From contig NZ_JAZHSD010000001.1 of the NCBI RefSeq assembly GCF_036924745.1, positions 1,116,001-1,180,000 on the forward strand: DNA of 64,000 bases. Reading direction: 5' to 3'. Position 1 is the stretch's first letter; each line of letters starts with the position of its first letter. The DNA comes from Bradyrhizobium sp. AZCC 1693. GTDB lineage: Bacteria; Pseudomonadota; Alphaproteobacteria; Rhizobiales; Xanthobacteraceae. Shown piece by piece: positions 1 to 64,000 of the stretch. Both the position numbers and the translations under genes were made by a program. Under the pieces are notes generated by a model. That model searched no databases, was not told the DNA's origin, and saw only the letters and a list, made by a program, of their open reading frames with translations.

Positions 1-328
1 AGCCCGCCGATGCGACGTACATCCCAACCATGGGAATGACGGCAACGAAAATCGCGGCAGGAATGAACAACCCGGCGAGGCGGCCCAACTCGGATGCCGT
101 CACGGCCACCCTGACAATTGCGAGGGTGCCACGTCCGAGCGCGCCCTGCCCCATGTTGTAAAGGCTGCCGAGCGCGATGATGATTCCGGTCAGGAAAGGA
201 AACGTGCCGGCATCGACGCCGGCGCTCGACCAGCCGATGCCGTTGTCGATGCTGGATACGACAACCACGACGCCGAAGATTCCGGTCAGCGCCGCCGTGG
301 ATATCTCAAGCGCACGTCGTGATATCAT
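1..328 (-). CDS. tctB: Tripartite tricarboxylate transporter TctB family protein (partial, C-terminus off window)
   Basis: Small membrane subunit of a tripartite tricarboxylate transporter. The reverse strand reads from ATG at 328 without a stop to the window edge: a short basic start (MISRRALEIS), a first hydrophobic helix (TGIFGVVVVVSS), a loop with the family-typical GVDAGTFPF stretch, a second helix, and a third starting near residue 85. TctB normally has four helices in about 150 residues, so roughly the last third is missing. It starts 11 bases after the stop of the substrate-binding gene, which fits a tctC-tctB(-tctA) operon; tctA would lie to the left of the window. Confidence 0.85.
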   Translation of the reverse strand, partial: MISRRALEISTAALTGIFGVVVVVSSIDNGIGWSSAGVDAGTFPFLTGIIIALGSLYNMGQGALGRGTLAIVRVAVTASELGRLAGLFIPAAIFVAVIPMVGMYVASAG

Positions 329-339
329 CGCGGCCCGCC

Positions 340-1329
340 CTACTTCACCAGCCAACCCTGTTCGCCCGCGACCTGCTTGACGTGTTCGAGATCCTGCTTG
401 ATGAAATCGTCGAACGCAGCGCCGGTCAGGAAGGTGTCGACCTGCGAGGTCTTCTCGATGTAGTCCTTCCATTCGGATGTCGCCTGCACCTTCTTCATCA
501 GATCGATGTAGAACGCCGCCTGCTCCGGGCTGACCTTGCCGGGCAGCCACACGGTTCGCGGCTGCTCATATTGCGAGATCGCCAGCCCCTGTTCGACGCA
601 GGTCGGCACGTCGCTCCAGCCCTCGGTAGTGGTGACCTTCGGCCCCTGCGGCAGCCGCTTCGGGCTGAAGGCACAGAGCGGGCGCTGGGTACTGCCGCGC
701 CATTGCCCAAGGCTCTCGGAGGGATTGTTGACGTGGGCATCGATATGGCCACCGGCCAGTTGCACGGCAGCCTCGGCGCCGCTCTTGAAGGGGATGTAGG
801 TGAATTTGACGCGCGCCGCCTTCTCGATCATCCGCGTCAGTACCTCGTCGGTATCCTTGGACTGCGCGCCACCCATCTTGAATTCGGTCGCGGCCGCCGC
901 CTTGAGGAAGTCGCCCGCTGTCTTGTAGGGCGCGTCCTGTTTCACCCACAGCAGGAATTCGTCCTGCGCCATGGCGGCAATCGGGGTCAGATCGGTGTAG
1001 TTGAAGGCGACCCTGGAGACGAGCGGTTGCTGCCACGCGTTCGAGGTGCCGAAGATCACCTTGTAGGGATCGCCGGCGGACGCCTTGCCGTAGACATAGC
1101 CTTCCGCGCCGCTGCCGCCGCCCTTGTTGACGACCACGACCGGCTGATCGGTCAGTTTGTATTTGGTGACGATGCTCTGGACCGCGCGCGCGAGATTGTC
1201 GGTGCCGCCGCCCGGCCCCGCGGTGGCGACGAACTCGATCGGCTTCTGCGGCTGCCATGCGGCGGCTGGAATCGCGCCCGCGAGCATGAGCCCCGTCGTG
1301 GACAGCAGGAGTTTTGCAGCGATCTTCAT
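340..1329 (-). CDS. Bug-family tripartite tricarboxylate transporter substrate-binding protein
   Basis: Periplasmic solute-binding protein of about 329 residues, the usual Bug/TctC length. A Sec signal peptide (LLLSTTGLMLAGAIPAAAW) is followed by the family opening PIEFVATAGPGGGTDNLAR and the VVVNKGGGSGAEGYVY segment near residue 65-80 that helps form the ligand pocket. The start at 1329 has an excellent ribosome site (GGAGGAAACC before ATG). It lies between the CoA transferase and tctB, all on the minus strand, so the ligand is probably a carboxylate that is then CoA-activated. The exact ligand cannot be read from sequence. Confidence 0.9.
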   Translation of the reverse strand: MKIAAKLLLSTTGLMLAGAIPAAAWQPQKPIEFVATAGPGGGTDNLARAVQSIVTKYKLTDQPVVVVNKGGGSGAEGYVYGKASAGDPYKVIFGTSNAWQQPLVSRVAFNYTDLTPIAAMAQDEFLLWVKQDAPYKTAGDFLKAAAATEFKMGGAQSKDTDEVLTRMIEKAARVKFTYIPFKSGAEAAVQLAGGHIDAHVNNPSESLGQWRGSTQRPLCAFSPKRLPQGPKVTTTEGWSDVPTCVEQGLAISQYEQPRTVWLPGKVSPEQAAFYIDLMKKVQATSEWKDYIEKTSQVDTFLTGAAFDDFIKQDLEHVKQVAGEQGWLVK

Positions 1330-1380
1330 GGTTTCCTCCGGGTGGGCATTTTTTGTTTCGTTGGTATTTTCGTTTTCTTG

Positions 1381-2634
1381 TCAGGCGACCAGATCCTTGC
1401 GGCCGGCCGAGGCGGCAACGATCGCGCCCTCCCGCTCGAACGTGTCGATCTGGGCCTGGTCGAAACCATGTTCGCGCAGCACCTCGCGCGTATGCTCGCC
1501 ATAGACGGGCGCGCCCGAACGCACCTTGCCGGGCGTCGCCGAGAATTTGACCGGCAGCCCGATCGTCTTCACCGGTCCGAGCGTCGAATGCTCGATCTCG
1601 ACCACCATGTCGCGTGCGAGTGTCTGCGGATCGTTCAGCGCTTCCAGCATGTCGTGAACCGGGCCGCAGGGCACGCCCTTCTCGTCAAGTGCCGCCAGCC
1701 AATGCGCCCGCGTCTGCTTGCGGAAGCGGGCGCTCAGTTCGGATTCGAGCTCCTTCAAATGCGCCATGCGATCGGAGCCGTTGACGAAGCGCGGGTCGGA
1801 GGCCAGTTCCTGCGCGCCTAGCGCTTCCAGCATCAGCAGCCAATGCTTCTTGTTGGCGCCGCCGACCACGAGCCAGCCGTCGGACGCCTCGAACGCTTGA
1901 TACGGCGCGTTGAGCGGATGGGCCGAGCCCATGGCGCGCGGCGCCACATTGCTGGCGAGCGCAATCGTCGACTGCCAATAGGTCTGAACCAGCGCCGCCT
2001 CGTAGAGCGATGTCTCCACCCATTGCCCTTCGCCGGTCTTGAGCCGGTGCGAATAGGCGGCCAGGATGCCCATGCTGGCCAGGAGTCCGGCCGTGATATC
2101 GGACAGCGGCGGACCGCATTTGACCGGCGGACCGTCCGGCCGTTCGCCGGTGAAACTCATGATCCCGCTCATCGCCTGGGCGACCAGATCGAAGCCGCGG
2201 CGATGCTTGTATGGCCCGGTGCGGCCGAAACCGGACAGCGAGCAATAGATCAGCGCCGGAAAATCCTTGTGCAGATCCTCATAGCCGAAGCCGAGCCGCT
2301 CCATCGCGCCCGGCGCGAAATTCTCGACCAGCACGTCGGCGCCTGATATCAGCCGCCGCAGCACTTCCTTGCCGCCCGCGGTCTTCAGGTCGAGCACGAT
2401 GCCGCGCTTGTTGCGGTTCATCATCAGGAAGGAAGCCGCCTCGTCACCGATCTTTGGCGGCACCGAATGCCGCGTGTCGTCGCCATTCGGCGATTTCTCG
2501 ATCTTGATGACGTCAGCGCCCATGTCGGCGAGCATCAGGGTGCAGGTCGGCCCCGCCATCACGTGGGTGAGATCGATGACCTTGAGACCGGCAAGCGGTC
2601 CTGAACGCTGTGTCTTGTCGTTTTGAACGGACAT
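1381..2634 (-). CDS. CaiB/BaiF family (class III) CoA transferase
   Basis: Transfers CoA between carboxylic acids. The start is taken at 2634 (MSVQND), 8 bases after the enoyl-CoA hydratase stop; an upstream in-frame ATG at 2721 would overlap that gene and adds an atypical arginine-rich leader. Residues 14-40 read LKVIDLTHVMAGPTCTLMLADMGADVIKIE, the class III signature, here cited only in part as DMGADVIKIE. The probable catalytic Asp is in RRGFDLVAQAMSG near residue 160-170. Length (417 aa) is normal. With the adjacent hydratase and Bug transporter it probably activates the imported acid to its CoA thioester. Confidence 0.9.
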   Translation of the reverse strand: MSVQNDKTQRSGPLAGLKVIDLTHVMAGPTCTLMLADMGADVIKIEKSPNGDDTRHSVPPKIGDEAASFLMMNRNKRGIVLDLKTAGGKEVLRRLISGADVLVENFAPGAMERLGFGYEDLHKDFPALIYCSLSGFGRTGPYKHRRGFDLVAQAMSGIMSFTGERPDGPPVKCGPPLSDITAGLLASMGILAAYSHRLKTGEGQWVETSLYEAALVQTYWQSTIALASNVAPRAMGSAHPLNAPYQAFEASDGWLVVGGANKKHWLLMLEALGAQELASDPRFVNGSDRMAHLKELESELSARFRKQTRAHWLAALDEKGVPCGPVHDMLEALNDPQTLARDMVVEIEHSTLGPVKTIGLPVKFSATPGKVRSGAPVYGEHTREVLREHGFDQAQIDTFEREGAIVAASAGRKDLVA

Positions 2635-2642
2635 GCGGGCTC

Positions 2643-3446
2643 CTATTGGCCACGCCATTGCGGCGCGCGCTTGGTGAGAAACGCGTCGAGCCCTTCGTGG
2701 AAATCCTGGCTGGTGTAGCACATCAGAATCAGGTCCTCGCCCTCCTCGCGCGTCAGCCGTTTCTGCAACCGTGCGACCGCCTGCTTGGTCGCGCTCAAAG
2801 TCAGCGGCGCGTTGCCGGCAACGAGCCTTGCGACCTCATCGGCGCGCGTGTCGAGCGCGGCCAGATCATCGACGACTTCGTTAAGCAGCCCCACGGCGGC
2901 CGCCTCCCCGGCTTCGACAAGACGTGCGGTAAAGATCAGATCCTTGACACGCGCCGGGCCGATCAATGCGGTAATGCGGCTGACATTCGACATCGACAGG
3001 CAATTGCCGAGCGTGCGCGCGATCGGAAACCCCATCCGCGTGCTCTTCGTGCCGATCCGCAGATCGCAACTGGCCGCGATGCCAGCGCCGCCGCCGGTAC
3101 AGGCGCCGTTGATGGCGGCAATGGTCGGCACCCGGCATGTTTCGAGAATGCCGAGCACGCGGTCGATGCGGCTCTCATAGTCGAGCGCGTCCTGCGGCGT
3201 CTTGAAGGCACGGAACTGGTTGATGTCGGTGCCTGCGGCAAACGCCTTGTCGCCGGCCCCCCGCAGCAGCAGCACCTTGATTGCATGGTCGCGGTTGGCG
3301 AGTTCGCATATCTCGGCGAGCCGCTCATACATCTCGAATGTGAAGGCGTTGCGCGCCTGCGGCCGGTTGAAGGTTACCCGGCCGATGCCGTCATCATCGA
3401 CGGTAAACAGGAGGTCGCCCTCCCGCACCGTTACTCCCTGATCCAT
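2643..3446 (-). CDS. Enoyl-CoA hydratase/isomerase family protein
   Basis: Crotonase-fold enzyme of 267 residues. The sequence shows the N-terminal RVTFNRPQARNAFT segment, the first oxyanion-hole region AAGTDINQFRAF, and the second, INGACTGGGAGIAASCDLR. It is the first gene of the minus-strand operon, 126 bases from the divergent GntR start, and ends 8 bases before the CoA transferase, so the two are probably translated together. Likely role is hydration or isomerisation of the CoA ester made by the transferase; the substrate is not determinable here. Confidence 0.9.
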   Translation of the reverse strand: MDQGVTVREGDLLFTVDDDGIGRVTFNRPQARNAFTFEMYERLAEICELANRDHAIKVLLLRGAGDKAFAAGTDINQFRAFKTPQDALDYESRIDRVLGILETCRVPTIAAINGACTGGGAGIAASCDLRIGTKSTRMGFPIARTLGNCLSMSNVSRITALIGPARVKDLIFTARLVEAGEAAAVGLLNEVVDDLAALDTRADEVARLVAGNAPLTLSATKQAVARLQKRLTREEGEDLILMCYTSQDFHEGLDAFLTKRAPQWRGQ

Positions 3447-3483
3447 GTCACCCGGCCCTTTCTTAATTGATCTTAACTAATTC

Positions 3484-3553
3484 TGAATGCAAAAATACGA
3501 TTTATCAAGCTGGAACTCGTCAGAATACGGTGATATAGCCATTTTTGCATTCA
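3484..3553. promoter_or_regulatory. Paired operator candidate: perfect 13-bp inverted repeat between divergent genes
   Basis: TGAATGCAAAAAT at 3484-3496 is exactly inverted as ATTTTTGCATTCA at 3541-3553, with 44 bases between. The repeat sits in the 126-base gap between the hydratase operon and the GntR gene, in otherwise AT-rich sequence. The simplest reading is a pair of binding sites for the GntR product controlling both directions. Function is inferred from position and symmetry only. Confidence 0.55.
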
Positions 3554-3572
3554 AATTGGATTTTTAACGGCG

Positions 3573-4235
3573 ATGCTGCACGAGGAAGTGGTAGGCCGCG
3601 TCCGCACCATGCTGCTCGATGGCGAGATTCCGCCGGGCGCGCGGATTCCCGAGCGCGACCTCTGTGAAAAGCTGCAGATTTCGCGTACGCCGCTGCGCGA
3701 AGCCCTCAAGGTGCTGGCCGCCGAGGGCCTGGTCCAGTTGCTGCCGAACCGCGGCTCGCGCGCTGCCAGGCTGACCGACAAGGACATGCGCGACCTGTTC
3801 GAGGTGTGCCAAGGGCTTGAAGCGCTGGCCGGCGAGCTTGCCTGCGAGCGCATCACCGATGCCGAGATCGCCGACGTCGCCGCCGCCCACGCCGCGATGG
3901 TGCGGCACTACGGGGATCGCGACCTCCTGCAGTACTACCGCTGCAACCGCCACATCCACGAGGCGATCATCGCCGCGGCCGGCAACCCGGTGCTGTCTGG
4001 CCTCTACGATTCCGTCACGGCCCGCATTCGCCGCGCGCGCTACGTCACGCCAATGACGCCGCAGCGCTGGGCGCTGGCGGTGCAGGAGCACGAAGCGATC
4101 CTCAACGCGCTACAACGCCGCGACGGCGTGGGGTTGTCGCATATCCTGCGCGCCCATCTGCGCCACAAGCGCGACGAGGTGTTGCAGGCAGGCTTCGCGG
4201 AGATCGAGCCTCAAGATCAGGCGCGCGCCTCGTAG
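3573..4235 (+). CDS. GntR family transcriptional regulator, FCD domain
   Basis: 220-residue regulator. The N-terminal winged helix reads LLDGEIPPGARIPERDLCEK then ISRTPLREALKVLAAEGLV (residues about 12-50), followed by a helical FCD ligand domain with metal-site-type residues in NRHIHEAIIAAAGNP, the QEHEAIL segment and RAHLRHK. It is divergent from the hydratase/CoA transferase/Bug operon and probably senses the imported carboxylate or its CoA product. The ATG lies 19 bases after the second operator arm, so autoregulation is plausible. Confidence 0.92.
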   Translation: MLHEEVVGRVRTMLLDGEIPPGARIPERDLCEKLQISRTPLREALKVLAAEGLVQLLPNRGSRAARLTDKDMRDLFEVCQGLEALAGELACERITDAEIADVAAAHAAMVRHYGDRDLLQYYRCNRHIHEAIIAAAGNPVLSGLYDSVTARIRRARYVTPMTPQRWALAVQEHEAILNALQRRDGVGLSHILRAHLRHKRDEVLQAGFAEIEPQDQARAS

Positions 4236-4246
4236 CCGCGCCAGGC

Positions 4247-4266
4247 CGGATGCCGATCGGCATCCG
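4247..4266. terminator. 20-bp perfect palindrome after the GntR gene
   Basis: CGGATGCCGATCGGCATCCG is its own reverse complement and begins 12 bases after the regulator stop. No T-tract follows, so it could be a factor-independent stop only in a weak sense; it may instead be a protein site. The remaining bases up to the cpaB start contain no other gene that I can support. Confidence 0.4.
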
Positions 4267-4515
4267 CATCACACGTCCATCTCCATTGGCGAATTCGACC
4301 GCTGACACGCCTGCACCGAGCGGTTCAGGGCTTTTGCGGAGTGGTTTTCTCAAAACGATAACCACCCGTTCACCATGACGGCGAAACCCGCGGTCCAACG
4401 CGGCAAAAATTTCACGCCTCAAGTTCCCTTATACCTTTGATGCCTAGTCATACCTCCGGGGATGGCTGTCGTTACCGTGCAGTTGGGGCATCCCTGCGTA
4501 AGAGTAGTAAAGCGT

Positions 4516-5310
4516 ATGAATATCGCACGTGTCGTCGTTCTGATCATCGCCTTGAGTGCCGGCGGTGTCGCCGCCTATCTCGCCCGTGGCACGGAAGATA
4601 AATCGCCCGTGGCCGAACCGGTCGCGCAGTTGCCGACGGCGGAGATTCTGGTCGCGAAGTCCGACATCGGGCTCGGCCAGCCGGTCAAGCCTGAAGACCT
4701 GCAATGGCAGACCTGGCCGGCTTCGGCCGCCGGCAGCAATCTGGTCAACCGCGCCAGCAGGGCCGAGGCCATCAAGGAAATCGCCGGTTCGATCGCACGC
4801 TCTCCCTTCATCGCGGGCGAGCCGATCCGTGAGCAGAAGCTGGTCAATGCCAACGGCTCCGGCTTCATGGCGGCCATCCTGCCGACCGGCATGCGGGCGA
4901 TCTCGACCGAAATCTCGCCGGAAACCGGCGCCGGCGGCTTCATCCTGCCCAACGACCGCGTCGACGTCATTCTCACCAAGCGCGAAAAGACTCCGGGGAG
5001 CAGCGGAGGCGACGCCGTCCAATCCGAAATCATTCTCTCCAACATCCGCGTGCTGGCGATCGATCAGGCGCCGAAGGAAAAAGAGGGCATCAACACCCTC
5101 GTCGGCCGCACCGTCACGCTCGAACTGAAGCCCGAGCAGGCCGAGACGCTGGCGCGCGCGCGCCAGAGCGGCACGCTGGCGCTCGCACTGCGCAGCATCA
5201 CGGACGTCAACGCGGCCGAAGGCCGTTCCGAAGATCAGGTTCAAAAACGAAGCGTGAGCGTCAACGTGGTTCGCTACGGGGTCGCCAATCCAACGACGGC
5301 ACAGAAGTGA
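4516..5310 (+). CDS. cpaB: Flp pilus assembly protein CpaB (RcpC)
   Basis: Periplasmic Tad/Flp pilus component. Start is placed at 4516 (MNIARVVVLIIALSAGGVAA), which gives the classic CpaB N-terminal membrane anchor; an in-frame ATG at 4462 would add 18 non-hydrophobic residues. A SAF domain follows (ILVAKSDIGLGQPVKPEDLQ, residues about 40-60) and then an RcpC-type domain with FILPNDRVDVILT. 264 residues is normal. First gene of cpaBCDE; a 17-base gap leads to cpaC. No pilin gene or prepilin peptidase precedes it in the window. Confidence 0.93.
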   Translation: MNIARVVVLIIALSAGGVAAYLARGTEDKSPVAEPVAQLPTAEILVAKSDIGLGQPVKPEDLQWQTWPASAAGSNLVNRASRAEAIKEIAGSIARSPFIAGEPIREQKLVNANGSGFMAAILPTGMRAISTEISPETGAGGFILPNDRVDVILTKREKTPGSSGGDAVQSEIILSNIRVLAIDQAPKEKEGINTLVGRTVTLELKPEQAETLARARQSGTLALALRSITDVNAAEGRSEDQVQKRSVSVNVVRYGVANPTTAQK

Positions 5311-5327
5311 CCGAAAGGACGTCCGAG

Positions 5328-6797
5328 ATGAAGTTTGGGGAAAATCAGTCAGCGATGCGAACCGTAGCGGCGCGCACCCTGTTATTGTCGGCCGCCGCCG
5401 CGCTGACGCTCGCTCCGCTGCTGCCCGTCGTCGCCGCCGAGTCCGACAAGGATCCCGTGACGACCTCCGCCATCGGCCCGGTCAAGATGCGCTTCCTGGC
5501 GCTCGGCATCGGCAAGTCGGTGGTCGTCGACCTGCCGCGCGACGTGAAGGATGTGCTGGTTGCCGACCCGAAGATCGCCAACGCCGTCGTTCGTTCCTCG
5601 CAACGCGCCTATATCATCGGCGGCGCGGTCGGTCAGACCAACGTCGTGTTTTTCGATGCCGAAGGCCAGCAGGTCGCCTCCTACGACATCGCGGTCAAGC
5701 GTGACCTCAACGGTGTGCGCGCCGCGCTGAAGCAGACCCTGCCCGGCATCCAGATCGAGGGCGTCGGCGACAGCGTCGTCCTGACCGGCTCCGTATCCTC
5801 TCCAGTCGAGGCCCAGCAAGCCGGCGAGATCGCGGCGCGGCTGGTCGGCGGCGCCGAAAAGGTTGTCAACTCGGTCGTCGTCCGCGGCCGCGACCAGGTG
5901 ATGCTCAAGGTCACCGTCGCGGAAGTGCGGCGGGACATCGTCAAGCAATTGGGTGTCGATCTCAGTGCCAGCATGAACTACGGCACCGCGGCGGTCGTTT
6001 TCAACAATAGCAATCCGTTCACCGCCAACAGTGCTCCGCTCGTCTCCGGCAACGGCTTGGCTGCGGCGGCCTTGAACAAAGCTGGTCTGCCATCGGTCAC
6101 CGCGACCCTGCGCGCGATGGAGAGCGCGGGCGTGGTGCGGACGCTGGCGGAGCCAAACCTGACGGCGATCTCCGGCGAGTCCGCGACATTCATTTCAGGC
6201 GGCGAATTTCCCATTCCGACCGGCGTAACCTGCCAAACGTCGACGACGGGTGTGATCGGACAGTGCGTCCAGACGGTCAGCTTCAAGAAATTCGGCATCT
6301 CGCTCAACTTCACCCCGGTGGTGCTAACCGAGGGACGGATCAGCCTGAGGGTGATGACCGAAGTGTCGGAAGTCTCGACCGAAAACGCTTTGCAGGGCGG
6401 TGCCGGCGGAACAACGATTCCCTCGATCAAGACGCGTCGCGCGGAAACCACGCTGGAAATTCCGTCCGGCGGCTCGGTCGCGATGGCGGGACTGATCCAG
6501 GAACAAACCAAACAGGCCATCAACGGATTGCCCGGCGCGGACCAGATACCGATTCTTGGAGGGCTTTTCAGAAGCCAGGACTACGTCAACCATCAGACCG
6601 AGCTGATGGTCATCGTGACGCCCTATGTCGTCCGCGCGGTGGCACAGAAGGAATTGTCGCGGCCCGATGACGGCTTTGCGCCGGCATCCGATTCGCAGTC
6701 CGCTTTGCTCGGGCGCATCAACCGGATCTACGGGGTCGCCGCCCGCGTCGATCCCGTCGCCGGGATGCAGGGCAATTTCGGCTTCATCATTGATTGA
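5328..6797 (+). CDS. cpaC: Type II/III secretin, Tad pilus outer-membrane channel CpaC (RcpA)
   Basis: Outer-membrane secretin for the Flp pilus. Start chosen at ATG 5328 because AAAGGA precedes it by about 9 bases; a GTG at 5307 overlaps cpaB. After a signal peptide (LLLSAAAALTLAPLLPVVAA) there is an N-terminal pilus domain (GKSVVVDLPRDVKDVLVADP), a BON-like segment (LPGIQIEGVGDSVVLTGSVS), then the secretin core with LKVTVAEVRRD and the VAMAGLIQEQ ... IPILGGLFRS signature near the C-terminus. Length about 489 aa is typical. Confidence 0.94.
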   Translation: MKFGENQSAMRTVAARTLLLSAAAALTLAPLLPVVAAESDKDPVTTSAIGPVKMRFLALGIGKSVVVDLPRDVKDVLVADPKIANAVVRSSQRAYIIGGAVGQTNVVFFDAEGQQVASYDIAVKRDLNGVRAALKQTLPGIQIEGVGDSVVLTGSVSSPVEAQQAGEIAARLVGGAEKVVNSVVVRGRDQVMLKVTVAEVRRDIVKQLGVDLSASMNYGTAAVVFNNSNPFTANSAPLVSGNGLAAAALNKAGLPSVTATLRAMESAGVVRTLAEPNLTAISGESATFISGGEFPIPTGVTCQTSTTGVIGQCVQTVSFKKFGISLNFTPVVLTEGRISLRVMTEVSEVSTENALQGGAGGTTIPSIKTRRAETTLEIPSGGSVAMAGLIQEQTKQAINGLPGADQIPILGGLFRSQDYVNHQTELMVIVTPYVVRAVAQKELSRPDDGFAPASDSQSALLGRINRIYGVAARVDPVAGMQGNFGFIID

Positions 6798-6837
6798 GAC
6801 GCAGGACTGTTCACCGAGTGGGGACGAGGACAGAACG

Positions 6838-7572
6838 ATGACAACGAAAATTCCGCTCCATCGCGCCAAGGCCTTGCCGACGCTTGGCGCCCTGCTCGGC
6901 CTTTCGGCGGCGCTCGGCGCCTGCGTGCCGCACACCACGGAAATCGTCACCTCCAGCGTTGATTACCGCCACCGTCATCCGATCGCGGTGACCGAAGCCG
7001 ACCGCTCGATCGTGGTGTTCGTCGGTCATGCCCGCGGCGGCCTCTCCGGGTCGCAACGCACCGACGTCATGGGACTGGCGCAGACCTGGGTGCGTGAAGG
7101 CACCGGCGCTGTTATCGCCGATGTCCCGATCGATACGCCGAACGCGCGCGCGGCCGCGGCGTCGTTCCGGGAAATCCAGTCGGTGCTGATGGCGGGCGGC
7201 GTGCCCTCGCGCGCCATCACGCTGCGTCACTACCGCCCCGACGATCCCCGTACGCTGCCGACGATCCGGCTCAGCTATCCGAAGATTACAGCCGTGGCCG
7301 GACCTTGCGGCCTGTGGCCGCAAGACCTCGGACCGAACATCGACAATGTCGCTTACAGTGAAAATCGCCCGTACCACAATTTCGGCTGCGCCACCCAGCG
7401 CAACCTTGCTGCGATGATCGACAATCCTGCCGATCTCGAACAGCCGCGCCCCGAGAGCCCCGCCTATACGCCACGGCGCGATATCGCCTTTGAAAAATAC
7501 CGCAAGGGCGTTCCGACAGCGACCACCTATCCCGAAGCCGACAAGGCCAAACTCAGCGATTCAGGCAAATGA
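6838..7572 (+). CDS. cpaD: Pilus assembly protein CpaD, lipoprotein
   Basis: Tad pilus lipoprotein of 244 residues. The start at 6838 gives a lipoprotein signal with LGAC lipobox (Cys about 24). The CpaD family core is recognisable: DYRHRHPIAVTEADRSIVVF near residues 41-60 and RLSYPKITAVAGPCGLWPQD near 145-165. Its last codons overlap the cpaE start (ATGA), indicating translational coupling. Known role in related systems is stabilising the CpaC secretin. Confidence 0.92.
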   Translation: MTTKIPLHRAKALPTLGALLGLSAALGACVPHTTEIVTSSVDYRHRHPIAVTEADRSIVVFVGHARGGLSGSQRTDVMGLAQTWVREGTGAVIADVPIDTPNARAAAASFREIQSVLMAGGVPSRAITLRHYRPDDPRTLPTIRLSYPKITAVAGPCGLWPQDLGPNIDNVAYSENRPYHNFGCATQRNLAAMIDNPADLEQPRPESPAYTPRRDIAFEKYRKGVPTATTYPEADKAKLSDSGK

Positions 7573-8852
7573 TCAGCCGCGTCTTTCAAAACTCAGACGA
7601 TCAACTCGACGACACGCCGGCGCAGCCCGAGGAATACATCTCGCCGGCGCCACGCGTATCGGTCCAGGCCTTTTGCGCCAGCGTCGCGATCGCAACCGCC
7701 GTGCGCGCGGCGAGCGAAGACCGCCGTCTCGGCAAGGCCCACCTTTCGGTTCACATGGGCGGCCTGGCCGCCGCCATCGAGGCCTACCACACGGCGCCGA
7801 CTCCGAACGTCATTTTGCTGGAGACCGAAGCCGGCAGGGACATCCTCGAAGGGCTCGATGAACTTGCGACCGTCTGCGACGCAGGAACCCGCGTCGTCGT
7901 GATCGGCAACGCCAACGATGTCACGCCCTATCGTGAACTGGTGCGGCGCGGCGTTAGCGACTACGTGACCGGGCCGGTCCAACCGATCGACGTGGTGCGC
8001 GCAATCTGCGGTCTTTACGCGGCCTCAGAGGCTGTGGCCGTCGGCCGCATCATCGCCGTGGTCGGCGCCAAGGGCGGCGTCGGCGCCTCCACCGTCGCGC
8101 ACAACGTGGCCTGGGCGATCGCCCGCGATCTCGCGCTCGATTCCGTCGTGATCGATCTCGACCTTGCCTTCGGCACCGCCAGCCTCGATTACAACCAGGA
8201 TCCCGTTCAAGGCATCGCCAACGCGGTCTTTCAGCCGGAACGTCCGGACTCCGCCTTCATGGAGCGCCTGCTGGCGAAATGCACCGACCGCCTCGACCTG
8301 CTGGCGGCGCCCGCATCATTGGACCAGGTCTATGATTTCGGCGCCGATGCGTTCGATGCGATCTTCGATACGATGCGCATGACCACCCCCTGCATCGTGC
8401 TCGACGTCCCCCATCAATGGTCGGCGTGGACCAAGCGCACGCTGGTCGGCGCTGACGACATTCTGATCGTCGCCGAGCCAGATCTCGCCAACATGCGCAA
8501 CGCCAAGAACATGCTGAACGTGCTGAAGGCGGCGCGGCCCAACGACCGGCCACCGCTCTATTGCCTCAACCAGGTCGGCATGCACAAGCGTCCGGAGATC
8601 TCCACGCGCGAATTCGCCAAGGCGATCGAGAGCCAGCCGATCGCGGCCATTCCGTTCGACTCGAAGATGTTCGGCACCGCCGCCAACAACGGCCAGATGA
8701 TCGCGCAGATATCCGCCAAGCATCGCACCACCCAGATGTTCCTGCAGATGGCGCAGCGCCTGACCGGCCATGCCGTGACCAAGCGATCCCGGACTTCGTT
8801 CCTGGCGCCGATCCTCAAGAAACTGCAAGGCACGAAGGCTCGCAGGGCCTGA
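7569..8852 (+). CDS. cpaE: Pilus assembly protein CpaE, ParA/MinD-like ATPase
   Basis: Cytoplasmic localisation ATPase of the Tad pilus. Residues about 30-150 form a receiver-like pseudo domain (VILLETEAGRDILEGLDEL, GVSDYVTGPVQPIDVVRAI). The P-loop is a deviant Walker A, VVGAKGGVGASTVAHNVAWA near residue 165, followed by VIDLDLAFGTASLDYN. It overlaps cpaD by 4 bases. Normally cpaF, tadB and tadC follow, but here the next gene is convergent, so the motor ATPase and platform genes must be elsewhere or lost. Confidence 0.94.
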   Translation: MISRVFQNSDDQLDDTPAQPEEYISPAPRVSVQAFCASVAIATAVRAASEDRRLGKAHLSVHMGGLAAAIEAYHTAPTPNVILLETEAGRDILEGLDELATVCDAGTRVVVIGNANDVTPYRELVRRGVSDYVTGPVQPIDVVRAICGLYAASEAVAVGRIIAVVGAKGGVGASTVAHNVAWAIARDLALDSVVIDLDLAFGTASLDYNQDPVQGIANAVFQPERPDSAFMERLLAKCTDRLDLLAAPASLDQVYDFGADAFDAIFDTMRMTTPCIVLDVPHQWSAWTKRTLVGADDILIVAEPDLANMRNAKNMLNVLKAARPNDRPPLYCLNQVGMHKRPEISTREFAKAIESQPIAAIPFDSKMFGTAANNGQMIAQISAKHRTTQMFLQMAQRLTGHAVTKRSRTSFLAPILKKLQGTKARRA

Positions 8853-8889
8853 GCAAGAGCGGCAGCGACCGGGGCCGTTGCCGACTTTT

Positions 8890-8972
8890 AGCGTTTCCGT
8901 TGCGATGGAATCGGAACGGGGCTCTAGATTTCTGATTTGACGCGTTTTCTTGACGCTTCGCTGGAAAACACT
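8890..8972. repeat. Bradyrhizobium-style mosaic intergenic repeat (partial)
   Basis: The stretch carries TTCCGTTGCGATGGAATCGG, GGGGCTCTAGATTTCTG and GACGCGTTTTCTTGACGC, which resemble the widely scattered hairpin repeat that I recall from Bradyrhizobium and Rhodopseudomonas intergenic regions. It fills the whole gap between the convergent cpaE and TPR genes. Family assignment is from memory and was not searched. Confidence 0.5.
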
Positions 8973-9800
8973 CTAGTCGGTGCGTCCGGCGGCCGCGATC
9001 GGCATCTTCGCGACTTCGGCTCGCGCATTCTCTTTTTCCTTGCGCGACAATATCTGCTTCAACAGCGCGACATTGGCTGCAGCCTCGGCGGGCGGCAGAT
9101 CGGCCTTCACGATCTTTTCGGCATCGGCGAAACGGCCCTGCAGGCCAACCACCAGCGCCAGGTTGGCACGTACGCGCGGATCGGTCGGCGCAAGGCCGTG
9201 GGCGCGGCGCAGCGTCTCCTCGGCCTTTGGCAGCTCTTTCGAGAGCACGTAGGACAGTCCGAGATTGGACAGCACCGACGGCTGGCCGGGCACGATCTTC
9301 AGCGCGCTCGAATAATATTGCCGTGCCTCCTCGTAGCGGCCGAGCTGGTCCAGTGTCGCTCCCTGCGCCGAGAGCAGCCGCCAATCGGGATCGTCGGGGC
9401 TGTGGGCACGGCCGAGCACGTCGAAGGCCTGCTGGAAATTGCCGTTGTCCGCCAGCGCGCGGCCGTAGGCGGCGAGCAGCAGCTTGTTGCCGGGATGGGC
9501 GATGGTGGCCTGTTCGAGCACCGCAACCGCCTGCGCCCGCTGTCCTGACGCGCGCAGCGCCTTGCCGTATTTCAGCGCGGCGTCAGCATCCTTCGGATTG
9601 GCGCGATAGCGTTCCTGGTAGAGCTCGGCGTCGCGGCGCGGATCGCTGGCGCGGCCGGTGTCGGCCTTCTCGTCGATCGAGCCGGTAATGTCCGATAGTC
9701 CCGAGGTCTGGCAAGCGCCAAGCCCCAACGCCAGGATCAGGGTCGATGTGCACGCAAGAAGTCGCGCAACGCGGGATGGATAGAGCAACTTCTGTCGCAT
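8973..9800 (-). CDS. tadD: TadD-like TPR lipoprotein, Flp pilus assembly
   Basis: 275-residue secreted TPR protein. Start placed at 9800 (MRQKLLYPSR), giving a lipoprotein signal ending LGLGAC; the upstream in-frame ATG at 9914 would bury this signal. Residues about 60-250 hold several 34-residue TPR units (DADAALKYGKALRASGQ, NKLLLAAYGRALADNGNFQQ, PSVLSNLGLSYVLSKELPKA). TadD-type proteins act as pilotins or assembly factors in Tad systems. It faces cpaE, consistent with a linked Tad role. Confidence 0.85.
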   Translation of the reverse strand: MRQKLLYPSRVARLLACTSTLILALGLGACQTSGLSDITGSIDEKADTGRASDPRRDAELYQERYRANPKDADAALKYGKALRASGQRAQAVAVLEQATIAHPGNKLLLAAYGRALADNGNFQQAFDVLGRAHSPDDPDWRLLSAQGATLDQLGRYEEARQYYSSALKIVPGQPSVLSNLGLSYVLSKELPKAEETLRRAHGLAPTDPRVRANLALVVGLQGRFADAEKIVKADLPPAEAAANVALLKQILSRKEKENARAEVAKMPIAAAGRTD

Positions 9801-9969
9801 GTAGCTGGACTCACGGCGGGCAACTGTCCAGGAACACTCACAGCTTAACCCTAAGTTCAGGTTAAGTTCGCCCACTTTTGCGGTAATCGGTGACCTTTGC
9901 GGCCCGCTACGCACCGGCCAGGCGCTGGCGCTCCGCCCGCGCCATCCCCCACCCGCGCCGCCGAGCGAC

Positions 9970-10215
9970 CTAGTCGACGAATTGCGCGCCGAGCTCGTAG
10001 CCGATCCGCCAGGCCAGCCGGCACTGGCGCGGCCTGCCCTCCGAGAAGATCACCGTAAATTCGGAAGGAATTTCGGGATATTCGGCGATGATCTTCACCC
10101 CGCCATCCGACACGTCGGAAATCATGCAATCGCGCGGCAACCCTCCGGTCGCGAACTGTATTTTTGCAAAGCTTCTGCACGCCCGTCGTTCGCTGCTGCG
10201 GCGATTCGCATACAT
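9970..10215 (-). CDS. Short PilZ domain protein
   Basis: 81-residue single-domain PilZ protein starting at 10215 (MYANRRSSERRACRS), with CAGGGA upstream of the ATG. The c-di-GMP binding motif is recognisable as RRSSERR near the N-terminus and DVSDGGVKI about 30 residues later (family D/NxSxxG). Longer in-frame starts to 10371 exist but add sequence without the domain. Short PilZ proteins of this kind are c-di-GMP receptors or degenerate relatives; target unknown. Proximity to pilus genes is suggestive only. Confidence 0.82.
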   Translation of the reverse strand: MYANRRSSERRACRSFAKIQFATGGLPRDCMISDVSDGGVKIIAEYPEIPSEFTVIFSEGRPRQCRLAWRIGYELGAQFVD

Positions 10216-10476
10216 GTCGATCCCTGGCCTTGTTAGATGTGATCCACCCGTTGGTGCACCAGCTTTACCGAAGAATTGTTGGAATTGGCCTATCGCAACG
10301 GCTCGCAATATAACGGTCGCGTTCGAATTCCGTTTACCGAACCTGGCGTCCTGGCTGAAGGCCGAGCTCATCGAACGTGCCCGCGCGGCGCAATTTTCGG
10401 CAAATTAAAGGGTTGATCCCCCCTCGTGAGGCGATAGCCTGATCCCTCGACTCGATTTGACGGAAATGAAAAGCGC

Positions 10477-12165
10477 ATGGGAAGTCTGGTTCTGCTCGAC
10501 CTGATGGGCGGCGTCGCGTTGCTGCTGTGGGGCCTGCACATGGTCCACAGCGGAATCCTGCGCGCGTTCGGACCGAACCTGCGGCTGTTGCTGGCGAAGG
10601 CGCTGAGCAACCGCTTCACCGCCTTTGGCGCCGGCCTTGGTCTCACCGCCCTGCTCCAAAGCAGCACCGCCACAGCGCTGATCACCAGTTCGTTTACGTC
10701 GGAGGGGCTCGTCAGCCTGGTGCCCGCGCTCGCCATCATGCTCGGCGCCAATGTCGGCACCACGCTGATCGTGCAGATCCTGTCGTTCAACATCTCAGCC
10801 GTCGCGCCCGTGCTGTTCATCATCGGTCTGGTCGCCTTCCGCAGCGGGCCTCGCTCGCGGGTCAAGGACATCGGCCGCGTCTTTATCGGGCTCGGCCTGA
10901 TGCTGCTGGCGCTGCACATCCTGCTCAATACGCTGGCGCCAGCGGAGAATGCTCCGGGCGTGCGCGTGTTCATGAACGCCATCACCGGCGATCCCGTGCT
11001 CTGCATACTGTTCGCCGCGATCGTGACCTGGCTGGTGCATTCCAGCGTCGCCAGCGTGCTGCTGGTGATGTCGCTCGCCTATGCGCATTTCGTCACGCCT
11101 TACGCGGCGCTGGCGCTCGTCCTCGGCGCCAATCTCGGCAGCGCCATCAATCCGATCGTCGAGGGCGCGCGGCGCGACAATCCCGCGAGCTACCGCCTGC
11201 CGCTGGGTAACCTCGTCAACCGGCTTGCCGGCATCCTGCTGGTGGCGCCGTTCCTGCAGCCGATCGCGGACCTTCTGATTTCGTGGCAACCGGATGCAGC
11301 CAAGGCAACCGCCCTGTTCCACATCGCCTTCAACGTCGTGACCGCACTTCTCTTCATCGGCCTGCTCGACGGCATGGCGCGGCTGCTGAAGGCGTTGCTG
11401 CCCGAACGTGTCAAGGAGGCCGACGCGTCAGGGCCGCGCTATCTCGACGAGAGCGCGCTGGAGACGCCGTCGCTCGCGCTGGCCGATGCCGCCCGCGAGA
11501 CCCTGCATATGGGCGACCACGTCGAAATCATGCTGCGCAAGGTGATGGCGGCGATGATGACCAACGACCGGGCGCTGGTCGACCAGGTCTCGCAGATGGA
11601 CAACAGCGTCGACAGCCTCGATGAGGCGATCAAGCTCTATGTCACGAAACTCACCCGCGGCAGTCTCGACGAGCGCGAGGGTCAGCGGGCGATGGAGATC
11701 GTCTCATTCGCCATCAACCTCGAGCATATCGGCGACATCATCGACAAGAACCTGAGCGAGCTCGCGACCAAGAAGATCAAGCGCCGGTTCCAGTTCTCGG
11801 CCGAGGGCGCCGAAGAGCTTTTCGCCTTCCATAAGCGCACGATGGATTCGCTTCGGATCGCGTTCGGCGTATTCATGTCCGGAGACGTCAACGAGGCGCG
11901 AAAACTTCTGGCGGAGAAAGCCGCGCTGCGTAATGCCGAACTGGCCGCGACCGAACGGCACCTCGACCGCCTGCGCGAAGGCCGGCCCGAAACCATCGAG
12001 ACCACCTCGCTTCATCTCGACGTGCTGCGCGACCTCCGGCGCATCCACTCGCACATCTGCTCGGTCGCCTACCCCGTGCTGGATGCCGCCGGCGAACTCG
12101 CCGCCTATCGCTCGACTGAGAGCGATCTGGCGGCACTGCCGGCGCCGGTGCACGGCCGGCCCTGA
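10477..12165 (+). CDS. Na/Pi cotransporter family protein with PhoU-like C-terminal domain
   Basis: 562-residue inner-membrane phosphate transporter. Two inverted Na_Pi_cotrans repeats occupy about residues 1-310, with the hallmark QSSTATALITSSF near residue 60 and a second WLVHSSVASVLLVMS near 190. The C-terminal third (from about 345) is a helical PhoU-like domain with repeated acidic segments. The stop codon directly abuts the stop of the convergent LAB_N gene (TGATCA), leaving no intergenic base. Confidence 0.93.
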   Translation: MGSLVLLDLMGGVALLLWGLHMVHSGILRAFGPNLRLLLAKALSNRFTAFGAGLGLTALLQSSTATALITSSFTSEGLVSLVPALAIMLGANVGTTLIVQILSFNISAVAPVLFIIGLVAFRSGPRSRVKDIGRVFIGLGLMLLALHILLNTLAPAENAPGVRVFMNAITGDPVLCILFAAIVTWLVHSSVASVLLVMSLAYAHFVTPYAALALVLGANLGSAINPIVEGARRDNPASYRLPLGNLVNRLAGILLVAPFLQPIADLLISWQPDAAKATALFHIAFNVVTALLFIGLLDGMARLLKALLPERVKEADASGPRYLDESALETPSLALADAARETLHMGDHVEIMLRKVMAAMMTNDRALVDQVSQMDNSVDSLDEAIKLYVTKLTRGSLDEREGQRAMEIVSFAINLEHIGDIIDKNLSELATKKIKRRFQFSAEGAEELFAFHKRTMDSLRIAFGVFMSGDVNEARKLLAEKAALRNAELAATERHLDRLREGRPETIETTSLHLDVLRDLRRIHSHICSVAYPVLDAAGELAAYRSTESDLAALPAPVHGRP

Positions 12166-12504
12166 TCAGCGATCCAGCGTCTTCGACGCCTTGCCGCGAT
12201 GCTTGACGATCAGCATGATGTTTCTGATGTAGATGATCGTGGCCATCGACTGGCCGACGATGATCACAGGCTCGCGTTTGGCAATGCCGTAGATCAGCGT
12301 CATCAGCCCGCCTCCCATCGAGAAGAACCAGAACGCAATCGGTATCACGCTTCGTCCGGCGCGCTCGCTCGATATCCACTGCACCAGGAAGCGCGCGGTG
12401 AACAGCAATTGCGCGACCAGGCCGAAAGCCAGCCAGAAGTCGAACCTGGCAACGAAGACGTCGTAGAGATAATCGCCGAGCGCCTGCCCGAACTGGATGA
12501 ACAT
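12166..12504 (-). CDS. Lipid A biosynthesis N-terminal (LAB_N) domain membrane protein
   Basis: 112-residue protein with three or four membrane helices (FWLAFGLVAQLLFTARFLVQ, IPIAFWFFSMGGGLMTLIYG, PVIIVGQSMATIIYIRNIML). It matches the LAB_N family usually found beside polyprenyl-phosphate glycosyltransferases. The start ATG shares one base with the stop of the upstream glycosyltransferase (TGATG), so translation is coupled. The longer frame to 12588 runs into that gene and is not favoured. Probably helps flip or handle a lipid-linked sugar; mechanism not established. Confidence 0.85.
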   Translation of the reverse strand: MFIQFGQALGDYLYDVFVARFDFWLAFGLVAQLLFTARFLVQWISSERAGRSVIPIAFWFFSMGGGLMTLIYGIAKREPVIIVGQSMATIIYIRNIMLIVKHRGKASKTLDR

Positions 12505-13259
12505 CAGAAAACCTCGGTGACAGCGGGCGTGGACTTCTTGCGGCGGATCAACCACCACACGCCGGCGAGATCCATGATCCCGATCCATAGGCGGTCGAAG
12601 AAGCCGTAATTTGATACGCCGGAATGGCGCGGACGGTCCACAACGTCGACATAGGCAATGTCGAAGCCTTCACGGCGCACGAGCGCCGGCAGGAAGCGAT
12701 GCAGCCCGTCGAAGTATGGCATCGAAAGGAACACCTCGCGCGGAAACGCCTTCAGCCCGCAGCCGGTGTCGCGGGTACCGTCACTCAGAATCGCCTTGCG
12801 CACGCCGTTGGCGATTTTCGACTGCAGCTTCTTGAAACCGGTGTCCTTGCGCCCGACCCGCTGGCCCGCCACGAGACCCACGCGGCCGCCGCCGCTTTCG
12901 ACCGCCGAGATCAAGTCGGGCAGGAACGCCGGATTATTCTGACCGTCGCCGTCGAGCGTGGCCACGATGGCGCCGCGCGCGGCCCGCACCCCGCTGCGCA
13001 CCGCCGCCGATTGCCCGCAAGAGTTGGCATGTTTCAGTTGCCGAAGCTGATTGTGCTGCTTCATCAGATCAGCCAGCCGTTTGGCGGTCGCATCCGTCGA
13101 GCCATCATTGACATAGATGATCTCGTAGACCCAGCGGCCGTCGAGTGCGTCAATGATTTCCGCAACCAGCGGCGCGACGTTCTCCGCTTCGTTGCGCACC
13201 GGCACAACGATGGAAACGGCGACAGCACCTCTGTCGGAAGTAGTCAAATCGGCACTCAT
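12504..13259 (-). CDS. Family 2 glycosyltransferase, polyprenyl-phosphate sugar synthase type
   Basis: 251-residue GT-A enzyme similar to dolichol-phosphate mannose synthase/ArnC catalytic domains: VSIVVPVRNEAENVAPLVAE at the N-terminus, YVNDGSTDATAKRL, and the metal site TLDGDGQNNP near residue 100. GLKAFPREVF and FLPALVRREG follow. One hydrophobic segment is present near the C-terminus rather than the two or more helices of ArnC. Likely loads a sugar onto undecaprenyl phosphate as donor for the GT39 enzyme of the same cluster. Confidence 0.9.
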   Translation of the reverse strand: MSADLTTSDRGAVAVSIVVPVRNEAENVAPLVAEIIDALDGRWVYEIIYVNDGSTDATAKRLADLMKQHNQLRQLKHANSCGQSAAVRSGVRAARGAIVATLDGDGQNNPAFLPDLISAVESGGGRVGLVAGQRVGRKDTGFKKLQSKIANGVRKAILSDGTRDTGCGLKAFPREVFLSMPYFDGLHRFLPALVRREGFDIAYVDVVDRPRHSGVSNYGFFDRLWIGIMDLAGVWWLIRRKKSTPAVTEVF

Positions 13260-13316
13260 CTGGTTGGTTTGGAAAGGCCGGAACCGGGCATATCGGCCGC
13301 CTGGCGGCGTCCGCTT

Positions 13317-14162
13317 TTATGGGGCGAAAGCGCCGCGGGCAACCCTTTTGAGGCGCCCGGACGAGGGCCCTACAAGGGACACAATGGTGCCGTCGCGCTG
13401 GATCGCAAACCCGAGCCGGCGGGCCGCAAACCAGTAACGCACGAACATCGCGCCGATGATCCCGACCAATGCGCCGGCGACCACGTCGCTTGGATGGTGG
13501 GCCAGCAGCACCAGGCGCGTAGCTGCGATGACGACGGCATAAACGGCCATCGCCATCCGCGTCCCGGGCCAGATGGCCGACACTGCAAAGGCCAGCGCGA
13601 AGGCGGTGGTGGCGTGCCCCGAAGGAAAACTGAAATAGGCCGGGGTTCCCGCGAAATGCGAGAAGTTGAAGACGTTGGCCTCACCGCCGACAAACGGGCG
13701 GCCGCGACCGACGCTCACCTTGATCACTTCGGTGACGAGAACGGGTACCAGCACCGCGCAGAACAGGAACTGCACGCGCGTTCCCAATCCAAGCAGCAGC
13801 GAACGTTGCATTCCCTTCACGGCCGGCGAGACGATCGCAACTATGATCAGCAGCCCGGCCAGCACCGACAGCACATATTCGTCCTTGCCGAAATCGGTGA
13901 GAATGCGAACCCACCACAGCGAGGGGGTGCCGCGCGGCGGCATCTGGCCGATTTCCCACGCATCGAACGCGTACATCAGCACGATGATCGTGGCGCCGAG
14001 ACCGGCTGTAGTCCACAACACATGACGCGCCGCCCGTCGCGCAGCCTCGGCACGCCGCGAATGCGATGGCGAGCGTACAAGTTGAGCGAGCGACAACCAC
14101 GCCAGCGTCGCGAAGCGCGAAGCATAATTCCTCGAAGGGTCGACAGCAGGAGGCGCAGCCAT
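13317..14162 (-). CDS. PAP2 family phosphatase, membrane
   Basis: Acid phosphatase of the PAP2 superfamily. All three motifs are visible: KVSVGRGRP, FPSGHATTAFA, and ATRLVLLAHHPSDVVAG, with about five to six membrane helices. Start at 14162 (MAAPPAVDPSRN) is one base after the GT39 stop; the longer frame to 14309 overlaps that gene and has an implausible Arg/Ser-rich leader. In this setting it may dephosphorylate lipid A or an undecaprenyl intermediate. Substrate is inferred from neighbours. Confidence 0.88.
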   Translation of the reverse strand: MAAPPAVDPSRNYASRFATLAWLSLAQLVRSPSHSRRAEAARRAARHVLWTTAGLGATIIVLMYAFDAWEIGQMPPRGTPSLWWVRILTDFGKDEYVLSVLAGLLIIVAIVSPAVKGMQRSLLLGLGTRVQFLFCAVLVPVLVTEVIKVSVGRGRPFVGGEANVFNFSHFAGTPAYFSFPSGHATTAFALAFAVSAIWPGTRMAMAVYAVVIAATRLVLLAHHPSDVVAGALVGIIGAMFVRYWFAARRLGFAIQRDGTIVSLVGPSSGRLKRVARGAFAP

Positions 14163-14163
14163 C

Positions 14164-15906
14164 TTACTCCGTGCCTTCCGAGCGGAAGATGGCGATCGAG
14201 ATCGCCTTGCCCTGCGAGATGTTATGACCCTCGATCCGCTTCGCCACGTTGTAGCGCAGCCCGATCGCTTCGGCGCGCTGGACGAAGGCGCGCTCCGTGC
14301 GCGATTCAATGAGCGCGAAACGGCAACTGCCCTGCCCGAGGAAATCGGCCGCGCCCGATCCGTCGGTGAGCAGCGTCGCGGTGCCGGTCATGAAGACAAG
14401 GCTGGGCTCGTGAAAGCCGGCTGCCGCGGCCTTCGGTCCGACGCAGACCACGTTGCGGAGCGCACGCGCGATCTCGGCGCTTGGAAATAATGTCGTCAGC
14501 GACGGCATCACGATGCCGTAGATTCCGACCGCCAGAAACATCGCCGCGACCACCGCATTCAGCAGCGAGCGCTCGGCGCGGCTGTCCTCGAACATCCACC
14601 ACGCGATCAGGCCGAAGATCATCGCCGCCGCGAGGAAGGGCCAGGCCGGAAAGGCCGGGTAATGCGTCAGCTTGATGGCTCCGATGACGGCGATCACGGC
14701 TGCTCCCGCCGGAATGACAAACCACCAGGCCGCCCCGCGCCTCAGCCAGGATCGCGACAGCACGCGGCGCTCCAGCGCGCCGGCGGTAAGGATCGCAATC
14801 GCCGGATACAGCGGCAGCACGTAATGCGGCAGCTTGGTCAGCACCAGTTCGAACACGATCCAGGACGGCACCAGCCACGCCAAGAGATATTGCGCGCCGG
14901 GCTCACGCCGCGCGCGCCACACGGCCGGCGCCGCCATCCCGGCCAGCGCCGCCCCCGGCCAGAACGTGACCCAGAACAGCAGCAGATAGAGGCCGGGCGG
15001 CGCGCCATGGGATTCCTGCGCGCCGAGCTTGCTCAGCATGTCGCCGCCGAGCGAGTTGGAGAAGAATGCCTCGCCCGCGCGCCAGAAGATGGCAACGAAC
15101 CATGGCAGTACCAGCACCAGCGTCCACATCAGCCCCCAGACCGGGCGCAGCCGCCACAGCCATGCCGCCGAGCGGTCGAGGATCGCGAGCGCAAGGATAG
15201 TCAGTCCGACGAACATCAGGATCAGCGGGCCCTTGAGCAGAATGCCGCCGGCCAGCGCCGTCCAGAAGATCGCGGGCGGGCTCCAGGACGGATGCACCGG
15301 ATCCTCGCCGCGCTGCCAGGACAGATAGACCCGCGCCATCGCCCCCATCGCGGCAACCACAGTCAACAGCAGCATCGCGTCGGTTTTGGCGAGCCGGGCT
15401 TCGGCGCCGAGCAGGACGGAACTGCACATCATCAGCGCCGCCAGCGCGGCCCCGCGCCGCGTGACGAAGGCGAGCGCCGCCCAGTAGGTCAACAGAACCG
15501 CGCCGATGGCGCCGATCAGGGAGGGAATCCGGTAGAGCCAGATGCGCAACTGCGCCCGCGGCAGGCCGAGCGACGAGGCGGTTTCGACCACGGCGGCCTG
15601 TAACCAATAGATGCCCACCGGCTTCTTGTAGCGGACGTCGTCCTGGAAGCGGATGTCGACGAAATCGCCACTTTCGACCATCTGCTTGGTCGCCTGCGCG
15701 AACCGCGCCTCGTCGCGATCGATCGCGGGAATATTGAAGAAGCCAGGCAGGAACAGCACGATGCCGCAGAGCAGCAGGAACACAATGGCGCGAAAATGGC
15801 TCGCGGTCGCGTAATCGAACGCCGCGGCCAGCCTGCGGCTGGAATGCGTAGGTTTTACAGGCTGTTGGCCCGCTCCGAAGCGTGGGGGTTGCAAGGTTTC
15901 AACCAT
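14164..15906 (-). CDS. ArnT-like glycosyltransferase family 39 (PMT) membrane protein
   Basis: 580-residue integral membrane enzyme. After a cytosolic leader and first helix it shows the catalytic loop PAIDRDEARFAQATKQMV and then YKKPVGIYWLQAA near residues 65-110, as in lipid A 4-amino-arabinose and GalA/Man transferases. At least ten helices follow, including the KLPHYVLPLYPAIAILTAGA segment. It heads the GT39-PAP2-GT2-LAB_N operon, which together would make a lipid-linked sugar and transfer it to an envelope lipid, most likely lipid A. The sugar is unknown. Confidence 0.9.
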   Translation of the reverse strand: MVETLQPPRFGAGQQPVKPTHSSRRLAAAFDYATASHFRAIVFLLLCGIVLFLPGFFNIPAIDRDEARFAQATKQMVESGDFVDIRFQDDVRYKKPVGIYWLQAAVVETASSLGLPRAQLRIWLYRIPSLIGAIGAVLLTYWAALAFVTRRGAALAALMMCSSVLLGAEARLAKTDAMLLLTVVAAMGAMARVYLSWQRGEDPVHPSWSPPAIFWTALAGGILLKGPLILMFVGLTILALAILDRSAAWLWRLRPVWGLMWTLVLVLPWFVAIFWRAGEAFFSNSLGGDMLSKLGAQESHGAPPGLYLLLFWVTFWPGAALAGMAAPAVWRARREPGAQYLLAWLVPSWIVFELVLTKLPHYVLPLYPAIAILTAGALERRVLSRSWLRRGAAWWFVIPAGAAVIAVIGAIKLTHYPAFPAWPFLAAAMIFGLIAWWMFEDSRAERSLLNAVVAAMFLAVGIYGIVMPSLTTLFPSAEIARALRNVVCVGPKAAAAGFHEPSLVFMTGTATLLTDGSGAADFLGQGSCRFALIESRTERAFVQRAEAIGLRYNVAKRIEGHNISQGKAISIAIFRSEGTE

Positions 15907-15985
15907 CTTGTTCGCATACGATGAAACCGCACTGCAAACAACACCACAGATTTGCCCTATCTGGCTGTCCCCGGACGCTTTTTCG

Positions 15986-18184
15986 TCACTGTACCCGGAT
16001 CACCACGGTGTCGGCCGCCCCCGTCGCATCGATCACCGTGAGCCGGGCAAAGCCCGGCCCGGGCGGATCGACCAGGCGCTGGCGCCGGCTGTCGATCTCG
16101 CCGACCGAGGTACCGTTCAGCATGATGGTCAGCGGCAGAACGCCGCCGGCCACCTTGACCGGCATCGGCGCGGCCTGCCCGCCGGCGGAACGATCGACGT
16201 CGATCCGCGAGCCGTTCAGGGGAAACTGGATGCGCGGCACCTGATCGCTGCCGGTCCGGATCAGTTCGCCGACGGGGCGGAAGCGCCGCAGCGGCAGCGG
16301 CAGTTTGGCGTTGCTGGCGATCAGCGCGCCCTTAGGCGGCTTCGGCAGCGCCACCGGGATCTTTCCGGTGCGCGCAAAGGCGTCGAACAGGATCGGGGCT
16401 GCGGCAGTGCGGCCGACCAGGCCCGGCACCGGCGCGCCGTCGGGCCGCCCGACCCACACGCCGATCGTGACGCGACCGTCGAAACCGACCGACCACGCGT
16501 CGCGATAGCCGTAGCTGGTGCCGGTCTTGAACGCGATCTTGTTGTGAACGCCGTTTTCCGGCGGCGGCGTCCCAAGCAGCACATTGCCGACCTGCCAGGC
16601 CGCGGCCTGGTCCATCAGCCGCAGCGGCTCACGGTCGTCTTTCGCCAGCATGATCTCGCGCAGCGGCCGCGCCGCGCCGACCCGCGCCAGCCCGGCATAG
16701 AGCTGTGCCAGATCCTGCAAGCTGACGCCGACGCCGCCCAGGCCCATCGCAAGGCCGGGCGCTTCATCCTTCGGCAGTACCAGGTTGCCGCCGGCCTGCT
16801 TCAGCCGCGACGACAACCGGCTGGAGCCGACGCGGTCGAGCAGCGCAATCGCCGGCACGTTCAATGAAAGCTGCAGGGCCTTGCGCACCGGCACCGTGCC
16901 CTGGAATGTCATGTCGAAATTTTCCGGCGCATAGGAGCCGAACCGAATGGGACGGTCGTCGATCAGGCTTTCCGGGTGCACAAAGCCGTCCTCGAAGGCG
17001 AGGCCGTAGATGAACGGTTTCAGCGTCGAGCCCGGCGAGCGCACCGCGCGGGTCATGTCAACTTGGCCAGCACGGCGCTCGTCGAAATAATCGGATGAGC
17101 CGACGCGGGCCAGCACGTCGCCGCTTTCATTGTCGACCGCGATGATGGCGACCGAAATATTCGGCCCCTGCGCCACCGCGCGGTCGCGCGCCAGCGCCTC
17201 CAGCGTTTTCTGCAAGGCCGAATCCAGCGTCAGCTTGATCTGCGGCGTATCCTTCACCGTCGCCATCGCGGCATCGGAGGAATGCGGCGCGAGGATCGGC
17301 ATCGGCTTGCGTAGCCGCGGCACTGTCACCGCCCTCGCCTGCGCCGCGTCCCCTTTCGACACGACGCCATCCTCGACCATCCGGGCCAGCACGCGGTCGC
17401 GCGCGGCGTGGGCGACTTGCGGATAACGATCGAGCCGGCGGTGTTCCGGCGACTGCGGCAGCGCGACCAAAAGCGCTGCTTCCGCGAGCGAAAGCCGCTT
17501 CGGCTCCTTGCCGAAATAGGCGATGGATGCGGCGCGGATGCCTTCGAGATTGCCACCGAATGGCGCCAGCGCCAGATAGAGATCGAGAATTTCGTCCTTG
17601 CTGAGTTGCCGCTCGATCTGGACCGCGCGCACCATCTGCCGCAGTTTTGCGTACACCGAGCGCTCGCGCCGCGGCTCCATCAGCCGCGCCAGCTGCATCG
17701 TAATCGTCGAGCCGCCGGAGACGATGTGGCCGCTGCTGCCGAATTGCAGCGCCGCGCGCCCGAGCGCCAGCGGATCGACGCCGCCATGCGACCAGAATCG
17801 GCGGTCTTCATACGCCAGCAGCAGCTTGAGATATCCGGGGTCGACTGCCGTCTTCGCATCGACCGGCAGGCGCCAGCGACCATCGGCCATCGCATAGGCG
17901 CGCAGCAATTTGCCGTTGCGATCGACGATCGTGGTGGAAACCTTGCGCGCCTCCTCCAGCGGCAACGGCCCGAGCGATACGACCCAGGCTGAGAAGGTGG
18001 CAGAGACGACGAGGAGCGTGACCGCAACGGCCGACGCAATACGGAGAAGGCCTCGCTTCCGACCGCCGTCATGGCCGGGCTTGTCCCGGCCATCCACGTT
18101 CTTGTCCATCGCAGCCAAGGGCGTGGATGCCCGGGTCAAGCCCGGGCATGACGACTGAGAGTCTTTTCTGCCTGGCGCACTCAT
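15986..18184 (-). CDS. pbpC: Penicillin-binding protein 1C
   Basis: Bifunctional class A PBP of 732 residues. After one membrane helix, the GT51 transglycosylase domain shows YEDRRFWSHGGVDPLALGRA and GGSTITMQLARLMEP. The transpeptidase has SPGSTLKPFIYG (SxxK), SLN, and FKTGTSYGYRDAWSVGFDG (KTG). A BiPBP_C domain ends the protein. The ATG overlaps the upstream macroglobulin stop (ATGA). Residues about 12-40 (CPGLTRASTPLAAMDK and GRDKPGHDG) are translated from a palindromic intergenic repeat; an internal Met at 18109 could give a protein lacking most of it. PBP1C is normally partnered with a bacterial alpha-2-macroglobulin, as here. Confidence 0.93.
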   Translation of the reverse strand: MSAPGRKDSQSSCPGLTRASTPLAAMDKNVDGRDKPGHDGGRKRGLLRIASAVAVTLLVVSATFSAWVVSLGPLPLEEARKVSTTIVDRNGKLLRAYAMADGRWRLPVDAKTAVDPGYLKLLLAYEDRRFWSHGGVDPLALGRAALQFGSSGHIVSGGSTITMQLARLMEPRRERSVYAKLRQMVRAVQIERQLSKDEILDLYLALAPFGGNLEGIRAASIAYFGKEPKRLSLAEAALLVALPQSPEHRRLDRYPQVAHAARDRVLARMVEDGVVSKGDAAQARAVTVPRLRKPMPILAPHSSDAAMATVKDTPQIKLTLDSALQKTLEALARDRAVAQGPNISVAIIAVDNESGDVLARVGSSDYFDERRAGQVDMTRAVRSPGSTLKPFIYGLAFEDGFVHPESLIDDRPIRFGSYAPENFDMTFQGTVPVRKALQLSLNVPAIALLDRVGSSRLSSRLKQAGGNLVLPKDEAPGLAMGLGGVGVSLQDLAQLYAGLARVGAARPLREIMLAKDDREPLRLMDQAAAWQVGNVLLGTPPPENGVHNKIAFKTGTSYGYRDAWSVGFDGRVTIGVWVGRPDGAPVPGLVGRTAAAPILFDAFARTGKIPVALPKPPKGALIASNAKLPLPLRRFRPVGELIRTGSDQVPRIQFPLNGSRIDVDRSAGGQAAPMPVKVAGGVLPLTIMLNGTSVGEIDSRRQRLVDPPGPGFARLTVIDATGAADTVVIRVQ
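18068..18152. repeat. Palindromic repeat inside the 5' end of pbpC
   Basis: The left arm GTCATGGCCGGGCTTGTCCC (18068 on) and right arm ending GGTCAAGCCCGGGCATGAC (to 18152) form an inverted repeat whose inner parts ATCCACG / CGTGGAT also pair. It resembles the common Bradyrhizobium element whose translation reads CPGLTRAS and DKPGHDG. It lies in frame between the translation start and the transmembrane helix of PBP1C. Confidence 0.75.
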
Positions 18185-21100
18185 TTCGCCGCGCGCACCT
18201 CGACCGTGCCGGTGCCGGTGCGGCCGTAGCGCGAGGGGTTGTACATGTCCTCGACATAGGCCTGCGGCAGCACGTATTTGCCCGGCGATACCGCCCGCAC
18301 GATGTAGGCCACCGTGAACACCGACTTGTCGTCGTTGGCGCGATCGATCGCCGCGGTGAAGCGGTCATCGCGGAACTCGGTATGCTCCGGCTCCTCGCCG
18401 TCCTCGATCCAGTCCAGCGTGCCCGAGTCACCCGACGACACCAGCCGCGGGTTGTCGATCTCGAGGCCGGCCGGCAGATAATCGGCCACCATGATGTGCC
18501 CGTATTCCGGCTTGGCCTCGGTGATCTTCAACACGACCGCAAAGCGGTCGTTCTGCTTGGCCTTGCTGACGTCGGCCGGCTTGCCGTCGAGCGTGAAGTA
18601 ATTGCGCTCGATCTTGAAGCCGTTCGACGCCGCCGGCTCCGGGGTAACGGGCGAGCCCGAGACCGAGACCACCGCCTGCACCGGCGCGTCGCCGGTATTG
18701 GTGATCTTGACCGGCTTGCCGGCCACCGCCTCCGCCTTGTAGCTGCGATAGAGCGCGGCCTTCACTGGCGATCCATCGACATCCAGCGCCAGCGTCTCCT
18801 TCGACAGCGCACGCGCGGCCAGCACCAGCCAGGCGTTCTCCTGCGTCGAGGTGTATGGCGAAAGTCCCCGCGCCACTTCGACCCGCTGGACGGCCTGCGT
18901 CAGCGTCGCCCGCGGCGCGTTGCCTTCGCTCGCGAGCGAAACCAGCGCCGCCGCATCGCGCAGCACGGAGCCGTAGTCGACGCGGCCGAACTCGAGCACG
19001 GGTTTGGGCGCCAGCGCATCGAGTGCCGCGCCATAGACCCGCTCCGCCCGCGTCTTGTCGCCGACCAACGCCAGTGCGGCCGCGAGCTGCGATTTCGCAA
19101 TCGGGGTGGCGAGATTGGCGAGCTTGGTGTCGGCGAGATAGCGCAGGTCGCCGATCGGCGCGGCACCATTGCGGGCGAGCACGTAGAGGCCGTAGGCGAG
19201 ATCGCGGCCGCCGTCCTTTTCCGGCTCGTTGGCGTTGACCACGGAGTTACGGATGCGGTCGAGCGCGTTCTTGAACAGCACGTCCGGCACCGCAAAGCCC
19301 TTTTCGCGGGCGCGGGTCAGGAAGTCGGTCACGTAAGCGTCGAGCCAGGCGTCGTCGCCGCCGGCCGACCACAGGCCGAACGATCCGTTCGAGCCCTGCC
19401 GTGCCAACAGCCGTTCGATGGCATCCTTGATGCGCTGGTCAACCGCGGTATCCATCGCCAGATGCGCGCCCGCCGCGAGGTCGTTGACATAGAGCAGCGG
19501 CATCGCGCGGCTGGTGATCTGCTCGGAACAGCCATGCGGATAGCGATCGAGCGCCTTCAGAATGGTCGCCGCATCGAGCGCGGTGGACAGGCCGACCGAC
19601 AGCGAGACGCTGCCGGTGCCTGACACCAGGTCGGAGAACATGTCCGACGTCAGCGTCAGGCTCTCGCCTTTTGCCAATGTCCGGATCGAGCGGCGCGCCA
19701 GCACCTGCGTAGCCGCCTTGATGTCGAGCGCATAGCGCCGCGCCAGCGTCAGGCCGTTCGGCCCCTTGATGTCGACGTCGAGATTGGCCGTGCCGGCGCC
19801 GCCGGCATCGAGCACCAGCGCCATCGAGGTCCGCTGCTTGGCAGCGAGATTGACGGTGGTCGTCGGATTACCCGTCACCTTTACCGGGCCCGATGTCTTG
19901 ACGCTGATGCTGTAATCGCCGGCCGCGCCCTCGACATTGTCGAGATCGAAACTCATCGTGCCCTTGTCGCCGTTGAGCAGGAAGCGCGGCAGCGTCGCCG
20001 TCAGCACCACGGGGTCGCGCACGGTAACGTCGATGGTGGCCCGGCCGAGCTTGCTCGAATTCCACGCCACCGCCATGACGCGGGCCGTGCCGGCGAATTC
20101 CGGAATATCAAAACTGATTTCCGCGGTGCCGTCGTCGCCGACCGTGACGATCCCTGAATAGAGCGCCAGCGGTTTTTGCGTCGGTGGCGACCCCTGCAGC
20201 TCGGCGCCCGCGGAATCGCCGCCGGTCCGGATCTGACCGCGTGTACCCTGCATGCCGTCGATCAACTGCCCGTAGAGGTCGCGGATTTCGGACGTGAGCC
20301 GGCGCTGGCCGAGATAGTAGTCGTCCGGCGCCGGCGGCTTGTAATTGGTCAGATTGAGAATGCCGACGTCGACCGCAGCGACGACGATCTTGGCGTCCTC
20401 GCCGGGATTGAGCCCGCCGAGTTTGACCGGGATCTTCAACGCGGTGCCGGGCCGAACCAGCGGCGGCGGCGAGAGCGCGACCTGCAGCGTGCGCATCTTC
20501 TTGTCGATGCCGAACCATTTTAGCCCAATCGCCCGTCCCGGCATCCGCAACGCCGCCGCATCGAGGGGACGGCGCAGCGTCGCCAGCACGTAAGCACCGG
20601 TGCCCCAGTCCTTGCCGACCGTCAGCTTGACCTGCTGGGTGCCTTCCTTGACGTCGATGGTCTGCGTCGTCAGCAGGCGGTCGCCGAGCACGTTGATGGT
20701 GAGCTTGCCGGCGGTACGGGCATTGACCGACACCACCATGGTGTCGCCGGACGCATATTCCGGCTTGTCGATCGAGGTCTCCAGCAAATCAGGCGTATCG
20801 GCGCTGCCGTCGGAGTACCAGCCGACGTCGAACTGCACTGACGTCACAGGTCCGTCCGCCTCGGTCGATTTGACGTCGAGGCGATAGCGGCCCGGCTGCG
20901 GCGCGAGCGACACCCGCGCCGCCTTGTCGGCTGCAAGCGTCAGGTCGCCATCGGCGACGCGCTTGGTCGACTTGACCGGCTCGTACTCCCAGGACGAGTT
21001 CTGGCGATACCATTGATAGCGCGACTCCATCTTCAGGAGTTCGTAGCGCAAGCCATCGCGCGGCAGTTGCTTGCCGTCGGGACCGACGAACACGACGTCG

Positions 21101-23391
21101 AACTCGGCCTTGTCGCCCTCGGCCACGCTCTTGTCAGCGAATAGCGGCTTGATGCCGATCAGCGCCGCCTGCGGCGCCACGGGGAGCACCAGCTTGCGCT
21201 CGACGGCGCGGCCGCCGGTCTCCACCATGCGGATGAATATCTGCGCTTCCTGCGGACGGGTCGAGGCCGGCGCCTTGGCCAGCGACACCGGGAAGGTCGC
21301 CACGCCATTGGCATCAGCCTCAGGCAGGTTCTCGATCGGGGTGCGCTCGTTGGAGGCGGTTTCCTCATCCGCCACGCCGAACTGGTAGCCGGGATAGCCC
21401 GGCCGCCCGGAGGCTGCGGGAGCGACCAGCATGTCGCCCTCGAGCTGCAGGCCCGAGGCCGGGGCGCCATAGAGGAACTTGCCGGCGACCTTAAGCTCAA
21501 CCGGAGTCTCAGCCTTGATCATCTTCTCCTTGGCCGAGACGTCGAATTCGATCCGTTCGGGGATGTAGTCCTCGACCATGAAGGTGGTCTCGCCGACGGA
21601 CGAGCCCTTGGGGTCGGTAAAGGCTCGCACCCTCCACGTCCCGGTCGGGACCGCGGAATTGAGCGGCAGGACAAGAGACCGCCCGCCCGCGCCCTGATCC
21701 GGCAGCACAGCGCGGCGGAATTCGACGCCATCGGGCCGCTCGATCACCAGCGTCAGCGGTCCGCCGGCCATCGCGTTGCCCTGCCCGTCGCGCAGCAGCG
21801 CGGTCAGATAGACGGTTTCGTTTGAGCGGTAGACCCCGCGCTCGGCATAGACGAAGGCGTCGGCGCCTGCCGGCACCACCCGCCCCGACACGCCGCGGTC
21901 GGTGAGGTCGAAGGCATTGGTCTTCAGGCTGAGGAAGGCATAGTCCGCCTTGTCGCTCATGACCGTCAGCAGCGCCGGCGAAAGCCCGCCCTCGCCGCGC
22001 GCCAGCCCCACCTCGAACAGCACGTGGCCGGCATCGTCGGTCTTGCGGGTGGCGAGGATCTCGTTGTTGCGCGCGACCAGCCGCACGTCGGCCTTCGCGA
22101 CGGCTTCCGTCGAGGCCAGCGAATTGACGAACACATGGATGCCGTCATTACCGGAAAACGCCGTCAGGCCCATGTCGGAGACGATGAACCATTGCGTCGC
22201 CAGCGAGCCGTCATCGTCGCCGCTGCCGGGGCCTTTTGCCGACGCCGTCATCACATAGACGCCCGGCTGCAGGTCACCCAGCGCCTGGTCGACCGGGAAC
22301 GCCGTCACGACGTCCTGGTTCAGCGTGGTCGCGGTCGCAAGTTCGCCGGACCAGACCTTGACGCCGCGCTCATTGCCCAAATCCGAGAGCTGGTAGCTGG
22401 AGAGCGTCTTCTGGAAATCGCTGTCGACCACCGTGTTGATCAGATTGCGGTCGCCGATCCGGAACACGTTGACGTTCACCGACGGCGTATTGACGCTGAC
22501 CAGCGGGATGCCGCGCTGGCCGGTGCGCGGCAGCACATAGGCGCGGCCCGTGAAGCGCACGAACGGCTTGCGGTCGCGCACATAGATGTTGAACTCGGCC
22601 GATTTCGGCAGGCTCTCCTTGACGGTCGATGGCAGGCCGGCGCGCAGATTGATATTGTAGCGTTCACCGTGTTTCAGCCCGTCGACGCAGAGCTGCTTGC
22701 CCTCACTGGTCAGCGCCGGCTTGTCGGTGCCGGCCAGCGCCAGGAACGGCGCGAAGTCGACCCGCTTGGCGAGGTCTTCGGAGAACTGGAAACAGGCGCG
22801 CGGCGAAGCCCCGTCTGAATCCACGGTATAATCCAGCAGGCGGAAACCGTGCTGGTCGCGCAGTTTCTCGTACTGGCCGCGGACCTCGGCGACCTCGCGC
22901 ATGTCGAGCGACAGCCGCAAGCTATCCAGCGCCGGACGCCACAGCTTGCGTTCGGACATCGCCCGGCCGAGCACGGCCAGCGCATCGGCCTCCTCGGCCT
23001 GGTTGCCAGCGCGCTGATAGGCGATGTAGGCCGCGGTCGAGGCGCGCTCGTACAGGAAGGTCTGTTCGCTGGAACTGGCGGAGCGGATCTGGAAGATGGT
23101 TTTGGCGAGTTTTAGCCAGTTGGCGCTGTCTTCGGGCGTGGTGGCGGCGATCTGGCCGAGGATCTGCAGGCCGACGCGGAAGTCGGCGCGCCTGAAGGCG
23201 GCGTCGGCGTCGTTACGCAGGGTCGCGGCGGATTTGGCGACCGGCCCCGCCTCGCTCTTGATCTGGGCTTCCAGCTTGACGGCCGAATCGGCCAGTTCGT
23301 CGCGCTTGAACGCCTTGTCCGCGGCCCCTGCCGCCGTCAGGCCAAGCGCCAGTGTGGCGCAAATCACTGTGGCGCGAACCAAACCGATCAT
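18181..23391 (-). CDS. Bacterial alpha-2-macroglobulin family protein
   Basis: Very large (1736 aa) periplasmic protease trap. A Sec signal (VICATLALGLTAAGAA) lacks a lipobox Cys, so unlike the E. coli lipoprotein it is probably soluble. Residues about 520-620 hold MG domains (SGRVVPAGADAFVYAERGVY), and the thioester region YPHGCSEQITSRAMPLL near residue 1285 keeps the CxEQ motif, followed by a TED-like alpha/alpha toroid. It is cotranslated with pbpC through a 4-base overlap. The pair is thought to guard against proteases while PBP1C repairs murein. Confidence 0.94.
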   Translation of the reverse strand: MIGLVRATVICATLALGLTAAGAADKAFKRDELADSAVKLEAQIKSEAGPVAKSAATLRNDADAAFRRADFRVGLQILGQIAATTPEDSANWLKLAKTIFQIRSASSSEQTFLYERASTAAYIAYQRAGNQAEEADALAVLGRAMSERKLWRPALDSLRLSLDMREVAEVRGQYEKLRDQHGFRLLDYTVDSDGASPRACFQFSEDLAKRVDFAPFLALAGTDKPALTSEGKQLCVDGLKHGERYNINLRAGLPSTVKESLPKSAEFNIYVRDRKPFVRFTGRAYVLPRTGQRGIPLVSVNTPSVNVNVFRIGDRNLINTVVDSDFQKTLSSYQLSDLGNERGVKVWSGELATATTLNQDVVTAFPVDQALGDLQPGVYVMTASAKGPGSGDDDGSLATQWFIVSDMGLTAFSGNDGIHVFVNSLASTEAVAKADVRLVARNNEILATRKTDDAGHVLFEVGLARGEGGLSPALLTVMSDKADYAFLSLKTNAFDLTDRGVSGRVVPAGADAFVYAERGVYRSNETVYLTALLRDGQGNAMAGGPLTLVIERPDGVEFRRAVLPDQGAGGRSLVLPLNSAVPTGTWRVRAFTDPKGSSVGETTFMVEDYIPERIEFDVSAKEKMIKAETPVELKVAGKFLYGAPASGLQLEGDMLVAPAASGRPGYPGYQFGVADEETASNERTPIENLPEADANGVATFPVSLAKAPASTRPQEAQIFIRMVETGGRAVERKLVLPVAPQAALIGIKPLFADKSVAEGDKAEFDVVFVGPDGKQLPRDGLRYELLKMESRYQWYRQNSSWEYEPVKSTKRVADGDLTLAADKAARVSLAPQPGRYRLDVKSTEADGPVTSVQFDVGWYSDGSADTPDLLETSIDKPEYASGDTMVVSVNARTAGKLTINVLGDRLLTTQTIDVKEGTQQVKLTVGKDWGTGAYVLATLRRPLDAAALRMPGRAIGLKWFGIDKKMRTLQVALSPPPLVRPGTALKIPVKLGGLNPGEDAKIVVAAVDVGILNLTNYKPPAPDDYYLGQRRLTSEIRDLYGQLIDGMQGTRGQIRTGGDSAGAELQGSPPTQKPLALYSGIVTVGDDGTAEISFDIPEFAGTARVMAVAWNSSKLGRATIDVTVRDPVVLTATLPRFLLNGDKGTMSFDLDNVEGAAGDYSISVKTSGPVKVTGNPTTTVNLAAKQRTSMALVLDAGGAGTANLDVDIKGPNGLTLARRYALDIKAATQVLARRSIRTLAKGESLTLTSDMFSDLVSGTGSVSLSVGLSTALDAATILKALDRYPHGCSEQITSRAMPLLYVNDLAAGAHLAMDTAVDQRIKDAIERLLARQGSNGSFGLWSAGGDDAWLDAYVTDFLTRAREKGFAVPDVLFKNALDRIRNSVVNANEPEKDGGRDLAYGLYVLARNGAAPIGDLRYLADTKLANLATPIAKSQLAAALALVGDKTRAERVYGAALDALAPKPVLEFGRVDYGSVLRDAAALVSLASEGNAPRATLTQAVQRVEVARGLSPYTSTQENAWLVLAARALSKETLALDVDGSPVKAALYRSYKAEAVAGKPVKITNTGDAPVQAVVSVSGSPVTPEPAASNGFKIERNYFTLDGKPADVSKAKQNDRFAVVLKITEAKPEYGHIMVADYLPAGLEIDNPRLVSSGDSGTLDWIEDGEEPEHTEFRDDRFTAAIDRANDDKSVFTVAYIVRAVSPGKYVLPQAYVEDMYNPSRYGRTGTGTVEVRAAK

Positions 23392-23720
23392 GATGGGCTC
23401 CTTGCCGCGGACATCAGCCGCGTAACGTCAAAAAGTGCGCGAAAAGGTGACGGACTGATGGCAGTGGTTTCGGCTTGCGAAAAGGTCGCATGCATGGCGC
23501 TGGCAGTCCAAACGGTCCCGGCCGCACCGCCCGGCGGGGGTGCCGGCGGCTGGCCTTATGTCAGGGCGGACCATTGGCTTTAGCCCACCGTCTGCCTTAG
23601 TCGCGAACCCAAAGAAATCGGTTCGACCGTCTTGGCGGGAAAGCGGATTTTTCATATTGGCAGTGTTAGATAAGGAAGGCCTATACAAGGCGGATACCAA
23701 GGGTGGCTACCCGCCCGGAC
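23392..23720. other. Intergenic: upstream of macroglobulin gene and tRNA-Arg promoter
   Basis: No convincing gene. An open frame on the minus strand (23428-23700) has no ribosome site, no domain and unusual Cys/Arg/His composition. A possible tRNA promoter is TTGGCA at 23657-23662 with TATACA at 23682-23687 (19-base spacer), about 34 bases before the tRNA. Confidence 0.4.
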
Positions 23721-23797
23721 GGTCCCATAGCTCAACTGGATAGAGTAACGGATTTCTACTCCGTGGGTTGCAGGTTCGAATCCTGCTGGGATCGCCA
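23721..23797 (+). tRNA. tRNA-Arg(UCU)
   Basis: 77 nt with encoded CCA. The acceptor stem GGTCCCA pairs with TGGGATC (one G-T pair), the D stem is GCTC/GAGT, the anticodon stem ACGGA/TCCGT encloses the loop TTTCTAC, whose positions 34-36 are TCT, and the T arm is CAGG-TTCGAAT-CCTG. UCU reads AGA, a rare codon in this GC-rich genome. The region downstream is accessory-like, but I found no integrase or second copy of the tRNA 3' end here. Confidence 0.95.
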
Positions 23798-24133
23798 TTA
23801 TCGCTCAGCGGCGGCGATTGGGACATGTCCATCGCGCGCCCCGCAACCGTAGCCCGGACGAGCAAAGCTCACATCCGGGTTTCCTGCCTCTCGCTCCGCT
23901 CATGCGGGCTTACGTTTGCAGTTTTGGCGCGGTCATTCCGGGAGGCGGATGCACGATCCCATTAATATAAGTAATTCGAAGACGATGCATCTGATGTTGC
24001 ACGGATAGCACTGCACGTCCCAAAAGTGGAACCACGATCGATCTTCGCGCGCGCTGTATCGCACCGACACTAGCCGACGACCCGACAAGGGCGCACCTTG
24101 ATGCGCGGGGAGAGTTCAGGAAGGGGCATCACG
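23798..24133. repeat. Intergenic with REP-like sequence
   Basis: The first part carries GTAGCCCGGACGAGCAAAGC and CGCTCCGCTCATGCGGGCTT, parts of a short repeat seen again near 25480-25540 and 25865. No gene is supported in this interval. Confidence 0.45.
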
Positions 24134-24286
24134 ATGGTGGCGAGAGCAGCGCACGGCAGAACCAAACGACGTCCGTCAGCCTCAAGGAAGCCACGCCGTG
24201 AAGGGGCCGCAAAGCTCGCCAGACGGCTGGCCGAGGTGCAGGCACTGCGCAAGCAGGTTCAGAAAGCCGAAGCTGCCCGACTTTAG
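24134..24286 (+). CDS. Small basic hypothetical protein
   Basis: 50 residues starting MVARAAHGRTKRRPSASRKP, with AGGAAGGGG about 7 bases before the ATG. It is Arg/Lys/Ala rich; the C-terminal half (AAKLARRLAEVQALRKQVQK) would form a short amphipathic helix or coiled coil. It ends 8 bases before the convergent H-NS stop. No family is recognised. It might bind nucleic acid given its charge, but this is only a composition argument. Confidence 0.5.
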   Translation: MVARAAHGRTKRRPSASRKPRREGAAKLARRLAEVQALRKQVQKAEAARL

Positions 24287-24293
24287 TGATCGC

Positions 24294-24704
24294 CTATGCT
24301 GCGTGCCTGATCCGAAAGTCGTCGATCCGCTTGCCGGACTTTAGTTGTGCGGCCAGCCAGCGGGGCTTCTTGCCGCGTCCCGCCCAGGTCTCCGACGGCC
24401 GGTCCGGATTCCGATATTTCGGAACGACCGGAGGATAGGGCCGGCGCTCCGTCGACGACTTGGCACCCGAAGACTTGGCACCTGAAGACTTGGCACCCGA
24501 AGACTTGGCACCTGAAGACTTGGCACCCGAAAACTTGGCATCGTCAGTTGCATGTTGAGTTTCAATTCCGCGCTGGAGTCTCCTCAAGCGGTTTTCAAGC
24601 ACGCTCTTTTCCGCCGTCAGTGCCGCAGCAAGCCTGGCGGCAATTTCCTCATGGAGCGCCCACAATTCGTCGGTGGACATCGACTTGAAGTCATTCCGGT
24701 TCAT
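24294..24704 (-). CDS. H-NS histone family protein with tandem-repeat linker
   Basis: About 136 residues from ATG 24704 (GGGGA five bases upstream). The N-terminal coiled coil (MSTDELWALHEEIAARLAAA) is the oligomerisation part; the C-terminal DNA-binding domain contains YRNPDRPSETWAGRGKKPRW, the alphaproteobacterial H-NS signature, and ends LKSGKRIDDFRI. Between them sits an SGAKS pentapeptide repeated about five times, absent from the paralogue at 30169. Xenogeneic silencing is the usual role of this family. The linker length may be variable between strains because it is coded by a 15-bp tandem repeat. Confidence 0.92.
   Translation of the reverse strand: MNRNDFKSMSTDELWALHEEIAARLAAALTAEKSVLENRLRRLQRGIETQHATDDAKFSGAKSSGAKSSGAKSSGAKSSGAKSSTERRPYPPVVPKYRNPDRPSETWAGRGKKPRWLAAQLKSGKRIDDFRIRHAA
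24456..24540. repeat. 15-bp tandem repeat within the H-NS gene
   Basis: Unit AGACTTGGCACCCGA starts at 24456, 24471, 24486, 24501 and 24516, with a partial sixth. The twelfth base alternates C/T between units, so the array also has a 30-bp period, consistent with duplication of unit pairs. Being a multiple of three it keeps the reading frame. Confidence 0.95.
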
Positions 24705-25069
24705 GACGGTCCCCAATCATGATTCGAAGTTTTGAGCTCTCATCGTCGGCCGATAACTCATAACAAGGCCGATTCAAAACGCTCTATTGCATCAGGTTAG
24801 ATGGAGTCGTGCTTCCACGGAAGAAATATGCGTTGTGCAACGCAAGCTTGACCGAAGAAATTTTCCTAATTCCGATAACACAACCCAAGATTGACCGCAT
24901 CATCCAGCCGCCGCGGAGGAACCCGTGGCGCGGACTTCGCCGCGCATCGCTCCGCTCAGGAGAATAATTTGTGCATTAAAGGCCAAGGAAAACCGACGCG
25001 GCACGGGTGACGATTGGCGGTTTGGGCTTATAATGCCGGCCGGAAATTGCTTCCGTTGCCTGACAAAGG
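24705..25069. other. Intergenic, H-NS promoter side; no gene seen
   Basis: AT-rich compared with surroundings. The bases just upstream of the H-NS start (CATGATTCGA and AAGGCCGATTCA on the plus strand near 24716-24780) recur before the second H-NS gene near 30507-30566, so this is probably the duplicated H-NS promoter. I see no gene in the rest. Confidence 0.45.
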
Positions 25070-25339
25070 ATGCGGATCGTCATGCCAAAAAAGGGAATTA
25101 CCGGCCACGACGAATGGGTCGTCACGGAAGCGCTGGCAACGGCACTGATCGCGCTTGAGCAACTCGAGCCGACCCAGCAATCGCGCCAGCAGATGGACGA
25201 CATCAGGAAACTTCTGGCAGCCAATTGTCAGCCCGGAACCCTTAACCTGCATCTCGCCCAGGCAAAGTGCCGGCTAAACCCCCACGCCGATCGCGCCGTC
25301 ATCTATCGAGAGTATGGATTTGAGGATCGGGAAGTCTGA
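25070..25339 (+). CDS. Hypothetical protein
   Basis: 89 residues from 25070, or 85 from MPKKGITG at 25082. Composition is ordinary and soluble, mostly helical (ALATALIALEQLEPTQQSRQ, QQMDDIRKLLAANC). No signal peptide, no membrane helix. I recognise no family. AAAGGA lies just before the first ATG. The gene stands alone among repeats, so function cannot be inferred from neighbours. Confidence 0.6.
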   Translation: MRIVMPKKGITGHDEWVVTEALATALIALEQLEPTQQSRQQMDDIRKLLAANCQPGTLNLHLAQAKCRLNPHADRAVIYREYGFEDREV

Positions 25340-25564
25340 AAAGCGGGCTCGTGGTCAGCGTAGCGGGAAGCGTAGCCGGATGAGCCAACAGTTCGCGCGT
25401 ATGCGCGCCACAGTGACGAGCGCAAATTGCGCTCGCACAGTAGTGACGAACGCAATTGCGTGCGCAGTGAGAGGCTCCGCGACATCCGGGATCCTGTTTG
25501 CTATGTCCCGCATGTCGCTCCGCTCATGCGGGCTACTTGCTCACAGTATTGGGAGGATTTCAGG
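25340..25564. repeat. REP-like hairpins between small genes
   Basis: Two hairpins lie in similar contexts (AGTGACGA before each): CGAGCGCAAATTGCGCTCG at 25417-25435 and ACGCAATTGCGT at 25450-25461. They are followed by a CCCGCATGTCGCTCCGCTCA motif that resembles sequence near 23890. No gene is supported. Confidence 0.55.
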
Positions 25565-25852
25565 ATGAAGTTGCCACATGCGCCCGCCTGCGCAACGGCT
25601 TTGACGCTCATGGCGGCGACGATTGCCCTGACCTCACCTGCCCGTGCCCAGACCTACGATCCGAGCTATCCCGTTTGCCTGCAGGTCTACCAAGGCGGCA
25701 TCGCGGACTTCTATTTCGAGTGCCGCTATCAAACGATGGCGCAGTGTATGGCGTCGGCCTCGGGCCGCTCCGCCCAATGCGTGGTCAATCCATATTACGG
25801 CGGGCCGAAGTCCGGGCGCAGCAAGCGGCAAAAGCGGTCACAGGAGTATTGA
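25565..25852 (+). CDS. DUF3551 small secreted protein
   Basis: 95 residues. The start at 25565 follows GGGAGG by about 9 bases and gives a Sec signal (TALTLMAATIALTSPARAQ). The mature part has the DUF3551 pattern: YPVCLQVYQGGIADFYFECR then YQTMAQCMASASGRSAQC and NPYYGG, with four conserved cysteines. Such proteins are abundant in Bradyrhizobium and of unknown function, probably periplasmic with two disulfides. Confidence 0.88.
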   Translation: MKLPHAPACATALTLMAATIALTSPARAQTYDPSYPVCLQVYQGGIADFYFECRYQTMAQCMASASGRSAQCVVNPYYGGPKSGRSKRQKRSQEY

Positions 25853-25917
25853 AGCGTGCAAGCGTAGCCCGGACGAGCGGCCTCGCCGCCGCCCCACCCG
25901 CCCGATCGTCCCGCTCA

Positions 25918-26193
25918 TCACCAGCCGTAAGTGCCGAGCGCGAGCGGCCTCGATGGGGCCTTGGCGGTTCGCGTCGTGTCGGGCCTCAGGCAGCGCCGGG
26001 CTGCTTCGATCTCGGCGTCGCTCGCGCCTTTGCCGCGGGCCCACTGCTCGGCGGCGGACGCACTGTATTGCGCCACGTAGTAGCGCACGACAGGGCATGA
26101 AATTCGACGCAAAACACCAGACTGTTCGCCCGCAAAGCCAGCGCTTGGCGTTCCCAGGCAGAGCGCCAGCACACACATCCAACGTAAATGCAT
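25918..26193 (-). CDS. Small secreted hypothetical protein
   Basis: 91 residues from MHLRWMCVLALCLG (26193), with a signal peptide cleaved after GFAG. The mature part reads ISCPVVRYYVAQYSASAAEQ then GASDAEIEAARRCL, with two cysteines and a helix that resembles a short motif often annotated as hypothetical in Bradyrhizobium. No enzymatic motif is seen. Confidence 0.72.
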   Translation of the reverse strand: MHLRWMCVLALCLGTPSAGFAGEQSGVLRRISCPVVRYYVAQYSASAAEQWARGKGASDAEIEAARRCLRPDTTRTAKAPSRPLALGTYGW

Positions 26194-26455
26194 TTGATTC
26201 CCCTCTACACACCAAGAGAGGCTGGCTTTCACCGGCGCATCAAGCCCGATTGTGAGTTCCGCATACGGAACTGGCGGAGCTGTGCTTAAGCCGCAACTGC
26301 ACCCTCCAGATCCCGGCTGTTTCGCCCGTGGAACCCGGCTTTATGCGATGATTAAAATTGATTGTTTACGAAGAAGACCGAACCTGATTGCCGCCTGAGC
26401 GTAATTCGCTAGCCTCGGCCTGCCAGGGGCCTGGCTCGAACTGCTGGAAACTCCG

Positions 26456-26707
26456 ATGGAATGCGAACGCCGATCTATTGCGAGGACGACGATTTCGAAA
26501 GACGCGCGGCTATTCTTTGACGCGCAGCGCGGTGTCTTCACTTGCCGCGTTCAGGACGTCACGAATTCCGGGGCCGGAATCGAACTCCACGCCCTCAATT
26601 TGCTGCCGCTGGATTTCGAATTGAGCTTCGACAATTTTCATACCGTTCGCGAATGCCGCGTGATCTGGCGGCAAGGCGATTTCGTCGGCGTTGCGTTTCA
26701 AAACTGA
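26456..26707 (+). CDS. PilZ domain protein, short
   Basis: 83-residue PilZ-fold protein. RRSIARTTISK near the N-terminus and DVTNSGAGIEL match the RxxxR and D/NxSxxG elements, though the first is incomplete, so c-di-GMP binding is uncertain. The C-terminal CRVIWRQGDFVGVAF is the typical last strand pair. Second short PilZ protein in this window (other at 9970). Confidence 0.78.
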   Translation: MECERRSIARTTISKDARLFFDAQRGVFTCRVQDVTNSGAGIELHALNLLPLDFELSFDNFHTVRECRVIWRQGDFVGVAFQN

Positions 26708-26844
26708 TCGATCTGAATCCAGGCCCAATCAGGAGATCGCTGGCCGATACGGACGGCTTGCCGGAAATCTTCAACTCCTCGACGCCGTCTTCCGCCTTCA
26801 ATATTCAATCAATCCGGCCTGCAGTTTTGTTGCTATCTGGCAAG

Positions 26845-26946
26845 TGCGGAATCCGAGGCAAGGCGGCCACCGATTCCGACGGAAAGCGGTCACCGATTCC
26901 GATCGAAAGCGGCCAGCCAATCCGAACGAAGGCGGCCACCCTGTTG
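26845..26946. repeat. IS21 left terminal repeat array
   Basis: Contains copies of a block resembling GCGGCCACCGATTCCGA, at roughly 20-base steps, the last near 26931. The mirrored array lies at 29369-29470. These are presumed IstA binding sites. Confidence 0.8.
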
Positions 26947-27026
26947 ATAGGGTGAGACGGGGCGCGTTGTCGGCAATCTGAACGGGGCAAGGTCCTCCTT
27001 TTGCGGTCCACGCAATGGGAGGTCTG

Positions 27027-28568
27027 ATGCCCGCCGAGAGATTGCCGATGCGGAAGATTCGAGAAGTTCTGCGCCTGAAGTATGCCTGTGGGGCGAGCGA
27101 TCGGGTGATCTCCCGATCGGTCGGGATCGGCCGCACGGCGATCGCGGAGTATGTCCGCCGCGCCGCGGTGATCGGCATCACCTGGCCGATACCGGAGGAG
27201 CTCGACGACACCGCGCTGGAGCGCAAGCTGTTTGCGCCGGCTGGCTATAACCCACCGCGATCGAAGCCGCTTCCGGAGTGGGGACAGATCCATGCCGAGC
27301 TGCGCCGCCGCGGCGTGACGCTGGCGCTGCTGTGGGAGGAATACCGCGGTCATCATCCCGACGGCTACGGATACAGCCGGTTCTGCGACCTCTACGTCGA
27401 ATGGCGCCACGGGGTCACGGCGACCATGCGACAGACCCACGCGGCCGGCGAAAAGCTGTTCGTGGACTTCGCCGGCGATACCATGCCGGTGTTCGACGGG
27501 CTCACCGGGGAGGTGCGCGCCGCCAAGATCTTCGTCGCGGTCATGGGAGCGTCGAATTACACCTTTGCCCAAGCCCGGTTCAGCGAGACGCTGCCCGACT
27601 GGATCGGCGCCCATGTGGATGCGCTTAGCTTCCTGGGCGGGGTGCCGAAGGCGCTCGTCTGCGACAATCTGAAGGCCGGGGTGACGGTGGTGAGCCGCTA
27701 CGAGCCGGGCGTCAACCGGACCTACCAGGATCTCGCCGCCCATTACGGCACCACCATTATGCCGGCCCGGCCGCGCAAGCCGCGCGATAAGGCCAAGGTC
27801 GAGGCGGCGGTTCTTATCGTCCAGCGATGGATTTTGGCCCGGCTGCGCAACCGGCGCTTCTTCTCGCTCGCCGAGTTGAACGTCGCGATCCGCATCCTGG
27901 TCGACGAACTCAACGCCCGCCTGATGCGCAAGCTCGGTGCCAGCCGCCGCGAGTTCTTCAACACCATCGATCGTCCGGCGCTGATGCCGCTGCCGGCCGA
28001 GCCCTATCAGTACGCCGAATGGCGTCGTGCCCGCGTGGCACCGGATTACCACGTCGAAGTTCAGGGACACTTCTACTCGGTGCCATCCCGCCTGATCCGC
28101 CAGGTCGTCGAGGTGCGGGCCACCGAGGCTACCATCGAGGTGTTCCATCGCGGCACCCGCATCGCCAGCCACGCCCGCTCGGGCGTGAAGCGCCGCCACA
28201 CCACGATCCCCGAGCACATGCCGAGCGCGCATCGCCGATACGCCTTCTGGACGCCGGCGCGTCTGCTGGCCGCCGCCGAGCAGATCGGTCCGTCCACGAT
28301 CGCGCTGTGCGAGGCGATCATGCGGACAAAGCCGCATCCCGAGCAGGGCTTCCGATCCTGTCTCGGCATCCTGCGGTTGGAAAAGACCTATGGGACGCAA
28401 CGTCTCGAAGCCGCATGCCGCCGTGGGATCAGCATCGGCTCAGCGAGCTATCGGTCGATCGCCTCGATCCTCAAGACCGGCCTGGACAAGGCCTTCCTTC
28501 CCGACACCACCCCCGACGCCGATCCCATCCAGCACGGCAACATCCGTGGCCGCGGCTACTACCACTGA
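27027..28568 (+). CDS. istA: IS21 family transposase IstA
   Basis: Transposase of 513 residues from ATG 27027, preceded by GGGAGG; an ATG at 27015 adds four residues. An N-terminal HTH region (MRKIREVLRLKYACGASDRV) is followed by the DDE core: FVDFAGDTMPVFD, ALVCDNLKAGV and PRDKAKVEAAV carry the three acidic residues. It ends with a domain containing HFYSVPSRLI. istB starts 19 bases after the stop. Confidence 0.95.
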   Translation: MPAERLPMRKIREVLRLKYACGASDRVISRSVGIGRTAIAEYVRRAAVIGITWPIPEELDDTALERKLFAPAGYNPPRSKPLPEWGQIHAELRRRGVTLALLWEEYRGHHPDGYGYSRFCDLYVEWRHGVTATMRQTHAAGEKLFVDFAGDTMPVFDGLTGEVRAAKIFVAVMGASNYTFAQARFSETLPDWIGAHVDALSFLGGVPKALVCDNLKAGVTVVSRYEPGVNRTYQDLAAHYGTTIMPARPRKPRDKAKVEAAVLIVQRWILARLRNRRFFSLAELNVAIRILVDELNARLMRKLGASRREFFNTIDRPALMPLPAEPYQYAEWRRARVAPDYHVEVQGHFYSVPSRLIRQVVEVRATEATIEVFHRGTRIASHARSGVKRRHTTIPEHMPSAHRRYAFWTPARLLAAAEQIGPSTIALCEAIMRTKPHPEQGFRSCLGILRLEKTYGTQRLEAACRRGISIGSASYRSIASILKTGLDKAFLPDTTPDADPIQHGNIRGRGYYH

Positions 28569-28587
28569 CCAGCAACAAGGAGACCTT

Positions 28588-29349
28588 ATGCTCAGCAACC
28601 ACACCCACGAACGTCTCGCCGCTCTCGGGCTCGCCGGCATGGCCAAGGCCTTCGATGATCAGCAACGCCAACCGGACGTCACCGCGCTGACCTTCGAGCA
28701 GCGCCTCGGCCTGATGATCGATCGCGAAGCAACCGAGCGAGAGAACAAAAGGCTCATCGTGCGCCTGAAGTTCGCCTCGCTACGGCAGACCGCAATCGTC
28801 GAAGATGTCGATCTGCGCGCTCCGCGCGGCATCGACCGCGCCTTCTTTGCCAAGCTCGTCGATGGCGATTGGATCGGCCGCAAGCAAAATTTGCTCATCA
28901 CCGGGCCGACCGGCGTCGGCAAGAGCTGGATCGCCTGCGCGCTCGGCCACAAGGCATGCCGCGATAATCGATCGGTCTTATACCATCGCCTGCCAAGGCT
29001 GTTCGAAGCTCTGGCCCTTGCCCGCGGCGACGGACGCTACGCGCGGCTCCTTAAGACGCTATCGAGGGTCGATTTACTCATCCTGGATGATTGGGGCCTT
29101 GCCCCGCTTACTGGCGAGCAGCGCCGCGATCTCCTCGAAGTCGTCGACGATCGCCACCAGCGTGGATCGACCATCATCACCAGCCAGGTGCCGATCGAGC
29201 ATTGGCACGAGGTCATCGCCGACCCGACCATCGCCGATGCCGTCCTCGATCGCCTCGTCCACAACGCTCACCGCCTCATCCTCAAAGGAGACAGCATGCG
29301 AAAAATAGCTGCCCAACGTGCCAATCTTGACGCCGCCAAGAAAAGCTGA
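28588..29349 (+). CDS. istB: IS21 helper ATPase IstB
   Basis: 253 residues from ATG 28588 (AAGGAG upstream). AAA+ ATPase with Walker A GPTGVGKSWIACALG and Walker B LLILDDWGLAPL, plus the sensor region STIITSQVPIEHWHEVI. IstB regulates target choice and activates IstA. The longer frame to 28390 overlaps istA and is not the start. Confidence 0.95.
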   Translation: MLSNHTHERLAALGLAGMAKAFDDQQRQPDVTALTFEQRLGLMIDREATERENKRLIVRLKFASLRQTAIVEDVDLRAPRGIDRAFFAKLVDGDWIGRKQNLLITGPTGVGKSWIACALGHKACRDNRSVLYHRLPRLFEALALARGDGRYARLLKTLSRVDLLILDDWGLAPLTGEQRRDLLEVVDDRHQRGSTIITSQVPIEHWHEVIADPTIADAVLDRLVHNAHRLILKGDSMRKIAAQRANLDAAKKS

Positions 29350-29368
29350 CCCAACTCCTCACGCCGGC

Positions 29369-29470
29369 AACGACACCCCGGCCGCCTTCGTCGGAACAGG
29401 TGGCCGCATTCGATCGGACCGCATGGTCGCGTTCAATCGGAATCCCTGGCCGCAATCCCCGGAATCCGCA
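29369..29470. repeat. IS21 right terminal repeat array
   Basis: On the minus strand reads TGCGGATTCCGGGG followed by GCGGCCAGGGATTCCGATTG and further blocks, mirroring the left array. Confidence 0.8.
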
Positions 29471-29677
29471 GCAAGCGCAAGACGCCCCCGTACGGCAGCG
29501 GACTCGGGGAACCGCCCGCGGGTAAACAAAACACCCTTGGGGCGATGGAACTAACATCGAAACCCGGCGTCGAATCTCGATGGTTCCGTTTCCTCCGGAA
29601 CACGACCCAAGCAAGTTGACCGTTCTGGCGCGTCCCTTCTGCGCCGGACCGTTCGGGGTCCATGACGGGAGTTCAGC

Positions 29678-29986
29678 ATGTCCTGGGATCGTCCGTTCGC
29701 TCAGCCTGTCCCACTTCCGGAGGGGCCGCCTGCGCAAACCTTGCGAGACGCCGCCGCCTACATCAGGAAGCTTCCTCAGCCAGAACGCGATTGTCAGGAA
29801 TGGCGGCTTGCCGTCCAGATGCTGATTGATGCCGCCGAAGATCGCGGACCCATGCTGTTTGCCCGCATGGGAATTGTCCGAGCCCTGGAAGCGTACGTCG
29901 AAAGGACACTTAATCCCGAGCGCCAAAGTCCAGGCCAGGATCGAAGTCAAGGCAATCTGAAGTGCGACCGTGACGCCAGCATCTGA
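29678..29986 (+). CDS. Conserved hypothetical protein
   Basis: 102 residues with GGGAG six bases before the ATG. Starts MSWDRPFAQPVPLPEGPPAQ, then TLRDAAAYIRKLPQPER and WRLAVQMLIDAAEDRGPMLF. The pattern resembles small proteins I have seen in Bradyrhizobium genomes, without known function. It has no signal peptide or membrane helix. It follows the IS21 by about 200 bases and seems intact. Confidence 0.75.
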   Translation: MSWDRPFAQPVPLPEGPPAQTLRDAAAYIRKLPQPERDCQEWRLAVQMLIDAAEDRGPMLFARMGIVRALEAYVERTLNPERQSPGQDRSQGNLKCDRDASI

Positions 29987-30168
29987 ATCCAGATCGACAT
30001 CGTCAGCGATGTTGCCGAAACGCCTGACGGCTTTCCAAGCCGAACAGCCGGAAGCTCACGCGGATTGGCACCCTGCAGCAGATCGGCGCAGCACGCCCGC
30101 ACGCTTCATGGCCAATTGGCGGATTGGCCGAAGTATGAGCACGCCGCAACGGCCGGCTGCAAATCTTC

Positions 30169-30492
30169 TTAGGCTACCTGCCTGATTCGAAAATCGTCGA
30201 TCCGCTTGCCGGACTTCAATTTTGCAGCAAGCCAACGCGGCGTCTTCCCTCGTCCCGCCCAAGTTTCGGACGGCCGGTCCGGATTCCGAAACTTCGGAAC
30301 GACGGTTGGATATGGGCGCTTCCTTGTCGACGAACTCTCGCGCTCAGCTTCGACGCCCCCCTTAAGTTGCTTCAGGCGATTTTCGAGTACGCGCTTCTCC
30401 GCAAGCAGCGAGGCGGCAAGCCTGGAGGCGATTTCTTCGTGGAGTGCCCACAGCTCATCCGTGGACATCGATTTGAAGTCATTCCGGTTCAC
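30169..30492 (-). CDS. H-NS histone family protein (second copy)
   Basis: About 107 residues from GTG 30492, with GGGGA at the same spacing as in the first copy. MSTDELWALHEEIASRLAAS and PDRPSETWAGRGKTPRWLAA are nearly identical to the paralogue at 24294, but the linker is short (GGVEAERESSSTRKRPYPTV) with no repeat. Same strand as the first copy, 5.9 kb apart. Confidence 0.92.
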   Translation of the reverse strand: MNRNDFKSMSTDELWALHEEIASRLAASLLAEKRVLENRLKQLKGGVEAERESSSTRKRPYPTVVPKFRNPDRPSETWAGRGKTPRWLAAKLKSGKRIDDFRIRQVA

Positions 30493-30978
30493 GACCGTCC
30501 CCAATCATGATTCGATGTACCTTTCATCGTTGGCAGAAAACTTGAGCAGAATAAGGCCGATTCAGAACCTCTTTCGGGCCGAAAAGTTCCAGTCGGCTGG
30601 CTTCGTCTCACAACACAACCATCACGAATTTTCTTGATGGCGTACCTCAATTTCCTCTTACAACCGGTGATAGATTGGCCGCGCGACGCGCGAGGCATGT
30701 TGACGATCAGAAGTTAAGCGCCTCTCGTTGACGGTTCCCTAATCGTGCGACCGCATTTCGATCCGCCGTTCGCGCATCATCCCGTGTATGCGAGTTCGCT
30801 GCGCGGCGGCGAAGCACATATTATTCTCGTTATTCTCGCCGTGCGATATTTCATCCGGGTTACCCAATTCGACGCAATGCCGCCCTACCCCCGCCACGTC
30901 AGCGCCAAACTCGAACAGGAACGTGCGCATGGAACCTCCGGCGGGCGCTAAGCCCGCCCGCAACAGAATGTTGGCGTC
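30493..30978. other. Intergenic between H-NS2 and RlpA-like gene
   Basis: 486 bases. The first part is the H-NS2 promoter and shares AAGGCCGATTCAGAAC-like sequence with the first copy. Short open frames on either strand have no ribosome site or recognisable domain. No gene is supported. Confidence 0.4.
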
Positions 30979-31395
30979 ATGGCAGGGTATCGCCACCGCA
31001 ATGGCCGCGGTGCTTCCAGGCTGCCGTTTGCGGCGCTGGCGCTGGCGCTGACCTCGTCGCACGCATGCGCCGACACCTTTCAGGAAAAGTGGATGGGGCG
31101 GATCGCTCGGCCGCCTGCAGACGATCAGGAAGCCTCCGTCTACTGGGGGGACAGGTGGGACGCGCGCGGCAAGCGCTTCAAGGCCAACGAGGTCTCTTGC
31201 GCGCATCGCACCGAGGCGTTTGGCACCATCTTCGTCGTCACCAATCTCGAGAACGGCAAGAAGATCCGCTGCCCGGTGCAGGACCGCGGCCCGTTCGCAC
31301 GCGGCCGGGTTCTCGACTTCTCGCTCGGCGCCGCGCGCCAGATCGGCTGCGATGGCTTGTGCCGCGTCACCGTGCGTCGCGCCGGTTACGAGTAG
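30979..31395 (+). CDS. RlpA-like double-psi beta-barrel protein
   Basis: 138-residue secreted protein. A weak Sec signal (LPFAALALALTSSHACA) precedes ASVYWGDRWDARGKRFKANE, the DPBB opening of RlpA proteins, then TIFVVTNLENGKKIRCPVQD, and RGPFARGRVLDFSLGAARQI. Such proteins act on or bind denuded glycan strands. The start is uncertain because no clear ribosome site is visible; the domain call is firm. Confidence 0.8.
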   Translation: MAGYRHRNGRGASRLPFAALALALTSSHACADTFQEKWMGRIARPPADDQEASVYWGDRWDARGKRFKANEVSCAHRTEAFGTIFVVTNLENGKKIRCPVQDRGPFARGRVLDFSLGAARQIGCDGLCRVTVRRAGYE

Positions 31396-31810
31396 CAAGC
31401 GTATTCCAGCTTGCCCCCAGGCTGTAGCCTAAACTTGGCGGCTGCCGGGTGACAGCGTTCGCGCAAGAATCCGATAGTGAGGTGCCCACAATAGCCGAGC
31501 GCTCGTCTCCCTGGGGTAGTGAAGGGGCGGCGCCCGGCTATTCGGGCCGCGCGGCGGTGCGGCTTGATAAGGAACTCATTTTTAACTTAAAGAGAATTTA
31601 AAAGGCCATTGAATTATAACGATTTATAGCCGCAGTCGATTGGTGACGCTGGCATCCGGGGCTTTAGAGGAACCGAAAAAGGGGCAAAACGGGCCGAATG
31701 CTCCCTCGGGCCTGACTGGCGGCCCATTGCCGGCGTTGGGCCCTGGCACCCCTGCAGACCAAATGTCAGCATCGGTTTTCACGCACGCGAAGCCAAAAAG
31801 GGAAAGGGCG
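31396..31810. other. Intergenic; no gene seen
   Basis: 415 bases, locally AT-rich around 31569-31625 (TTTTTAACTTAAAGAGAATT). A longer reading of the following small protein would extend here to 31640 but its extra residues (Gly/Pro rich) look non-coding. Nothing else is supported. Confidence 0.4.
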
Positions 31811-31921
31811 ATGGGCGGGATCGGCCGCAAGATCATCTACGTCATGCTCGTGATTGTGGTGCTGCCGATCATCTGGCAATTTTCTCGGATCGCTTTGATC
31901 GTCGGCACGCAGGCCCAATGA
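31811..31921 (+). CDS. Single-helix small membrane protein
   Basis: 36 residues: MGGIGRKIIYVMLVIVVLPI followed by IWQFSRIALIVGTQAQ, essentially one membrane helix with a basic N-terminal tail. GGAAAGGG lies a few bases upstream of the ATG, and the gene ends at TGA 31919-31921. No family or function is known to me. Confidence 0.5.
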   Translation: MGGIGRKIIYVMLVIVVLPIIWQFSRIALIVGTQAQ

Positions 31922-32345
31922 TCGCGTGCCGCATGGTGCTTTTCCGAGTGTGACTGTGCCGATGATGAGGGTCGAGCGGCAAAAAGCGACCCGGCCACCG
32001 CGATGATGCGATGAGGAGTAGACGAGGCCCGGAGTGCCTAGGAGTCCGGGCCTCGTGGCCTCCAGTGGTAGCATTCGTCGTGATGAACGAACGCCCTGCC
32101 CCCCGCTGCAAGCGACGTCGTTATAGATGCGCCGTGCTCGCGCAGCCAATCCGTATGAGTACGGTGCGGGACTCCTGTGCATATTCCCTGCGTGAGTCCC
32201 GTACGCGCGATCGCAACACTCTGCCCGGCCGCCATTGCGAGTTCGTAGATCCTGGGGGTGGCAGGTAGTCAGGGGTAAGTTGAGTTTGCGACCACCCACT
32301 CACCCAGAGGATCTACAAGGCCTGTGCAACGGCAAGCGCAGCGTT
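31922..32345. other. Intergenic with hairpins
   Basis: Contains a 12-bp perfect stem, ACGAGGCCCGGA (32022-32033) with TCCGGGCCTCGT (32045-32056), and an outer pair GTAGATCCT (32245-32253) with AGGATCTAC (32308-32316). The minus-strand open frame 31766-32299 has no domain and biased composition. No gene is supported. Confidence 0.45.
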
Positions 32346-32693
32346 CTACCGCTTATCGAACGGAATATACTGATGATACTCTTTTGGCACCGAGTTCCGG
32401 TAGCGCGCGGGGACGGTGCCACGATCGAGCGAACGGTCGATCTCCTGCTGCCGGGTCATCCTGGCCGGCTTCTTTTTCTTCGGCGCTGCCTTCTCCTTTT
32501 CAGGAGCCGTGTTTTGAGCAGCCGTGTTTTCAGGAGCCTTGTTTTCAGGAGCCTTGGCTTCCGGCGCGGCAGTGGACGTTGCCGGTGGCGCGGTTCCGTC
32601 GCCCGGCGCACCCTGCGCCAGCGCGACGCCGGCCGGCAGGAATACCAGGGCCGCCGCCGACGCGGCCACCACAACACGCGACAGTTTTTGCAT
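32346..32693 (-). CDS. Secreted Ala/Pro/Lys-rich protein
   Basis: 115 residues. Sec signal VVVAASAAALVFLPAGVALA, then a low-complexity linker with repeated KAPENKAPENTAAQNTAPE and a Lys tract, then a structured tail EIDRSLDRGTVPARYRN and PKEYHQYIPF. The linker is coded by a short direct repeat. The tail resembles small periplasmic hypotheticals; function unknown. The next gene on this strand starts 290 bases upstream. Confidence 0.72.
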   Translation of the reverse strand: MQKLSRVVVAASAAALVFLPAGVALAQGAPGDGTAPPATSTAAPEAKAPENKAPENTAAQNTAPEKEKAAPKKKKPARMTRQQEIDRSLDRGTVPARYRNSVPKEYHQYIPFDKR

Positions 32694-32737
32694 CGGAAGC
32701 TCCGGTTCTGGCCAGCGCCGTTTCCAGCCCGACCCTA

Positions 32738-32983
32738 TTACGTCCGCAGCCGTCCGCACACCGGGATTTTGGCGACGCGGATGGGCATGGACTGGGTATG
32801 CTTGGCCCGGCTGCAGGTCGTGAAGACGAAGGCCAGCCTGCTGCACTGCCAGTCCGGACCGAGAGCGGCGCTGGCGGCTGGCTCGGGATAGGAGACGCCC
32901 ATCACAACGAAGCCCATGAAGGCCAGCGCGACGATGGCGACGGCGAGGACGAGGTTCTTGCGGGTCCACCAATTATGGGGCAT
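32738..32983 (-). CDS. Small membrane-anchored hypothetical protein
   Basis: 81 residues: one N-terminal membrane helix (LVLAVAIVALAFMGFVVMGV) followed by an extracytoplasmic part LGPDWQCSRLAFVFTTCSRA, with cysteines that may pair, and a basic tail. I recall similar proteins in Bradyrhizobium but no function. Confidence 0.7.
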   Translation of the reverse strand: MPHNWWTRKNLVLAVAIVALAFMGFVVMGVSYPEPAASAALGPDWQCSRLAFVFTTCSRAKHTQSMPIRVAKIPVCGRLRT

Positions 32984-33192
32984 GGCGGTCGCTCCTGTTT
33001 GAGAAGCCCGGAAGATAGGGTCGTCCTCTGCCAGCTTGTGTGAACGGCTTCACAGTATAAAGATTTTTAATAGAGCCCTATCGGCGCAGGAATGGAGGTA
33101 TGGAATGGGTATAACTTCCTCAAACCCGTTGCGCGCGAAGAGACCTTGATCGAGACTTGCTGTTCGGGGCGAGCGCGTGTGCGGGGCGTGCG

Positions 33193-33390
33193 ATGGACAA
33201 GCAGGAAACGGGCTACGACTACATCAGGTACAAGCAATTGCTGGCGGAAGCGGTCGACGAGACCAGGCGGCGCGAGCTGATCGAGATCATGATCAGGGAA
33301 AATGCCCGCGACAGGCTGGAGGCGCAGCGGATCGCGGATCGGGTCGCGATGACGGCAATGACGGTCGCACGCGTTCTCGGCCCACGGTAG
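33193..33390 (+). CDS. Small hypothetical protein
   Basis: 65 residues from MDKQETGYDYIRYKQ; the longer frame from 33157 adds a Gly/Ala leader. Highly charged and helical (LLAEAVDETRRRELIEIMIR, ENARDRLEAQRIAD). No family recognised. It ends shortly before a mosaic repeat. Confidence 0.55.
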   Translation: MDKQETGYDYIRYKQLLAEAVDETRRRELIEIMIRENARDRLEAQRIADRVAMTAMTVARVLGPR

Positions 33391-33404
33391 CCGTCGCGAT
33401 CGCT

Positions 33405-33475
33405 TCTAGAGCATGATCCGGACCCGAGGGGCCGCGTTAGCGCAAAAGTGGGTGCCGGTTTTCCCACGCGCCAAC
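33405..33475. repeat. Mosaic intergenic repeat (GATCCGG / CCGGTTTTCC type)
   Basis: CTAGAGCATGATCCGGACCC followed by AAAAGTGGGTGCCGGTTTTC resembles the scattered element in Bradyrhizobium intergenic regions. Identity recalled, not searched. Confidence 0.5.
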
Positions 33476-33563
33476 CGCGGAACGCGTTTGCACGGAGATC
33501 ACGCTCAAATCAAAGAGATGGAGTGAGACGACGATTCGAAGAAGCGTCATCTCGCTGCAGCGG

Positions 33564-33752
33564 TCACTTTTCCGAAGCGAGCATCGCCAGCGAGCCGACC
33601 AGGCCAATCAGCGCACAGGCGAGAAGCCCATATTGCAGGATCGCCAGCGCCCGGCTTGGGGCTTCGGTCGCCCCGTTGCCATCTCGTAGAGCAGCCAGGC
33701 CGAGGTAATCCCGCTCATCAGCATCAGTTTGGGCCATTTGCTGTTCACGCAA
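33564..33752 (-). CDS. Possible small C-tail membrane protein
   Basis: 62 residues (or 57 from MAQTDADERDYLG). The C-terminal half ILQYGLLACALIGLVGSLAM is one clear membrane helix. No strong ribosome site and no family. An overlapping minus-strand frame covers the same bases, so the choice of frame is uncertain. Confidence 0.35.
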   Translation of the reverse strand: MREQQMAQTDADERDYLGLAALRDGNGATEAPSRALAILQYGLLACALIGLVGSLAMLASEK

Positions 33753-33877
33753 GTCTCCCCTGCTCTTCCGGCCCCCCTTCGACGCTGGTATTTTGCCGCG
33801 GGTTCACTTACCAAAGGCGCCATTCCGCGCGCCGCGCGCGCCCAACCCCCGAGAGTGAAAGCGACAAGGCCTCGTCT

Positions 33878-34231
33878 ATGAGTGGATTCAAGGAACCGAG
33901 CTTCGCGGACCGCCAAAAGGCTGCGATGCAGGCGCGACAGGACATTTTGAACAAATTTCGCGCCAAGCCGGGACTCGACGATCCCGAGGTGAAGCGCCGC
34001 CAGGCCGAGCGCGAGGCCCAGGCGGCCGCGCGCGCCAAGGCAAGAGAGGCCAAGGAAGCGGCAAAGGCGGAACAGAAACGCCTTGAGGCCGAGGCCGCCG
34101 CGGTGGAGGCCGCCAGGATCGCGCGTGAGAAGGAAGAAGAGGCCGCCAGGCAGGCGGCGCTGGAGGCCGAGCAGAAGGCCAAGCGCGACGCGCGTTACGC
34201 CGCGCGCAAAGGCAAGGGCAAGAAGAAGTAG
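33878..34231 (+). CDS. DUF6481 family protein
   Basis: 117 residues starting MSGFKEPSFADRQKAAMQAR. The bulk is a long charged helix rich in Ala, Glu, Lys and Arg (EREAQAAARAKAREAKEAAK), ending in a basic tail ARKGKGKKK. The N-terminal FKEPSFADRQKAA motif is characteristic of DUF6481. Function is unknown; the composition suggests a nucleic-acid or membrane-surface role. Confidence 0.85.
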   Translation: MSGFKEPSFADRQKAAMQARQDILNKFRAKPGLDDPEVKRRQAEREAQAAARAKAREAKEAAKAEQKRLEAEAAAVEAARIAREKEEEAARQAALEAEQKAKRDARYAARKGKGKKK

Positions 34232-34291
34232 GCAAGAGAGAGCGGGCAAGATGCGCGCCGCCGTCTCTTGCCGATGAGGGATCAAGCCTTC

Positions 34292-34444
34292 CCGTCATTC
34301 CGGGCTGGTGCGAGAGCGCCAGACCCAGATGCCTCCAGACCCCCGATGCATAATGGCGCATTGGGGAATCTTGAACCTCCGGAGCCGATGTTAAGCATCA
34401 CTCGCTTGCGCAAACGCTTTGCGTTTGTCGCAGGGAATGACGGT
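34292..34444. repeat. Intergenic repeat with CCGTCATTCC / GGAATGACGG ends
   Basis: A 150-base segment bounded by CCGTCATTCCGGG and an inverse CAGGGAATGACGG end, of the type frequently found between genes in Bradyrhizobium. It separates the convergent DUF6481 and MxKDx genes. Confidence 0.6.
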
Positions 34445-34449
34445 GCGGC

Positions 34450-34689
34450 TCAGTTCTTTTTCATGCCGTCGTCTTTTTTCATGCCGTCTTTCATCATGCC
34501 ATCGTGCTTCATGCCGTCCTTCTTCATCATGCCGTCGTCTTTCTTCATCGCGTCCTTGGACATCGATTCCTTCTTCATGCCGTCGTCCTTGCCCATCTTG
34601 TCCTGAGCGAAGACGGCGGGCGCGAACGCAAGGCCGAGCGAAACGAGCGCGGCAGACAGGCCGAGGCCGATACGGGTCGTGATGGTCAT
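34450..34689 (-). CDS. Pentapeptide MxKDx repeat protein
   Basis: 79 residues. A Sec signal (LGLSAALVSLGLAFAPAVFA) is followed by about nine repeats of a K(D/M)-G/A-M-K-K type unit, such as DKMGKDDGMKKESMSKD. Start at 34689 (MTITTRIG). This matches the penta_MxKDx family of methionine- and lysine-rich periplasmic proteins, whose role is not established though metal binding is often supposed. Confidence 0.88.
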   Translation of the reverse strand: MTITTRIGLGLSAALVSLGLAFAPAVFAQDKMGKDDGMKKESMSKDAMKKDDGMMKKDGMKHDGMMKDGMKKDDGMKKN

Positions 34690-35095
34690 GGGGTGGTCGT
34701 CCTTTGGGTTTAAGTTGGCTTCTCGAAAGCGACGTCTGCCGCTTCCCCCAACGACGATGCTGCGGCCGGGTTTGTTACCAGCCACACCCCAAAGTTCTTC
34801 CCTGGTCACGGATAGTTGAAACGGGCAAATTGATGGCGACTAACGCTCCGCGAGTGTGCAGGTTGGACGTATTATTGTCGGAGTCTTCTGCGAACGGCTG
34901 TTCCCGGGGTGTGCGCCGCAGCGATATCAGGTTTTGGTCTCAGGACCGGAATCTGGGCTTGCCGCCACGGGCCGCCTCGACCTATCACACAGCCTCGAAC
35001 TATCAGACTAGAGATACTTCGGACGAAGACCGGCTAACATGGGCTGAAGCCGGTCGGGATCGCCGACCCAAGAACCAATTGCAGGGGGATAAACC
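34690..35095. other. Intergenic upstream of first TRAP operon
   Basis: 406 bases, no gene supported. A plus-strand open frame spans it but runs into the DctP start without domain or ribosome site. The DctP ribosome site AGGGGGAT is at the right edge. Confidence 0.4.
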
Positions 35096-36118
35096 ATGCT
35101 CACACGCCGTCATGTCATCGCATCCGCACTTGCCGCGCCCGCCGTCCTTCGTTTCGGCACCGGCACCGCCCATGCCGCCACGACACTGAAAATCTCGCAC
35201 CAATTCCCAGGCGGCACCATCGACAAGGGTGATTTCCGCGACCGGCTCTGCCGCATGTTCGCCGCCGAAGTCACCAAGCGCTCCGGCGGCGAGATCGCCG
35301 CCGAGATCTATCCGAACTCCTCGCTGATCAAGACCAACGCGCAGTTCTCGGCGATGCGCAAAGGCGCGCTCGATATCAGCCTCTATCCGATGCCCTACGC
35401 CGGCGGTGAATTGCCGGAGACCAATATCGGCCTGATGCCGGGCCTGGTTGCGACCTACGATCAGGGCCTGCGCTGGAAAAAGGAGCCGGTCGGCAAGGCG
35501 CTGACCGACTTCCTCGCCGACAAGGGCATCATTCTGCTGACCTGGGTCTGGCAGGCCGGGGGCGTCGCCAGCCGTTCCAAGCCGATCGTCGCCCCCGAAG
35601 ATGCCAAGGGGCTGAAGGTGCGCGGCGGCTCGCGCGAGATGGACATGGTGCTGCAGACCGCGGGCGCTGCCGTGCTGTCGGTGCCGTCGAACGAAATCTA
35701 CGCCGCGATGCAGACCGGCGCCTGTGACGCCGGCATCACCTCCTCCACCAGCCTGATCTCGTTCCGCCTCGAAGAGGTCGCGAAGGCACTGACCTCGGGC
35801 GCCGGCGCCTCCTATTGGTTCATGTTGGAGCCGCTGATGATGTCGAAGGCAATCTTCGACAAGCTGCCCAAGAACCAGCAGGACATCATCCTGTCCGTCG
35901 GCAGCGAACTGGAAGCGTTCGGCCGCAAGGGCGCGCAGGACGACGATATCGAGGTCGCCAAGGTTTATGAGAAGGCCGGCGCCAAGGTCAGTAAGCTCGA
36001 CGTGGCGACCGTCAACAAGTGGCGGGATATTGCGCGCGATACCGCCTGGAAGGACTACAGCGCCAAGACGGCGACCTCAGCCAATTTGCTGAAGCTTGCA
36101 AGCGACGTCGCCGCATGA
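35096..36118 (+). CDS. TRAP transporter substrate-binding protein DctP
   Basis: 340-residue periplasmic receptor. N-terminal RRHVIASALAAPAVLRFGTG looks like a Tat-type or Sec signal. The DctP fold is shown by FAAEVTKRSGGEIAAEIYPN near residue 55-75 and by KGLKVRGGSREMDMV near 170, which holds the conserved Arg that binds the ligand carboxylate. AGGGGGAT precedes the ATG. It overlaps dctQ by 4 bases. The ligand is probably an organic acid. Confidence 0.93.
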   Translation: MLTRRHVIASALAAPAVLRFGTGTAHAATTLKISHQFPGGTIDKGDFRDRLCRMFAAEVTKRSGGEIAAEIYPNSSLIKTNAQFSAMRKGALDISLYPMPYAGGELPETNIGLMPGLVATYDQGLRWKKEPVGKALTDFLADKGIILLTWVWQAGGVASRSKPIVAPEDAKGLKVRGGSREMDMVLQTAGAAVLSVPSNEIYAAMQTGACDAGITSSTSLISFRLEEVAKALTSGAGASYWFMLEPLMMSKAIFDKLPKNQQDIILSVGSELEAFGRKGAQDDDIEVAKVYEKAGAKVSKLDVATVNKWRDIARDTAWKDYSAKTATSANLLKLASDVAA

Positions 36119-36669
36119 TGCATGGTCCGCTTCCGGATCAACAAGACCATTCCGAGGCCGTCACGGGCAATCCGCTCGTGGCGGCGCTCGGCCAGGCGCT
36201 GGCGCTGTGCAACAACGTCATCGTGGTCTTCGCCGCCGTCGCGCTGATCGCGGCCTGCGTGATCCTCAGTTACAGCGTGCTCGGCCGCGCCCTCTTCCAC
36301 AGCGCCAATTACTGGCAGGACGAAGCCGCGGTGTTTCTGCTCGTCGGCGCCACCTTCATGACCGCTGCCTATGTGCAGGGCCAGCGCGGCCATATCGGCA
36401 TCGAGGCCTTTGTCGGGCTGATGTCGCCGCTCGCCAACCGCATCCGGCTGTGGCTGGTCGATGTGGCAAGCCTCTTGTTCTGCGCCTTCTTTGCCTGGAA
36501 ATCCTGGACGCTGGCGCATGAGGCTTACGTCGACGGCCAGGTGTCGAACTCGATGTGGTCGCCCCCGCTTGCGATCCCCTACGTGCTGATGGCGTCAGGC
36601 ATGACGCTGTTGTGCCTTCAAATCCTGTTGCAGATCATTATTCCCTTTGCCGGTGCTTCACGTCGATGA
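36115..36669 (+). CDS. TRAP transporter small permease DctQ
   Basis: 184 residues from ATG 36115 (overlap ATGA with dctP). Four membrane helices are visible, with YWQDEAAVFLLVGATFMTA and QRGHIGIEAFVGLM typical for DctQ. Its stop overlaps the dctM start by 4 bases, so the three proteins are coupled. Confidence 0.93.
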   Translation: MMHGPLPDQQDHSEAVTGNPLVAALGQALALCNNVIVVFAAVALIAACVILSYSVLGRALFHSANYWQDEAAVFLLVGATFMTAAYVQGQRGHIGIEAFVGLMSPLANRIRLWLVDVASLLFCAFFAWKSWTLAHEAYVDGQVSNSMWSPPLAIPYVLMASGMTLLCLQILLQIIIPFAGASRR

Positions 36670-38024
36670 GCGTTCTTGGAATTGGTATCAGTTACGGCGT
36701 TGCGACCTTGCTTGCGATGTTTTCCGGCATGCCCATCGCGTTTGCGCTGGGCGCGGTCGCCGTCGCCTTCATGGCCATCTACATGCCGACGGCCTCCCTC
36801 GATACGGTCACGCAGAACGTCTACGAGGAAATGGCTTCGATCACGCTGCTGTCGATCCCGCTGTTCATCCTCAAGGGGGCGGCGATCGGCAAATCCCGCG
36901 CCGGCCAGGATCTCTATTCGGCGCTGCATGCCTGGCTGCATCGCGTGCCCGGCGGCCTCGGCGTCGCCAACGTCTTCGCCTGCGCGCTGTTTGCGGCGAT
37001 GGCGGGCTCCTCGCCGGCGACCTGCTCGGCGATCGGTTCGGCCGGCATCCCCGAGATGCGCAAGCGCGGCTATTCCGGCGGCTTTGCCGCCGGCATCATC
37101 GCCGCCGGCGGCACCCTCGGCATTCTGCTGCCGCCGTCCATCACCATGATCCTGTTCGCGGTCGCCGCGGAGAAATCGCTGGGCCGGCTGTTCCTCGCCG
37201 GCATCGGCCCGGGGCTGTTGCTGGTGACGCTGTTCGGCATCTACGCGGTATTCCGCTTCCGCAAGGAATATGCGGTGGCGAAGACACTCTACGAAAAGAC
37301 CGGAACGGAATCCGCAATACTGCAGCGCGACGAGTTCACGATGGCCGAGCGCTTCACCATGCTGCCGCGGGTGATCCCGTTCGTGCTGCTGCTCACCGGC
37401 GTGATGATCGCACTCTACGGCGGCTACGCGACGCCATCGGAAACCGCAGGGCTTGGCGGCCTGCTCGCGCTGGTGCTGATCGCGGTGATCTACAGCGTTT
37501 GGCGGCCGAGCGATCTGTCGCCGATCCTGAAATCCACCATCCGCGAATCCACCATGCTGATGATGATCATCGGCATGTCGCTACTCTATTCCTACGTGAT
37601 GAGCTATCTGCACATCTCGCAATCGGCGGCCGAAGCCATCGTCGCCATGCATCTGCCGCGCTGGGAATTGCTGGCCGCCATCCTGCTGATGGTGGTGGTG
37701 CTCGGCTTCTTCCTGCCCCCGGTGTCGATCATCCTGATGACCGCGCCGATCATCCTGCCGCCGCTGCGCGCCGCCAATTTCGACATCATCTGGTTCGGCG
37801 TGGTCATGACCATCGTGATGGAGATGGGGCTGATCCATCCACCGGTCGGGTTGAACATCTTCGTCATCCGCAACGTCGCACCCGATATTCCCCTGAGCGA
37901 GGTAATCTGGGGCACCCTGCCCTTCGTGCTGCTGATGATGCTGGCGGTGCTGCTGCTGTGCTTCTTCCCGGGGATTTCGACCTGGCTGCCGGACCTGGTG
38001 ATGGGCTCGGACGGGGGACGGTGA
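36666..38024 (+). CDS. TRAP transporter large permease DctM
   Basis: 452-residue, about 12-helix permease. Recognisable segments: FSGMPIAFALGAVAVAFMAI, SSPATCSAIGSAGIPEMRKR, GGTLGILLPPSITMILFAV, and MGLIHPPVGLNIFVIRNVAP. The PPS and HPPVGLN elements are TRAP-M signatures. It ends 57 bases before the convergent GntR stop, with a hairpin between them. Confidence 0.94.
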   Translation: MSVLGIGISYGVATLLAMFSGMPIAFALGAVAVAFMAIYMPTASLDTVTQNVYEEMASITLLSIPLFILKGAAIGKSRAGQDLYSALHAWLHRVPGGLGVANVFACALFAAMAGSSPATCSAIGSAGIPEMRKRGYSGGFAAGIIAAGGTLGILLPPSITMILFAVAAEKSLGRLFLAGIGPGLLLVTLFGIYAVFRFRKEYAVAKTLYEKTGTESAILQRDEFTMAERFTMLPRVIPFVLLLTGVMIALYGGYATPSETAGLGGLLALVLIAVIYSVWRPSDLSPILKSTIRESTMLMMIIGMSLLYSYVMSYLHISQSAAEAIVAMHLPRWELLAAILLMVVVLGFFLPPVSIILMTAPIILPPLRAANFDIIWFGVVMTIVMEMGLIHPPVGLNIFVIRNVAPDIPLSEVIWGTLPFVLLMMLAVLLLCFFPGISTWLPDLVMGSDGGR

Positions 38025-38037
38025 GATGGGCGAATGG

Positions 38038-38084
38038 TAGCGAATGGCGAATAGACGCCTCTACTCGCTACTCGCCATTCGCTA
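38038..38084. terminator. Bidirectional hairpin of heptamer repeats between convergent genes
   Basis: TAGCGAATGGCGAATAG at 38038-38054 pairs with CTACTCGCCATTCGCTA at 38068-38084 (16 of 17), with 13 bases in the loop. The arms are themselves built from repeated CGAATGG/CGCTATT heptamers. Position suggests a shared terminator for the TRAP operon and the GntR gene, though no T-tract is clear. Confidence 0.55.
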
Positions 38085-38789
38085 TTCGCCGCTTCGGCCG
38101 GAACGCGGCACCATCGATCCGCCACCCACGACCTGCAGCAGGTCGGTCCGCACCGCCTCGATATGCTGCTCCAGAAACCGGCAAGCCTCATCGATCTGCT
38201 TGGCCCGGCATAGCGCGATCAGATGGGCGTGTTCTTTTTCGGCCGTCCCCATCGCCTTGGTATTGGAGAGCTGCAGGCGCGTGTAGCGGTCGCTGGTCTG
38301 CAGCAACGCGATGACGATCGCCTTGGTGCGCGGCCGCCGTGCGTGAACGTACAGCGCCATATGAAAATCGGCATTGAGCTGGCCCCACTCACTAACGTTG
38401 CCCGCCTTGATCGCCTTCTCGAAACGCTTCTGGATGTCGTCCAGCCCGGCAAAGTCTTGTTCCGTAAAGTGCGGCGCCGACTGCGCCAAAAGCCGCGGCT
38501 CCATGATCCCGCGCAGATCGAACACGTCGTTGATTTCGTCCAGCGACAACTCCGAGACGATTGCACCCTTTTGCGGGACGATACGCACCAGCCCTTCGGC
38601 CTCGAGCTGAAACAGCGCTTCGCGCACGGGAATGCGGCTCACGCCATAGGCATCGCCCAGCGCGTCCTGCCGAAGCTGCGAGCCGGCAGGATAAGTCCCG
38701 TCGAGAATCGACTGCCGGAGCTGATCGACGATCGCAGCCGACAGCGTCCGGTGCTTCAGAGGGCCCTTCATTTGATCTTCCGTCGTCAT
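38082..38789 (-). CDS. GntR family transcriptional regulator, FCD domain
   Basis: 235 residues from MTTEDQMKGPLKH (38789). The winged helix shows LRQSILDGTYPAGSQLRQDA and VSRIPVREALFQLEAEGLVR; the FCD domain has FDLRGIMEPRLLAQSAPHFT, NADFHMALYVHARRPRTKAI and KEHAHLIALCRAKQID. It stands between two TRAP loci. It is divergent from the second (38946 on) and convergent with the first, and probably regulates one or both. Confidence 0.9.
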   Translation of the reverse strand: MTTEDQMKGPLKHRTLSAAIVDQLRQSILDGTYPAGSQLRQDALGDAYGVSRIPVREALFQLEAEGLVRIVPQKGAIVSELSLDEINDVFDLRGIMEPRLLAQSAPHFTEQDFAGLDDIQKRFEKAIKAGNVSEWGQLNADFHMALYVHARRPRTKAIVIALLQTSDRYTRLQLSNTKAMGTAEKEHAHLIALCRAKQIDEACRFLEQHIEAVRTDLLQVVGGGSMVPRSGRSGE

Positions 38790-38887
38790 GGCCGGCCTTT
38801 CCGATCGAGGCGGCCCCAATTTCGCATGTTGAAGTGGTCCCGACCCAGCAAAAGCTAAGCGACCCCGCAAATCTCATTTGACAATAT

Positions 38888-38902
38888 TGTATAAATTATA
38901 CA
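38888..38902. promoter_or_regulatory. Palindromic operator candidate TGTATAAATTATACA
   Basis: A 15-bp palindrome with a single unpaired centre base, 44 bases before the second DctQ start and 99 bases before the GntR start. A TTGACA element lies directly beside it at 38878-38883. FCD-type GntR proteins often bind TTGTATACAA-like sites, so this is a good candidate operator for the product of the neighbouring GntR gene. Confidence 0.7.
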
Positions 38903-38945
38903 TTTTTGAAGTGCACGATAAATCTCAGGGGTAGCGGGGCTCTTT

Positions 38946-39569
38946 ATGATCGAGCAGACGATTGCGGATGCGCCGGCGCTCAGCGCCCGGCGGATCGTTG
39001 TCAATGCTTCTAGCCTCCTGCTCGCTTTTGAGCGCATCGCCTTGATGGGCTTGATGTATCTGCTGACGGCCTTGATCCTGGTGAACGTCGTCACCCGCTA
39101 TTCGCACTTCCCGATCTACTGGATCGACGAATCGGCCGTTTATTGCGTGGTCTGGCTGACCTTCATCGGCGCCTCCGCCATGACGCGGCTGCGGCTCGAT
39201 TTCGCGGTCACCATGATGACCGAGCGCCTCTCGGCGCGGAATCAGAAGATCGCGAAGGTGATCGCGACGGGCATGGTCGTGGTGTTCGGCGTAGCCCTGA
39301 TCGCCACCTGCTTCCTCTGGATGGATCCGATCGGTCTCGCCCGCGCCGGCTTCGATGCGCGCAAGCTCGCCGCCGAGACCTTCAACTTTCTCTACACCGA
39401 GCGCACGCAGACGCTGAACTGGCCGACCTGGGCCGTCTACCTGACGCTGCCGATCTTCGCGGTGTCGATGACCGTTCACGGGCTGGCTAACCTGCTGGAG
39501 GATCTCGAACTGGTCCCGCGAACCCCGCCGAAGGGCTTTCAGCTCTCCGAACTCGACGGGGTCAACTGA
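38946..39569 (+). CDS. TRAP transporter small permease DctQ (second system)
   Basis: 207 residues, about four membrane helices. IYWIDESAVYCVVWLTFIGA and AMTRLRLDFAVTMM match DctQ. It has a longer cytosolic tail than the first copy. The stop shares one base with the dctM start (TGATG). First gene of the operon divergent from the GntR gene, downstream of the palindromic operator. Confidence 0.92.
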   Translation: MIEQTIADAPALSARRIVVNASSLLLAFERIALMGLMYLLTALILVNVVTRYSHFPIYWIDESAVYCVVWLTFIGASAMTRLRLDFAVTMMTERLSARNQKIAKVIATGMVVVFGVALIATCFLWMDPIGLARAGFDARKLAAETFNFLYTERTQTLNWPTWAVYLTLPIFAVSMTVHGLANLLEDLELVPRTPPKGFQLSELDGVN

Positions 39570-40834
39570 TGCTCACCTCGGCCGCCTTTATCGCGATCAT
39601 GCTGGTCGGGGTGCCGATCGGGTTGTGTCTTTGCCTTGCCGGCTTCGTCTACATCATCGCATCGGGCAATCCGGTGCTGTTCCAGTCCTACCCGCTGCAG
39701 CTGTTCGGCGGCGTCGACAGCTACGGCCTGATCGCCATACCGCTGTTCATCCTGATCGGCGAGATCATGAATGGCGGCGGCATTACGCGGCGCATCGTCG
39801 ACATGGCGATGGCGTTTGTCGGCTCGCTGAAGGGCGGGCTGGCCTACGTCAATATCCTCGCCAACATGTTCATCTCCTCCATCCTCGGCTCGGCAACCGC
39901 GCAAGTCGCGATCATGGCGCAGATCATGGTGCCGGAGATGGAAAAGAAGGGCTACGACAAGACTTTCGCCGCCGGCCTCACCGCCTATGGCGGCATGCTC
40001 GGGCCGATCATTCCGCCATCGGTGATGTTCGTCGTCTACAGCGTGCTGGCGCAGGTGTCGGTCAGCGACATGCTGATTGCCGGCATCGTGCCGGGCGTGA
40101 TTCTGACCGCGATGTTCTGCGTGGTCATCGCGCTGATGGGATACGTCTACAACTATCCCAAGGCCGACTATCAGACGCCGCGGCAGCGGGTGGCGACGAT
40201 CCTGCGGACGTCGCCGACCCTGCTGATCCCGATCGTGATCGTCGGCAGCATCCTGGGCGGCCTCGCCAACGCGACGGAGTCAGCCGCCGTCGGCGCGGTG
40301 GCGGCGGCGCTGGTCGGAAAATACTGGACCAAGGAGTTCAAGTTCTCGCAATTGCCGCAGATGATGCTGCGCGCCGGAATCTACTCGGCCATCGTGCTGT
40401 TCCTGGTTGCCGCGGCAGCCGTGTTCTCCTGGGTGCTGATCTTCGGCAAGGTGCCGCAGGAGACGGCTGGCTGGATCCAGTCGGTCGCCAAGGATCCGGT
40501 CAGCTTCATGCTGATCTGCAACGTGATCCTGCTGGTGATCGGCACGGTCATCGACGGCATTCCCGGCCTGATCATGACGGTGCCGATTCTGCTGCCGGTC
40601 GCGACCGACATCTATCACATCGATCCGCGCCAGTTCGGCGTCGTCGTGGTGATCAATCTGGTGCTTGGATTGCTGTCACCTCCGGTCGGTCTCTGCTTCT
40701 TCGTCGCCGCGGCTGTCACCGGGGCCAAGCCCGGAAAGATGTTCATGGTGACGCTGCCGTTCTTCGTCATCAGCTGCGTCCTGCTGGTGCTGCTCTCGCT
40801 CTATCCGTCCCTCTCCCTCGTCCTCATCAAGTAG
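39569..40834 (+). CDS. TRAP transporter large permease DctM (second system)
   Basis: 421-residue, about 12-helix permease. GVPIGLCLCLAGFVYIIASG, SILGSATAQVAIMAQIMVPE, GMLGPIIPPSVMFVVYSVLA and LGLLSPPVGLCFFVAAAVTG are DctM signatures. Shares only general similarity with the first DctM, so the two systems probably take different ligands. Confidence 0.94.
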   Translation: MLTSAAFIAIMLVGVPIGLCLCLAGFVYIIASGNPVLFQSYPLQLFGGVDSYGLIAIPLFILIGEIMNGGGITRRIVDMAMAFVGSLKGGLAYVNILANMFISSILGSATAQVAIMAQIMVPEMEKKGYDKTFAAGLTAYGGMLGPIIPPSVMFVVYSVLAQVSVSDMLIAGIVPGVILTAMFCVVIALMGYVYNYPKADYQTPRQRVATILRTSPTLLIPIVIVGSILGGLANATESAAVGAVAAALVGKYWTKEFKFSQLPQMMLRAGIYSAIVLFLVAAAAVFSWVLIFGKVPQETAGWIQSVAKDPVSFMLICNVILLVIGTVIDGIPGLIMTVPILLPVATDIYHIDPRQFGVVVVINLVLGLLSPPVGLCFFVAAAVTGAKPGKMFMVTLPFFVISCVLLVLLSLYPSLSLVLIK

Positions 40835-40861
40835 CCCCCCAAACTCTTCAGGAGCCTTGCC

Positions 40862-41845
40862 ATGTCCCTATCGCGTCGCCGCTTCCTTGCCGCCAGCGCA
40901 GCCGTGCCGCTGTTCGCGCCGTCGCTGGCGCTTGCCCAGGCCAAGGAATTTCGCCTTGGTCTGATCACGCCCAATGGCCATTCCTGGAACAAGGCGGCGC
41001 TGAAACTCGGCGACGATCTCAAGGCGGCCACCAACGGCCGCCTGACCATGACGGTGTTTCACTCCGGCCAGCTCGGCAATGAACCTGCGATGATGCAGCA
41101 ATTGCAGTCCGGCGCGCTCGACATGGGCTTCATCCAGGCCGCCGAGCTTGGTTCGCGCGTGCCGCATATCGCCGCGATCAATGCGCCCTACATCGTACGC
41201 TCGACGCCGTCGGTCGCGAAATTCGTCCGCCATCCCGCAGCCATCAAGCTGTTCGACGTGCTGCCGCAGGAAACCGGAACGATCGGATTGGGCTGGGGCA
41301 TCACCGGCATGCGCGCGGTCTTCTCGTCGAAAGACCTGACGAGCCTTGCCGACATCAAGGGCATGAAGCTGCGCATCAACCCGACGCCGGTCTATCGCGA
41401 TTTTTATTCGTCGCTCGGCGCGGCGCCGACGCCGATCCCGACGCCCCAGGTGTTCGACGCCATGGCGAACGGCCAGGTCGATGGCCTCGAGGCGGATCTG
41501 GAATTTTCCTGGAACCAGCGCTTCGACAAGGTTTCAAAAGTCATCCTGCAGATGAATGCTGTCTTCATGCCGATGGCAGCCGTCGTCTCCGGCCGCGTCT
41601 GGCAGTCGTTGCCGGCGGCCGACCGGGAGCTGATCGCCAAGACCGTCAAGTCGACGCTCGACGCACAGATCGACGAACTGGCCGGCAACGAACCCAAGCT
41701 GGTCGAGAACTTCAAGAACGCGCCGATCCCGATCCGCCAGGTCGACGCCAAGGATACCGAGGCGGTCATCGCCGAGTTCGACAAGCTCTGGCTGCCCAAG
41801 GCACCCGTACTCGCCGAGCTGCGCAAGGTCGGCGCGACGCTCTGA
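40862..41845 (+). CDS. TRAP transporter substrate-binding protein DctP (second system)
   Basis: 327 residues. RRRFLAASAAVPLFAPSLAL is a twin-arginine-type signal. Core: FHSGQLGNEPAMMQQLQSGA, LADIKGMKLRINPTPVYRDF with the conserved Arg, and FDAMANGQVDGLEADLEFSW. AGGAG lies 7 bases upstream of the ATG. Unusually the receptor is the last TRAP gene of this operon, placed just before a DapA-family lyase. Confidence 0.93.
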   Translation: MSLSRRRFLAASAAVPLFAPSLALAQAKEFRLGLITPNGHSWNKAALKLGDDLKAATNGRLTMTVFHSGQLGNEPAMMQQLQSGALDMGFIQAAELGSRVPHIAAINAPYIVRSTPSVAKFVRHPAAIKLFDVLPQETGTIGLGWGITGMRAVFSSKDLTSLADIKGMKLRINPTPVYRDFYSSLGAAPTPIPTPQVFDAMANGQVDGLEADLEFSWNQRFDKVSKVILQMNAVFMPMAAVVSGRVWQSLPAADRELIAKTVKSTLDAQIDELAGNEPKLVENFKNAPIPIRQVDAKDTEAVIAEFDKLWLPKAPVLAELRKVGATL

Positions 41846-41920
41846 TCTCATCCAACGTTTTCAAGCCAAAGCCCGGCCGATTCGACCATCCGCCGGCACA
41901 ATTCCAATCGGAGCCAAACA

Positions 41921-42847
41921 ATGAGCCCACGCATTTCCTGGGAAGGCGTCTTCCCGGCCGTTACCACGCAATTCAATGACGATCTGTCGCTCAATATCGA
42001 CGCAACGGCGAGGGTCATGGACGGCCTGATCCGCGACGGCGTTTCAGGACTGATCGTCTGCGGCTCCGTCGGCGAGAACACCTCGCTGGAGCGCAAGGAA
42101 AAGATCGCCATCATGGAGACGGCCAAGTCGGTCTCGGCCGGCCGGGTGCCCGTGCTATGCGGCATCGCCGAGTTCACCACCGCCTTCGCCGTCGAGACCG
42201 CCAAGGAAGCCGCCCGCGTCGGCATCGACGGCGTGATGGTGATGCCCGCACTGGTCTATTCGTCCAAGCCGCACGAAACCGCCGCGCACTTCCGCTCGGT
42301 TGCCAGCGCGACTGATTTGCCCGTGATGCTTTACAACAATCCGCCGATCTACAAGAATGACGTGACGCCGGACATTCTCGCGACGCTTGCCGACGTCGAA
42401 ACCGTCGTCTGCTTCAAGGATTCCTCCGGCGACACGCGGCGCTTCATCGACACCCGCAACATGGTCGGCGATCGCTTCGTCCTGTTCGCCGGCCTCGACG
42501 ACGTCATTGTCGAGAGCGTCGCCATGGGCGCCGTCGGCTGGGTGTCCGGCATGTCGAATGCCTTCCCGCGCGAGGGGGAGACCCTCTTCCGTCTCGCCAA
42601 GGCGGGACGCTATGCCGAAGCCATGCCGCTGTACGAATGGTTCATGCCGCTCTTGCACCTCGATGCCCGTCCGGATCTCGTCCAGTGCATCAAGCTTTGC
42701 GAGCACATCATGGGCCGCGGCACCGCCCTGACCCGTCCGCCGCGCCTTGCGCTGCTGCCAAACGAGAAGGCAGAGGTGGAAGCCATGATGGCCAAGGCGC
42801 TGAAGAACCGGCCGCTGCTGCCGAACGTTGGCCTCAAGGCCGCGTAA
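41921..42847 (+). CDS. DapA-family (dihydrodipicolinate synthase-like) aldolase/lyase
   Basis: 308-residue TIM-barrel enzyme. Family features seen: GVFPAVTTQFNDDLSLN, the CGSVGENTSLE pyruvate-binding loop (usual GTTGE replaced by GSVGE), YNNPPIYKND with the catalytic Tyr, and VVCFKDSSGDTRRF with the Schiff-base Lys near residue 166. It is probably not the lysine-pathway enzyme. Its place after a TRAP importer suggests catabolism of an imported 2-keto or hydroxy acid, by lysis or dehydration. The gene ends 5 bases before the convergent mvaB. Confidence 0.9.
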   Translation: MSPRISWEGVFPAVTTQFNDDLSLNIDATARVMDGLIRDGVSGLIVCGSVGENTSLERKEKIAIMETAKSVSAGRVPVLCGIAEFTTAFAVETAKEAARVGIDGVMVMPALVYSSKPHETAAHFRSVASATDLPVMLYNNPPIYKNDVTPDILATLADVETVVCFKDSSGDTRRFIDTRNMVGDRFVLFAGLDDVIVESVAMGAVGWVSGMSNAFPREGETLFRLAKAGRYAEAMPLYEWFMPLLHLDARPDLVQCIKLCEHIMGRGTALTRPPRLALLPNEKAEVEAMMAKALKNRPLLPNVGLKAA

Positions 42848-42852
42848 GCGGC

Positions 42853-43761
42853 CTACTTCGCGGCCCGCATCTTCGCGTTCAACGCTGCCGCCACGCGGCT
42901 GACCGGCGGCCGGCCGATCAGGCCGCTCACGACATTGGTGGCCGCGACCAGTTTTGCCATATCGACGCCGGTCGCGACGCCCAAGCCTTCGAGCATGTAG
43001 ACTACATCCTCGGTTGCGACGTTCCCCGTCGCGCCGGGGGCGTAGGGGCAGCCGCCGAGGCCGCCGGCGGCTGAATCGATCACGCGGCAACCCTCCTCCA
43101 TCCCGGCATAGAGATTGGCGAGTGCCTGGCCGTAGGTGTCGTGGAAGTGCATCGCCAGATTGGCCATTGGCACGTGGCCTGCCACTGCGCGCAAAAGCTG
43201 CCGCGCCTTCAACGGCGTGCCGACGCCGATGGTGTCGCCGAGCGAGATTTCGTAGCAGCCGAGGTCCCACAGCACCTTGGCGACATCGACCACCGCCTGC
43301 GGCTTGATCTCGCCCTCATAGGGGCAGCCGAGCACGGTGGAAATATAGCCGCGCACCCTGACGCCGTCGGCCCTGGCGCGGGCCAGCACCGGCTTGAACC
43401 GCTCGATCGATTCCGCGATCGAGCAATTGATATTGGCGCGCGAAAAACTTTCCGACGCCGCGGCAAATACCGCGATCAGTTTGGCGCCAGCGGCCTGTGA
43501 GGCCTCGTAGCCTTTCTCGTTCGGCACCAGCACCGGCAATTCGCAATTCGCCTGGTGGCTGACGCCGCGCAGCACCTCGGCCGATCCGACCATTTGCGGG
43601 ATCGCTTTGGGTGACACGAACGCGCCGACCTCGACGGTGCGGAGGCCCGCAGCGATCAACGCCTCGATGAACGCGATCCGGTCGGCGACGCTGATCGGCG
43701 TCTTCTCGTTCTGCAGCCCGTCGCGCGGGCCGACTTCAACGATATGGACGCGATCGCTCAT
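42853..43761 (-). CDS. mvaB: Hydroxymethylglutaryl-CoA lyase
   Basis: 302 residues. Starts VHIVEVGPRDGLQNEKTPIS, the DRE-TIM opening with the metal/substrate Arg-Asp pair, and carries the C-terminal GGLGGCPYAPGATGN loop with the catalytic Cys. It converts HMG-CoA to acetoacetate and acetyl-CoA, the last step of leucine degradation. The ATG overlaps the stop of the carboxylase alpha gene (ATGA). Last gene of the leucine operon. Confidence 0.95.
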   Translation of the reverse strand: MSDRVHIVEVGPRDGLQNEKTPISVADRIAFIEALIAAGLRTVEVGAFVSPKAIPQMVGSAEVLRGVSHQANCELPVLVPNEKGYEASQAAGAKLIAVFAAASESFSRANINCSIAESIERFKPVLARARADGVRVRGYISTVLGCPYEGEIKPQAVVDVAKVLWDLGCYEISLGDTIGVGTPLKARQLLRAVAGHVPMANLAMHFHDTYGQALANLYAGMEEGCRVIDSAAGGLGGCPYAPGATGNVATEDVVYMLEGLGVATGVDMAKLVAATNVVSGLIGRPPVSRVAAALNAKMRAAK

Positions 43762-45770
43762 GACACCGCCGCAGGCTCAACTTCGGCGAGTTCGACACCT
43801 TCGCCAACGATATCGCCGACCTTGCACTTGATCTTCTTCAACACACCCGCGAAGGGCGCGCGCAAGGTCTGCTCCATCTTCATGACTTCCAGCGTCAGGA
43901 TCGCCGCCCCCTTTTCCAGCGTTGCGCCCTCCTGGGCCAGCAGCGCCACCACGGTGCCGGGTAGCGGCGCCACAATCTTGTCTTCGCCGACCTGCTCCTC
44001 GGTCTCGCCGCCGAACGGATCAACCCAGTGCAGGTCGAAGCGGCCATGGCGGGTGCGCAAATAAAGCTCATGGCCCTCGATCACGGCAGTGACGCGCGAT
44101 TTCATGCCGTCGATTGTCAGGTCGAAACCGCCGCCATCCGCAGGCGAGGTCGTGAAAACGAACCGGTGCTTGCCGATCGATATCGTCGACGCTCCATTGC
44201 CATATCGCAGCGTCACCTTGGTTTCGGCGCCCAGCCCCTGGCGGAACGAAAATACCCGCTGGCGCTGGCCCACCGGCATCCAGCCAAAAGTCTGCCACGG
44301 AGAATGCGCTTCCTTGCGCGCCGACTTCTGTTCGTCGTTCACGATGGCGGCCACCGCGGCGCAGAGCTCGAGATCGCCCAACGCGTGGGACGCTTCCGTC
44401 AGCTTCTTCAATTCGCGCTCGATGAAGCCGGTATCGATGGTGTTGGCGCGCACCTGCGGGTGCGTCACCAGCGCCGACAGGAACGGGATGTTGGTGACGA
44501 TGCCGCGGACGTCAGTCTCTTCCAGCCCGCGGTTGAGCCGCTCGATCGCGGCCTGACGGGTCGGCGCCCAGGCGATCACTTTTGCCAGCATGGCGTCGTA
44601 ATAGGGCGACACCGCATCGCCCTCGCGGTAGCCGGCATCGATCCGCAGGCCGTCGACGGCGTCCGGTGTGCGCCAGGTCTTGATCCGGCCCACCGAAGGC
44701 ATGAAATTCTTCTGCGGATTTTCGGCGTAAACGCGCGCCTCGATGGCGTGGCCGTTCAGCCTGATCTCGTCCTGCTTAAGCGGCAGCTTCTCGCCGAACG
44801 CCACCCGCAACTGCCATTCAACGAGGTCGACGCCGGTAATCAGCTCGGTCACGGGATGCTCGACCTGCAGGCGGGTGTTCATTTCGATGAAGAACACCTC
44901 CTTGCCGTCGGAAACGAACTCGATGGTGCCGGCGCCGACATAGTTGACGGCACCAGCCGCCTTGCGCGCGGCGGCGCAGACCGCTTCGCGCTGCGCGGCA
45001 TCAAGCGTCGGCGACGGCGCTTCCTCGATCACCTTCTGGTGCCGCCGCTGCAGCGTGCATTCGCGCTCCCAGAGCGAGAGCAGATTGCCATGGCTGTCGC
45101 CGATGATCTGCACTTCGATATGCCGCGGGTTTTGCACGAATTTTTCGATCAGCATCCGGTCGTCGCCGAATGCCGCCTTGGCCTCGCGCTTGGCGCTGAC
45201 GATCGCCGCGGCAATCTCTCCGGCCGAATTGACCACGCGCATGCCGCGCCCGCCGCCGCCGGCGGAAGCCTTCACCAGCACGGGAAAGCCGATCTTGTCG
45301 GCGGCCTTCGCAAGCGTTGCCTCGTCCTGCGCCTCGCCGTGATAGCCCGGCACCAGCGGCACGCCGGCCTTTTCCATCAGCGCTTTCGAGCCCGATTTCG
45401 AGCCCATCGCGGTCATCATCGCGGCGGTCGGTCCGACGAATACCAGGCCGGCGTCGAGACACGCCTGTGCAAACTCGGCGTTCTCAGACAGAAAGCCGTA
45501 GCCGGGATGCACCGCCTCGGCGCCGGTCTGGCGCGCGGCTTCGATCACGCGTTCGATATTGAGATAGCTATCGCGCGCCCGCGCCGGCCCGAGCAATACG
45601 GCCTCATCGGCCATGGCGACGTGCATGGCGTCACGGTCGGATTCCGAATAGACGGCAACGGTGCGCAAGCCCATGGCGCGGGCCGAGCGGATCACGCGGC
45701 AGGCGATCTCGCCGCGGTTGGCGATCAGAAGGGTGCGAAAACGCCGGTAAAGTTTCGAGCGGTCCATCAT
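43758..45770 (-). CDS. 3-methylcrotonyl-CoA carboxylase alpha (biotin carboxylase/BCCP) subunit
   Basis: 670 residues from the ATG at 45770 (TGATG junction with the beta gene); a second ATG is at 45767. FRTLLIANRGEIACRVIRSA opens the biotin carboxylase domain; KASAGGGGRGMRVV is the ATP-grasp loop, and FIEMNTRLQVEHPVTELITG the active-site region. The C-terminal biotinyl domain has ILTLEVMKMEQTLRAPFAGV, with the biotinylated Lys. Neighbours ivd, beta subunit and mvaB point to methylcrotonyl-CoA. Confidence 0.94.
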   Translation of the reverse strand: MMDRSKLYRRFRTLLIANRGEIACRVIRSARAMGLRTVAVYSESDRDAMHVAMADEAVLLGPARARDSYLNIERVIEAARQTGAEAVHPGYGFLSENAEFAQACLDAGLVFVGPTAAMMTAMGSKSGSKALMEKAGVPLVPGYHGEAQDEATLAKAADKIGFPVLVKASAGGGGRGMRVVNSAGEIAAAIVSAKREAKAAFGDDRMLIEKFVQNPRHIEVQIIGDSHGNLLSLWERECTLQRRHQKVIEEAPSPTLDAAQREAVCAAARKAAGAVNYVGAGTIEFVSDGKEVFFIEMNTRLQVEHPVTELITGVDLVEWQLRVAFGEKLPLKQDEIRLNGHAIEARVYAENPQKNFMPSVGRIKTWRTPDAVDGLRIDAGYREGDAVSPYYDAMLAKVIAWAPTRQAAIERLNRGLEETDVRGIVTNIPFLSALVTHPQVRANTIDTGFIERELKKLTEASHALGDLELCAAVAAIVNDEQKSARKEAHSPWQTFGWMPVGQRQRVFSFRQGLGAETKVTLRYGNGASTISIGKHRFVFTTSPADGGGFDLTIDGMKSRVTAVIEGHELYLRTRHGRFDLHWVDPFGGETEEQVGEDKIVAPLPGTVVALLAQEGATLEKGAAILTLEVMKMEQTLRAPFAGVLKKIKCKVGDIVGEGVELAEVEPAAVS

Positions 45771-47374
45771 CACATCCTGAACAGGCCGAATTTCGTCGGT
45801 TCGATCGGCGCATTCGCTGCTGCTGACAATCCAAGACCGAGCACCAGCCGCGTGTCGGCGGGATCGATCACGCCGTCGTCCCACAGCCGCGCGGTGGCGT
45901 AGTAGGGATTGCCCTGATGTTCATATTGCGCACGGATCGGCGCACGGAATTTTTCTTCCTCTTCCGCCGACCAGGTCTCGCCCTTGGCTTCGATATTGTC
46001 GCGGCGGACCTGGCTGAGCACCATCGAAGCCTGCTCGCCTCCCATCACCGAGATGCGGGCATTTGGCCACAACCAGAGAAAGCGCGGACTATAGGAGCGC
46101 CCGCACATGCCGTAATTGCCGGCGCCATAGGAGCCGCCGATCACGACGGTGAATTTCGGCACGCCGGCGGTCGCCACCGCCGTCACCAGCTTGGCGCCGT
46201 CGCGCGCGATGCCGCCGGCCTCGTATTTCTTGCCGACCATGAAGCCGGTGATGTTCTGCAAAAACACCAGCGGAATATTGCGCTGGCAGCACAGTTCGAT
46301 GAAATGCGCGCCCTTCAAGGAACTCTCGCTGAACAGGATGCCGTTGTTGGCGATGATGCCGACAGGGTAGCCCCAGATATGGGCGAAGCCGCAGATCAGC
46401 GTAGTGCCGTAGAGCTTCTTGAACTCGTCAAACTCCGAGCCGTCGACGATCCGCGCAATGATATCATGGACGTCGAACGGCTTGCGGCCGTCGGCGGAGA
46501 CCACGCCGTAGATTTCCTCGGCCGGAAATAGCGGCTCCCGCGGCTCGCGCGTGTTCAGCGCAGCCCGCGTCGGCTGTTTCAGCGTGGCGACGATGCGCCG
46601 GGCGATCCCGATCGCGTGCGCGTCGTTCTGCGCATAGTGATCGGTGACGCCGGAATGCCGGGAATGCACGTCCGCGCCGCCGAGTTCTTCGGCGGAAACC
46701 ACCTCGCCCGTCGCGGCCTTCACCAGCGGCGGCCCGCCGAGGAAGATGGTGCCCTGGTTGCGCACGATGATGCTCTCGTCCGACATCGCCGGCACATAAG
46801 CGCCACCGGCGGTGCAGGAGCCCATCACGATCGCGATCTGTGGAATGCCCATGGAGGACATCTGTGCCTGGTTATAAAAGATGCGGCCGAAATGCCGCTC
46901 GTCCGGAAAGATCTCCTCCTGCATCGGCAGGAACGCGCCGCCGGAATCGACCATGTAGACGCAGGGCAGATTGTTCTGCCGCGCAATGTCCTGCGCCCGC
47001 AGATGCTTCTTCACGGTCATCGGATAATAGGTGCCGCCCTTGATGGTGGCGTCATTGGCGACGATGACGCATTCGCGCCCCGATATGCGCCCCACCCCGG
47101 TGATGACACTGGCGGAATGGACGTCGCCGCCATAGAGGCCGTTGGCGGCGAGCGGCGACAGTTCGAGAAAGGCGGTGCCGGGATCGACCAGCAGATCGAC
47201 CCGCTCGCGCGCCAGCATCTTGCCGCGCGCCGTATGCCGCTTGCGGGAAGCCTCGCCGCCCCCGCCGGACACGACCTTGAGGTTCTCGCGCAGTTCAGCC
47301 ACCAGGCCGCGCATCACGTCGGCGTTGCGGGCAAACTCGGACGACGTTGGATCGATGGTGGAATGAAGCGGCAT
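45770..47374 (-). CDS. 3-methylcrotonyl-CoA carboxylase beta (carboxyltransferase) subunit
   Basis: 534 residues from [14 protein letters not shown] (47374); an in-frame ATG at 47437 adds 21 residues of unlikely sequence. Carboxyltransferase core motifs: [60 protein letters not shown] and [37 protein letters not shown] is typical for MCC beta. It shares one base with the alpha subunit gene. Confidence 0.94.
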
Positions 47375-47483
47375 GATCGACGTTTCTTTGGATGCTGGAG
47401 TGTCCTGGGTGGCTTCAAGGCGATCGGGACAGGGCACTCAAATGGATATCGTAGCCTGTACCATCTTGGCCTCGATGTGAAGT

Positions 47484-48656
47484 TCAGGCGGTCTTTTCAA
47501 ACAGTTCCCGCCCGATCAGCATGCGGCGGATTTCGCTGGTGCCGGCGCCGATCTCGTAAAGTTTGGCGTCGCGCAGCAGCCGCCCGGTCGGATAGTCGTT
47601 GATATAGCCGTTGCCGCCCAAAAGCTGGATGGCGTCGAGCGCGCATTGGGTGGCCTTTTCCGCCGCATAGAGAATGGCGCCGGCAGCGTCCTCGCGCGTG
47701 GTCTCGCCGCGGTCGCAAGCCTTTGCCACCGCGTACACATAGGCGCGCGAGGCGTTCATCGTGGTGTACATGTCGGCGATCTTGCCCTGCACCAGTTGGA
47801 AGCTGCCGATCGGCTCGCCGAACTGCTTGCGCTCGTGCACGTAGGGCAGCACCACGTCCATGCAGGCCTGCATGATGCCGATCGGGCCCGCCGCCAGCAC
47901 CGCGCGCTCATAATCGAGGCCGCTCATCAGCACATTGACGCCGCGGCCGACCTCGCTCAGCACGTTCTCCTCGGGCACCTCGCAATCCTCGAACACCAGT
48001 TCGCAGGTGTCGGAGCCGCGCATGCCGAGCTTGTCGAGCTTCTGCGCGGTGGAAAATCCTTTCATGCCCTTTTCGATGATGAAGGCGGTCATGCCGCGCG
48101 GGCCGGCGTTGGCGTCGGTTTTGGCATAGACCACCAGCGTATCGGCCTCCGGGCCGTTGGTGATCCACATCTTGTTGCCGTTGAGCACGAAGCGGTCGCC
48201 CTTCTTGTCGGCGCGGGTCTTCATCGAGACCACGTCGCTTCCAGCGCCGGGTTCGGACATCGCCAGCGAACCGACATGCTCGCCGGAGATCAGCTTTGGC
48301 AGGTATTTCCGCTTCTGCGCCTCGTTGCCGTTGCGGCGGATCTGGTTGACGCAGAGGTTGGAATGCGCGCCGTAGGACAGGCCGACCGCGGCCGAGGCCC
48401 GCGACATTTCTTCCAGTGCGATGCAGTGCTCGAGATAGCCGAGGCCAGACCCGCCATATTCCTCCTCGACGGTGATGCCGTGCAGGCCGAGCGCGCCGAT
48501 CCTGGGCCAGAGATCCCTGGGGAACTGGTTGCTGCGGTCGATTTCGGCGGCGCGCGGCGCGATTTCGTTCTGCGAAAACGCATGTACCGTCTCGCGGATC
48601 GCATCCGCGGTCTCGCCGAGATCGAAGTTCAGAAGCAACGCCCTGTTTGAGGCCAT
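47484..48656 (-). CDS. Isovaleryl-CoA dehydrogenase
   Basis: 390-residue acyl-CoA dehydrogenase. Start taken at 48656 ([15 protein letters not shown]); an ATG at 48674 is also possible, and the GGGGGAG between them supports the inner one. Shows [20 protein letters not shown] (FAD/substrate region) and [20 protein letters not shown] with [20 protein letters not shown] at the end, as in IVD. It oxidises isovaleryl-CoA to 3-methylcrotonyl-CoA, feeding the carboxylase genes downstream. Gap to the beta subunit is about 109 bases. Confidence 0.93.
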
Positions 48657-48684
48657 CATCTCCCCCGGTGTCATTCTTGGAATT

Positions 48685-48700
48685 AAACGATCATACGTTT
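48685..48700. promoter_or_regulatory. Operator candidate AAACGATCATACGTTT
   Basis: AAACG-N6-CGTTT inverted repeat in the gap between ivd and the divergent TetR gene, just upstream of ivd. It has the size and symmetry of a TetR-family site; the product of the neighbouring TetR gene is the obvious candidate. Confidence 0.55.
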
Positions 48701-48839
48701 TTTTAACTTACCTGCAAGCGGAACCTATTAGAGCTCAGAGGAGGGGTACAGACGATTGAAACTACTATCATTTCGTGTCAGAGTTATACGATCGACCGCT
48801 CGTTTCCAGAGCGGCTAAATACCCACCCTCGGAGGCCCC

Positions 48840-49505
48840 ATGGCGCGGACGATCGGCTCGCACGGCCCCACGACGATGGAGGCGATCCGCAAAGCCGGGC
48901 TGCGCCTGATCTTCGAGCACGGCTACGCGGCCATGAGCCTGCGCCAGCTCGCGGCCGAGGTCGGCATCCAGTCGGGCTCGCTTTACAATCATATCAGCAC
49001 CAAGCAGGAATTGCTGTTCGAGCTGATACGCGACCACATCAACGAATTGCTGCGCCAGCTCGATCGCGCCCTGCAGGGGAAGCAGGGACCGGCCGACAAG
49101 CTCCGCGCTTTCGTCGCTTTCCACGTCAGCTACCACATGACCAGAAAGCGCGAAGTCTTCATCGCCAATTCCGAGTTGCGCAGCCTGGAGCCGAAGAATT
49201 ACGAAGAGATCGTGGCGCTGCGCGGCGCCTATGAGCAGCGGCTGGCGGAAATTCTTGCCGAGGGCGTCGCCGAAGGTGAATTCGAGGTCGTGGATGTCCA
49301 GGTGGCGACATTCGCGATCCTAGCCCTGTTGACCGGCCTCACCACCTGGTACCGGCCCGGCGGGCGGCTCACCAAGGAGGCGATCGTCGCCGCCCACGAA
49401 AAGCTGGTGCTGTCGAGCGTCGCCCCCGGCGCAACACCCAACCGGGCTCAAGCCAAACGCGCGGCCTCCCCTGACGTCGCCACGCCCGGCAGGCTGGAGC
49501 GTTGA
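48840..49505 (+). CDS. TetR/AcrR family transcriptional regulator
   Basis: 221 residues. N-terminal HTH: TMEAIRKAGLRLIFEHGYAA, then MSLRQLAAEVGIQSGSLYNH. A helical ligand domain follows. GGAGG four bases before the ATG. Divergent from the ivd-mcc-mvaB operon, so it is probably the leucine-catabolism regulator; TetR-type liu regulators (LiuQ) are known in proteobacteria. Followed 21 bases later by an Lrp gene. Confidence 0.9.
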   Translation: MARTIGSHGPTTMEAIRKAGLRLIFEHGYAAMSLRQLAAEVGIQSGSLYNHISTKQELLFELIRDHINELLRQLDRALQGKQGPADKLRAFVAFHVSYHMTRKREVFIANSELRSLEPKNYEEIVALRGAYEQRLAEILAEGVAEGEFEVVDVQVATFAILALLTGLTTWYRPGGRLTKEAIVAAHEKLVLSSVAPGATPNRAQAKRAASPDVATPGRLER

Positions 49506-49526
49506 TGAGATGCCCAGGAGGAGCCT

Positions 49527-50018
49527 ATGACGGAACGCCAGCCCCTCGACGACATCGACCTGAAGATACTGTCCGAGTTGCAGAGGGATGGGCGCATCCG
49601 CAACAACGAGCTGGCTGAGCGGGTCGGCCTTTCGGAGCCTCCGTGCCGGCGGCGCGTTCGCGCGCTCCGCGAGCGCGGCTATGTCAGCGCCATCAGGGCC
49701 ACGCTCGACGAAACGCTGCTTGGCTACGAAGTCATTTCCTTTGTCCTGATCCAGTTACAGAGCCAAGCCCAGGCCCCGCTGCAGGCGTTCGAAAGATCGA
49801 TCGCGGCGGTGCCGCTGGTCCTGCAGTCCTGGCGGATTTCGGGCGATGCCGACTATCTGCTCAAATGCGTGGCGCGAAACGTCGAGGGCATGCACCAGCA
49901 GCTTCTGCAGTTTGCTGCCATGCCTGAGGTCCGCAACATCAAAACCTTCCCGGTGCTTGGCGTCGCCAAGGACGCGCCGCTGCCGTTATCGAGCGATCCG
50001 GCCGCCCCGGTGCGGTAG
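49527..50018 (+). CDS. Lrp/AsnC family transcriptional regulator
   Basis: 163 residues with a good ribosome site (AGGAGG). HTH: LDDIDLKILSELQRDGRIRN and LAERVGLSEPPCRRRVRAL; RAM domain: VPLVLQSWRISGDADYLLKC with AAMPEVRNIKTFPVLGVAKD. Such proteins sense amino acids, commonly leucine, which would fit its place beside the leucine operon. Convergent with the NDUFS4-like gene. Confidence 0.92.
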   Translation: MTERQPLDDIDLKILSELQRDGRIRNNELAERVGLSEPPCRRRVRALRERGYVSAIRATLDETLLGYEVISFVLIQLQSQAQAPLQAFERSIAAVPLVLQSWRISGDADYLLKCVARNVEGMHQQLLQFAAMPEVRNIKTFPVLGVAKDAPLPLSSDPAAPVR

Positions 50019-50069
50019 CCCTCGCCCGCAACTCCCCGCGTCGAGCGGCTGGAAAGCACGCCGGTTAGG

Positions 50070-50375
50070 CTAGTGGGTCCAGGGCTCGACGCGCTTGAAG
50101 GCAAAATTGTCGGCGTAGGCTACCGACCGCTGCACCGAATCCTTGGGCTCGATCACCTGATAGGCAATGCCCTTGCGCTCGCAATAGGCGATCGCGTCTT
50201 CCTTGGTGTCGAACTGCAGGGTGAGCTGCTGCTTCATGTCGCCCGACGAGGTCCAGCCCATCAGCGGCTCGACCGCCCGGGGCTGCTCGGGCTCATAATC
50301 AAGCTGCCATTCCCGGGTCTTGGCCCTGCCCGATTGCATCGCGTTTTTGGCGGGCTTAAAAATGCGTGCAGTCAT
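50070..50375 (-). CDS. ETC complex I subunit (NDUFS4-like)
   Basis: 101 residues from MTARIFKPAKNAMQSGRAKT (50375). The family pattern is clear: REWQLDYEPEQPRAVEPLMG, WTSSGDMKQQLTLQFDTKED and AIAYCERKGIAYQVIEPKDS. In mitochondria the homologue is the 18-kDa accessory subunit of complex I; alphaproteobacteria share it. A longer frame to 50495 has no supporting start signal. Confidence 0.92.
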   Translation of the reverse strand: MTARIFKPAKNAMQSGRAKTREWQLDYEPEQPRAVEPLMGWTSSGDMKQQLTLQFDTKEDAIAYCERKGIAYQVIEPKDSVQRSVAYADNFAFKRVEPWTH

Positions 50376-50608
50376 GGATGGTTGGATCCTCAAGCGATAT
50401 GCGACATGGTAGCGGTTGGTGGAAACGGCCGGGATAGTATAGATACACCTTTCAGGAAATTTGATCGGTGATTCCGTAAAACCCGAATGTACCATTTCCG
50501 TACCGGTATAGTCATTATGCCGTACTGTGACAATCTAGGGCTATCCGGCGCCCGGGACCCCGCCTTGCGGCGCCATCTTCCCGAAAGTCTCACTGCGAAG
50601 CGGCATCC

Positions 50609-51754
50609 ATGAAAATCAACGCCACCCTGCCCGACAAAGGACGCGATCTCCGGCTCGACCTGTTTCGCGGGGTTGCGAACTGGGCGATCTATCTGGACCA
50701 CATCCCCGACAACGTCGTGAACTGGATCACCACCCGCAATTACGGGTTCAGCGACGCCGCCGACCTGTTCGTTTTCATTTCCGGGTATACCGCCTCTTTC
50801 GTCTATGCCCGGATGATGCTGGAACGCGGCTTCATCGTCGGCGCCACGCGGCTGACCAAGCGGGTCTGGCAGCTCTATGTCGCCCACATCATCCTGTTCG
50901 TGATCTATATCGCCTCGATCAGCTATCTGGCGCTGCGCTTCGGCGATTCCGAGCTGGTCAACGAGTTCAACGTCGTCGGCCTGGTCGACAACGCAACCGA
51001 AACGCTGCGGCAGGGTCTGTTCCTGAAGTTCAAGCCGGTCAACCTCGACGTGCTGCCGCTCTACATCGTGCTGATGGGACTGTTCCCGCCGGTATTGTGG
51101 ATCATGCTGCGCCAACCCAACTGGACCATGCTGGCCGCCATCGCGCTGTGGCTGGTGTCGCGGCAGACCGGCTGGAACCTGCCCGCGTACCCGCAGGGTA
51201 CCTGGTACTTCAACCCGTTCGCCTGGCAGGTGCTCTTCGTGTTCGGCGCATGGTGCGCGCTCGGCGGCGCACGGAAGAATCTGGCCATCATCAACGCGCC
51301 GGCCACGCTGTATTTCTGTATCGCCTACATGGTCCTGGCGCTGGTCATGACCATGGCCGGCAAGTTTCCGGCGTTCGGCGAGATGTTCCCGCAGTGGCTG
51401 TATTCGACGTTCAACCCGAACGACAAGACCAACCTCGCGCCCTATCGCTTCCTGCACTTCGTGGTGATCGTGATCCTGGTCATCCGTTTCGTGCCAAAGG
51501 AATGGCCGGGCCTGGAGTGGAGGATCTTCGATCCGCTGATCGTCTGCGGTCAGCAATCACTGGCCGTGTTCTGCGTCGGCGTGTTCCTGTCGTTCGTCGG
51601 GCATTTCGAACTGTCGATGAGCTCGGGCTCGCTGTTCGCGCAGATCTTCGTCAGCGTGACCGGCATCGCGATCATGACCATCGTCGCCTACTACATTTCC
51701 TGGTCGAAGCGTCAGGACAAGCCGATCAAGCCGCCGGCGCCGAAAGCCGCCTGA
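50609..51754 (+). CDS. opgC: OpgC domain membrane protein
   Basis: 381 residues, about ten membrane helices. DLRLDLFRGVANWAIYLDHI and FGFSDAADLFVFISGYTASF-type sequence (here NYGFSDAADLFVFISGYTAS) are the OpgC signature, with the family His in YLDHIP. OpgC succinylates osmoregulated periplasmic glucans, but rhizobial OpgC-domain proteins may acylate other envelope glycans. The convergent neighbour is a carbamoyltransferase, 31 bases away. Confidence 0.9.
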   Translation: MKINATLPDKGRDLRLDLFRGVANWAIYLDHIPDNVVNWITTRNYGFSDAADLFVFISGYTASFVYARMMLERGFIVGATRLTKRVWQLYVAHIILFVIYIASISYLALRFGDSELVNEFNVVGLVDNATETLRQGLFLKFKPVNLDVLPLYIVLMGLFPPVLWIMLRQPNWTMLAAIALWLVSRQTGWNLPAYPQGTWYFNPFAWQVLFVFGAWCALGGARKNLAIINAPATLYFCIAYMVLALVMTMAGKFPAFGEMFPQWLYSTFNPNDKTNLAPYRFLHFVVIVILVIRFVPKEWPGLEWRIFDPLIVCGQQSLAVFCVGVFLSFVGHFELSMSSGSLFAQIFVSVTGIAIMTIVAYYISWSKRQDKPIKPPAPKAA

Positions 51755-51785
51755 GCGGCTCACGGCTGGTCTCGGGCAACAGGGT

Positions 51786-53597
51786 TCAGGCCGGTTGCGC
51801 GGTCGAGGCCACCAGCGTCCGCACATCGGTGTAGATATTGACCAGCGGCGCGACCACCTTGTGCATGGCGGCCTTCGAGACGATCGTGTCGTGGATGACG
51901 AGATGATCGACGCCCGTGGTCAGAAAGCAGTTCACGGCATCCTGCGGCGTTTCCACGATCGGCTCGCCCTTGATGTTGAATGAGGTGTTGATCAGCACGG
52001 GAACGCCGGTCAGCGCCTCGAATTCCTTCAGCAGCCGGTAAAGCATCGGGTTGGTCGCTTCGCGCACGGTCTGAACGCGCGCGGTGCCGTCGACATGCAC
52101 GATCGCCGGGATTTTGTCCCGCCATTCGGGGCGGACCGGCTTCGCAATCAGCATGAAGGGCGAATCCTCCTCGCCCTCGAATATTTCCTTCATGCGCTCA
52201 GCCAGCACGATCGGCGCGAACGGGCGGAACGCCTGCCGGTGCTTGACGCGGCTGTTCAGGATGTCCTTCATCTCGGGCTTGCGCGGATCCGCAATCAGGC
52301 TGCGGTTGCCGAGCGCGCGCGGTCCAAATTCGGACCGGTCCTGAAACCAGCCGATCACCTTCTGCTCGGCGAGCAGCTTGGCGGTGTCGCGGCAGACATT
52401 GTCGCTGCGTTTCGCCTCGACCTGGATCCGCACCAGAAATTTCTGCAATTCCTTGGCGGCGTCCTGATCGCTGTAGCGCCTGCCGACGTAGGAATGGTCC
52501 ATCACGAAGGACCGGCGTTGCTTCAGAATTTCGAGCCAGCCGTAATAGGCGCAGCCGATCGCAATCCCGTCATCGCCCGCCGCGGGCTGGATCCAGACGT
52601 TATCGAATCCGGCTTCGCGGGCGACCCGCCCGTTCGCGACGCAGTTCAGCGCGACGCCGCCGGCCATGCAGAGGTTCTTCGCGCCGGTGGTTTCGCGCAG
52701 CCAGCGGGCGCGGGCAAGCAGCACGTTTTCGGTGTCGTCCTGCGTGCGCCAGGCCAGATCCTCCCAGTGCCGCATCGCGGGGCTCTTTTCCCAGTTGCTG
52801 CCGGGTTCGAACACGTACGGCTGCTTGAAGTCGGCGGTCCAGTGCGGCACGTGCAGCTTGCCGTCGTGCAGTTCGAGCAAATGCTTGACCTGATCGCGGC
52901 GGCCATAGGGCGCCAGCCCCATCAGCTCGCCGCATTTGTTCCAGTCGCCGAAAATGTAGGTGGAGGCGCGGCTGTAGAGCGCGCCGAGCCCGGGCATGGT
53001 GTAGAACTCGTCGCTGAGGAAACCGCGGTCCGGCTCCATCCAGACCTTCTTCAGACACTCCAGCTTCGTGCCGCTGAATGTGTAATAGCTCTCCGACTCC
53101 CGCGCGAGTGGCGTAGCAACATCGGTGGCGGGAAAGGGCTCCATCACGTCGGAGCGATAGCTGCCGACGCCGTCGACGATCATCACGACGCCATCCTCGA
53201 ACGGCGACACCGCGAACGCGCTGTAGGCGTGCGCCAGATGGTGGGAGATCGTGACCACCTTTTCCTGCCGCGACAGATACAGCGGGTGCTTGGCGGCGTC
53301 GCCGCGTTCGAATTCCGGGAGAAAGCCCGGAGCGTCGAAATAGACCAGCCGCTCCTCCATTTCCTGGACCGGCAGGATGTAGCAATTGCGCACGACCAGA
53401 TCGACGTCGTCGAGCGTAATGCCTTCGGCTTCGAGGCAATAGTCGATCACTTCCTTGTAGAAGCCTGACGCGTGCTTGGCCCGCGTGATCCGCTCCTTGG
53501 CGATCGCAAAGGCGATGGCGCCGTCGCGCAACAGGCAGGCGCTGACATCATGGTCATAGGTGTTCAGGCCAAGGACATAAGTGTGTTTTTTGGGCAT
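51786..53597 (-). CDS. Carbamoyltransferase, NodU family
   Basis: 603 residues. The N-terminal Kae1-like domain shows VLGLNTYDHDVSACLLRDGA, ITISHHLAHAYSAFAVSPFE-type metal/nucleotide motif (VTISHHLAHAYSAF) and VMIVDGVGSYRSD; the C-terminal YrdC-like region has FGPRALGNRSLIADPRKPEM and PVLINTSFNIKGEPIV. NodU itself carbamoylates Nod factors, but no nod genes are nearby, so the acceptor here is more likely an envelope sugar or a secondary metabolite. Length is normal. Confidence 0.92.
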   Translation of the reverse strand: MPKKHTYVLGLNTYDHDVSACLLRDGAIAFAIAKERITRAKHASGFYKEVIDYCLEAEGITLDDVDLVVRNCYILPVQEMEERLVYFDAPGFLPEFERGDAAKHPLYLSRQEKVVTISHHLAHAYSAFAVSPFEDGVVMIVDGVGSYRSDVMEPFPATDVATPLARESESYYTFSGTKLECLKKVWMEPDRGFLSDEFYTMPGLGALYSRASTYIFGDWNKCGELMGLAPYGRRDQVKHLLELHDGKLHVPHWTADFKQPYVFEPGSNWEKSPAMRHWEDLAWRTQDDTENVLLARARWLRETTGAKNLCMAGGVALNCVANGRVAREAGFDNVWIQPAAGDDGIAIGCAYYGWLEILKQRRSFVMDHSYVGRRYSDQDAAKELQKFLVRIQVEAKRSDNVCRDTAKLLAEQKVIGWFQDRSEFGPRALGNRSLIADPRKPEMKDILNSRVKHRQAFRPFAPIVLAERMKEIFEGEEDSPFMLIAKPVRPEWRDKIPAIVHVDGTARVQTVREATNPMLYRLLKEFEALTGVPVLINTSFNIKGEPIVETPQDAVNCFLTTGVDHLVIHDTIVSKAAMHKVVAPLVNIYTDVRTLVASTAQPA

Positions 53598-53936
53598 GGG
53601 GACTCGTTAAGGCGAGGTGGTCTTATGCTGAAAAAATGGAAATCGTGTCGAGATCAAGTTGCCGGCGTGGCCTTGCCGTAGCTTCTCTCGAAATTCTGCA
53701 GCGCACAATCATCGGCGTTCAGCATGCATTCAGGAAGATGAACGGCGCAACGCAAAAACCCTCGACAAACCGGCTGTAACTTGACCTTACCTGCCCTTCT
53801 TAATAAAGTCCCGAAAGCCCGAAAGAACCTTAGTAAAAATATTATCTTAGCGCATCTGAACCGAAAGCTGTCTCGCGCGTCTAAGTGAGACAGTGCCGAA
53901 GTCCAGGTGTTTCGGAAGTGACCGGGAGATCCTCGA
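53598..53936. other. Intergenic between carbamoyltransferase and Gly/Arg-rich protein
   Basis: 339 bases, no gene. TTGACC at about 53781 followed by AT-rich sequence (TTAATAAAGT, AAAAATATTATC) may hold the promoter of the small secreted protein. Confidence 0.4.
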
Positions 53937-54218
53937 ATGGCTAAACGCTACAACGTCCTGACTCGCTGCCTCGCAGCGTTGGCTTTGTTCTTCGTCTACT
54001 TCGTCAGCACGTCTGTTGTCCTGGTAGGCGCGACGACCTCGCCGGCACAGGCATACCGAGGCGGCAGAGGCTTTTATGGCGGCCGTGGTTATGGTCGAGG
54101 CTATGGCAGAGGCTGGGGCCGCGGTCGCGGCTATGGCTTCTATGGCGGCCCCGTTGTCGTCGCCCCGGGTCCGCGCTGCTGGTGGACCCCCTATGGCGTT
54201 CGCCGCTGCCGCTGGTGA
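53937..54218 (+). CDS. Gly/Arg/Tyr-rich small secreted protein
   Basis: 93 residues. A hydrophobic signal or anchor (LAALALFFVYFVSTSVVLVG) precedes GGRGFYGGRGYGRGYGRGWG and a Cys-containing tail RCWWTPYGVRRCRW. Similar glycine-rich secreted proteins with WTPYGVRR-type ends are common in rhizobia; function unknown, perhaps cell-surface. It stands alone and is convergent with the amidohydrolase. Confidence 0.8.
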   Translation: MAKRYNVLTRCLAALALFFVYFVSTSVVLVGATTSPAQAYRGGRGFYGGRGYGRGYGRGWGRGRGYGFYGGPVVVAPGPRCWWTPYGVRRCRW

Positions 54219-54335
54219 CATAGGCTTGATCGCCGTCGCATAACGCGGCAGCAAACACGAACCAGGCGTGCCGGGCGACCGGCGCGCCTTTTTCTTTTGG
54301 GTCAATTGATTCTGCCTTGGGCTAGCTGGCTTGGG

Positions 54336-55433
54336 TTAGCTGGCCAGGCGCGGGATCAGCTTGAGCGCATTGCCGCGCTCGATCGCCGCGACCTGTTCTT
54401 CCGTAAACACACCCGCCTCGCGCAAGCCCTTCACGTGATCGATGCCGGTCCGGTACGGGAAATCCGTTCCGAACACCATCTGCGACGGCGGAATGATCGC
54501 CGCCAGCGCCGACATCGCGCCGCGGTTGGAGGTCTGCGCGGTGTCGTAGAAGAACCGCTTGAGTTCGGTGAGCGTGCCGTCAGGCACCGTCTCCTTGGCC
54601 TTCGGCACCAGCAGCGGATGGCGGACGAAGCGCTCGATCAGGAACGGCATCGTCCCGCCGGCGTGCGAGAAGATCCAGCGGATGTCGGGAAACCGCCGTG
54701 CATTGCCGGAGAAAACGATGTCGGCGATGGTGCGCGTCGTGTCTGTGCCGAACTCGATCATGACGGGCGGCTGCGTCGGCGCCAGGTTCACGCAGCAATT
54801 GGCCGCGGTCGGATGGGTGTAGACCAGCGCCTTGCGGCGGTTGAGTTCCTCCATGACAGGCAGGAATAGCGGATCGCCAAGCCACTTGTCGCCATAGCTC
54901 GTCATCAAGGCGATGCCGTCGGCCTTGAGCGTATCGAGCGCATAGGTCAGTTCACGCAGGCTGCCTTCGGCGTCGATGAGCGGCAGCATGGCGAAATTGC
55001 CAAACCGTCCGGGATAATCCGCAACCAGTTTTGCGCCATACTCATTCGACTCGCGGCAGAGCTTTCGCGCCGCATCGCCCTTGGTGAAATTGACCGCGGG
55101 CGTGGTGACGGAAAGCATCGCAGTGGCGATGCCGGCCTTGTCCATGTCGGCCAGCGATTTCTCGATGCTCCAGTTCTTCATCAAGGGATCGCCAAAACCG
55201 CTGTCGTTCGACGCGGTCACGTAGGTCGGCGGCGATAGATGATGGTGGACGTCAATCCGGAACGGCTTTGTGTCGGCGCTTTGTGCCGTTGCCCGGCTGC
55301 TACCTGCCGCCGTCGTCAACGCCAACGCGCCGGCACCGAGCATGAAGCCGCGCCGGCTTGGGTTGGAGAGCGACGGACTTGACTGGCCACAGCAGAAGCA
55401 CCCCCGCAGCGAGGGCGTACGCAAATCCGTCAT
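54336..55433 (-). CDS. ACMSD-type amidohydrolase family protein, Tat-exported
   Basis: 365 residues. N-terminal SRRGFMLGAGALALTTAAGS is a twin-arginine signal, preceded by a CFCCGQ segment. Metal ligands: RIDVHHHLSPP (HxH), VYTHPTAANC, IFSHAGGTMPF and FGTDFPYRTG, the pattern of aminocarboxymuconate-semialdehyde decarboxylase and related decarboxylases or hydrolases. GGGGAGAG lies 6 bases before the ATG at 55433. Operon with the cyclase and FAH hydrolase suggests degradation of a ring compound. Confidence 0.88.
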   Translation of the reverse strand: MTDLRTPSLRGCFCCGQSSPSLSNPSRRGFMLGAGALALTTAAGSSRATAQSADTKPFRIDVHHHLSPPTYVTASNDSGFGDPLMKNWSIEKSLADMDKAGIATAMLSVTTPAVNFTKGDAARKLCRESNEYGAKLVADYPGRFGNFAMLPLIDAEGSLRELTYALDTLKADGIALMTSYGDKWLGDPLFLPVMEELNRRKALVYTHPTAANCCVNLAPTQPPVMIEFGTDTTRTIADIVFSGNARRFPDIRWIFSHAGGTMPFLIERFVRHPLLVPKAKETVPDGTLTELKRFFYDTAQTSNRGAMSALAAIIPPSQMVFGTDFPYRTGIDHVKGLREAGVFTEEQVAAIERGNALKLIPRLAS

Positions 55434-55472
55434 TCGTTCTCTCCCCGTTTGTTTGTTGTTGTCGCATAGCCT

Positions 55473-56250
55473 TCAGCCGTCGAGAATGGCGACCGCCGCG
55501 GGTCCAGCCTGCGGATGCCCGCTCGATCTTCACCGGAAAGCACGACACCATGAATCCGGTCGACGGCAATTGCTCGAGATTGTGCAGCTTCTCGATGTGG
55601 CAATAGCCGATGTGGCGGCCGGCCTTGTGGCCTTCCCAGATCAGGCTGGCATCCCCAGTCTCGGCGTATTTCTTCGCCGTGTAGACGAACGGCGCATCCC
55701 AACTCCAGCCGTCGATGCCGGTCAGCCGCACGCCGCGCTCCAGCAGATACATCGTCGCCTCGTAGCCCATGCCGCAGCCCGACGTGACGTAATCGGGCCT
55801 TCCGTACTTGACGCCGGCGCTGGTGTTGACCACGACGATTTCCAGTGGCGACAGCGTATGCCCGATGCGCTTCAGTTCTGCCTCGACATCCTTGGCGGTC
55901 GCAACATAGCCGTCCGGAAGATGCCGGAAGTCGAGCTTCACGCCCGGCTGAAAACACCATTCCAGCGGCACCTCGTCGATGGTCCAGGCGCGCTCGCCGC
56001 GATTCATGGTGGGATGGAAGTGCCAGGGCGCATCCAGGTGGGTGCCGTTGTGGGTGGAGAGCGATACCTGCTCCACCGCCCAGCCCTGGCCATCAGGCAG
56101 ATCTTCCGCCTTCAGCCCGTCGAAGAACTGCAGCATCCGCGGCAGCCCCTGCTGGTGATCGATATACTGGATGGTCGGGTGATTTCCCGGCGGATCGGCC
56201 GGCACGTCGTTTTGCAGGGGAACGGAGATATCGATCAACTTGCGCGCCAT
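55473..56250 (-). CDS. Cyclase family protein (kynurenine formamidase fold) with 3' frameshift
   Basis: Metal-dependent hydrolase; the signature STHNGTHLDAPWHFHPT lies near residue 65-80. The reading frame as given continues to 55300 with an Arg-rich tail (GGRHSRRLKAMRQQ) that overlaps the next gene. If one G is dropped in the CGCGGCGG run near 55494-55501, the protein instead ends RAVAILDG at a stop at 55473-55475, a normal end for this family and 39 bases before the next start. Either a real frameshift or a sequencing error. Expected length about 258 residues. Confidence 0.85.
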
Positions 56251-56298
56251 GGCGTTTCCTCGCTGGTGTTCTTGTTTTGCCGACCTGTGCGGAAGCGG

Positions 56299-57282
56299 CT
56301 ACTGCCGCTCTACCCGGTTCTTCAACGTGCCGATCTTTTCGACTTCGAGTTCGATGGTATCGCCGTGCTCGAGATACCAGCCGAGTTCGAGCCCGCAGCC
56401 GTTGCCGACAGTGCCGGATCCGATGAACTCGCCGGGCATCAGGGTCTCGTCCTTGCTGACATGGGCGATGATCTCCTCGAACGAGAATAGCATGCCTTCG
56501 GTCATGCCCTGCGAGCGCATCTTGCCGTTGACGCGTGCTTCCATCTTCAATTTGTAGGGATCGCCAATCTCGTCCGGCGTGACGATCCACGGCCCCATCA
56601 CATTGCCGCCGTCGAAACTCTTGCCTTTCGCCGGGCCCAGCCGCCCCTCCATCTCGATGCGCTGGGCGTCGCGCGCGGAAAAGTCGTTGAAGATGGTATA
56701 GCCGAAGATGTGATCCCTGGCCTTGGCGGCGGTGACGTTGGCGCCCTTGTTTTTGGTGATGACGCCGAATTCGAGTTCGTAATCCATCACCTGGCTGTAG
56801 CGCGGCCATTTCACCGTGGTGTTGGTGCCTCGCACGCTGAAGCGGTTGGTGATGTAGTAGATCGGTTGCTTGCGATAGACCTCCGGCAATTCGCCGAGCG
56901 GTTCGGCCTCGATCCGCGCCAGCTCCGCCATGTCGTTCTTGGCGCGCGCGGCAAGCTTGAGCTGCCCGCGCGGGGCTTGCAGGATGTGCAGCGGAAACGA
57001 CATGCCGTCCCGCATCTGCCGCGGCTCCGGGACCGGCGCGAGGATCTCGGCTGTCTCGGTCTTTGCCGACAACGTCTCGTCCTTGCCGTGCTTGTCGAAC
57101 ACCTTGGCCGCCTGTTCGAGTGCGCCCTCGCCGGCGTCGATCAATGCCAGCATCGATGCGAAGGCCGGATTGGCGCTTCCGCTTCGGTTGGCGGCGGCTG
57201 CGAGATCGAACAGAAGGGTATCGCCCGTATGCACGATTCCGATCTTTTCCTGTCCGCCGGATTTGAATGTCGCGAGTTTCAC
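56299..57282 (-). CDS. Fumarylacetoacetate hydrolase (FAH) family protein
   Basis: 327 residues from GTG 57282 (VKLATFKSGGQEKIG) with GGGGTG about 6 bases upstream; a frame to 57339 lacks support. The FAH domain (from about 110) has the metal ligands in YELEFGVITKNKGANV and the GYTIFNDFSARDAQ and GGNVMGPWIVTPDEIGDP segments. The family cleaves or decarboxylates acylpyruvates and keto-enols at the end of aromatic pathways. First gene of the minus-strand hydrolase operon, divergent from the ABC importer. Confidence 0.92.
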   Translation of the reverse strand: MKLATFKSGGQEKIGIVHTGDTLLFDLAAAANRSGSANPAFASMLALIDAGEGALEQAAKVFDKHGKDETLSAKTETAEILAPVPEPRQMRDGMSFPLHILQAPRGQLKLAARAKNDMAELARIEAEPLGELPEVYRKQPIYYITNRFSVRGTNTTVKWPRYSQVMDYELEFGVITKNKGANVTAAKARDHIFGYTIFNDFSARDAQRIEMEGRLGPAKGKSFDGGNVMGPWIVTPDEIGDPYKLKMEARVNGKMRSQGMTEGMLFSFEEIIAHVSKDETLMPGEFIGSGTVGNGCGLELGWYLEHGDTIELEVEKIGTLKNRVERQ

Positions 57283-57368
57283 TGGATCACCCCTTGTTTT
57301 CCGATGAAATATATGATCAAAAAAAATATCGATAAACAAGACAGAAAAATGTGAGTGGGGAAAACACC
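57283..57368. promoter_or_regulatory. Divergent promoter region of the hydrolase and ABC operons
   Basis: 86 bases, AT-rich, with AAATATATGATC and an A-tract followed by ATATCGATAAAC. Both operons must be controlled from here. The GntR protein coded in the ABC operon is the likely regulator. No clean palindrome longer than TGATCA is seen. Confidence 0.45.
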
Positions 57369-58292
57369 GTGAAAAAGGCTCTTGCCGCCCTTGCGGTCAG
57401 CGTGGCGCTGACCGGCACCGCTTTTGCCCAGGCCAAGATCCAGGTCGGCTGCACGGCGACCTCGGACTGCGCTTCCGCGATGGTGGCGATCGACGAAGGC
57501 ATCTTCAAAAAGCACGGGCTTGAGGTCGAGATGACGCCTGTTGGCATCAACTCGAATATCCCGGCGGCGATCCTGTCGAATTCGATCCAGATCGGCGGAC
57601 CGACCTCGACCGTGTTCCTGCAAGCGGCCGACGGCGGCCTCGATCTCGTTGCAATTGCCGGTGCAACCGTGATGAGCCCGGTGTCCAACGGCAACATCAC
57701 CGCCTTCGTCCGCAACGGCATCACCATCAAGGAGCCGAAGGATTTCGTCGGCAAGAAAGTCGGCGCGCCCGGGCTGAACGCCTTCCTGCACGTGCTGTTC
57801 GTGAAATGGCTGGTGGAGAAAGGCGTCGATCCCAAGAGCGTCAATTTCGTCGAAGTCACCTTCCCGACCATGGCCGACATCATCAAATCAGGCGGCGTCG
57901 ACGCCGTACTGACGGCCGAGCCGTTCGTGACTCGCATGACCAATGCCGGATTGGGCTCGGTCGGCGCGCGCTATGCCGTCGAACTGGCGCGCACCGATCC
58001 CATCATCTTCTATGCGGCGTCGCGCGAATGGGCGGAAAAGAATACCGCGGCGATCAAGAAATTCCGCGATGCGCTCGCCGAATCCGCCGTCATCGTCAAC
58101 AACGACCGCGAGAAGGCGTCGACCTCGATTTCAAAATTCACCAAGCAGCCGATCGAACTGGTCAAGGCGACGCCACCGAACCGCTCCGAGCCGGTGCTGA
58201 AGCCTGAGCAACTCGCCTGGTGGATCGAAGTGATGTCGACGCAAAAGATGCTGCAATCCAAGCTCGATACTTCGAAGCTGGTCTTGAAGTAG
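57369..58292 (+). CDS. ABC transporter substrate-binding protein, NitT/TauT type
   Basis: 307 residues from GTG 57369 (TGGGGA upstream). Sec signal ALAALAVSVALTGTAFA. The NMT1/SsuA-like core has SAMVAIDEGIFKKHGLEVEM, FVGKKVGAPGLNAFLHVLF and VDAVLTAEPFVTRMTNAGLG. Binds a small aromatic, sulfonate or pyrimidine-like ligand in known relatives. First gene of a five-gene importer operon. Confidence 0.92.
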   Translation: MKKALAALAVSVALTGTAFAQAKIQVGCTATSDCASAMVAIDEGIFKKHGLEVEMTPVGINSNIPAAILSNSIQIGGPTSTVFLQAADGGLDLVAIAGATVMSPVSNGNITAFVRNGITIKEPKDFVGKKVGAPGLNAFLHVLFVKWLVEKGVDPKSVNFVEVTFPTMADIIKSGGVDAVLTAEPFVTRMTNAGLGSVGARYAVELARTDPIIFYAASREWAEKNTAAIKKFRDALAESAVIVNNDREKASTSISKFTKQPIELVKATPPNRSEPVLKPEQLAWWIEVMSTQKMLQSKLDTSKLVLK

Positions 58293-58303
58293 AGGGTTTC
58301 GCG

Positions 58304-59002
58304 ATGCCGGCCTCCGAGCGCCAACCGAACCGACCGGTGACCGAGGCCGCCACGCTGACCGAGCGCGCGGCCATGCTGGTCGAGCAGGATATCCTGGCCG
58401 GTCATCTGGCGCCGGGATCGCGGCTTGGCATTGTGGATCTCGTGCAGCGCTACGAGATCGGCGCCACGCCATTACGCGAAGGCCTGTCGCGGCTGATGTC
58501 GCGCGGGCTGATCGTCGGCACCGGACAGCGCGGCTTTCGCGTGGCTGACATCAGCCGCGAGGACCTGCTCGACATCACCACCATGCGCACCGCGATCGAG
58601 GTCGAGGCCATCAGGCTCGCCATCGTCAATGGCGACGATGCCTGGGAGGCGGGCATCGTCAGTGCGCTGCACCAGATGCGCCGCCACATCGAGCGCACCG
58701 GCGATGAATTCCGCGAGGGTGCGGAGGATTTCGACCGGCTGCACAAGGGCTTTCATACCGCGTTGCTTGCCGCCTGCGGCTCAAAGCGCCTGCTCGCGGC
58801 CCATTCCGATCTCTACGACCAGGCGTACCGATATCGCCGCGTGATGATGCGCTCCTTCGACAGCGGCAAGAAATTCGTGCGCGCGCATCAATTGCTGGCC
58901 GATCGGGTCATCGGACGCGACGTTCAGGGGTCGCAAGCGATGCTATCGGCGCATCTGCGCTCGACCATGGACTTCGTCTATCCCTCAGGCAGCGAGAGCT
59001 GA
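58304..59002 (+). CDS. GntR family transcriptional regulator, FCD domain
   Basis: 232 residues from MPASERQPNRPVT (58304). HTH: LVEQDILAGHLAPGSRLGIV and IGATPLREGLSRLMSRGLIV; FCD domain with DFDRLHKGFHTALLAACGSK and RAHQLLADRVIGRD. It is embedded between the receptor and ATPase genes, an unusual place, so it is presumably the pathway-specific regulator of both divergent operons. Confidence 0.92.
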   Translation: MPASERQPNRPVTEAATLTERAAMLVEQDILAGHLAPGSRLGIVDLVQRYEIGATPLREGLSRLMSRGLIVGTGQRGFRVADISREDLLDITTMRTAIEVEAIRLAIVNGDDAWEAGIVSALHQMRRHIERTGDEFREGAEDFDRLHKGFHTALLAACGSKRLLAAHSDLYDQAYRYRRVMMRSFDSGKKFVRAHQLLADRVIGRDVQGSQAMLSAHLRSTMDFVYPSGSES

Positions 59003-59006
59003 CATC

Positions 59007-59810
59007 ATGGCAAGCGCCGCAAAACGCCTCGAAGCCGTATCCGGCGCTGTTGCGCCGCAGATTGCGTTTGACGGGGTCACGCTCGTACTCGGCGGCAAGA
59101 CCATCATCGAAAATCTGAACCTTGGCGTGCGGCCCGGCGAATTCCTCTGCATCGTCGGCGCCTCCGGCTGCGGCAAGACCACAGCGCTGCGTCTGGCGGC
59201 GGGGCTCTACCAGCCGACCGGCGGCAAGGTGAATTTCGACGGCCAGCCGATCCGCGAGCCGCGCCGCGAGATCGCGATCGTGTTCCAGGATTACGGCAAG
59301 GCACTGCTGCCGTGGCGCACCGCGTCGGGCAACGTTTCGCTGGCGCTGGAAGCGGGCGGCATGCCGTCGGCCGAGCGCCCTGCCCGCGTCGAGGAGTTAT
59401 TGCGCACCGTCGGCCTCCCCGGCCACGCCGGCAAATATCCGTCCGAGATGTCAGGCGGCATGCAGCAACGCCTGCAGATCGCCCGCTGCCTGGCGCAGGA
59501 GCCGAAGACGCTTCTAATGGACGAGCCGTTCGGCGCGCTGGATGCGATGACACGGCAGGGTTTACAGGACGAGGTGCTGTCGCTGGTGGCGGCCAGCGGC
59601 GCCACCGTGATCTTCGTGACCCACGACCTCGACGAGGCGATCTATCTCGGCGACCGCATCATCGGCCTGTTGCCGCATCCGGGACGGATCGGCATCGAAC
59701 TGACCGTCAACCTGCCGCGCCCGCGCGATCAATTGTCGACCCGCGAGCATCCGGAATTCCTGCGGCTGCGGCGGCAATTGTTCGACTTCATCAAGGCGAC
59801 CGAGCAGTGA
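59007..59810 (+). CDS. ABC transporter ATP-binding protein, NitT/TauT type
   Basis: 267 residues. Walker A GASGCGKTTALRLAAGL, Q-loop VFQDYGKALLPWRT, signature MSGGMQQRLQIAR, Walker B LLMDEPFGALD and H-loop THDLDEAIYLGD are all intact. Its stop overlaps the permease GTG start by 4 bases. Confidence 0.94.
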   Translation: MASAAKRLEAVSGAVAPQIAFDGVTLVLGGKTIIENLNLGVRPGEFLCIVGASGCGKTTALRLAAGLYQPTGGKVNFDGQPIREPRREIAIVFQDYGKALLPWRTASGNVSLALEAGGMPSAERPARVEELLRTVGLPGHAGKYPSEMSGGMQQRLQIARCLAQEPKTLLMDEPFGALDAMTRQGLQDEVLSLVAASGATVIFVTHDLDEAIYLGDRIIGLLPHPGRIGIELTVNLPRPRDQLSTREHPEFLRLRRQLFDFIKATEQ

Positions 59811-60571
59811 CGGCCAATTCCGCCAAGGCGCTGGCGCTGCCGCTCGCCTTGCTGGTCACGTTCGAAGTGTGGGCGCGCGCCACTCATCTGCAGAGCGACA
59901 GCCTTGCGCCGCCGAGCGAGATTGTCATGGCGCTCTTTGGCGCCTTCGCCGATCTCTCGATCCTGGCGGCCACGCGCGACACGCTGTTTTCGGCCTTTGC
60001 CGGGCTCGCGATCGGCACGATCATCGGCCTTGCGCTCGGCATTGCCTTCGGAATTTCGGATACGCTCAACCGGCTGATGGAAGTCACGGTCGAGGCGATC
60101 AGGCCGATCCCCTCGATTGCGCTGCTGCCGATCGCACTGATTGCGCTTGGTTTCGGCTACCGCATGGAAATCGTAATCGTGGCGTTCGCCTGCGTCTGGC
60201 CGATTCTGATCCTGTCGCGCGCCGCCGTGCGCAGCATCGAGCCGCGGCTGATGGAGGTGGCGCGGGCGTTACGCTTGGCCCCGGCGCAGCGGGTCTGGAA
60301 GATCATCATCCCGGCCGCGCTGCCGCGGATCTTCGTCGCCTTTCGGCTGTCGGCCGGCATTGCCCTGATCGTCGCCGTGACGGTCGAAATCGCCATCAAC
60401 CCGCTCGGCCTCGGCGCCGGCATCATGCTGGCGCAGCAGGCGCTGCGTCCCGACCTGATGCTGGCCTATCTGGTCTGGATCGGCATCATCGGCTACGCGC
60501 TGAACATCCTCCTGACCGTGGCCCAACAGCGCCTGTTCGGCCGCGCCGCGTTGAGCGGAGACGGCCAATGA
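59807..60571 (+). CDS. ABC transporter permease, NitT/TauT type
   Basis: 254 residues from GTG 59807. About six helices, with the EAA-loop PRLMEVARALRLAPAQRVWK IIIPAALP region (given here in two parts). IRPIPSIALLPIALIALGFG is family-typical. Overlaps both neighbours by 4 bases. Confidence 0.92.
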   Translation: MTANSAKALALPLALLVTFEVWARATHLQSDSLAPPSEIVMALFGAFADLSILAATRDTLFSAFAGLAIGTIIGLALGIAFGISDTLNRLMEVTVEAIRPIPSIALLPIALIALGFGYRMEIVIVAFACVWPILILSRAAVRSIEPRLMEVARALRLAPAQRVWKIIIPAALPRIFVAFRLSAGIALIVAVTVEIAINPLGLGAGIMLAQQALRPDLMLAYLVWIGIIGYALNILLTVAQQRLFGRAALSGDGQ

Positions 60572-61335
60572 AGCGGGCTGCCATCATCTGGCGGGTGGCG
60601 AGTTTTGCGGTCGCAGCCGGCTTCATTGCGCTCTGGCAATTGATCGCCAGTTTGAAACTGGTTTCGCCGGTATTCCTGCCGGGGCCTGATAGGGCCTGGG
60701 CCGCGCTGGTGCGCGGATTTTCCTCCGGCGATCTCTGGAGCAAGCTCGCGGGCACGCTCGAACACATGGCCTGTGGCTGGCTCGCCGCCTCCATTGCCGG
60801 CATCGCGATCGGCGCGATCATCGGATCGTCGCGCACGATGCGGACCTATGTCGCACCCTCACTGGAGTTTTTACGGCCGCTGCCGGTCTCGGCGATCATT
60901 CCGGTTGCGATCGCCATGCTTGGATTGACGCAGGCGATGGCGCTGTTCGTGATCGCCTTCGGCGCGATCTGGCCGATCATGCTGGCGACCATCCATGGGT
61001 TTGCGGCGGTCGAGCCCCGGCTCTACGAGGTGGCGCGATCGCTGCAGATGTCGCGCCTCGCCGTGATCTCAAAGATCGCGCTGCCCTCCGCCAGCCCCGA
61101 CATTCTCGCCGGCATGCGCCTCAGCCTGACAGTGGCGCTGATTCTCTCGGTGGTCTGCGAAATCCTGGCCGGCCTCGACGGGCTCGGCCACTGGGTGCTG
61201 CTCTCGGCCCGCGCGTTCCGCTCGGCCGACCTGTTCGCCGGCGTCATCCTGCTTGGCGTCACCGGCTACGTGACGTCGGTGGCGATGTCGCTTGCCGAGC
61301 ATCGGCTGTTGGCGTGGCAGGCTTCGCAGCGGTGA
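60568..61335 (+). CDS. ABC transporter permease, second subunit
   Basis: 255 residues, six helices, with LRPLPVSAIIPVAIAMLGLT and the EAA-loop YEVARSLQMSRLAVISKIA. It is clearly different from the first permease, so the importer uses a heterodimeric pore. Ends 8 bases before a convergent small gene. Confidence 0.93.
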   Translation: MKRAAIIWRVASFAVAAGFIALWQLIASLKLVSPVFLPGPDRAWAALVRGFSSGDLWSKLAGTLEHMACGWLAASIAGIAIGAIIGSSRTMRTYVAPSLEFLRPLPVSAIIPVAIAMLGLTQAMALFVIAFGAIWPIMLATIHGFAAVEPRLYEVARSLQMSRLAVISKIALPSASPDILAGMRLSLTVALILSVVCEILAGLDGLGHWVLLSARAFRSADLFAGVILLGVTGYVTSVAMSLAEHRLLAWQASQR

Positions 61336-61343
61336 GGTAACCG

Positions 61344-61556
61344 CTACGGCTGCGAAGCATTCTCCGACATGCGTTCCGGCATCCGTTCAAGCCAGGCCGA
61401 GCTCTTCTTTGTCCTGACCGCATCCCTGCGAACGTGGCCCATCCAACGCCAGGCGGCCTTGAGGCTGAAGGTGACCAGCACCTCGTGGTGCCGCATCCCC
61501 TTGCCGCCCTTGACCAGCCCGAGATCGCGGATGACGCAGTACGTCCCGCTGCTCAT
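61344..61556 (-). CDS. Small hypothetical protein
   Basis: 70 residues from MSSGTYCVIRDLGLVKGGKG (61556). Contains VLVTFSLKAAWRWMGHVRRD and a charged tail. No signal peptide; ribosome site weak. The longer frame to 61622 starts at an ATG without support. Function unknown. Confidence 0.5.
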   Translation of the reverse strand: MSSGTYCVIRDLGLVKGGKGMRHHEVLVTFSLKAAWRWMGHVRRDAVRTKKSSAWLERMPERMSENASQP

Positions 61557-61679
61557 GCGGGCGAACTTCGCACCTTGAAAATGATTGCGCACACGCGACA
61601 ACATGCGTGCAGCATGCACCACGCGTCGATTCCGTCAATCTTGACGACCGCCGAATCGACCTCGCAGCGTGCGAAGCCG

Positions 61680-61904
61680 TCAAAGCGTTGCGTTGTTGCC
61701 GCGCTCGCCGATGCGATACACCTGACCGGTTGGAACTCGCACGCGGCTCAACACCTCGCGGCGATCGCTCATCCGCGTGCTCGATGGCTCGTGCTGCGCA
61801 AAGCATTCAAGAATCTGGATACGGATTTCCTCCGCGAGCGGACCCTCGACCCGGCGCATGCGATTCCAGAGGCGGATGATCTCCCGTTGCTTCTCGACGT
61901 CCAT
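61680..61904 (-). CDS. Conserved small hypothetical protein
   Basis: 74 residues with a strong ribosome site GGAGGTGA four bases before ATG 61904. Sequence MDVEKQREIIRLWNRMRRVE then LAEEIRIQILECFAQHE and RREVLSRVRVPTGQVYRIGE. Helical and charged; the ending PTGQVYRIG recalls small Bradyrhizobium proteins without assigned function. Confidence 0.7.
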   Translation of the reverse strand: MDVEKQREIIRLWNRMRRVEGPLAEEIRIQILECFAQHEPSSTRMSDRREVLSRVRVPTGQVYRIGERGNNATL

Positions 61905-61975
61905 TGGTCACCTCCGAAGAACGACCAAAGAGAACATACCGAGAACAATATTGCAAGCCCACTAAGTTGCAACGT

Positions 61976-62418
61976 CTACAAACAAAGGCTGAGAATCTTC
62001 AGTCGGCAACTCTCAGTCGCGCGCGCTTTAGGCCTTGCGGCGGTTGCCTGCTTTGAATCCTTCGGCGAACTCTTTGGCGAACCCTTCGGCTTCTTGGGAC
62101 GCTCATAGTCGCCTGCGATCACCATGGCCCAATACATGCGGCCGGTCTTCGCGCTTTTCACGCTGGCTACACCGACGCGCGTGGCGCCGGGCAGCAGCAG
62201 GTTTTTTCGGTGCCCTGACGAATTGATCCACTGGTCGAGGGTTTTGGGAAAGCCGTCATAGCCGTACGCAATGTTCTCCGCGGCTCGGCCGGCCCCCGCC
62301 GGGCTGACACGCGAATTGAATCGGCCGAGGACATCGTGATCCAGTTGGTCCTTTGCCGCCATCGCCTGGGCTTGATCGTGTGCAATCCGTGTGAGAGCAG
62401 CATCCAGGGTTACGCGCT
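61976..62418 (-). pseudogene. CAP/SCP-domain secreted protein, 3' part (split by IS110)
   Basis: Codes the body of a CAP-superfamily protein: RVTLDAALTRIAHDQAQAMA, LDHDVLGRFNSRVSPAGAGR, AAENIAYGYDGFPKTLDQWI and NSSGHRKNLLLPGATRVGV, then a Lys/Pro-rich tail. The conserved His and the GHRKNLL motif are present. The signal peptide and first residues are at 63715-63858 on the other side of the IS110 element. The two pieces are in the same frame when joined through a shared CT, giving KHGE-RVTL. Confidence 0.88.
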
Positions 62419-62419
62419 T

Positions 62420-62447
62420 CTTGTGTCCGCAAAATCTGCCAGAATAT
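62420..62447 (+). promoter_or_regulatory. Candidate promoter of the IS110 guide RNA
   Basis: CTTGTG at 62420-62425 and GAATAT at 62442-62447, spaced 16. This puts a start near 62453, where the first stem-loop begins. In the excised circle, TTGCTT at the junction could act as a stronger upstream element. Inferred from spacing only. Confidence 0.4.
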
Positions 62448-62452
62448 GCGAA

Positions 62453-62605
62453 CGGGCGGCTCAGACCAACCGCCCGTCGCTGGATCTGAGCCCGTTCGCG
62501 CTCAAAGGCCTTGAGAGCCTGTCGGGGAGCGAGGGACAGATCCGGTGTCTTCCTCAACCCGAACAGTTGCATGGGCTGCGAGCCCGAACCGAGCAAGGAA
62601 GGGAG
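62453..62605 (+). ncRNA. Candidate IS110 bridge RNA
   Basis: By eye: a 5' stem-loop CGGGCGG/CCGCCCG (62453-62459, 62470-62476); a first loop closed by GGATCTG (62482-62488) and CAGATCC (62537-62543); an inner hairpin AGGC/GCCT (62506-62509, 62517-62520); a second loop with hairpin GGGCT/AGCCC (62573-62577, 62581-62585). Guide matches: CGCGCT at 62497-62502 equals the left target half 62413-62418; CGGGGAG at 62523-62529 is complementary to the right half CTCCCCG at 63715-63721; ACAGTTGC at 62563-62570 equals the element's own right end plus core base at 63708-63715. A right donor guide is less clear (CAAGGAAG at 62594-62601). Confidence 0.7.
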
Positions 62606-62608
62606 TGG

Positions 62609-63607
62609 ATGATGGCACAAAATGAGGTCGTTGTCGTCGGTGTTGATGTGGCCAAGGACAAGGTGGATGCATGCATTCGCTCGCTGTCTCAACGGCAGAC
62701 GTTCCCGAGCACCGCAGAGGGGCGGCACGCATTGATCCGCTGGCTTCGCAAACACAAGGTCGGCAAGGCAGCCATGGAGGCTTCCGGCGGTTATGAGCAG
62801 GACTGGGCCAAGGCGCTGCGCGAGGCCCGCATCGAAGTCCGGATCGTTGACCCGAAGCGGGTGCGCAGCTTCGCCCGCTCGGCCGGACGCCTCGCCAAGA
62901 ACGATCCGATCGATGCGGAGATGATCGCCTGGTTCGCCGAGACCTTCACCGACGCGCCGGGCCAGGCCTTCGACGCGGCACGCGAGAGGCTGGTCAAGAT
63001 CGTCAATGCGCGCCAGGGACTGCTCGATCTGCAGACCAGCTTGAAAAACAGTGGCGAGCATTCTGTGCCGGACGTCGTGCAGAAAATGCAGGCGCGGCTC
63101 TTGAAGAAGATTGCCGTCGAAGTCGCCAAGCTCGAGACCGCGATCTCCGCCATGGTCAAAGCGACGGCGCATTTTGCCGAGCTCGCCGAGATCATCGAGA
63201 GCGTGCCGGGACTTGGTAAGATCACGTCCGCCGGACTGATCGCGACGATGCCGGAACTGGGCCAGGTGAACGACAATATCGCCGCGGCCTTGCTGGGGGT
63301 AGCACCTTACGATGACGATAGCGGCCAACGGCGGGGCAACCGCCACATCAAGGGCGGGCGCCGCAAGGCCCGCAACCTCTTCTACATGCCTTGCATGGGA
63401 GCTGCGACCCAGCACAACCCCGTGCTCAAGGCGTTCTATGATCGCCTGATCGCCAAGGGAAAGGAGCCGAAGGTTGCGCTCACCGCCTGTATGCGCAAGC
63501 TCATCGTCATCCTCAACACCATGATCGCGCGACGCCAAAAATGGGACGCCAACCGTTACAAACCGAGCGACCCCGCTCGGCTTCCGCCGAGCGCATGCCC
63601 AGCCTAA
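62609..63607 (+). CDS. IS110-family transposase (DEDD)
   Basis: About 331-332 residues from ATG 62609 or 62612, both served by GGAAGGGAG. The N-terminal RuvC-like domain shows VVGVDVAKDKVDACI, AMEASGGYEQDWA and KNDPIDAEMIAWFAE with the acidic tetrad. The C-terminal domain has VPGLGKITSAGLIATMPELG and LLGVAPYDDDSGQRRGNRHI then GGRRKARNLFYMPCMGA. Both domains appear intact. The upstream frame to 62336 is part of the host gene region and not a start. Confidence 0.94.
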   Translation: MMAQNEVVVVGVDVAKDKVDACIRSLSQRQTFPSTAEGRHALIRWLRKHKVGKAAMEASGGYEQDWAKALREARIEVRIVDPKRVRSFARSAGRLAKNDPIDAEMIAWFAETFTDAPGQAFDAARERLVKIVNARQGLLDLQTSLKNSGEHSVPDVVQKMQARLLKKIAVEVAKLETAISAMVKATAHFAELAEIIESVPGLGKITSAGLIATMPELGQVNDNIAAALLGVAPYDDDSGQRRGNRHIKGGRRKARNLFYMPCMGAATQHNPVLKAFYDRLIAKGKEPKVALTACMRKLIVILNTMIARRQKWDANRYKPSDPARLPPSACPA

Positions 63608-63714
63608 CGACCGGTGAGCGGACGGGGTCAAGGCCGTCAGCCGCCGGAGGCGGTGGCGCGTAGCGCCAGCCTTGAGCCCGGCCGATCACAGGTCTACGTG
63701 TAAAAACACAGTTG

Positions 63715-63858
63715 CTCCCCGTGCTTGAGCCGAAAATCAGAAATCATCTGCGCGGGATTGGCCGCGGCCGTTCGGCTCAGGACTGTGGTGGCAAGACAAA
63801 GCGCCAGCCCCAGCAAAAGAGCCTGCCGCGCCAAAATGGCTGTCTTCCTGCCCGTCAC
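63715..63858 (-). pseudogene. CAP/SCP-domain secreted protein, 5' part (split by IS110)
   Basis: From GTG 63858 with AGGGG seven bases upstream: VTGRKTAILARQALLLGLAL then CLATTVLSRTAAANPAQMIS and DFRLKHGE, i.e. a Sec signal peptide and the start of the mature protein. Past the CT at 63715-63716 the frame reads into the IS110 end (QLCFYT then stop). Remainder is at 61976-62418. Confidence 0.88.
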
Positions 63859-63938
63859 AAGTATTCCCCTGCCCCTTCCCAATTGAGACCGCTGGCAAGA
63901 TTCAATCCGAAAAATACGCAGCAAGTCATTGAAATTAT

Positions 63939-63983
63939 TGGTCGGGGCAACAGGATTCGAACCTGTGACCTGCAGTACCCAAA
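63939..63983 (-). tRNA. tRNA-Pro(UGG) 3' half, fragment (probable att site)
   Basis: On the minus strand: TTTGGGT (anticodon loop, TGG at positions 34-36), ACTGC, AGGTC, ACAGG-TTCGAAT-CCTGT, then the acceptor end TGCCCCG-ACCA. The bases 5' of the loop (ATTGG) do not pair with ACTGC, so the 5' half is not here. This is a 45-nt tRNA remnant, as left at one end of an element that integrates in a tRNA 3' half. Confidence 0.75.
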
Positions 63984-64000
63984 CCAATTGCATTTGCATT

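What the first reader, a model, noticed from the sequence alone, without database searches (positions are those of the whole stretch)
62453..62605. IS110 element with a readable bridge RNA whose guides match the gene it split
Seen: between the element's left end and its transposase start, the RNA can form a 5' stem-loop and then two loops. In the first loop, CGCGCT (62497-62502) is identical to the left target half ending in the shared CT, and CGGGGAG (62523-62529) is complementary to CTCCCCG on the right side. Both flank an AGGC/GCCT hairpin and are enclosed by the perfect stem GGATCTG/CAGATCC. In the second loop, ACAGTTGC (62563-62570) equals the last bases of the element plus the core C. 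Known: IS110-family recombinases use a bridge RNA from the left non-coding end with a target loop before a donor loop. Inference: this is such an RNA, with target TACGCG-CT-CCCCG. The three matches fall in the right order and arms, which is hard to get by chance. Uncertain: the right donor guide (CAAGGAAG vs ideal CAAGAAG).
Basis: partly seen in the sequence, partly recalled or inferred. Interest (0 to 1): 0.88.

Follow-up and report, generated by a model that had tools for sequence, protein, structure and literature searches.

The report
IS110 transposon with bridge RNA
A small jumping gene in a Bradyrhizobium chromosome appears to encode a guide RNA that tells its enzyme where to insert; the guide letters match its insertion sites and change together with them in relatives, which makes it a clear but expected example of a mechanism described in 2024.

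Summary
The element (body 62422-63714, CT core at both ends) is an IS110-group insertion sequence with an intact DEDD transposase. Its left end encodes a bridge-RNA-type RNA: target loop, then donor loop. Five identical copies lie in this 7.6 Mb Bradyrhizobium genome. In relatives the left guide follows its own left target (53 distinct element-site combinations) and the right guide its own right target (42); 0 of 5,000 permutations reached either observed score, overall or within target classes. A covariance model finds the RNA beside IS110 transposases across the order; 29 of 34 pairs there show two-sided changes, and right guides match again (91 of 105 bases). Four of four intact homologues of the split CAP gene show the empty site was ACGCGCTT-CT-CCCCG, not TACGCG-CT-CCCCG. 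The window copy is thus atypical: its left guide fits fully only if one target base bulges out. Expression, binding and activity were not tested. Verdict: a well-supported new member of a known kind. Side observation: a distant branch uses a CC core with matching guide changes.

The parts
62420..62421 (.). left core dinucleotide CT
   Evidence: empty sites in four of four intact homologues and junctions of the other copies
62422..63714 (+). element body (TGTG...GTTG), 1293 bases
   Evidence: five identical copies; empty sites
63715..63716 (.). right core dinucleotide CT
   Evidence: 19 loci whose alignment reached the right end all read GTTG then CT
62440..62603 (+). region modelled as bridge RNA (probable RNA from about 62450 to the start codon)
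   Evidence: alignment A1, model R1; 5' and 3' ends of a transcript not tested
62452..62477 (+). 5' stem-loop
62480..62545 (+). target loop closed by CTGGATCTG/CAGATCCGG
   Evidence: 9 of 9 pairs with two-sided changes in A3
62497..62503 (+). left target guide CGCGCT plus core C
   Evidence: co-varies with the left target
62506..62520 (+). AGGC/GCCT hairpin between the target guides
62523..62529 (+). right target guide CGGGGAG (pairs CT-CCCCG)
   Evidence: co-varies with the right target
62548..62602 (+). donor loop closed by TCTTCC/GGAAGG
62563..62570 (+). left donor guide ACAGTTGC, equal to the element's right end plus core C
   Evidence: the variable C/T base agrees with the element end in 21 of 21 distant members
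62573..62585 (+). GGGCT/AGCCC hairpin inside the donor loop
62594..62597 (+). probable right donor guide CAAG (pairs CTTG); short and weakly supported
   Evidence: read with the corrected core
62609..63607 (+). IS110 transposase, 332 aa, intact
   Evidence: PF01548 E 4.3e-19, PF02371 E 9.4e-16; IS621 E 3.7e-35
62413..62418 (+). left target CGCGCT; followed by the extra T at 62419
63717..63721 (+). right target CCCCG
61976..62419 (-). 3' part of the split CAP-domain gene
   Evidence: PF00188 E 3.6e-14
63717..63858 (-). 5' part of the split CAP-domain gene (start codon by analogy with L040)

Best explanation
This is an IS110-group insertion sequence whose left non-coding end encodes a bridge RNA. 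The first loop of the RNA pairs with the two strands of the target: the left guide with the bottom strand, the right guide with the top strand, both including core bases. The second loop pairs with the element's own circle junction (ACACAGTTG-CT-TGTGT). The transposase would use the RNA to exchange strands at the shared CT core and insert the circle, leaving only the core repeated. Shown here: open transposase frame, exact junctions, conserved RNA structure, guide-target and left-donor-guide co-variation. Inferred: transcription, RNA-protein binding, circle formation and catalysis. The usual target of this subfamily is a host repeat; the window copy sits at an imperfect secondary site inside a CAP gene, where the left guide fits fully only if one target base (62419) bulges out.
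For: Both IS110 domains and homology to IS621 and ISCro4. Five identical copies and empty sites in four of four homologues. Left guide matches 5-6 of 6 target bases in 49 of 53 combinations; right guide matches 4-5 of 5 in 29 of 43; 0 of 5,000 permutations reach either total, also within target classes. Out of sample: 91 of 105 right-target bases in 21 distant members against 39 +/- 7 permuted, 0 of 20,000. Structure: 29 of 34 pairs with two-sided changes, covariation 0.478 against 0.165 shuffled and at most 0.095 slid. Of 34 distant model hits with at least 900 bases downstream, 26 have an IS110 transposase there.
Against: No transcript, binding or transposition data. The single-sequence fold is unremarkable. 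Within the genus covariation is weak: 4 of 34 pairs with two-sided changes, and sliding by +3 columns gives the same covariation score as the true structure, 0.029; RNAalifold also pairs part of the left donor guide with CAAC. The order-wide alignment was fitted to the structure. Fourteen of 43 right guides match only 0-3 of 5 bases. The window copy itself matches its left target at 1 of 6 bases without a bulge. Shared descent is not removed from the permutations.
Confidence: 0.96

Rival explanations
1. The matches are chance or composition effects in GC-rich DNA, and the transposase chooses sites by protein-DNA recognition alone.
For: Taken singly the 6- and 7-base matches are not rare (6.6% and 4.8% of shuffles); 14 of 43 right guides match poorly.
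Against: Guides follow targets across 53 and 42 combinations and in 21 distant members, beyond all permutations, also within target classes.
Confidence: 0.02
2. The window copy inserted at GCGCT-CT-CCCCG without any bulge, and the extra T (62419) was gained afterwards in this strain.
For: The other four copies in this genome have no such extra T.
Against: Four of four intact homologues already read GCGCTTCTCCCCG, and L040 keeps the CAP reading frame with it.
Confidence: 0.05
3. The element is decayed: the RNA and the transposase are relics without activity.
For: No activity was measured.
Against: Five identical copies at different sites, an open transposase frame and the catalytic residues in place.
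Confidence: 0.05

Closest known systems
IS621 bridge-RNA system (PMC11208160: sections 5, 6, 7, 9, 12 and passages; PMC11208158: passages)
   Same: Homologous transposase (E 3.7e-35), RNA in the left end, 5' stem-loop then target loop then donor loop, left guide to bottom strand and right guide to top strand, core in the pairings, CT core, insertion into host repeats.
   Different: Different guides and target; the window copy needs a one-base bulge on the left; right donor guide read here as four bases, against a discontiguous nine-base pairing described for IS621. The IS621 RNA itself was not aligned here.
ISCro4 (PDB 9t56)
   Same: Homologous transposase (E 1.1e-33).
   Different: Not compared at RNA or target level here.
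seekRNA of IS110/IS1111 elements (PMC11187229: abstract and one section)
   Same: RNA from the non-coding region upstream of the transposase in the IS110 type, matching both target strands; each IS has its own target.
   Different: The elements tested there are others; no direct sequence comparison was made.

Membership tests
IS110 family, IS110 group | Transposase with DEDD_Tnp_IS110 and Transposase_20 domains | tested here: met
   PF01548 and PF02371 above cut-off
IS110 family, IS110 group | Catalytic D, E, D, D and S | tested here: met
   D13, E57, D99, D102 align with the IS621 residues; S238-G239 corresponds to S241-G242 only if the two-residue gap that HMMER placed nearby is removed (my reading)
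IS110 family, IS110 group | Insertion at a short core shared by target and element, core at both ends | tested here: met
IS110 family, IS110 group | Left non-coding end longer than the right | tested here: met
   187 against 107 bases from the coordinates
Bridge RNA | Conserved structure: 5' stem-loop and two internal loops | tested here: met
   on an alignment fitted to the structure; weak within the genus
Bridge RNA | First loop pairs with both target strands | tested here: met
Bridge RNA | Second loop pairs with both donor strands | tested here: inconclusive
   left donor guide agrees with the element end in 21 of 21 (informative only at one C/T base); right donor guide only CAAG, not tested statistically
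Bridge RNA | RNA is expressed and bound by the transposase | not testable with these tools
   needs RNA sequencing and binding assays
Bridge RNA | RNA needed for recombination; site moves with the guides | not testable with these tools
   needs a recombination assay
IS1111 group | Right non-coding end longer than the left, RNA in the right end | tested here: not met
   right end 107 against left 187 bases; RNA model lies in the left end
Rfam families (release 15) | Match to a curated RNA family over the RNA | tested here: not met
   no match over 62422-62610 in 62000-64000 at E up to 5

The most novel reading that the evidence does not exclude
This transposon lineage shows natural re-programming of nearly every part of the bridge-RNA code: target guides among close sisters, a donor-guide base across genera, and in one distant branch the recombination core itself (CC instead of CT, with left guide, right guide and right donor region changed to match). 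The window copy adds a natural insertion in which the left guide works with one target base bulged out. If the CC branch is active, the second core base, described as almost invariant for IS621 and its orthologues, can change.
Probability: 0.6. Interest if true: 0.55.

Novelty: new member of a known kind. Interest (0 to 1): 0.36.

Why it matters
It is a cleanly readable natural case of RNA-guided transposition in rhizobia. Five identical copies, known empty sites and dozens of sisters with other guides let the guide-to-site rule be tested from sequence alone. It adds a probable natural example of tolerance for an extra target base, which bears on the off-target behaviour of bridge recombinases. 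The CC-core relatives suggest recombinases with a different core requirement, which would widen the choice of sites.

Tried and rejected
An element start at CTTGTG was rejected because left and right cores then disagree between subfamilies.

Single-sequence folding gave nothing useful. The host repeat had no Rfam match in the three copies scanned at gathering thresholds. PMC5082802 (passages only) describes Br-REP1 and Br-REP2; the partial consensus lines shown do not resemble this repeat. A promoter across the circle junction (TTGCTT, 17 bases, CAGAAT at 62440-62445) was read by eye and not tested.

Limits of the counts. In some searches the right end was found by searching for GTTGCT, so those rows cannot show that the end is constant; the independent check is (19 of 19 loci whose alignment reached the end). 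L062 had no readable left end and was left out. L082 carries one C fewer in its guide; in the common register it matches 1 of 6, shifted by one base it matches fully, so it is a second case needing a one-base shift. In distant members the left-guide test was less clean than the right: of 11 with a readable left junction, the contiguous match from the core was 4-6 bases in 7 and 0-2 in 4, with the register chosen as best. L137 and L127 had no right end, so 21 of 23 distant rows were used; where one search listed several right ends I kept the one with the donor motif. The right-end pattern already required AGT[C/T]G, so one search is informative only at the C/T base. For A3 I used 23 of 25 distant loci with a transposase match (L146 and L151 not used). 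In one search I left out same-genus hits (L103-L107, L126, L131, L132) and copies of the same elements. The copies of G336 could not be resolved, and in G398 the left register was ambiguous.

Full report
What is there. The window is bases 1,116,001-1,180,000 of a 7.6 Mb single-contig genome. The genus is Bradyrhizobium, judged by the titles of the closest named loci. At 62422-63714 lies an insertion sequence with an open 332-aa transposase frame (62609-63607) that carries both IS110 domains. Its solved relatives found by sequence are IS621 (8wt6, E 3.7e-35) and ISCro4 (9t56, E 1.1e-33). The IS621 catalytic residues named in PMC11208158 (passages) correspond to D13, E57, D99, D102 and S238; for the serine this needs removing a two-residue gap that HMMER placed beside it (my reading). 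Five copies in this genome are 100% identical, which suggests recent movement.

Junctions. The element splits a CAP-domain gene on the minus strand (PF00188; window fragment E 3.6e-14, intact homologue L040 E 3.8e-17). Four of four intact homologues examined read GCGCTTCTCCCCG at the site. The reading that fits both junctions is ACGCGCTT-CT-CCCCG, with core CT at 62420-62421 and 63715-63716. With the corrected core the circle junction is ACACAGTTG-CT-TGTGT, and the 19 loci whose alignment reached the right end all read GTTG followed by CT.

RNA anatomy. Between the left end and the start codon the RNA shows a 5' stem-loop (62452-62477), a target loop (62480-62545) and a donor loop (62548-62602). 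Left target guide CGCGCTC 62497-62503, right target guide CGGGGAG 62523-62529, left donor guide ACAGTTGC 62563-62570, probable right donor guide CAAG 62594-62597. The order and strand logic are those described for IS621 in PMC11208160 (sections 5, 6, 7, 9 and 12 read; passages). Folding this sequence alone does not show the structure (z -1.31; 18 of 200 shuffles as good). Within the genus, 41 distinct RNAs form 96.8% of the proposed pairs, but only 4 of 34 pairs have two-sided changes, and sliding the partners by +3 columns gives the same covariation score (0.029), so this set alone is weak evidence. RNAalifold recovers the stem-loop and both closing stems but also pairs part of the left donor guide; 2 of its 39 pairs have two-sided changes.

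A covariance model built from these 41 RNAs found matches in 30 of 295 genomes sampled from the family and 21 of 397 from the order (five same-genus genomes are in both). On 33 rows (10 of the kind used for the model, 23 distant ones chosen because a transposase match lay in the locus), 92.9% of cells pair, 29 of 34 pairs show two-sided changes, and the covariation score is 0.478 against 0.165 in shuffles and at most 0.095 when slid; that alignment was fitted to the structure. Of 41 distant hits examined, 34 had at least 900 bases downstream, and 26 of these 34 showed an IS110 transposase there at E up to 1e-3; 8 did not.

Guides and targets. From the genus search (139 of 265 genomes with some match, many partial), extra regions and named contigs (21 loci), 73 element left ends gave 53 distinct element-site combinations. 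The left guide matches its own left target at 6 of 6 bases in 34, 5 in 15, 4 in 2 and 1 in 2 (the window copy, and L082, both of which need a one-base shift). The right guide matches 5 of 5 bases in 17, 4 in 12, 3 in 8, 2 in 5 and 0 in 1 of 43. Permuting partners never reached the observed totals in 5,000 trials, for left (320 against 182 +/- 15, 53 rows) or right (166 against 105 +/- 8.7, 42 rows), nor when permuted only within a target class (303 +/- 3.6 and 154 +/- 3.3). Shared descent is not removed by this. Out of sample, 21 distant elements match 91 of 105 right-target bases (permuted 39 +/- 7, 0 of 20,000); reduced to 14 distinct guides, 59 of 70 (24.5 +/- 5.5, 0 of 20,000). The variable C/T base of the left donor guide agrees with the element end in 21 of 21 (13 C, 8 T).

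What the five copies say. Three copies (L003-L005) sit in a host repeat with 18 matches in this genome at up to 3 mismatches, against 0 for the reversed control; 3 of the 18 are occupied by this element. The other two interrupt genes: the CAP gene here, and a transporter-like gene at L002 (by eye). The right target matches 5 of 5 in L001-L003 and 4 of 5 plus a wobble in L004 and L005. The left target matches 6 of 6 in L004 and L005, 5 of 6 in L003, 4 of 6 plus a wobble in L002, and in the window copy 1 of 6 ungapped but 6 of 6 with one bulged T. As background, 14 CT-CCC[C/T]G sites occur in the 64 kb window on both strands; one reaches 5 of 6 with a one-base bulge and none without. PMC11208160 reports off-target insertions, typically with one or two mismatches, and some sites that seemed to tolerate insertions in the target, so the window copy looks like a natural secondary site of that sort.

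Side observation: a CC core. Distant relatives L128 and L147 end in GTTG-CC rather than GTTG-CT. A search with L128's transposase (10 of 397 order genomes at E up to 1e-60) and reading of junctions in 26 loci (25 from that search plus L128) gave eight elements in 19 loci with CC at both ends: L128; L178; L179; L180, L188, L192, L196; L181, L189, L193, L197, L200; L182, L190, L194, L198, L201; L183; L186 (the same element as L147). By my reading of the sequences, their left guides carry CC, their right guides GG opposite the core, and their right donor region reads CACAGG instead of CAAGG. The right target beyond the core fits well in some (5 or more bases in L128, L178, L179, L182, L186) and poorly in others (L180, L183, and some L181 copies). 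The other seven loci of the 26 keep CT (L184 and its four sister copies, L187, and the right end of L185). Against a simple rule, L134, L138, L139 and L152 also show CC after the donor end while their right guide reads CT. PMC11208158 calls the second core base almost invariant for IS621 and its orthologues; PMC11208160 tested AT, GT and TT cores. A library search for 'core dinucleotide' with IS110 returned only those two papers; a CC core may be described in papers that are not held.

Verdict. It is ordinary for an IS110 element but unusually well documented by natural variation.

Noticed in passing
L128, L178-L183, L186, L188-L190, L192-L194, L196-L198, L200, L201 (distant genomes of the order): Eight IS110 elements in 19 loci with core CC at both ends and guides changed to match CC, against CT in the window element; four further elements (L134, L138, L139, L152) show CC at the right end without a matching right guide.
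   Followed up: partly
L085-L102 (own genome): A host repeat of roughly 100 bases (CTTCCCTGCGCAATGG...TTACGGCTTAT...CGYGCTCTCCC), 18 matches at up to 3 mismatches, three of them occupied by this element; no Rfam match in the three copies scanned.
   Followed up: partly
L026-L037, L048-L057 (other Bradyrhizobium): Sister subfamilies with other left guides (ACGCCC and TGCGCC types) sit in other repeat-like flanks (GTGACGATCGCG...ACGCCC; CGGTCTTCCCTGCGCC); the latter shares its left half with the repeat hit by the window element.
   Followed up: partly
L002, near locus position 1480: Another copy of the same element interrupts a gene that looks like a membrane transporter (by eye, no family search).
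   Followed up: no
L094, near locus position 1500: One unoccupied repeat copy lacks two bases at the core (GCGCGCT-CCCTGG), a possible slip or remnant.
   Followed up: no
window 63942-64000, minus strand: A tRNA-like stretch cut off by the window end, 18.9 bits, below the Rfam threshold of 29; it lies upstream of the split CAP gene.
   Followed up: no
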